From a virus, in the IMG/VR virus record IMGVR_UViG_3300000576_000022, positions 372 through 24,415 of that record: DNA of 24,044 nucleotides. One strand, written 5' to 3'. Of the stretch, positions 1 through 24,044 are shown one piece after another. A program made the translations under genes and the position numbers. Numbering within the stretch: the first letter of the stretch is position 1; each line of letters starts with the position of its first letter. Below the pieces are notes generated by a model that worked only from the letters and a program-made list of their open reading frames with translations, had not been told where the DNA came from and made no database searches.

Positions 1-333
1 CCTATCACCTTCATTACTAATAGTAGTATAAAAAGGCATTAAACTATCACCTTCATTTAAATTTTCAGCCTTAACATACGAACCATCCCTTAACATATAT
101 TCATGGTCAGGGGTAGTATCCAAATGTGTACCATTATCTAAAGTAGTTCTAACTAAATTAGAATTTTTTCTAGTCAAATCACACCACACTATTTTACCAG
201 GTTTAATTTCATTGGTTTCATGTTGTATAGAGTAAGTCCAAACTTCTTCACCAGATTTTATTTTTTCAGATAATTCTTTAATAGTGATATATGTACCATC
301 TAATAATGGAATTATGGAATTATCACGTATTGG
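1..333 (-). other. Intein N-terminal (Hint) segment inside the portal gene, incomplete
   Basis: Residues 152-262 of the portal frame have the order of an intein splicing domain. The block A-like start is PIRDNSIIPLLDGTYITI, then a helix (KELSEKIKSGEE) and strands (VWTYSI, KPGKIVWCDLTRKN). The block B-like segment is LDTTPDHEYMLRDGSYVKAE followed by NLNEGDSLMPF. TTPDH matches the conserved TxxH of block B, and the pattern dG-x-x-x-x-A-x-x-L-x-x-GD is typical. The likely first residue is Pro152 rather than Cys or Ser, which is non-canonical. Any homing endonuclease, the C-terminal blocks F and G and the +1 extein residue are outside the window. Splicing activity is inferred. Confidence 0.85.
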
Positions 334-786
334 AGTATTCCTAACCCACATAGGTAAATTAGTTGAAATATCTAATCTATTACTAAATAAATCATCTAAT
401 ACTGATTTAATTCTAGAAGATTCTGAATATACGGATAATATATCACCCTCTTCATTAGCAGTAGTACTTTCTTCAGCAAATATATCTAAAGCCGCTGAAA
501 TTTCAGGAGTGAACTCCATACTTTCAAAATCATAAAAAGCTGCTAACCTAGTTGGTTCATAATAAATTGCTTGAGTATATAAATTAGATTCTATTTTTTG
601 CCAATTACCTTCTAAATATTTGGATTGTTGTTTCTCTAACTTTTTCTTTTCAAACTCAGCTTTACTAGTGGTTTTTAATATTTCTTTTTTGTCAAATTTA
701 TATGTATTGGGTTTTTGTCCCATAGTACCATATTCTCCAAAAGCAATATTAAGTCTCTGCCAAGCAGTGTATTTCTTATTTCCCAT
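1..786 (-). CDS. Portal protein (gp20-like), 5' part, interrupted by an intein; runs off the left edge
   Basis: The minus-strand frame opens with ATG at 786 (MGNKKYTAWQRLNIAFGEYG) and stays open to base 1, giving 262 residues. Residues 1-151 look like the N-terminal part of a T4-type portal: an acidic region with FTPEISAALDIFAEESTT, then LDISTNLPMWVRNT. The portal forms the dodecameric DNA channel at the capsid vertex and is the docking site for the terminase encoded just upstream. From about residue 152 the sequence changes to an intein Hint domain (see separate entry), so the rest of the portal must lie beyond the left edge. A promoter-like motif lies 9 nt upstream of the ATG. The portal call rests on local sequence character and position directly after TerL. 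The intein call is stronger than the host-gene call. Confidence 0.72.
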   Translation of the reverse strand, partial: MGNKKYTAWQRLNIAFGEYGTMGQKPNTYKFDKKEILKTTSKAEFEKKKLEKQQSKYLEGNWQKIESNLYTQAIYYEPTRLAAFYDFESMEFTPEISAALDIFAEESTTANEEGDILSVYSESSRIKSVLDDLFSNRLDISTNLPMWVRNTPIRDNSIIPLLDGTYITIKELSEKIKSGEEVWTYSIQHETNEIKPGKIVWCDLTRKNSNLVRTTLDNGTHLDTTPDHEYMLRDGSYVKAENLNEGDSLMPFYTTISNEGDR

Positions 787-795
787 GTATCATTA

Positions 796-811
796 TTTTA
801 TTATAAATATA
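796..811 (-). promoter_or_regulatory. Putative late-type promoter motif of the portal gene
   Basis: On the coding strand it reads TATATTTATAATAAAA, ending 9 nt before the portal ATG. The same pattern precedes at least seven other genes in the window. The assignment is by recurrence only; no transcription start is known. Confidence 0.5.
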
Positions 812-839
812 GTATTGTTAGCGTTAAAACAAACAAATT

Positions 840-2615
840 CTACATTTTACCACCAAACAACCAAGAATATTTTTGATAATCTTCTTTATTAATTTGTTGC
901 CTACCATGAATATCTTGTTTATCCGAAGGAAACGAAGGCATTAAAGGGTCAAAATAGGTTTTCTTAATTTCTTTATCACTTTCATGTAATACCCAATTAT
1001 CTAATAATGTTTTAGCTTCTTTATTCGCTTTTTCTAAATCAGCAAACGAATATTCTGATATATAAATAGGCATAGACAACGACATAATTAAATCATCGTG
1101 TTGTCCTTTCATGTGGTCAGGTCTACCATTAATATATACAAAAGTGTCTAATTCAGAAGCTAATCTAGAAGACCTAATTTTAAAATCGTTTCTAACTGCT
1201 TCTTCAAAAGCAGCTATTATTTGTACTCTTTTATGGTTAAAATTTAACCCCGCTTTTTTATTTTTAACTCTACTATATGCTGACCATTTATCCGAATTAG
1301 ATTGTCCTTCATAATATAGATTTTTATATCTAAGTTCTTCCAATTTAGTCGTTGTTGCTATACCCATACCCCCTGTAACATCAACAACTATCATAGCGTT
1401 ATATAAGGTGGCCCATTTATAACCTATATCCGCAGCAACATCAGGAGGGACTTTACCGTAATACTCCAATACCTGTTCTCGTTCATCGAAATCAATCATC
1501 ACCATACCCGTAAAATCATCACTCTCACCAGAACTAACATCAATACCTAAAATATATTTATGACCCTCCACAGGCTCTTTCCATTGCCATAAAGCACCAC
1601 CCATAAATTTATTTGTAGGTTCTATTACATCATTTTCTTTTATACTTTCAATCTTTTCGGCAGGTATTACGTTATCACCTGAACCTAAGAATGCACAATT
1701 AAGCTCCTGATTAATTTTTCTTTCATCAAACTTAAGTTTTTTAGCCATTTTTTCAAACCAAGAAGAATATGGTCTATAACCTTTTTTTATATTTTCACCT
1801 ATCTCCTTAATATTTCTTTCCCTAGGGTTTATATGACCATAATCTATGGATATTTCAGAATCTTCATACTTTTCCCTATTTCTCATGTAATGTATGATAT
1901 TATCCACTTTAACTAATCTTAAATCTTTAGCATATCTAGGGTCTCTATACCAAAACATTTCAGTTATTCTAAAATCATTTAAACCTTTTTGAGCTTGAGA
2001 ATATATACCATAATAAATTGGGTCGTATCCGTTTGGTGTTGATATAACTATAACTTTACCACCAGTTGATAAAGATGCCATACAAGCTGCCCAGAAGTCC
2101 GAATCAGCTTCAATATATGCTGCTTCATCAAATACTAATATTGTCGGCGTATAACCTCTTAAAGCATCTTTTGAAGTTGCCACAGCCTTAACTTCACATC
2201 CATTACTTAGTCTATAATGTGAAGCGGCATTTTTTTCTTTAACAAAATCCACTCCGAACCAACTTGGCCACTGATTTAAGAAACTCCTAACCTTGTTAGC
2301 CATTTCAGTGGCAGTATCTTTTTTATTCGCAATAATTAATATTTTTTCAGGTGAACTTTTTTTTGCTGTCACGATTTTTTTTGAGCACCATGCTGAAGTA
2401 ACTGTAGACACACCAGCTTGACGATATTTAAGGGCTATATTCTCTTCATAATCATCATAATCATTTATAAGATTTATTTGGTCTGGAAATAAATCTAAAG
2501 GTACATGTTTTTTTTGTGTATTGTCAAATGTGGACAAATATGTTTTAAGGGCATAAGGAGTGTTTTTTAAACATTTCTTATACTCCATAAGAATCTTTTT
2601 TTTCTTATCATTCAT
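840..2615 (-). CDS. Terminase large subunit (gp17-like)
   Basis: ATP-driven DNA packaging motor with a headful nuclease, acting at the portal vertex of the prohead. The length (591 aa) is close to T4 gp17 (610 aa), so no intein is present here. The N-terminal ATPase has a variant Walker A at residues 63-71 (KYRQAGVST, with the lysine at the front of the loop instead of in GK[ST]). Walker B is at 159-164 (ILVFDE) with catalytic Glu164, followed by a coupling-like segment, VIVISTPNG, at 188-196. The C-terminal RNase H-like nuclease has acidic residues at Asp359 (YILGIDVSSGE), Asp412 (MIVVDVTGG) and Asp507/508 (GQHDDLIMSL). It lies directly upstream of the portal, with a 53-nt gap and its own promoter-like motif 8 nt before the ATG. 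No small terminase was recognised in the window. Confidence 0.95.
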   Translation of the reverse strand: MNDKKKKILMEYKKCLKNTPYALKTYLSTFDNTQKKHVPLDLFPDQINLINDYDDYEENIALKYRQAGVSTVTSAWCSKKIVTAKKSSPEKILIIANKKDTATEMANKVRSFLNQWPSWFGVDFVKEKNAASHYRLSNGCEVKAVATSKDALRGYTPTILVFDEAAYIEADSDFWAACMASLSTGGKVIVISTPNGYDPIYYGIYSQAQKGLNDFRITEMFWYRDPRYAKDLRLVKVDNIIHYMRNREKYEDSEISIDYGHINPRERNIKEIGENIKKGYRPYSSWFEKMAKKLKFDERKINQELNCAFLGSGDNVIPAEKIESIKENDVIEPTNKFMGGALWQWKEPVEGHKYILGIDVSSGESDDFTGMVMIDFDEREQVLEYYGKVPPDVAADIGYKWATLYNAMIVVDVTGGMGIATTTKLEELRYKNLYYEGQSNSDKWSAYSRVKNKKAGLNFNHKRVQIIAAFEEAVRNDFKIRSSRLASELDTFVYINGRPDHMKGQHDDLIMSLSMPIYISEYSFADLEKANKEAKTLLDNWVLHESDKEIKKTYFDPLMPSFPSDKQDIHGRQQINKEDYQKYSWLFGGKM

Positions 2616-2623
2616 ACTACTTA

Positions 2624-2638
2624 TTTTAATAATAAATA
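2624..2638 (-). promoter_or_regulatory. Putative late-type promoter motif of the terminase gene
   Basis: The coding strand reads TATTTATTATTAAAA, 8 nt before the ATG. It lies between the upstream operon's terminator and the terminase start, so the terminase probably has its own transcript. Confidence 0.45.
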
Positions 2639-2643
2639 GTCAT

Positions 2644-2676
2644 AAAAAAAAAACCTATCGTTAATTCGATAGGTTT
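2644..2676 (-). terminator. Intrinsic terminator of the 2701-5824 operon
   Basis: A perfect 10-bp stem (AAACCTATCG / CGATAGGTTT, loop of 6 nt at 2661-2666) is followed in the minus direction by about ten T. It lies 24 nt past the stop of the last gene of the four-gene operon. There is no comparable T-run in the plus direction. Confidence 0.85.
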
Positions 2677-2700
2677 GATAATTATAGGATGTAGTTTAAA

Positions 2701-3702
2701 TTATTTTTTATATAAATTATTTAATAATTGTTTTGCCTTTTCAGGTTCATGCACAACATTAAATATTAATTTTTTAAATTCTTTAGTGTTTAATTTATTT
2801 ACTAAATAAAACATATCACCTTCACTTTTAAAATTATCTAAACACTCTAAAGGTAAACACTCTCGATATTGTTCATATAAAGAAGGTCCCATTCTTATAT
2901 CCCAAGTCTCATTTTTTAAAGTGTCTACATTATCTATTATCATATCAGCTTTTTCTTTATCATCAGGTAAAGAATGTGTACCAATAATTTCAAAATAACC
3001 CTTAATAATCTCGTGCATAAAAAATATTAAATTAGCACCTTCTACTTTAATTTCAGTATGGTCTTCTTTATCACTAACATCTTCCATACCTAAATAACTA
3101 TCAATTTTCTCATCTCCTTGGTTAAACTGAGCAAAAATAATGTTTCTGTAAAATTCGTTATATAAACCTAATAGTTCAGGATTGATATTATTTATGTCTT
3201 TAGAATACATATTAATTATAGGTGCGCCTTTAACCGCAGCTCCTTGTATTAAACAATTAGTCAATCTACGCCTTTCTAATTCGTCATAATATTCTTCTTC
3301 ATCATTGAAAATACTTTTTATTTTTTCACTATCAACAATATCATTTTCTGAACTAAATTTTAAATCATATTGGTCGGTATTATTTTCTTTACCTATGTCA
3401 TATTTAACCCTAACATAGGAATTATCGCTAATTTCAAACTGTTCATATAATATCTTAGAAATTATATTATCTATTTTTTTATTGTTATTTTTTTCTATTA
3501 ATGTTATTTCTTTACTTTTATTAAGAGTAAGGTATAGTAAATTTGTATAATTTATATCGGTTCCAATACTATCATAACATTTATAATATCTATCTAATAT
3601 TAATTTAGTTTTAGTTTCTTTATTTAAACAAGAAATCCCTTTGTAGGGATTTTTCATTAAACCTTTAAATAGATTTTGTATTACAGGTCTTTCAAACTTC
3701 AT
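2701..3702 (-). CDS. Conserved-looking phage protein of unknown function, last gene of the assembly operon
   Basis: A 333-residue soluble, mildly acidic protein. I recognise no catalytic motif, signal peptide or membrane segment. The central part (about residues 140-200, including LERRRLTNCLIQGAAVKGAP and YNEFYRNIIFAQFNQG) is compact and helix-prone. The N-terminus contains NPYKGISCLNKET, and residues 80-120 are Asn/Lys/Asp-rich. It follows the 175-aa gene after a 7-nt gap and ends at a strong terminator, so it is the promoter-distal member of a four-gene transcript. Proximity to terminase and portal suggests a virion or head-assembly role, which is inference only. Confidence 0.8.
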   Translation of the reverse strand: MKFERPVIQNLFKGLMKNPYKGISCLNKETKTKLILDRYYKCYDSIGTDINYTNLLYLTLNKSKEITLIEKNNNKKIDNIISKILYEQFEISDNSYVRVKYDIGKENNTDQYDLKFSSENDIVDSEKIKSIFNDEEEYYDELERRRLTNCLIQGAAVKGAPIINMYSKDINNINPELLGLYNEFYRNIIFAQFNQGDEKIDSYLGMEDVSDKEDHTEIKVEGANLIFFMHEIIKGYFEIIGTHSLPDDKEKADMIIDNVDTLKNETWDIRMGPSLYEQYRECLPLECLDNFKSEGDMFYLVNKLNTKEFKKLIFNVVHEPEKAKQLLNNLYKK

Positions 3703-3709
3703 TATATCT

Positions 3710-4237
3710 TTATTTAATGTTAATACTTTCTGCTTTTGGTCTAGGTTTGTGTTTAGGTTTTAAAGGGTTATCCGTTTTAGGTTTAGTTTTAGGTTTTGTT
3801 ACGGGTTGAGTTTCAACCATTTTAAAAATTTCCATAATTCTTTTTTTATTTAAAAAATAATCTTTTTGCAAATATAACTCTTTTTCTATTTCTTGCAAAT
3901 TTAAATTGTCTAAATAATCCGAAATTTCTGAATATTTATGTTTTTTACTTATTTTTTCTACATTTTTATTAGGATATTCATCCACATCTTTTTCACAATA
4001 TTCTAAAGATTTTTTAACATCCTCTAAAGGCATCTCATCTAAAAAAGATAAACTATTTTCTAAATCAGATGTTGCTTTAGTAGCTTCTTTAGCAGCATTA
4101 CTAATTTTAGAAATTTTATCTTCTTTATTTTCTGATAATAATAGTGCTTTAATTAATATAGCTTTTTGTTTTTCATCCATTTTATTTATGGTATGTGCAC
4201 TAAAATTAGTCTCTAATATTTTGTTGTACTTCTTCAT
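3710..4237 (-). CDS. Small charged helical protein with a Pro/Lys-rich tail, unknown function
   Basis: 175 residues. Residues 1-135 are predominantly charged and helix-prone (for example KAILIKALLLSENKEDKISK and SFLDEMPLEDVKKSLEY), compatible with a helical bundle or coiled coil. The C-terminus changes to a basic repetitive tail (TKPKTKPKTDNPLKPKHKPR) that looks disordered. The start overlaps the 3' end of the 139-aa gene by 32 nt, which indicates translational coupling in one operon. No family is recognised. A scaffold-associated or internal head role is possible but unsupported beyond context. Confidence 0.75.
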   Translation of the reverse strand: MKKYNKILETNFSAHTINKMDEKQKAILIKALLLSENKEDKISKISNAAKEATKATSDLENSLSFLDEMPLEDVKKSLEYCEKDVDEYPNKNVEKISKKHKYSEISDYLDNLNLQEIEKELYLQKDYFLNKKRIMEIFKMVETQPVTKPKTKPKTDNPLKPKHKPRPKAESINIK

Positions 4238-4625
4238 AAGTTAATAATATATCTCTTTCATATAATTTATCTTTCACAGACTCGATACCCTCACCATAAG
4301 AGAATACTAACCTAGGAAATCTTCTTTTAAAATTTTCCATATATGAGTCATGACTCTCCCAACCCACAGCGTGTATTCCGTCTATACCATCATAATAAGA
4401 TGCAAAGTCACAATCTTTAAGTAAATCTAATTCGATTTTAGTGTTTTTTAAAACTCCCACACCATCAATATATTTTAAAAGTGGTGGTTCAGGATATCCG
4501 AAAGCTGGCATGGAATCCCAACCCTCACCTTTTATTTCATTATTTAATTCTTTACTAAAAATGAATTCATAGCTAAACTCACCTTTATAGTTAACACCTA
4601 AATCGTTTATAAAGATAAGTTTCAT
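4206..4625 (-). CDS. Hypothetical phage protein (139 aa)
   Basis: A soluble protein with mixed alpha/beta character, starting MKLIFINDLGVNYKGEFSYE. It has a Gly/Pro-rich stretch (GWDSMPAFGYPEPPLLKYID, about residues 35-54) and a Trp/His-containing centre (GIHAVGWESHDSY). I recognise no domain. Its ATG shares one base with the TAA of the upstream 399-aa gene (TAATG), a typical stop-start coupling, and its 3' end overlaps the next gene by 32 nt. It is therefore the second cistron of the four-gene operon and probably made in fixed ratio with its neighbours. Confidence 0.78.
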   Translation of the reverse strand: MKLIFINDLGVNYKGEFSYEFIFSKELNNEIKGEGWDSMPAFGYPEPPLLKYIDGVGVLKNTKIELDLLKDCDFASYYDGIDGIHAVGWESHDSYMENFKRRFPRLVFSYGEGIESVKDKLYERDILLTYEEVQQNIRD

Positions 4626-5824
4626 TATATTATTCTACCTTTTTCTGTAATTTTAACTTTTTTACCTTCTTCATTTACGAATAAGAAGTTACCTAAATTT
4701 GTTTTACCTAAGAAATCTACTTGGGTATTTTCTTTCAAATATTTTACAGCCGAATCAAATTGTTTTTGATTAGATTTAAATTTATCAAATTCTCTAACTA
4801 GTGTAACTATTTTAGATTTATTTTTAATAAAATCTACTTTTTCGTTTATACTAGATTTTTCACATTCATTACATTCTTTTTCATCTAAATCTAAAGAAAC
4901 GTCATAATCATCTTCATCCAATATTTCGGACAATTCATCATCTATATCTAAATCTTCTGAATCGTCAATATCTAAGTCAGAATCGTCAATATCTAAGTCA
5001 GAATCGTCAATATCTAAGTCAGAATCGTCAACTAAATCCTCACCTTTATCTGAAGGAGACCCAGCACTATCCATTTCACTATTTAACCTAGATAACACAT
5101 CTTCTCTATCTTCTTCATTTAATTTAGATAAATCTATTGCAGATACTATAGAATTTATAACATATTTAATATCACCTGAAGTTAATTCTGAGTTTCTCCT
5201 AAAATCTCTTATAAGTTGCCCTAAAGTTCCTGTGACTCTTTGAATTTCTTTTAAAGATACTTCACCTTCAGTCTCTTCCTCACTATTATCTAATTCATCT
5301 TCTGAATCATCCATATCCAAATCTTCTGAATCATCCATATCCAAATCTTCTGAATCATCCATATCCAAATCTTCTGAATCATCAATATCTAAGTCAGAAT
5401 CGTCGATATCCTCTTCATCTTCTTCAGGCTCTGGTGCAGGTGTTTTAAGTTTAAATTCTTGTTCACCAAACAAATTTATTTCTTCCTCAAAGTTATTTAA
5501 TCTACTTTCTTCTTTAATAACCAAATTTATTCTATTTAAAGCCTTAGAAAAAGTTTTATAATACTTTCTATTTTCTATAATATCTAAATGTTCGAAATTT
5601 TCAGAAGATTCGTCTTTCTCCATTATAGCATATCCATTTTTTTCATGTACAATACCATAAGATTTACCGTTAGGCAATTTTCTAGTATATTCAATGTTTG
5701 ATTCTACACAATTTTCATTAGCATCTTCTTTTATATTTCTGCGAAAATCTGCAATCTCAAGAATCCTTTTAATTTTTTCGTCTCCTTCCAACTTTTCGCT
5801 ACCTAAAGGTTTTATTCCACTCAT
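4625..5824 (-). CDS. Highly acidic Asp/Ser-repeat protein, first gene of the assembly operon
   Basis: A 399-residue protein with three folded-looking parts separated by two acidic low-complexity linkers. The N-terminal part (about 1-125) includes YGIVHEKNGYAIMEKDE. The first linker repeats DSEDLDMD. A helical segment follows (LKEIQRVTGTLGQLIRDFRR and VINSIVSAIDLSKLNEEDRE). The second linker repeats DSDLDID, and the C-terminal part includes VDFIKNKSKIVTLVREFDKF and ends in a small beta-like unit (GNFLFVNEEGKKVKITEKG). The function is unknown. Strongly acidic proteins near terminase and portal in T4-like phages include prohead core components, so a scaffold-like role is one possibility (inference). 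A promoter-like motif and an insulating terminator precede it. Confidence 0.8.
   Translation of the reverse strand: MSGIKPLGSEKLEGDEKIKRILEIADFRRNIKEDANENCVESNIEYTRKLPNGKSYGIVHEKNGYAIMEKDESSENFEHLDIIENRKYYKTFSKALNRINLVIKEESRLNNFEEEINLFGEQEFKLKTPAPEPEEDEEDIDDSDLDIDDSEDLDMDDSEDLDMDDSEDLDMDDSEDELDNSEEETEGEVSLKEIQRVTGTLGQLIRDFRRNSELTSGDIKYVINSIVSAIDLSKLNEEDREDVLSRLNSEMDSAGSPSDKGEDLVDDSDLDIDDSDLDIDDSDLDIDDSEDLDIDDELSEILDEDDYDVSLDLDEKECNECEKSSINEKVDFIKNKSKIVTLVREFDKFKSNQKQFDSAVKYLKENTQVDFLGKTNLGNFLFVNEEGKKVKITEKGRII
4959..5031 (-). repeat. 21-bp in-frame tandem repeat, three perfect copies plus a partial
   Basis: Units at 4959-4979, 4980-5000 and 5001-5021 are identical (GAATCGTCAATATCTAAGTC plus A on the plus strand), with the first bases of a fourth at 5022. 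They encode the acidic heptad DSDLDID. Perfect nucleotide identity points to recent slippage-type expansion. Confidence 0.9.
5301..5396 (-). repeat. 24-bp in-frame tandem repeat, three perfect copies plus a diverged fourth
   Basis: Copies at 5301-5324, 5325-5348 and 5349-5372 are identical and encode the octad DSEDLDMD. The copy at 5373-5396 has drifted towards the 21-bp family found in the same gene. Both families probably share an origin. Confidence 0.9.
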
Positions 5825-5847
5825 ATCTAAATTTAATTAAATTTTTA

Positions 5848-5863
5848 TTTATTAATAAATATA
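5848..5863 (-). promoter_or_regulatory. Putative late-type promoter motif of the acidic-protein operon
   Basis: The coding strand reads TATATTTATTAATAAA, 23 nt upstream of the ATG at 5824. It lies downstream of the hairpin at 5873-5901, so transcription can start after the insulator. Confidence 0.45.
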
Positions 5864-5872
5864 GATAAAAAT

Positions 5873-5901
5873 AAAAAAAACCATTATATGTTGATGGTTT
5901 T
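5873..5901. terminator. Insulating hairpin in the divergent region
   Basis: An 8-bp stem (AAAACCAT / ATGGTTTT, loop of 9 nt) has eight A at its left side, giving a U-run in the minus direction. To its right is a T-rich stretch (CTTTATTTT), so it could work both ways. It sits upstream of both divergent genes. It therefore cannot end either of them and probably blocks antisense read-through. Confidence 0.6.
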
Positions 5902-5970
5902 CTTTATTTTAGTATATTTTAATTATTTAATCTATATTTTTATTAACCACATAACTAATATTATATCTAA

Positions 5971-5996
5971 ATATGGTATATGACATATTGCCATAT
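5971..5996. promoter_or_regulatory. Imperfect dyad upstream of the unfoldase gene, possible operator
   Basis: ATATGG and CCATAT flank a near-symmetric centre (TATATG-A-CATATT). The dyad lies about 50 nt upstream of the TATATTTG element at 6045. In such AT-rich DNA some symmetry is expected by chance, so this is tentative. Confidence 0.25.
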
Positions 5997-6044
5997 ATTT
6001 AGGAAAATATATCATCTATCTTTTTTTATATGTTTTTTTTTACG

Positions 6045-6052
6045 TATATTTG
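6045..6052 (+). promoter_or_regulatory. Host-type (Bacteroidetes) -7 promoter element of the unfoldase gene
   Basis: TATATTTG matches the Bacteroidetes -7 consensus TAnnTTTG. It is followed after 29 nt by the ATG at 6082, with an A-rich leader. No clear -33 TTG was seen; the region is T-rich. Confidence 0.65.
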
Positions 6053-6081
6053 CAACATATATAAACTAAAAATAAAAATTA

Positions 6082-8049
6082 ATGGCAACAATTAATTCGA
6101 CAGGTAAAAGCAATGAAAAGTCTAAAACGTTAGAGAATTTCTCAACTAATTTGAGTAAGTTAGCTATAGAAGGTAAATTAGAAAAATTGATAGGTAGGGA
6201 AGAAGAAATAGATAGATTGTCTCAGATATTAAGCAGGAAAAAGAAATCTAACCCAGTAGTGGTGGGAGAACCAGGATGTGGTAAAACCGCCTTAATTGAA
6301 GGGTTAGCAATAAATATTGCTGAAGGCAATTGTTCCACCAATTTAATAGGTAAGGAAATTTATAATTTAGATGTTAACTCAATAATTGCTGGTACTAAAT
6401 TCAGAGGTCAGTTTGAAGAAAGAATGAAAATTATTATGCAAGAGGTTAAAGAACATAGTAATATTATATTATTCATTGATGAGGTACATACAATTGTGGG
6501 TGCAGGTAATAGTTCAGAAGGTTTGGATGTGTCAAATATTATAAAACCTTTTTTATCTAGAGGAGAAATACAAATAATCGGTGCTACGACACCTAAAGAA
6601 TATAAAAGTTCATTAGAAAAAGACGGTGCATTAAATAGAAGATTCCAAAAAGTTAATTTAAATGGTACGAATAGAGAGGAAACTTTAAACATATTAAATA
6701 AAATTAAAACTAACTATGAAGAATTTCATAAAGTAAAATATAGTGATAAGTTATTAACTTTATGTGTAGATTTATCTAACAAGTATATAAAAAATAAAGT
6801 ACAACCTGATAAATCTATTGATATATTAGATGAGATAGGTGCTAAAACTAATCTAAATTACCAAGTTCCTGAAGAACTAACTGAACTTAAAAATAAAGCT
6901 AAAGAAATAAAAAAACAAAAAGATTTAGTTGTTAAAAAGCAAGAATTTGAAAGAGCTGCTGAGATAAGAGAAAAAGAAAAAGAGATTATTGAGGAGATAA
7001 GTAGAGTTGAACATGACATTTCGGTAAATAGAAAATATGTTGAAATAAATGAAAATTTATTGTACGACACTATCAGTAGCATGACTAAAATACCTAAAGA
7101 TGTTTTAGATAAAGACGATAATAGTAATATTATTAATATTGAAAAAACATTAAAAAATAAAGTTATCGGTCAAGATGATGCAATTGACAAAATATCTAAG
7201 AGTATTAAAAGAAATTACACTGGTGTTAGAAAAAATGCTAAAACTGTAGGTAATTTTATGTTTGTTGGTTCTACAGGTGTTGGTAAAACTTATTTAGCTA
7301 AACAAATAGCAAGACATGTTTACGGTTCTGAGGATAGTTTAATTAGAATGGATATGAGCGAATTTCAAGAAAAACATACAGCATCTAGATTAGTAGGTGC
7401 ACCTCCTGGTTATGTCGGTTATGGTGAAGGAGGTGAACTGACCGAAAAAGTTAGAAATAACCCACATTCTGTAATATTATTAGATGAGATAGAAAAAGCC
7501 AATAAGGACATATATTCGTTACTATTACAAATAATGGATGATGGACATATTACCGACGGAAATGGCGTTAAAATAGACTTCTCTAATACATTAATAATTA
7601 TGACTTCAAATGTAGGGGTTAAAAAGATGAATTCTATTAAGGGTAGCTTAGGTTTTTCAACAAAAGAAACTTCTTTAGAAAAGCTCAAGAACTCTACTTT
7701 AGATAAAGAGATTAAGGAACATTTTGCACCAGAATTTCTAAATAGAATCGACAATATAGTTAAATTTAATAGATTAAATAAAAAAATGTTGAAAAACATT
7801 ACTAAATTAGAAATTTCAGAATTTATTGAACACATGCACAAAAATAATTATAATATAAACATTACTACCAAAGTAATTGATAAAATAGTTTCAAATGTAA
7901 ATGATTTAGATAATGGTGCTAGACCTATAAAAAGAGAAATTCAAGATTTAGTAGAGAATTTCACTAGCGACATGATATTATTAGGTAAAATAAAACATGG
8001 TAAAGAATATACTATTGGTATTGAAAAAGGTGAATTATCATTGAAATAA
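6082..8049 (+). CDS. ClpA/ClpC-type AAA+ unfoldase lacking the ClpN domain
   Basis: A 655-aa ATP-dependent protein unfoldase with two AAA+ modules. D1 has Walker A GEPGCGKT (62-69) and Walker B LFIDE (Asp133, Glu134), followed by HTIVGAG. A short helical insertion (about 275-310, FERAAEIREKEKEI, UVR-like) takes the place of the long ClpB middle domain. D2 has Walker A GSTGVGKT (396-403), Walker B ILLDEIEKA (Asp468, Glu469) and FLNRID near the arginine-finger/sensor region. Before the latter is LGF (523-525) in the position of the ClpP-docking loop ([ILV]-G-[FL]) of ClpA, ClpC and ClpX, which ClpB lacks. The family's usual N-domain of about 140 residues is absent; the protein starts close to D1. 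A host-type promoter precedes it, suggesting early expression. No phage ClpP is visible, so it may recruit host ClpP (inference). Confidence 0.95.
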   Translation: MATINSTGKSNEKSKTLENFSTNLSKLAIEGKLEKLIGREEEIDRLSQILSRKKKSNPVVVGEPGCGKTALIEGLAINIAEGNCSTNLIGKEIYNLDVNSIIAGTKFRGQFEERMKIIMQEVKEHSNIILFIDEVHTIVGAGNSSEGLDVSNIIKPFLSRGEIQIIGATTPKEYKSSLEKDGALNRRFQKVNLNGTNREETLNILNKIKTNYEEFHKVKYSDKLLTLCVDLSNKYIKNKVQPDKSIDILDEIGAKTNLNYQVPEELTELKNKAKEIKKQKDLVVKKQEFERAAEIREKEKEIIEEISRVEHDISVNRKYVEINENLLYDTISSMTKIPKDVLDKDDNSNIINIEKTLKNKVIGQDDAIDKISKSIKRNYTGVRKNAKTVGNFMFVGSTGVGKTYLAKQIARHVYGSEDSLIRMDMSEFQEKHTASRLVGAPPGYVGYGEGGELTEKVRNNPHSVILLDEIEKANKDIYSLLLQIMDDGHITDGNGVKIDFSNTLIIMTSNVGVKKMNSIKGSLGFSTKETSLEKLKNSTLDKEIKEHFAPEFLNRIDNIVKFNRLNKKMLKNITKLEISEFIEHMHKNNYNINITTKVIDKIVSNVNDLDNGARPIKREIQDLVENFTSDMILLGKIKHGKEYTIGIEKGELSLK

Positions 8050-8101
8050 GTAGCTAAGTTAAATTTTACTTAAAGACTAGACAATAAACGTATGTAATGA
8101 T

Positions 8102-8109
8102 TATATTTG
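8102..8109 (+). promoter_or_regulatory. Host-type -7 promoter element of the secreted-protein gene
   Basis: TATATTTG, with 32 nt to the ATG at 8142 and an A/T-rich leader. It is identical to the elements at 6045, 15898 and 22048. Confidence 0.6.
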
Positions 8110-8141
8110 TATTATTATTATTAATTTAAAATATAAACAAA

Positions 8142-8678
8142 ATGAAAAAATTAATGTTATTATTACTAGTATTCACTACAACTTTATTGTTTAGTCAAAA
8201 AGAAGATTTTATTGTCGATGAATTCGAATGGGAAAATATGGAAACTTATGTTGACTTATGTAATAAAACAAGGTCGACATATGAGTTAAGTTCAGAACAA
8301 AAAAGAAAAATAGATTCTATAAATGAAACTTTAATAACTCATAGAGTGGTTTATGTTCATAGAGAAAAATCTAGGGATGGTGAATTATCGGTTATCGCTT
8401 ATACTTTATTAAGTGATGAAGAGTTTAATTTTATGATGGATAATACTTATAGTAATAAAAATAATAGTAAAGATTACATTAGGTTAGTTATATATAATAT
8501 GCAACCTAAAGTAAAAAATATTAAATCAATGACATTGAACCAATTATTAATATTAGATGAATTATATGGTAAAGAAAGAGTTTTAGATACTCATATGGAT
8601 TATGATGATGATGGTAATTTTGTAGAACATAAATCTGAACCTATAACAATTCCTCCAACATTATCAGATAAAAGATAA
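8142..8678 (+). CDS. Small exported protein with a flavobacterial signal peptide
   Basis: 178 residues. The N-terminus is a textbook signal peptide: MKKLM, then the hydrophobic core LLLLVFTTTLLF, then SQ, a cleavage context common in Flavobacteriia. No lipobox cysteine is present, so type I cleavage is expected. The mature part is acidic and contains SSEQKRKIDSINETLITHRV, a probable beta segment (RVVYVHREKSRDGELSVIAY) and an Asp-rich tail (DTHMDYDDDGNFVEH). No enzyme motif is recognised. It has its own host-type promoter and a strong downstream terminator, so it is a separate unit. A role at the host periplasm or envelope, such as superinfection exclusion, is possible but inferred only from export. 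Confidence 0.8.
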   Translation: MKKLMLLLLVFTTTLLFSQKEDFIVDEFEWENMETYVDLCNKTRSTYELSSEQKRKIDSINETLITHRVVYVHREKSRDGELSVIAYTLLSDEEFNFMMDNTYSNKNNSKDYIRLVIYNMQPKVKNIKSMTLNQLLILDELYGKERVLDTHMDYDDDGNFVEHKSEPITIPPTLSDKR

Positions 8679-8708
8679 AAAAAAGACTCTGATTAGAGTC
8701 TTTTTTTT
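8677..8708. terminator. Symmetric bidirectional terminator between convergent genes
   Basis: GACTCT (8685-8690), loop GATT, AGAGTC (8695-8700), flanked by eight A on the left and eight T on the right. It overlaps the stop codons of the genes on both strands and can end both transcripts. Confidence 0.92.
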
Positions 8709-9858
8709 AACACAGGTAGTTGATAGTTAAATTCATATTAGATGCAGGTGTTTTTATATTTAATTCCTCAACGTTTTTAATTTTAATTTTATAAGGTTCG
8801 TTAATTAACTTAGGGGTTAAATTATAAACCTCATCTTTAATTTCATTAAAATAATCGGTATATTTTTTATATACGTTATCACTTATACCTTTACCTCCTT
8901 TAATTAATATCGCAATCATTTTAAATAGATTATCAAAATCTGCATTACCTTTACCATAGAAATATTTCAAATAATCATATAACACTCTACCCCCCGAACT
9001 AATAGGTACTTTTTCTGAAGATAATATACTTTTAATACCGCTACCTTGGTCTGAATTATTAGTTAAAAAACCTAGTACATTTCTATTACTGGGTACTTTA
9101 AATTCTTCATTTTCAATACCTGAAAATAATTCTATTGTAGGGAAGTGATACCTAATAATACCGACAGCTAATTTAGAAAACGTAGTACCGTAAGGCTCTA
9201 AATTGTAGTTAGAGTATGTTGTCCTTAACTCATCTATAACTTCACCTTTTGAATTTACAGGTTTAAATAGGTTACCACTTTGTATAATTAAAAGTTCATT
9301 ATGTTTCTCACTAAACTTATATTCTGACGAATCTGTGGCAATAAAATTATTATTTACCTTATTACTAATTATTATTTTTTTATTTTTACAAGGCTTACTT
9401 ATGCTAACCCTAACAACTGAAATTTCAATAAATTGTTCAGAATTATATTTTCTAAGTTTATTTTTATCTTTTAAATCTTCAGGAGAGTTGTAAGGTGTAT
9501 CACCCACAACTAAATCATCAATCTTTAAATTTATATCAACATCTAAATCACTTAATCTAGATTCTATATATTTATAGGTTTTTCTAGCTCTAACCTTAGC
9601 TAATTTACCCTCACTCATACTATCAGGGTTGGTTACTTTGGATTCCCCCGCAGTTATTGATATATTGAAACTACCTTCTCTAAATCTACCTCCAACCTTA
9701 TCAAACATATTGTCGACCAAAACTTTAATTTTACTATCTGTTTCACTACCCATAGGAAATAAAACTCTGTTTTTATATAATAATTTAACTTCTTCCTGTT
9801 GCTCTACTAATTTTTTGACTATATTCTTTAAGTCAGATTCTGTAAGTCTAATCTTCAT
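8707..9858 (-). CDS. Phage protein of unknown function with an N-terminal [IL]xE tag and an OmpA-like pattern
   Basis: The start chosen is ATG at 9858 (MKIRLTESDLKNIVKKLVEQ), giving 383 aa. The in-frame TTG at 9927 lies inside a terminator hairpin, and the sequence between consists of promoter-like DNA. Residues 1-19 form an amphipathic helix ending LVE-Q, like several other proteins here. Residues about 55-160 have a pattern reminiscent of OmpA-like domains: a beta strand (SFNISITAGES), an Asn/Ser-rich loop, a helix with GKLAKVRARKTYKYIESRL, and a closing strand (EQFIEISVVRVSI). This resemblance is weak. The C-terminal part (GRVLYDYLKYFYGKGNADF) is helical. It is monocistronic between two terminators, under a late-type motif. 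A virion or cell-wall-related role is inferred from neighbours. Confidence 0.78.
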   Translation of the reverse strand: MKIRLTESDLKNIVKKLVEQQEEVKLLYKNRVLFPMGSETDSKIKVLVDNMFDKVGGRFREGSFNISITAGESKVTNPDSMSEGKLAKVRARKTYKYIESRLSDLDVDINLKIDDLVVGDTPYNSPEDLKDKNKLRKYNSEQFIEISVVRVSISKPCKNKKIIISNKVNNNFIATDSSEYKFSEKHNELLIIQSGNLFKPVNSKGEVIDELRTTYSNYNLEPYGTTFSKLAVGIIRYHFPTIELFSGIENEEFKVPSNRNVLGFLTNNSDQGSGIKSILSSEKVPISSGGRVLYDYLKYFYGKGNADFDNLFKMIAILIKGGKGISDNVYKKYTDYFNEIKDEVYNLTPKLINEPYKIKIKNVEELNIKTPASNMNLTINYLC

Positions 9859-9865
9859 ATTATTG

Positions 9866-9880
9866 TTTTTATATAAATAT
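9866..9880 (-). promoter_or_regulatory. Putative late-type promoter motif
   Basis: The coding strand reads ATATTTATATAAAAA, 7 nt before the ATG at 9858. Sequence and spacing are almost identical to the site before 14632. Confidence 0.5.
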
Positions 9881-9911
9881 GTTAAGTTAGCTAAAAATAC
9901 CTTTAAAATAT

Positions 9912-9941
9912 AAAAAAAACGGCTCAACTAAGAACCGTTTT
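9912..9941 (-). terminator. Terminator of the 10045-15806 operon
   Basis: The stem AAAACGG / CCGTTTT, with a partly paired inner loop (9923-9934), is followed in the minus direction by a run of eight T. It lies about 100 nt after the stop at 10045. The intervening 9942-10044 stretch holds no gene that I can see. Confidence 0.8.
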
Positions 9942-10044
9942 GAAAATTTAAGAATATCTCCTTTTATTTTAAAATTATAGACTTGCCTATAAATAGACTT
10001 TACCAAAAACGGTTCGACAGTCATATATGCCGATATAAAATAGT

Positions 10045-11322
10045 TTATTTATTGAATAAAGACTTACCAGTCTCTACCCCAATCTTACCATCTATTTTTA
10101 AATCATTCTTTTCTTGATACTTTTTAACGACATTCTCCATTTTTTCATCAAAAATACCGTTAGTTTCTAAATTTAATTTACTTTTAAACATGTTAATAAC
10201 CTCTCTTATTGCAGGATATTCGTTAGAATGTTTATGGACGCCCTTTTGTAATAGAAATCTTTTATTTTTAAGTCCATCAATCACATCTTTAACAGATACC
10301 TGACCTTTATTTGGTATTTTTTTACTTTTTTCTGATTTGCTTTTTTCAGCTTTGTCTTTTTCAGCTTTGTCTTTTTCAGTTTTTCTTTTTTCAGACTTAT
10401 CGCTTTTATCAGTACTAATAATTGGTATTTCTTCACCATCAGGAGTTATAACCCCAGGTACTGACGATTCTTCTATATTTTTATTTTCTAATTTAATATT
10501 GCTAGTATTTAAACACGTCAATTTACCTATAACTTTGCCTCCACTACTAGCTTCTCGCATAATATAATCGTCTCCTTTTTTATATATTACACGATTTTCA
10601 ATTCTGTCATTTACATCCATTTTCACAATTAAAAATGGTATATTATTAACACTTATTTTACTTTTCATAGGTAAAGTTTTAAAACAAGGATAATCTCGAA
10701 TCACGTCACTTTCTAGTTTTTCGGAAAGTTTTTCTAATTTATTAGCTTTACACGCTGTTTCACTGAAGTGTCTAGGAAACATTTCTTCACTATAAAAATT
10801 TTTAGCAAAACTTTTAATTTTTTCTATTCTACTTTGTCTCATTGGGTTCATAGAATAGTCCCTGTTAGCCTCATAATAGGTTAATAAACTTTCCCCTCTA
10901 TATTGGGCAAATTTAATGTCTATGTATAGAGCTAAAGGTAAATATAATACATTATTATCCCAAAAGTTTTCTATTTCACTATTAATCCTTTTATAGTATG
11001 GAAAAACGTTAAAATTTTCATCATCACTAAAATAAATGTCTAATCCACCACCTAAATCATCTAGTTCAGTTTCATCTTTCATTAACTTAACTACTGTCTT
11101 AGGGTATTTTTTAACTTGGTCATATATCCACTCTATTTCATTTCTTTTAATAGAGGTTACACCAACATTTTTACGGATTCTAACCCAAACACTGTCAGCA
11201 GCATTTTTAGTTATAACATTCAAAGGTTCACATTTCTTATTATATACAAATTCTTTTTTGGATTCACTTTCACGTATAAGTCCGTATAGTTTTTTTATTC
11301 TAATTCTTTCTAAATTGTCCAT
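10045..11322 (-). CDS. Phage protein with a C-terminal peptidoglycan-binding domain (PG_binding_1-like)
   Basis: The ATG at 11322 (MDNLERIRIKKLYGLIRESE, 425 aa) is preferred. It follows the upstream TGA after one base, whereas a GTG at 11343 would create an overlap. The N-terminus is an amphipathic helix ending IRE-S (residues 16-19), the recurrent tag of this window. Residues about 20-290 form a globular region without a recognised fold. A Lys/Glu/Ser-rich linker follows (EKDKAEKDKAEKSKSEKSKK), encoded partly by a duplicated 15-bp unit at 10342-10371. The last 55 residues match PG_binding_1 (PF01471): EVINMFKSKLNL, then NGIFDEKMENVVKKYQEKND and LKIDGKIGVETGKSL. The protein probably anchors to cell wall, either in the virion or during lysis. 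No catalytic motif was seen. Confidence 0.85.
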   Translation of the reverse strand: MDNLERIRIKKLYGLIRESESKKEFVYNKKCEPLNVITKNAADSVWVRIRKNVGVTSIKRNEIEWIYDQVKKYPKTVVKLMKDETELDDLGGGLDIYFSDDENFNVFPYYKRINSEIENFWDNNVLYLPLALYIDIKFAQYRGESLLTYYEANRDYSMNPMRQSRIEKIKSFAKNFYSEEMFPRHFSETACKANKLEKLSEKLESDVIRDYPCFKTLPMKSKISVNNIPFLIVKMDVNDRIENRVIYKKGDDYIMREASSGGKVIGKLTCLNTSNIKLENKNIEESSVPGVITPDGEEIPIISTDKSDKSEKRKTEKDKAEKDKAEKSKSEKSKKIPNKGQVSVKDVIDGLKNKRFLLQKGVHKHSNEYPAIREVINMFKSKLNLETNGIFDEKMENVVKKYQEKNDLKIDGKIGVETGKSLFNK

Positions 11323-11323
11323 A

Positions 11324-12025
11324 TCATTTTTTCTTCCAAACACTTATCTTCTTACTAAACTCTGGATGATTTAAAATTTTCTTCTTATAATCAGAACTAT
11401 CCAAAGGCTCTCTAAATAAATATCCTTTAGATAATAATTTACTTATAATATCTTTTTGAATTTTATTTAGATTATTATTTAATTTGTTAGTTGATATTAG
11501 CTTGTTTAAGCCACTTTCTTCTTTTTCGGATAGTTCTTCATCCGAAAATCTTAAAGGTTCATTATCTAGCTTATTTGCGTGTTTATTTAGTACTTTATCT
11601 TTAGTTTCATTTTCTAAACTAGAATTAATTTCAACTTTATCACCTGGTACAATACTAAAATCTCTTAAATCTGGACCAGAATTATTTATTATGGTGAAAT
11701 AATTTATACCCCCACTTAAAAAATCAGAACTTTGTTCTTCATCTGAAAACGGTAGATTAATATCAGAACTTTTATCATATGAACCTAATCGAACAAAAGG
11801 TTCGTTAGTTTTTTTGTCCATACCTTTAACCACAACTACAGACTTTATAAATGCAATGTCTTTAGGGTATTTTTTAATAAAATTCCTAAATTTATTTTTT
11901 ATATCTTCAATTTCCGAGTTATTAAACTCCACCAATTTTTTTTGTTGTACATCTTTCTTAATATCTATACTATAGAAATTAATTTCATTTAATTTGTCAC
12001 TTATAATATATTCTATGCTTGCCAT
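11324..12025 (-). CDS. Hypothetical protein (233 aa)
   Basis: It starts MASIEYIISDKLNEINFYSI. The N-terminal half alternates beta and helix and includes AFIKSVVVVKGMDKKTNEPF. The middle contains two acidic Ser-rich stretches (PFSDEEQSS and RFSDEELSEKEESG), and the C-terminus is basic (HPEFSKKISVWKKK). No domain is recognised, and there is no signal peptide or transmembrane helix. It begins 23 nt after the 517-aa gene and stops one base before the peptidoglycan-binding protein's ATG, so these three are co-translated. A structural role is inferred from operon membership only. Confidence 0.75.
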   Translation of the reverse strand: MASIEYIISDKLNEINFYSIDIKKDVQQKKLVEFNNSEIEDIKNKFRNFIKKYPKDIAFIKSVVVVKGMDKKTNEPFVRLGSYDKSSDINLPFSDEEQSSDFLSGGINYFTIINNSGPDLRDFSIVPGDKVEINSSLENETKDKVLNKHANKLDNEPLRFSDEELSEKEESGLNKLISTNKLNNNLNKIQKDIISKLLSKGYLFREPLDSSDYKKKILNHPEFSKKISVWKKK

Positions 12026-12048
12026 ATTAATTATTTTATTTTATTTTG

Positions 12049-13602
12049 TTATTTTATGCAGACATCAATACTATTTACCGCATTCTTGATACTCACATCT
12101 TTATTATTAGATACCCAACGATGACCACGATTTAACAATCTTATGTAATTATTTGGACCACCTTCACAATTAGAGTCTAAATAATATAATTTAACTTCAT
12201 TCGTATCATCATTAATTTTTAGTGCCCCACTTTTTATAATATTAATTGTGGACGGTTTTATGTTGTCACCATATTTATCAATAATATATTTTACAATATC
12301 TTCTTTTCTAATATTTTCACCTTCAGCTTCAGACTTAACTATATTAGAAAATAATTCGAAAGTTTCCATTATAAATTGATACGGTAATGAAAGTATATTT
12401 GTAATGACTCCCCCACCTATTTTACTGATTAGTTCAAAATTACTAATATTTTCATCATGACCTTTTAAATAATCACCAATATTTCTATTTGGGTCTGCAA
12501 TTACATACATTAAATTGGCAGTTTTAAATCCCAATACTATACGAAATAGATGTTTATTAAACCAAGTTTTTCTAAGTATTTTAATAAAAGCTTTCAAAAA
12601 TGCAATAGCAGAACTTTTATCTGTAGCTTTTCCAAGAAAACTCTTTTTAGCATCCTTAAAAGATTTACTTTTTAAAAATGCACCCAGTAACTGATTATAT
12701 CTTTCTCTATTAGTTGTAAATAATTTTTCTAACACAGCTTTATCTCTATTGAATAACCTACCAGTAGTTAATTCACGCTTAGATTCATTCTTAAGATAAG
12801 TTACGAAAGTATCGACTTCTCTTTTACTTAAACGTTTAAACCCTAATTCTTTATTTAATAACCTAACACTGTTAGCAATATCTTCATTAGAAGTCCTCAT
12901 ACTTTCAATATTATTCAATAGACTTTTATATCCTTTACTTTGTTTAATATCTACCCTATTAACATTTTTAGCTGCTCTACCAGATAACTTAGTTAATCTA
13001 TCAAGAGCAGCATTTTTATTAGCTTGTCTTATAACATTTTGAGCCCCTGAATTAGCCACATCCGTAAAGCCAAATTCTCTAAAGCTAATTCTATCATCTA
13101 AAATTTTATTAACTTTTTTCAAGTTATCACTGTTAGATAAAAATTCAGACACTTTATCTTCAGGAATGTTTCTAATATCAGTAACATTAACTCTAACACC
13201 TTTTTGTTTGGCATATAATTCATAAGCTATTTTTTTAATTTCTAAATCAATAACTCTTTTAGCTTCACTACTATTTTTGAAAAAATTAGTGAATATTATT
13301 TTATAGTTTTTAGGGTCTTCTGATATGAATTTAGCAAACCTTATTTTGTCTTCATTTTTTAATTTGGATAAACCTCTAAAATAATTTAATTGATTATGTA
13401 ATTTAACGAAATTACTTTCACCGCCTAATTTTTTATGAGCATCTTTTTTACTCAAAGTGTTAAACCAGTCTGCCAACTCATCAAGCATTTTTTTATTAGA
13501 AAATAACTTACCAATACTAACCTCTAATAAAATATTATTAGTATATCTATTTATATTTTCATTAATATAATTTTTTATTTCGACACTATTCATTCCAAAC
13601 AT
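12049..13602 (-). CDS. Large basic helical protein, probable virion component of unknown function
   Basis: 517 residues (514 if the second ATG at 13593, MNSVEIKNYINEN, is used; both starts overlap the upstream stop and I cannot decide). The protein is strongly basic and mostly helical. It has an [IL]xE site (YINEN) near the N-terminus. Residues about 345-420 hold hydrophobic segments (LFRIVLGFKTANLMYVIAD and GGGVITNILSLPYQFIMETF) that could be membrane-associated. No enzyme motif is recognised. Its stop is 23 nt before the next gene, and its start overlaps the membrane protein encoded upstream. The combination of size, basic charge and hydrophobic patches fits a DNA-ejection or injected virion protein, but this is inference. 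Confidence 0.75.
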   Translation of the reverse strand: MFGMNSVEIKNYINENINRYTNNILLEVSIGKLFSNKKMLDELADWFNTLSKKDAHKKLGGESNFVKLHNQLNYFRGLSKLKNEDKIRFAKFISEDPKNYKIIFTNFFKNSSEAKRVIDLEIKKIAYELYAKQKGVRVNVTDIRNIPEDKVSEFLSNSDNLKKVNKILDDRISFREFGFTDVANSGAQNVIRQANKNAALDRLTKLSGRAAKNVNRVDIKQSKGYKSLLNNIESMRTSNEDIANSVRLLNKELGFKRLSKREVDTFVTYLKNESKRELTTGRLFNRDKAVLEKLFTTNRERYNQLLGAFLKSKSFKDAKKSFLGKATDKSSAIAFLKAFIKILRKTWFNKHLFRIVLGFKTANLMYVIADPNRNIGDYLKGHDENISNFELISKIGGGVITNILSLPYQFIMETFELFSNIVKSEAEGENIRKEDIVKYIIDKYGDNIKPSTINIIKSGALKINDDTNEVKLYYLDSNCEGGPNNYIRLLNRGHRWVSNNKDVSIKNAVNSIDVCIK

Positions 13603-14374
13603 CTTTTATTAACTTTATCATAGCTTCAGATTCGCTTTCAGTTATTTCATCATTTTCTATTGCCCCATCTAATATATTTCGTATGTTTTCATAATGTTCA
13701 TCCGAACTATTAGCTATACTAATAATATCTGATATGTTATCGTCATTAACCTCTCCTTTGTTTCCGTCAGATATATTAGTTAAGCCATAATATGATGCAA
13801 TATTATTATAACTTATTGCGACACCTTGATATATTAATACTGTACCCATAAATTTAGCAATAACATTACTAAATATTTTTTTATTTTTAAGTTTAGACAA
13901 AAATAATAAAAATTTAATAAATTTTAATTTCTTTGCTATACCAATAAATGATTTGGTAGCTGCATTTTTAATTGCTATAGATTTAATAACTGATTTATTA
14001 TTTTTTAATTCTTTTAACGCTGTTATTTCTTTTTTCGTAATTCCAGCTTTTTTCAAATTACCCGTTTTTTTAGCTTCACTCAGTTTCTTAGATAATTTAA
14101 CTGCACCTTTAGGACCTAATTTAGCCATCATAGGTAAACTTTTTGCCATTACAGTACCAGGTATTAAAGCGAATAAAACACTTAACCCAGCGTCCATCTT
14201 ATCACCTTTGCTATACTCAATACCAGCAACGCCTAATTGGATAACTGAAGATAATATAGCACCTATGGGTGGCGCAATAAAAACCAACCCTACTGATGTA
14301 ACATTTAAAATAGTTATTAAATTTTTTTCAGCCCAACTCTTTCTTTTATTATATAATAATTGTTCGTTTAACAT
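13586..14374 (-). CDS. Hydrophobic membrane-type protein with a pre-toxin-like segment
   Basis: 262 residues. Residues 18-75 are two or three hydrophobic helices: LITILNVTSVGLVFIAPPIG, ILSSVIQLGVAGIEYSKGDK, then MDAGLSVLFALIPGTVMA. The pattern aGi-x-y-x-x-GDxxxAgLSxxxalIPG resembles the hydrophobic pre-toxin regions seen in polymorphic toxins and secretion effectors. A basic helical middle follows (KGAVKLSKKLSEAKKTGN), then another hydrophobic segment (FMGTVLIYQGVAISYNNIAS) and an acidic tail. LNE-Q occurs at residues 2-5. It lies 3 nt after the small 84-aa gene and overlaps the 517-aa gene by 17 nt. A membrane-penetrating or ejection-channel role is plausible. No toxin domain is attached. 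Confidence 0.75.
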   Translation of the reverse strand: MLNEQLLYNKRKSWAEKNLITILNVTSVGLVFIAPPIGAILSSVIQLGVAGIEYSKGDKMDAGLSVLFALIPGTVMAKSLPMMAKLGPKGAVKLSKKLSEAKKTGNLKKAGITKKEITALKELKNNKSVIKSIAIKNAATKSFIGIAKKLKFIKFLLFLSKLKNKKIFSNVIAKFMGTVLIYQGVAISYNNIASYYGLTNISDGNKGEVNDDNISDIISIANSSDEHYENIRNILDGAIENDEITESESEAMIKLIKDVWNE

Positions 14375-14377
14375 ATA

Positions 14378-14632
14378 TCATTTCAATTTATTGGCTACAC
14401 CCCTATTAATACCATCTTCCCAAGGTATTGAATCATCCAAGGTATTAGCTTTACCCCTTTCAATATTAATTTCTTTTTCCCAAACACCAACATCATTAGT
14501 TTGTTGTATGTCTATATCAGTTTCAGTACCAGTGTCTGTAGTTGCATCCTCAAACTCTAAAAACTCTTCTTTAGATTCCATGTCAGAAACTATCTTTTTA
14601 ATAATATCAATAAGTTTTATTTTTTTAATCAA
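14378..14632 (-). CDS. Small acidic protein with a TTG start
   Basis: 84 residues from TTG at 14632 (MIKKIKLIDIIKKIVSDMES). The TTG is supported by the promoter-like motif 7 nt upstream, which has the same sequence and spacing as the one before the ATG at 9858. An in-frame ATG at 14581 would leave a 67-aa protein and a much longer leader. The N-terminus is a basic amphipathic helix, the centre is acidic and Thr-rich (EDATTDTGTETDIDIQQTND), and the C-terminus ends SIPWEDGINRGVANKLK. No family is recognised. It opens a sub-operon with the membrane protein 3 nt downstream. Confidence 0.65.
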   Translation of the reverse strand: MIKKIKLIDIIKKIVSDMESKEEFLEFEDATTDTGTETDIDIQQTNDVGVWEKEINIERGKANTLDDSIPWEDGINRGVANKLK

Positions 14633-14639
14633 AGTTATC

Positions 14640-14656
14640 TTTTTATATAAATATAT
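14640..14656 (-). promoter_or_regulatory. Putative late-type promoter motif
   Basis: The coding strand reads ATATATTTATATAAAAA, 7 nt before the TTG at 14632. It would give the downstream genes of the operon an internal transcription start. Confidence 0.5.
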
Positions 14657-14671
14657 GTTTTAAGTTAAAAA

Positions 14672-14968
14672 CTACTTATTAATTTTAAAATATTGTACTC
14701 CCATAGAATAAAATATGAATTTAGCTTTATTTTCCTGTACTTTTTTACCCATGGCAATTAATTTTTTATGGTCATTAATTTTAACCCCTTTTATTTTATA
14801 TTTCTTATCTTCCAAATGTTTATAAGAATCAACTTTAACGGTGATAGGTTTATGTAACTCATTAATTCTACTTATAAGTTCTTTTTTAGTACCAGAAATA
14901 GCTATATCATATTTTTTACATAATTTTTTTAATTCTTTTAAACTTAAGTTATTTAAATTAGTTTCCAT
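14672..14968 (-). CDS. Small SAP-domain protein
   Basis: 98 residues. Residues about 8-39 fit the SAP helix-extension-helix motif (PF02037): LSLKELKKLCKKYDIAIS, then GTKKELISRINE. The basic helices, the central Gly and the K-K-E-L-I-x-R-I second helix are as in the family, which usually binds DNA or RNA. The remaining 60 residues (VKVDSYKHLEDKKYKIKGVK and FIFYSMGVQYFKI) look like a small beta domain of unknown role. The ATG follows the amidase stop after one base (TAATATG), so the two are translationally coupled. SAP modules in phage structural operons may bind packaged DNA; this is inference. Confidence 0.8.
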   Translation of the reverse strand: METNLNNLSLKELKKLCKKYDIAISGTKKELISRINELHKPITVKVDSYKHLEDKKYKIKGVKINDHKKLIAMGKKVQENKAKFIFYSMGVQYFKINK

Positions 14969-14969
14969 A

Positions 14970-15806
14970 TTAAAAATTTTTAATCATTTCTATAATTTTT
15001 GGATTTGGATAAATATCTAAAGTATCTCTTTTAAAATTGGATGTTACCCATAAACCCTCTCCGCTATTTATCGCTATATCATTATAATCAAAAGAATTTT
15101 TAAATCCTTTCACAGAATCCTTATACGTTCTTATAGCATACCTAGTATTACCATCCATGATACCATTAACTTCTAATGGTTTATCGTTAATCCCTAAAAT
15201 ACCCTTATAATTTAATATCTTCTGTATTTCTAAAACTGGTAAATCTTCAATATCATTATCTTCCTCTAAGTACTGATAAATACCTTTTTTTAAATCTATA
15301 TCTAAACTATTAGATAAATATAATAATAATTTGTTTAAACTATCAATTTGCCTATCACTATATTCGTACCAATATCTATGTCGCCTAAAATTTTTACCTA
15401 AATCACATACTAAACCATTATCGACTAAGTCATTCACACTATTATAATATTCATTTTTACTGTTCTTACTTAAAAAAGAATAAGAACATAAAACAATTAC
15501 TACAGAATGTTCATTTATGGTTTCACCGTTTTTTTTACAATCTATAGAATTTGAAAATGAATTTATAGGTAATATATTATGTATCTTACCGTCATACTTA
15601 TCATCACCTTTAAAAGATACATTACCAATAACATAATGAGGTGCGACGCTAATTTCACCCCCACCTTTACTCCTATCCAACTTTAACTTATTAATATAAT
15701 TTTCAGGATTGTGATTTCCAGACGAATGTTTAATTACAATTGTCTTTTTATTTTTATTTGTGATTTTATATTCACTTTTATTTAATATATCTTCATATAT
15801 GACCAT
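14970..15806 (-). CDS. N-acetylmuramoyl-L-alanine amidase (Amidase_2-like) with a C-terminal peptidoglycan-binding-like region
   Basis: 278 residues, probably cleaving the amide bond between N-acetylmuramic acid and the stem peptide. The N-terminal 160 residues follow the Amidase_2/PGRP order: a strand with the first His (KTIVIKHSSGNHN, His27), EISVAPHYVIG (His57, the usual HyvI position), ILPINSFSNSIDCKKNGE, a strand (EHSVVIVLCSYSF) and the helix YSDRQIDSLNKLLLYLSN. The third zinc ligand is not obvious (GLVCDLGK is a candidate). The C-terminal region (LPVLEIQKILNYKG, then EVNGIMDGNTRYAIRTYKD) resembles PG_binding_1. There is no signal peptide. It is the first gene of the minus operon, behind a late-type motif. 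It may be an endolysin or a virion-associated wall hydrolase. Confidence 0.8.
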   Translation of the reverse strand: MVIYEDILNKSEYKITNKNKKTIVIKHSSGNHNPENYINKLKLDRSKGGGEISVAPHYVIGNVSFKGDDKYDGKIHNILPINSFSNSIDCKKNGETINEHSVVIVLCSYSFLSKNSKNEYYNSVNDLVDNGLVCDLGKNFRRHRYWYEYSDRQIDSLNKLLLYLSNSLDIDLKKGIYQYLEEDNDIEDLPVLEIQKILNYKGILGINDKPLEVNGIMDGNTRYAIRTYKDSVKGFKNSFDYNDIAINSGEGLWVTSNFKRDTLDIYPNPKIIEMIKNF

Positions 15807-15818
15807 ATAATTCTATTC

Positions 15819-15835
15819 TTTTATTAATAAATATA
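15819..15835 (-). promoter_or_regulatory. Putative late-type promoter motif of the amidase operon
   Basis: The coding strand reads TATATTTATTAATAAAA, 12 nt before the ATG at 15806. It is nearly identical to the motif upstream of 5824. Confidence 0.5.
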
Positions 15836-15897
15836 AGGCTTTGAAGTCTGTGTTAAAAAATTTATGATAAATATTTCTTAAAGAATAAAAAAAGTTT

Positions 15898-15905
15898 TAT
15901 ATTTG
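15898..15905 (+). promoter_or_regulatory. Host-type -7 promoter element of the DNA polymerase operon
   Basis: TATATTTG, with only 14 nt to the ATG at 15920. It lies in the 19-mer AAAAAAAGTTTTATATTTG (15887-15905), which recurs exactly at 22037-22055. Confidence 0.65.
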
Positions 15906-15919
15906 TAAAAAAATGTTTT

Positions 15920-18706
15920 ATGTACAAAAATATAACTACTGAAGACGTAGTAAATTATCTAAATGGTGAATCAGATGAGAAATACATAACCTATATAAGT
16001 TATGATTATAGGAGTAACAACATAATTAAGACTATAGACGACCCAGATAAAGGTAAAAGATTTGTTAGTGAAAAATTAAAGCCTTTTTGCTGGTTAAACA
16101 TGAAAAAATTATTAGAGTTAAATTTTTATGGTAATACCAGTAAAAGTAATTTAAAAACTTGTTTAATGGAAGCAGGTATCATCCCAAATGAAAAAGGGGT
16201 GGTATCGTTAGAAACTGGGGGTAACGAATATTTAGAAAACGGTCAGTCTATAATGTTTAAAAGTTCTAAAACATATTCAGAATTAATATCTTTTTTTAAA
16301 AAAGGGGGTGTAAATCCTTGGGATGAAAAATTTAGAGACCATGTTACAATATTAAGTCCTCAAGAACAATACCTAATATATAACGGTAAAAGATTATTCA
16401 AAGGCATGGAAGAGTACGATGAAGTACATAGAATGGTATTTGATATTGAAACTACAGGACTAGACCCTGAAAAAAATGAAATATTTTTGATAGGTATTAA
16501 AGATAATAGAGGGTTTGAAAGGGTTTTAGCAGCTAATGATGATGCCTCTGAAATGAGAATGATTATAGATTTTTTTAACATAATTAAAAGGTTGAAACCG
16601 TCAATATTAGGAGGTTATAACTCATCCTTTTTTGATTTCCCTTTTATTATTAGAAGAGCAGAAATTTTAGGTTTGTATATTGACGATTTAATGCCTTCAT
16701 TATTTAAAAATGCTAAATATAGGAAAAAGAAATCTTTCCTAAAATTAGGACAAGAAGTGGAGGATATTGAACAACTAATAATACCAGGTATTAATATCAT
16801 TGATATTGCACATTCAGTTAGAAGAGCACAAGCTATTAATAGTAATATTAAAAGTTGGTCACTTAAATATATCACTAAATATTTAGATTTGAAGTTAGAT
16901 AATAGGGTGTACATTGATGGTAATAAACTTTCTCAAATTTATTTTGATGAAGAAACTGAATATTACTATAACCCTAAAACTGGTAACTATAAAGAGCTAG
17001 GTAGTAAAGGAACTGAAAATTTACTTGAAAGGTTTCCAAATGCTTATGAAGTTGTTAAAGGTAAATTTTTAGTAGAAAAATACTTATATGATGATTTATA
17101 CGAAACTATGGTTGTAGATGAACAATTTAATCAAGCCAATTTTTTAGTTTCTAAATTAATTCCTAGTACATATGAAAGGGTTAGTACTATGGGTACGGCA
17201 GGTTTATGGAAATTACTTATGTTAGGTTGGAGTTATAAACATAGATTGAGTATTCCAGCTAAAAAAGAAAAAACAAAATATACTGGTGGTTTAAGTAGAT
17301 TGGTTAGAACAGGGTTTGCAAAAGACGTTTTAAAATTAGATTACTCATCATTATACCCCTCGATACAGCTAGTACATAATATATTCCCAGATACAGATAT
17401 TAGTCATGCTACAAAATTAATGCTTAAATATTTTAGAGATACTAGAATTAAATATAAAATTCTGTCTGCTAAATATAAAGATAGTGATATAAAATTATCT
17501 GAAAAATATGATAGGAAACAATTACCTATTAAGATATTTATCAATTCATTCTTTGGTTCTTTATCCGCACCACACATATTTAATTGGGGTGATATTGATA
17601 AAGGTGAAGCAATAACTTGTACAGGTAGACAATACCTTAGACAGATGATAATGTGGTTCGAAAATAAAGGTTATAAAACTTTAGTTATGGACACAGATGG
17701 GGTTAATTTTTCAGCTCCTGAACACATAAAAACTTATAAATATATAGGTAAGGGTTTAAATGAATTGGTAGAAGAAGGTAAAGAATATATAGGTGCAGAT
17801 GCCCATGTTGCAGAATATAATGATTTATTTATGAGAGGTGAAATGGGTCTAGATATTGATGGTGTTTGGCCAGCAACTATTAATATAAGTAGAAAAAATT
17901 ATGCATTATTAACGCCACAAGGTAAGTTGAAATTAACTGGTAATACAATTAAATCGAAAACGCTTCCTCAATATATTGAAGAATTTATAGATAAAGGTGT
18001 AAGATTGTTGCTTGAAGAAAAAGGTTCTGAATTTATAGATTATTACTACGAATACGTTAATAAGATATATAATAAAGAAATACCTTTAATGAAAATAGCC
18101 AATAAATCTAGAGTTAAAATGACCACAGATGAATATATCGCATACACTAAGAAGAAAAATAAAGCAGGTAATAATATGGCTAGACAAGCTCATATGGAGT
18201 TAGTTATGAAAGATAATTTAAATCCTGGTTTAGGTGAAACAATATACTATGTCAATAATGGTAGTAGGAAAAGCCATGGTGATGTCCAGAAAAAAAAGAC
18301 AGGTTTGGTAATTAATGCTTACAGATTAGAAAATAAGGATATTGAAGAAAATCCTAATATGTTAGGTGAATATAATGTACCGAGATACTTAGATACATTT
18401 AATAAAAGAATTAAACCATTATTAGTAGTATTCCACCCAGATATTAGAGATAAAATTATAGTGGATAATCCAGAAAATTTTTCTATATTTACAAAAAATC
18501 AAACAGAACTAGTAAATGGTTACCCTGTAAAAGAAAAAGACCAAGATAATTTACATGATAGAGTTTTAATAATGAGTGATAGTGAAGTTAAGTATTGGAA
18601 TAGACTTAATAAAGACCCATATTATATGTACGTAGAAGGTACGTTAGATGAGGTAGATTTAGACATAGTTGAAAAAAATAGGAATTTATTAGATGTTGAA
18701 AATTAA
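15920..18706 (+). CDS. Family B DNA polymerase (T4 gp43-like)
   Basis: The replicative polymerase, 928 aa (T4 gp43 is 898 aa). The 3'-5' proofreading exonuclease has Exo I VFDIETTGLDP (Asp175, Glu177) and an Exo II-like ILGGYNSSFFDFPFIIRRAE. Polymerase motif A is KLDYSSLYPSIQ (Asp474). Motif B is KIFINSFFGS (Lys538 to Gly546). Motif C is VMDTDGVNFS (Asp591, Asp593), where the common DTDS is DTDG. All catalytic carboxylates are present and the gene looks intact. The ATG at 15920 is used; an ATG at 15912 is out of frame. It overlaps the next gene by 14 nt. The promoter is of host type, consistent with early or middle expression. No primase, helicase or clamp gene lies in the window. Confidence 0.96.
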   Translation: MYKNITTEDVVNYLNGESDEKYITYISYDYRSNNIIKTIDDPDKGKRFVSEKLKPFCWLNMKKLLELNFYGNTSKSNLKTCLMEAGIIPNEKGVVSLETGGNEYLENGQSIMFKSSKTYSELISFFKKGGVNPWDEKFRDHVTILSPQEQYLIYNGKRLFKGMEEYDEVHRMVFDIETTGLDPEKNEIFLIGIKDNRGFERVLAANDDASEMRMIIDFFNIIKRLKPSILGGYNSSFFDFPFIIRRAEILGLYIDDLMPSLFKNAKYRKKKSFLKLGQEVEDIEQLIIPGINIIDIAHSVRRAQAINSNIKSWSLKYITKYLDLKLDNRVYIDGNKLSQIYFDEETEYYYNPKTGNYKELGSKGTENLLERFPNAYEVVKGKFLVEKYLYDDLYETMVVDEQFNQANFLVSKLIPSTYERVSTMGTAGLWKLLMLGWSYKHRLSIPAKKEKTKYTGGLSRLVRTGFAKDVLKLDYSSLYPSIQLVHNIFPDTDISHATKLMLKYFRDTRIKYKILSAKYKDSDIKLSEKYDRKQLPIKIFINSFFGSLSAPHIFNWGDIDKGEAITCTGRQYLRQMIMWFENKGYKTLVMDTDGVNFSAPEHIKTYKYIGKGLNELVEEGKEYIGADAHVAEYNDLFMRGEMGLDIDGVWPATINISRKNYALLTPQGKLKLTGNTIKSKTLPQYIEEFIDKGVRLLLEEKGSEFIDYYYEYVNKIYNKEIPLMKIANKSRVKMTTDEYIAYTKKKNKAGNNMARQAHMELVMKDNLNPGLGETIYYVNNGSRKSHGDVQKKKTGLVINAYRLENKDIEENPNMLGEYNVPRYLDTFNKRIKPLLVVFHPDIRDKIIVDNPENFSIFTKNQTELVNGYPVKEKDQDNLHDRVLIMSDSEVKYWNRLNKDPYYMYVEGTLDEVDLDIVEKNRNLLDVEN

Positions 18707-19874
18707 AAATAAAAAATACAATAAATTAAAAGAACTTTTTGTAGATTCAGAAAAAATGGACTTATCTACTTTTAATTCTATTCTTTTGTGTGACCCCACA
18801 ACCAAGACTTCTGAATCAAATAAAAAGGAAAAATTATTTAATAGAAATGATTTTAAAGGAGAGTGTGAATTTACCTACATAGGTAAATATTCTAATTGGT
18901 TAATAAGAGTTTACCTAAATTCAAACTATAAAGACCTTTTTATTGAAGATTTATATAAAACCAATGGAGATTTAATAATTTTCCATAAAAATAAACATAA
19001 ATTAGAAAATAAAGATATTAATTCAATAGGTAATCTAAATGATTTATATAAATTAATAAAACCATTTATTTCTCAAACATCCTTATTGTCTAAAAATGAA
19101 AGAAAAAAATTAAAGATTAAAGAGGGTTGTGAACTTTTACATGATACAGATAATTTTACAGTTATTAGGATTGTAGATAAAGGAGATATCGGACATGAAG
19201 CAGCTAAATTCTACGGAGGTTATCATGTAGAAACTAGATGGTGTACTGCAACTAATGTAGAACATTATTTTAAAGAAGATTATGCTAAAGATGATTTATA
19301 TATAATATTAAATAATAAATGTAAAAATGTAGGTAGCATTACTAAATTACCTGAAGAAAGATACCAATTCTACTTCAAAGATAATATGTTTATGGATAAA
19401 GATGATTTGCGTATAAACATAAATGAATTTATTAAAGAAAACCCTGAATTGGTAACACCACTATTAGATAAAATAATAGAACATAAAATATTAAGATTAA
19501 CAAATTTCAATACGATAAATATAAATGAATATAATTATCAAATATATAAACACATAGGATTTAAAAATATAGGTGAATTATTTGATAATTCAGATTATTA
19601 TCACACATTAGTTATTGATGGTGTAGATTTGGATGATTTAAATTTTATTGAAAATTTAAATCATATAACTAGGATTTTTTTGAATAAAACTAGAATTGAA
19701 TATTCTAAATTAAACTTTAACACTAATATAGAATATTTAGTATTAATAGACTCTACAATAAACAATACTAAAAATATTGAAGATAACTCACCTAATTTAA
19801 AATTAGTTAGAGAAGTAGGGGTTTTTAGGAATGGATTCCACAACAATAATAAATATAAATACATTAACATTTAA
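18693..19874 (+). CDS. Phage protein with a WCTAT-type domain and LRR-like C-terminus, unknown function
   Basis: 393 residues, starting inside the end of the polymerase gene (14-nt overlap). The central region has a pattern I associate with uncharacterised large-phage proteins: VETRWCTATNVEHYF, DDLYIILNNKCKNVGSI, then ERYQFYFKDNMFMDKDD (about residues 183-250). The last 100 residues have leucine-rich-repeat spacing: HTLVIDGVDLDDLNFI, LNHITRIFLNKTRIEY, IEYLVLIDSTINNTKN and LKLVREVGVF. The function is unknown. LRRs suggest protein binding. The tight linkage to polymerase on one side and thioredoxin on the other (4-nt gap) implies co-expression with replication genes. Confidence 0.78.
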   Translation: MLKIKNKKYNKLKELFVDSEKMDLSTFNSILLCDPTTKTSESNKKEKLFNRNDFKGECEFTYIGKYSNWLIRVYLNSNYKDLFIEDLYKTNGDLIIFHKNKHKLENKDINSIGNLNDLYKLIKPFISQTSLLSKNERKKLKIKEGCELLHDTDNFTVIRIVDKGDIGHEAAKFYGGYHVETRWCTATNVEHYFKEDYAKDDLYIILNNKCKNVGSITKLPEERYQFYFKDNMFMDKDDLRININEFIKENPELVTPLLDKIIEHKILRLTNFNTININEYNYQIYKHIGFKNIGELFDNSDYYHTLVIDGVDLDDLNFIENLNHITRIFLNKTRIEYSKLNFNTNIEYLVLIDSTINNTKNIEDNSPNLKLVREVGVFRNGFHNNNKYKYINI

Positions 19875-19878
19875 AATT

Positions 19879-20190
19879 ATGATTAGAGAGATTGGACTTA
19901 GTGAAGTCAAAGAAATGATTACCAATAAAGAAACTTTCGTACTAGACATTTATGCAAATTGGTGCGGACCATGTAGAATTATGTTAAAAAACCTACCAAA
20001 ACTAGAAAGCAAGGTGAAATTTGAAATTATTAAACTTAACGTAGAAAGTGATAAGGATAATATATCCAAAGAATTAACTGTAAGGTCTTTACCTACTTTA
20101 ATATTTTATAAAGAAGGCGTTGAAGTTTATAGACATACTGGTATGATAATGAATAATAAAATAGTTGAATTAATAGATAAATTATTATAA
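19879..20190 (+). CDS. Thioredoxin
   Basis: 103 residues from the ATG at 19879 (MIREIGLSEVKEM). An earlier in-frame ATG at 19831 lies inside the previous gene and would add a non-thioredoxin extension. The active site is NWCGPCR (Cys29, Cys32), preceded by the FVLDIYA strand. The cis-proline is at Pro72 (RSLPTLIF), and the C-terminal GMIMNNKIVELIDKLL helix is as in the family. It lacks a signal peptide, so it acts in the cytoplasm as a dithiol reductant. Likely partners are phage or host ribonucleotide reductase, or phage polymerase as with T7 and host thioredoxin; neither is shown here. The glutaredoxin gene follows after one base. Confidence 0.93.
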   Translation: MIREIGLSEVKEMITNKETFVLDIYANWCGPCRIMLKNLPKLESKVKFEIIKLNVESDKDNISKELTVRSLPTLIFYKEGVEVYRHTGMIMNNKIVELIDKLL

Positions 20191-20191
20191 T

Positions 20192-20479
20192 ATGGATAAG
20201 TTTTTTACCGAAATATTAGTATTTACTGATAAAAATTGTAACTTTTGTAGAGAATTGACACATAAATTAAATTGTGAGGATATAAATTACTATGAATTTG
20301 ATGTAAATGAAAATAGTGAGGAGTTTGATATTTTTGAAGAATTAACTAATAATGATATCGTACCTGCAATTATAATATATAATAGGTTAAATAATTTTAC
20401 CAATACTTTACTACCAAATAAAGATTTTAATTCTATAGATGAATTAATACTAAGATTAACAAATAAGCAACTAACATAG
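20192..20479 (+). CDS. Glutaredoxin-like protein
   Basis: 95 residues. A thioredoxin-fold N-terminus (EILVFTDKNCNFCRELTHKL) carries a CNFC redox site (Cys16, Cys19) instead of the common CPYC. The cis-proline is at Pro58 (NDIVPAIIIYNR). The length is typical for a phage glutaredoxin (T4 NrdC is 87 aa). It is separated from the thioredoxin stop by a single base, so the pair is co-translated, and its stop codon lies inside a terminator hairpin. The probable role is electron donor for ribonucleotide reduction. Activity of the unusual CNFC site is not certain. Confidence 0.8.
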   Translation: MDKFFTEILVFTDKNCNFCRELTHKLNCEDINYYEFDVNENSEEFDIFEELTNNDIVPAIIIYNRLNNFTNTLLPNKDFNSIDELILRLTNKQLT

Positions 20480-20489
20480 TTGCTTATTT
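20461..20489. terminator. Perfect 13-bp hairpin overlapping two convergent stop codons
   Basis: AAATAAGCAACTA and TAGTTGCTTATTT are separated by ACA. The TAG of the glutaredoxin gene and the TAA of the small minus-strand gene lie within it. The U-run is weak on both sides, so it could also act as an RNA-stabilising hairpin. Confidence 0.7.
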
Positions 20490-20606
20490 GTTTCTATAAT
20501 ACTTTTCTAAGTTTCTAGTAATAGCTTTTTTAATTTCTTCATTATTAGGCGTAAGTTTATTCTTCTTTTTGCAACCGCAACCACCACTTTTTTTAGAATT
20601 ACCCAT
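20484..20606 (-). CDS. 40-residue Cys/Lys-rich protein, unknown function
   Basis: Its ATG at 20606 opens MGNSKKSGGCGCKKKNKLTP, then NNEEIKKAITRNLEKYYRNK, and TAA. Residues 8-12 are GGCGC followed by a basic stretch, and the second half is an amphipathic helix. Support for a real gene comes from an A-rich leader, a late-type motif upstream in the shared divergent region, and a hairpin exactly at its stop that it shares with the convergent glutaredoxin gene. No homologue is known to me. The two cysteines could bind metal or be redox-active or lipid-modified. It is too short to assign. Confidence 0.6.
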   Translation of the reverse strand: MGNSKKSGGCGCKKKNKLTPNNEEIKKAITRNLEKYYRNK

Positions 20607-20631
20607 TTTATTTATTTTTTAATGTTTATTA

Positions 20632-20647
20632 TATATTTATAAATATA
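20632..20647. promoter_or_regulatory. Putative divergent late-type promoter motif
   Basis: TATATTTATAAATATA is almost self-complementary and lies between the small minus gene (ATG 20606) and the lysozyme gene (ATG 20665, 17 nt away). It could serve both directions. Confidence 0.4.
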
Positions 20648-20664
20648 TTAAAATATATTATTTT

Positions 20665-21342
20665 ATGGAAATTAGTCAAGAAGAAAAAAATAGAGTTAGA
20701 AAATTAATTAAAGAGTCTGAAGAAAAGAACATTAAAATAAAGTCTAGAGGTGATGGTGATGGTAGAAAAATGAAGGCTAGTAAAAAATTATTAAAATTCA
20801 TAATGAACGAAGAAGGTGACCCAAAAAAACCAAAAATAGATGGTGTTAAACAGCCCAAATATAAAGCTTATTATGATGTTAATGATGAAAAAAAGATTGG
20901 TACTTTAACCATTGGTTATGGACATATCGGTAAAGGAGTTAAAATGCGTAAAATTGATATGGATACCGCAATTAAATTATTATCGTTAGATTTAAAAGTT
21001 GCTGAAGAATGTGTTAACAGGTTTTTTGATAGGGTAGAAAAGAGAAGCAGGAAAAACAATGGTAAGAGTGATTACCACGTTACCCAAGACCAATTTGACG
21101 GTCTAGTTTCTCTAGTATTTAATACTGGTTGTGGGGCGACGGTTAACAGTAACTGGATTGATGATTTTGAATATAATAAATTAGAAATTGCCAGCAGAAA
21201 AATACTAAATTATAGGACAGGTAATTTATCTGGGATAAAAAAAAGGAGGGTAAAAGAAGCTAAAATGATTCTAAGTTCTAAACCAACACATAAAACTATA
21301 AAGATATATAGCGATGAAAAGTCGGATAGTGAAATATCTTAA
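20665..21342 (+). CDS. T4-type lysozyme (GH24 muramidase) with an N-terminal [IL]xE tag
   Basis: 225 residues; hydrolyses the MurNAc-GlcNAc bond. The T4 lysozyme triad is recognisable: Glu50 in FIMNEEGDP, Asp71 in YYDVND, and Thr82 in LTIGYGHIG. Downstream family features are QDQFDGLVSLVFNTGCGA and RRVKEAKMIL. Compared with T4 lysozyme (164 aa) it has an extra N-terminus of about 35 residues, MEISQEEKNRVRKLIKESEE plus a basic Gly-rich linker. That extension has no signal-peptide character and resembles the tag on other proteins here. A lysine-rich C-terminal extension is also present. The extension suggests a virion-packaged or otherwise targeted muramidase, but a plain endolysin is equally possible. 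Its stop overlaps the convergent DUF192 gene by 4 nt. Confidence 0.92.
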   Translation: MEISQEEKNRVRKLIKESEEKNIKIKSRGDGDGRKMKASKKLLKFIMNEEGDPKKPKIDGVKQPKYKAYYDVNDEKKIGTLTIGYGHIGKGVKMRKIDMDTAIKLLSLDLKVAEECVNRFFDRVEKRSRKNNGKSDYHVTQDQFDGLVSLVFNTGCGATVNSNWIDDFEYNKLEIASRKILNYRTGNLSGIKKRRVKEAKMILSSKPTHKTIKIYSDEKSDSEIS

Positions 21343-21683
21343 ATTATATTAAAAGTATCTCCTACGTTTATATTGTTTTTTTCACAATAATTATTAGGTA
21401 ATTCTAATACAGTATTACAGTAGGAAGAATATCTCTCACATTGCCCATCTAAACAAGGTGGGCAATTTTTATATATGTCTACAATGGTATTATCTTTAAT
21501 GAATATAATATCCATAGGTATTAAACAATCTTTAGTCCAAAAAACATGTTCCTCCAATTCTAAAATAAACAACATACCTTGCAATTCATTAGAAAATTTC
21601 TTACCTTGCATACCTTTAGAGATGTCCTCCTTAGTAACGCATACATCAACTTTTATTACTTCATCGTTTATTTTTATTTCCAT
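21339..21683 (-). CDS. DUF192 family protein with extra cysteines
   Basis: 114 residues without a signal peptide. It matches DUF192 (PF02643): ISKGMQGKKFSNELQGMLFI, then HVFWTKDCLIPMDIIFI (where the family has fWMkn-x-ipLDiiF), IVDIYKNCPPC, YSSYCNTVLELPNNY, and a closing GDTFNII. Cys53, Cys74, Cys77, Cys82 and Cys89 include a CPPC pair, more cysteines than is usual for the family. The biochemical function of DUF192 is unknown. It is convergent with lysozyme and divergent from the 97-aa gene, with only 34 nt between the start codons. The location near thioredoxin and glutaredoxin is suggestive but not proof of a redox role. Confidence 0.88.
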   Translation of the reverse strand: MEIKINDEVIKVDVCVTKEDISKGMQGKKFSNELQGMLFILELEEHVFWTKDCLIPMDIIFIKDNTIVDIYKNCPPCLDGQCERYSSYCNTVLELPNNYCEKNNINVGDTFNII

Positions 21684-21686
21684 TTT

Positions 21687-21708
21687 TATATATAAATATA
21701 TTTATAAT
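21687..21708. promoter_or_regulatory. Compact divergent late-type promoter region
   Basis: The 34-nt gap between ATG 21683 (minus) and ATG 21718 (plus) contains overlapping copies of the motif on both strands, around TATAAATATATTTATAA. Any transcripts must have very short leaders. Confidence 0.4.
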
Positions 21709-21717
21709 TAAAAAGCG

Positions 21718-22011
21718 ATGAAAAAAACTATAAAAATAACCCCAAAACAGTTAAAAATGTTATCAGAACAAAAGAATGATAATTATGTTCAAATAAGACA
21801 ATTAGAGGTGATATGTAAATTAGCTGAAAAATTAAAATCTGATTTAGAAAATGGTAGTAAATTAGACGAAGAAATTAAAAGTAAGATAAATATTGCAGAT
21901 AGAGAAATAACTTCAGCATATAAAGCCCATATGTATGATTATGATAGTGAGGATATTAGTGGAAGTTCAAATAAGATTAGCTATGATGACTTAGTTATTG
22001 GTAAAAAATAA
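21718..22011 (+). CDS. Small helical protein with an N-terminal [IL]xE tag, unknown function
   Basis: 97 residues starting MKKTIKITPKQLKMLSEQKN. The first 17 residues match the recurrent basic amphipathic tag ending L-S-E-Q. Residues about 24-70 are a long charged helix (QLEVICKLAEKLKSDLENGS and EEIKSKINIADREITSAYKA), and the tail is acidic and polar (YDYDSEDISGSSNKISYDD). No known domain. It is divergent from the DUF192 gene with a minimal intergenic region. If the tag directs proteins into the prohead, this would be a small internal protein; that is inference. Confidence 0.72.
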   Translation: MKKTIKITPKQLKMLSEQKNDNYVQIRQLEVICKLAEKLKSDLENGSKLDEEIKSKINIADREITSAYKAHMYDYDSEDISGSSNKISYDDLVIGKK

Positions 22012-22037
22012 TTATATTAATAATTAGTTAAATTCTA

Positions 22038-22076
22038 AAAAAAGTTTTATATTTGCCTAAAATGTAAAACTTTTTT
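22038..22076 (+). promoter_or_regulatory. Promoter TATATTTG (22048-22055) embedded in a 12-bp inverted repeat
   Basis: AAAAAAGTTTTA (22038-22049) and TAAAACTTTTTT (22065-22076) are exact inverted repeats enclosing the host-type -7 element TATATTTG, which lies 26 nt before the ATG at 22082. The arrangement fits an operator over a promoter. The RNA of the right arm plus loop would not form the full hairpin if transcription starts inside. The left half is part of the 19-mer shared with the polymerase promoter. Confidence 0.6.
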
Positions 22077-22081
22077 ATTTT

Positions 22082-22393
22082 ATGGACTCTAACGAATTAT
22101 ACGAATATATTAAAAAATATTTTTTTTATAAAATAGAAAAAGATAGTATAATAATATTCGATATGTCTATTAACAATCATGACCCCATCTATTTAAATAG
22201 TATTAAAAATAGGGAGGTTAACATATGTGAAAAATCTATAAAACATATTCTTGGTTTCAGTATATTACACAAAAAAAACAAAAAACTATTAGATGATTTA
22301 AAAGAGAGTATTATTAACAAGGAATTGGTAGAATGTTACAGTTTCGCCATAAAAAATAAACTAAAGTTATTAGATTTTCAAAACTTTTTTTAA
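22082..22393 (+). CDS. Hypothetical small protein upstream of the A1-like gene
   Basis: 103 residues starting MDSNELYEYIKKYFFYKIEK. It is an alpha/beta-like soluble protein with a central SINNHDPIYLNSIKN and a basic C-terminal helix pair (KKNKKLLDDLKESIINKELV and CYSFAIKNKLKLLDF). No family is recognised, and there is no signal peptide or membrane segment. It is the first cistron after the host-type promoter and lies 3 nt before the metallophosphoesterase gene, so it is probably co-expressed early with it. Confidence 0.72.
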   Translation: MDSNELYEYIKKYFFYKIEKDSIIIFDMSINNHDPIYLNSIKNREVNICEKSIKHILGFSILHKKNKKLLDDLKESIINKELVECYSFAIKNKLKLLDFQNFF

Positions 22394-22396
22394 ACT

Positions 22397-24013
22397 ATGA
22401 GAAAAAAATATAAAGATTTAACAGAGGAAGATAAAGAATATTTATCACAAATGTATTATGAGGCACATATGTCACATAAAGAAAAGATGTCAATACTAAG
22501 GGTAAAATATGGTGTAACATCTAGAACTATTAGGAGATGGTGGAAAGAAAATTTAAACCTTACAGAAAAAAGTAGCAAATTACCAAAACAACTAATAGAT
22601 GCTGAAAATAATAAAATTGAAAAAGATGTAGATATTGTATTATGTACTTCAGCTCAGAATAAGACTAGCATATTATTAAACGGTTTAAAGAACATGGAAA
22701 AATATGCTGAATATCTAACTGAAAAAGGTTTTAAGACTCAAATAGTTGTCACACCGTCAAGGTATAGAAATCCTACATCTCTTATTGAAAGTGATAAACA
22801 TAAAACTGAACAGTGGTGGAGAGACGAAGTTGTGCCTTATTTACATTATGGTAAGATTATGTTTGGCGACACTTTAATTTCAGCCGATAGTAGAGTTAGA
22901 CCTACAGCAAAAGAACCTCTTACAGGTTACGAATTAATGGCTAAAAATAATCACTTAATAATACCACATAGTAAAATACATTTTAAAACATTGCCTAGGT
23001 TTAAAAATAAACCTTTAAGGTCTATGCTTACAACTGGATTTATAACACATAGGAATTATTCCGAATCTAAATCTGGTGACCAAGCACATGAAAACCATTC
23101 TTACGGTTTTATTGTCATAGAAAAGAAAACTGACGGAACTTGTCATATACCTAGAAACGTTAAAATGGATAACCATGGCAATTTTTATGATTTATGTTTT
23201 TCAGTAGTAGATGGAAAAGTTAATGTTGTGGATAATTCTAAAGCTTTAATTTGGGGAGATATACATTCTAGAGTCGTTGATAATGAAATTTTTGATAAAA
23301 CAATACGTCTTTCTAAACTTGTGAAACCAAATGAGCATATTTTACACGATGTTTTTGACGGTTCTACGGTAAACCCTCATGAAAGTAAAGATATGTACAT
23401 ACAAAGGCGTAAAATAAAAGAAAATAAACATTTGATAGATGAAGAAGTCCAAGAGTCGTTTGACGTAATAGAAAAGATAAAAGTAAACACACCTAATTCT
23501 AAAATCAATATTACACTAAGCAATCATGACGTATTTTTAGATAGACTAGTTAATGATGCGAATTGGAAAAGAGATTTACATAATTCACCTACTTATTTAA
23601 AATATGCTTACATACAACAAACTGTAGATTTGGAAAAGTATGGTAATATTTACGGATATTTATTGAGTAATAAATTCACAGACGGTAAGGTAAAATATTA
23701 TAAATACAACGAATCTTTAGATATTTCAGGTTATGAATGTGGGTCACATGGAGACTTTGGGGTTAATGGAAGTAGAGGTAATTATAAAACTTTTAGTAGA
23801 TTAAATACTAAAATGATACATGGTCATAGTCATAGTCCAGTAATACATAATGGTGTTACAGTAGTAGGGGTGACTTGTAAATTGCATCAATATTATAATA
23901 AAAGAGGTATGAGTTCTTGGGCTCACGCACATTCTATTATTCATAACAATAATAAAAATCAATTACTAGTTTTTGGAGATGATAAACAAATAAGTAGTTT
24001 AATAAGACTGTAG
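22397..24013 (+). CDS. T5 A1-like metallophosphoesterase with an N-terminal helix-turn-helix
   Basis: 538 residues. Residues about 5-55 form a resolvase/transposase-like helix-turn-helix (LSQMYYEAHMSHKEKMSILR, then KYGVTSRTIRRWWKEN). The middle region (SADSRVRPTAKEPLTGYELM and LTTGFITHRNYSESKSGDQA) has the pattern I associate with phage A1-type proteins. The C-terminal calcineurin-like phosphoesterase motifs are all present: GDIH (Asp288, His290), HDVFDG (Asp318, Asp321), SNHD (Asn376, His377) and HGHSHS (His477, His479), which together bind two metals. T5 A1 is needed for host DNA degradation and second-step DNA transfer. Expression from a host-type promoter fits an early takeover role here. 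The phosphoesterase fold is clear; the A1 assignment is moderately certain. Confidence 0.85.
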   Translation: MRKKYKDLTEEDKEYLSQMYYEAHMSHKEKMSILRVKYGVTSRTIRRWWKENLNLTEKSSKLPKQLIDAENNKIEKDVDIVLCTSAQNKTSILLNGLKNMEKYAEYLTEKGFKTQIVVTPSRYRNPTSLIESDKHKTEQWWRDEVVPYLHYGKIMFGDTLISADSRVRPTAKEPLTGYELMAKNNHLIIPHSKIHFKTLPRFKNKPLRSMLTTGFITHRNYSESKSGDQAHENHSYGFIVIEKKTDGTCHIPRNVKMDNHGNFYDLCFSVVDGKVNVVDNSKALIWGDIHSRVVDNEIFDKTIRLSKLVKPNEHILHDVFDGSTVNPHESKDMYIQRRKIKENKHLIDEEVQESFDVIEKIKVNTPNSKINITLSNHDVFLDRLVNDANWKRDLHNSPTYLKYAYIQQTVDLEKYGNIYGYLLSNKFTDGKVKYYKYNESLDISGYECGSHGDFGVNGSRGNYKTFSRLNTKMIHGHSHSPVIHNGVTVVGVTCKLHQYYNKRGMSSWAHAHSIIHNNNKNQLLVFGDDKQISSLIRL

Positions 24014-24044
24014 AAAAAAACCTCCAATTAAGGAGGTTTTTTTT
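24014..24044 (+). terminator. Intrinsic terminator after the A1-like gene
   Basis: CCTCC (24021-24025), loop AATTAA, GGAGG (24032-24036), with seven A before and at least eight T after, running to the window edge. It begins directly after the TAG. Confidence 0.9.

Follow-up and report, generated by a model that had tools for sequence, protein, structure and literature searches.

Inteins are grouped into classes according to the attacking residue, which is residue 1 in class 1, the +1 residue in class 2, and a cysteine at position F:4 followed by the +1 residue in class 3 (PMC5222942, PMC4031507). Class 3 has been presented as a monophyletic splicing type, and the described class 2 members are all KlbA orthologs (PMC4031507). 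Direct conversion of class 1 inteins into class 3 inteins has been called improbable (PMC7664689). Mutation of Cys F:4 abolishes all splicing in class 3 inteins (PMC5222942), and an Ala1-to-Gly exchange does so in the class 3 intein AceL NrdHF, indicating that the conformation of residue 1 matters (PMC7891396). The class 3 inteins compared here include the prototype from mycobacteriophage Bethlehem DnaB, DnaBi1 from M. smegmatis (6bs8), and the TerL inteins of phages Makemake and ECD7. Phage class 3 inteins often carry a LAGLIDADG endonuclease.

The DNA analysed in this study, referred to as the window, is a stretch of 24,044 nucleotides corresponding to bases 372-24415 of the viral record IMGVR_UViG_3300000576_000022 (24,415 b; L002), the first 371 bases of which lie outside it. 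Its left end carries an interrupted portal gene with the following features, in which site-b denotes the insertion point before the portal segment CKYG:
Window 786..1, minus strand: open frame with the start of the portal protein and of the intein (translation).
Window 334..786, minus strand: N-extein, comprising residues 1-151 of a T4-like (gp20-type) portal protein (Portal_T4 match, contiguous portal relatives).
Window 334..336, minus strand: Thr151, the non-nucleophilic extein residue at -1 (-1 variation among relatives).
Window 331..333, minus strand: codon of Pro1, the first intein residue (junction set by intein-free relatives).
Window 1..333, minus strand: intein residues 1-111 of 216 (frame translation, Intein_splicing).
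L002:57-371, outside the window: intein residues 112-216 (record bases left of the window).
Window 181..186, minus strand: Trp50-Cys51, which does not vary among the 29 dereplicated Pro1 inteins of site-b.
Window 103..114, minus strand: block B Thr74-Pro-Asp-His77, with Thr at B:7 and His at B:10.
Window 840..2615, minus strand: terminase large subunit (gp17 type), the upstream neighbour of the portal gene (Pfam Terminase_6N, PHROG 2).

The insert is a protein-splicing intein within a phage portal gene, with splicing predicted from its residues. It comprises 216 aa, Pro152-Asn367 of the portal frame (L002 704..57, leftwards from window position 333), and matches Pfam Intein_splicing with 63 bits against a cut-off of 35.8. 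Its Hint fold with splicing blocks separates, without a frame change, two extein halves that are joined end to end in relatives, and a C-terminal Asn (Asn216) is followed by a nucleophilic +1 residue (Cys+1). The portal assignment of the spliced fragment is consistent with a Portal_T4 score of 22.0 bits (E 7.9e-5), just under the Pfam gathering score of 22.9. The junctions read RNT/PIRDNS...GVFLSN/CKYGDN. In the intein-free portals of 80 viral contigs, the spliced sequence is contiguous at 66-75% identity; among the 64 loci whose junction fitted the search pattern, 63 have LPMW[VTI]RNTCK[YF]G and the remaining one has RNACKYG. Because these loci run directly through RNTCK[YF]G, the intein extends from P152 to N367, flanked by Thr (-1) and Cys (+1). 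A sequencing error at Pro1 was ruled out by the recurrence of this residue across the family described below.

The initial annotation, made from the window alone, had proposed a portal intein with a TTPDH block B, beginning at Pro152, at a point where intein-free portals continue with a Cys-Lys-Tyr-Gly-type segment that would supply a +1 cysteine. All of these proposals agree with the present results: the Hint domain, its full C-terminal part and the resumed portal were found, the codon at window 333..331 encodes Pro, the intein-free loci carry the proposed continuation, and Cys directly follows Asn367. Leftward extension encountered neither outcome named as contrary evidence, namely a missing intein C-terminus and resumed portal or a frame closing just beyond the window. 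The 371 additional bases encode the finish of the intein (...VYCMEV...HNF...GVFLSN), after which the portal resumes as CKYGDNFVYLKL, and translation through the record gives the resumed portal after Asn367 as CKYGDNFVYLKLDQDKGV, with the frame open across the window edge to the record end. A single N base at the window join (L002:371) affects one codon; an assembly gap at this base was rejected, as alignment with the nearest relative reveals no missing residue. The C-terminal blocks expected by the annotation are present, including block F His194, but its terminal His-Asn is not, the intein ending in Ser215-Asn216 (Ser at G:6). The remaining diagnostic positions are Tyr79 at B:12, Cys181 at F:4 and Leu214 at G:5.

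Elsewhere in the window, a protein with many DLDIDDSE/DLDMDDSE acidic repeats (4625-5824, minus strand) adjoins the structural genes and had no family match in a PHROGs search. A phage-borne ClpA/ClpB-like AAA+ ATPase of 655 aa is encoded at 6082-8049 (plus strand). Rfam and tRNA scans across the window found nothing.

The annotation had also anticipated a LAGLIDADG or HNH endonuclease, and here the outcome was mixed: relatives encode what we read, from a sequence pattern, as an HNH-type enzyme, and the copy in the window has lost it. The nearest relative (L247; 426 aa, 73% identity over splicing columns) carries THH...NFNKKNNHPINL, a stretch deleted in the window's intein, in which the alignment leaves only the GYEKVYNPNSNRYQYTHRMV part; the Pfam HNH_3 match in a relative is weak. 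As judged from this alignment, the window's intein is a mini-intein whose homing endonuclease has been deleted, and it has probably lost its mobility.

A first search with the intein matched 64 viral contigs, nearly all with inteins starting PIR, PIK or PVR at the same site. Further searches enlarged this family from uncultured phages to 111 distinct inteins that begin with Pro and whose block F can be read. Its members occupy three portal-gene sites: site-b, a second preceding segments of the type [S/T/C]-acidic (for example SVDEDYF), and a third preceding TGDIDD. Within the 29 dereplicated site-b members, Pro1, Thr B:7, His B:10, Cys F:4, the terminal Asn and Cys+1 are invariant, and Trp50-Cys51-Asp52-Leu53-Thr54 is likewise unvarying. 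Trp50-Cys51 also occurs in the same-site Cys1 orthologs examined and is missing from most other Cys1 relatives shown. Across all sites, 77 of 109 Pro1 inteins have Cys at +1, 27 have Ser and 5 have Thr, and none of the 109 has a penultimate His. Trp occupies B:12 in 7/112, most having Phe or Tyr there, and Thr occupies G:5 in 1/109. The -1 residue is L (42), T (36), M (27) or V (2), with one each of Y, E, I and F.

Position F:4 is Cys in 111/111 distinct Pro1 inteins and in all 47 of the dereplicated set. In 54 non-Pro1 relatives from the same run it is T (35), C (14), N (4) or D (1), and in dereplicated Cys1/Ser1 relatives C (15), D (14), T (5) or N (4). Cys F:4 is therefore found beside Cys1, yet Pro1 never occurs without Cys F:4, an association that may have only one to three evolutionary events behind it. 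A Fisher p value for this association takes no account of relatedness and does not serve as a probability here. Pro1 is encoded at site-b by CCT (27), CCA (25), CCC (7) and CCG (5), and in all Pro1 inteins by CCA (44), CCT (39), CCG (19) and CCC (10). Since all four codons are used, it is the residue rather than the DNA that has been kept, which points to selection for proline.

Among 50,697 phage records, no family member was found over most of the intein length, the partial matches at 25-39% being other inteins. L065, an intein at portal site-d, recovered only itself when used whole as a query. In bacterial genomes, the only clear member came from a Candidatus Wolfebacteria MAG contig (L343:1-7085), which is probably a phage contig and has one 1,879-aa portal frame containing four Hint domains (Ser1, Cys1, Pro1, Pro1). 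Other portal genes contain three inteins, two Cys1 and one Pro1 (L053:1-6411), or two Pro1 inteins (L310:1-7821). The portal genes of these phages are very intein-rich.

Site-b is also occupied by seven distinct Cys1 inteins, five after dereplication (L164, L187, L217 with near-copies, L269 and L270), which share Cys F:4, Cys+1 and the long insert between blocks F and G with the Pro1 inteins. At the second of the three sites, three Cys1 inteins have both Cys F:4 and His-Asn (L300, L303, L304). Class 3 was represented in the tree by 6bs8, 6rix and six inteins from phages, eight in all. In this tree, the portal family falls among class 1 portal inteins, with support of 100 for the grouping of Pro1 inteins with the nearest Cys1 inteins, and class 3 inteins form a long separate branch far from it, although deep intein trees are weak. 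Common descent with inteins bearing Trp B:12, Cys F:4 and Thr G:5 (WCT) is strongly, if not finally, contradicted by this placement. When the two trait columns were omitted, the clade of Pro1 and same-site Cys1 inteins had support of 98/88 and adjoined Cys1 inteins carried by the same genes; the minimum number of Pro/Cys changes at position 1 on this tree is three. Placing all Pro1 inteins in one clade costs 16 log units, yet this arrangement is not rejected (AU p = 0.2). The portal Pro1 family thus apparently arose separately from class 3. Four further inteins (L333, L335, L336 and L337) combine Cys1 with Cys F:4 in genes whose flanks, by their CxxC motifs, resemble radical-SAM proteins; as class 1 inteins, they offer a setting in which an equivalent Cys1-to-Pro1 switch could take place.

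AlphaFold produced confident models for a 167-aa Pro1 mini-intein (L057; pLDDT 88.4, pTM 0.84) and a 159-aa Cys1 ortholog (L217; pLDDT 90.2, pTM 0.85). The L057 model has a Hint fold; among solved structures it comes closest to Ssp DnaB, at E 5.5e-9, and to NrdJ-1, with Z 21.0 and an rmsd of 1.7 (147 residues). The class 3 structure 6bs8 scores Z 16.6, below the class 1 inteins DnaB and NrdJ-1, a ranking to be read with the observation that the Hint backbone does not tell intein classes apart (PMC7664689). In alignments with 6bs8 and 6rix, Pro1 of L057 (model residue 11) pairs with their first residue, and its Asn (model residue 177) with their terminal Asn.

The non-canonical first splicing step implied by the initial annotation gains strength from the retention of Pro1 in 111 distinct inteins, always together with Cys F:4. 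We consider it probable, on sequence evidence, that splicing would be initiated by Cys181 (F:4) through a class-3-like route, in a lineage separate from class 3 and derived from class 1 inteins that already carried Cys F:4 beside Cys1. In this scheme, His77 would strain the Thr151-Pro1 bond, which Cys181 would attack directly to form a block F branched thioester; Cys+1, or Ser/Thr in sister inteins, would accept the N-extein; cyclisation of Asn216 would release the intein; and an S-N shift would ligate ...RNT-CKYGD.... Pro1 probably does more than fill the position: because it is conserved, and in line with the Ala1-to-Gly result for AceL NrdHF (PMC7891396), we infer that its rigid tertiary Xaa-Pro amide aids distortion of the scissile bond. 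The class 3 route fits because Cys F:4 is invariant and the +1 residue is loose. Two published results count against the proposal, namely that three class 3 inteins ceased to splice once Trp B:12 was lost (PMC5222942) and that a class 1 intein engineered with WCT gave no useful splicing (PMC7664689). AceL NrdHF is functional with Met in place of Trp B:12 (PMC7891396).

A class 1 route is excluded because residue 1 is Pro rather than Cys, Ser or Thr, unless Thr151 were the true first residue of an intein one residue longer. Thr can in principle serve as class 1 residue 1, but this assignment is refuted and has next to no chance of being correct: Thr precedes CK[Y/F]G in 63/64 matched intein-free portals, with Ala in one, and the residue at -1 of Pro1 inteins is mostly Leu, Met, Val, Tyr, Glu, Ile or Phe. 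We regard as unlikely a class 2 route of the KlbA type, in which Cys+1 would attack the Thr-Pro bond directly with Cys F:4 merely assisting. The window's intein does combine a non-nucleophilic residue 1 with the Ser G:6 and Cys+1 seen in class 2, KlbA inteins included (PMC4031507), and its Cys+1 would permit such a route; however, the Asp F:4 required in class 2 (PMC4031507) is replaced by Cys in all 111 Pro1 inteins, and the described class 2 members are exclusively KlbA orthologs. Direct attack by the +1 residue is further disfavoured because 32/109 Pro1 sisters have Ser or Thr there, which are poor nucleophiles for an amide.

It is improbable, too, that the family represents canonical class 3 inteins that drifted away from WCT. 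A non-nucleophilic residue 1 with Cys F:4, as present here, was the criterion for 1,701 class 3 inteins (PMC7891396), Pro1 also occurs in one class 3 TerL intein, and single departures at Trp or Thr are known; yet both Trp B:12 and Thr G:5 are missing in nearly the whole family, same-site orthologs retain Cys1, and the tree groups the family with class 1 portal inteins (support 100), far from class 3. The best structure matches, class 1 DnaB and NrdJ-1 above class 3, lean the same way, although fold alone is non-discriminating. Loss of splicing, leaving a degenerate or cleavage-only Hint domain, would accord with the deleted HNH stretch and the missing penultimate His, but is very improbable, given that all splicing residues are retained, the reading frame continues uninterrupted into the portal, and 109 Pro1 inteins in an essential portal gene keep the terminal Asn with C/S/T at +1; moreover, the penultimate His is missing family-wide and so does not reflect decay of one copy. 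Returning to initiation by Cys181, the window's intein is filed as class-3-like in its working but not as a class 3 member, since WCT is replaced by Tyr79, Cys181 and Leu214. More broadly, we tentatively suggest, as quite possible though short of likely, that these inteins constitute a second, independently evolved class starting from the block F cysteine, recruited from two-cysteine class 1 inteins and with Pro1 active in bond distortion.

Natural orthologs at one site with either Cys1 or Pro1 beside Cys F:4, together with Pro1 paralogs bearing Cys, Ser or Thr at +1, make this evolutionary step testable with natural proteins. For tool building, the 167-residue Pro1 mini-intein should start splicing without an N-terminal nucleophile, and the 159-residue Cys1 ortholog offers a control.

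Compared with described systems, the window's intein shares with class 3 a non-nucleophilic residue 1, Cys F:4, His B:10 and the terminal Asn. It differs in lacking Trp B:12, Thr G:5 and the penultimate His, in its separate tree branch, in its long F-G insert (NGPNGEKDRHNF...DEEGNYSRDGVFLSN), and in the HNH-type endonuclease of its relatives. The split class 3 intein AceL NrdHF likewise departs from WCT (MCT), has no penultimate His and uses Cys F:4, but is split, begins with Ala1 and retains Thr G:5. The class 2 KlbA intein of Methanococcus jannaschii also has a non-nucleophilic residue 1, Ser G:6 and Cys+1; it begins with Ala1 and needs Asp F:4, whereas the window's intein has Pro1 and Cys F:4, and its sisters include Ser/Thr+1. 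The site-b Cys1 inteins resemble it in insertion point, block F with Cys F:4, long insert, endonuclease type and Cys+1, but have Cys1 instead of Pro1, so that a class 1 route is possible for them in principle. The portal Pro1 family goes unmentioned in the class 2, class 3 and phage intein literature as far as searched, with founding class 3 work covered incompletely. Pro1 alone is already known from the class 3 TerL intein of phage Makemake (PLALNTEV...ILTHN/T); what is new is a large non-WCT family combining Pro1 with Cys F:4, with Cys1 orthologs at the same site.
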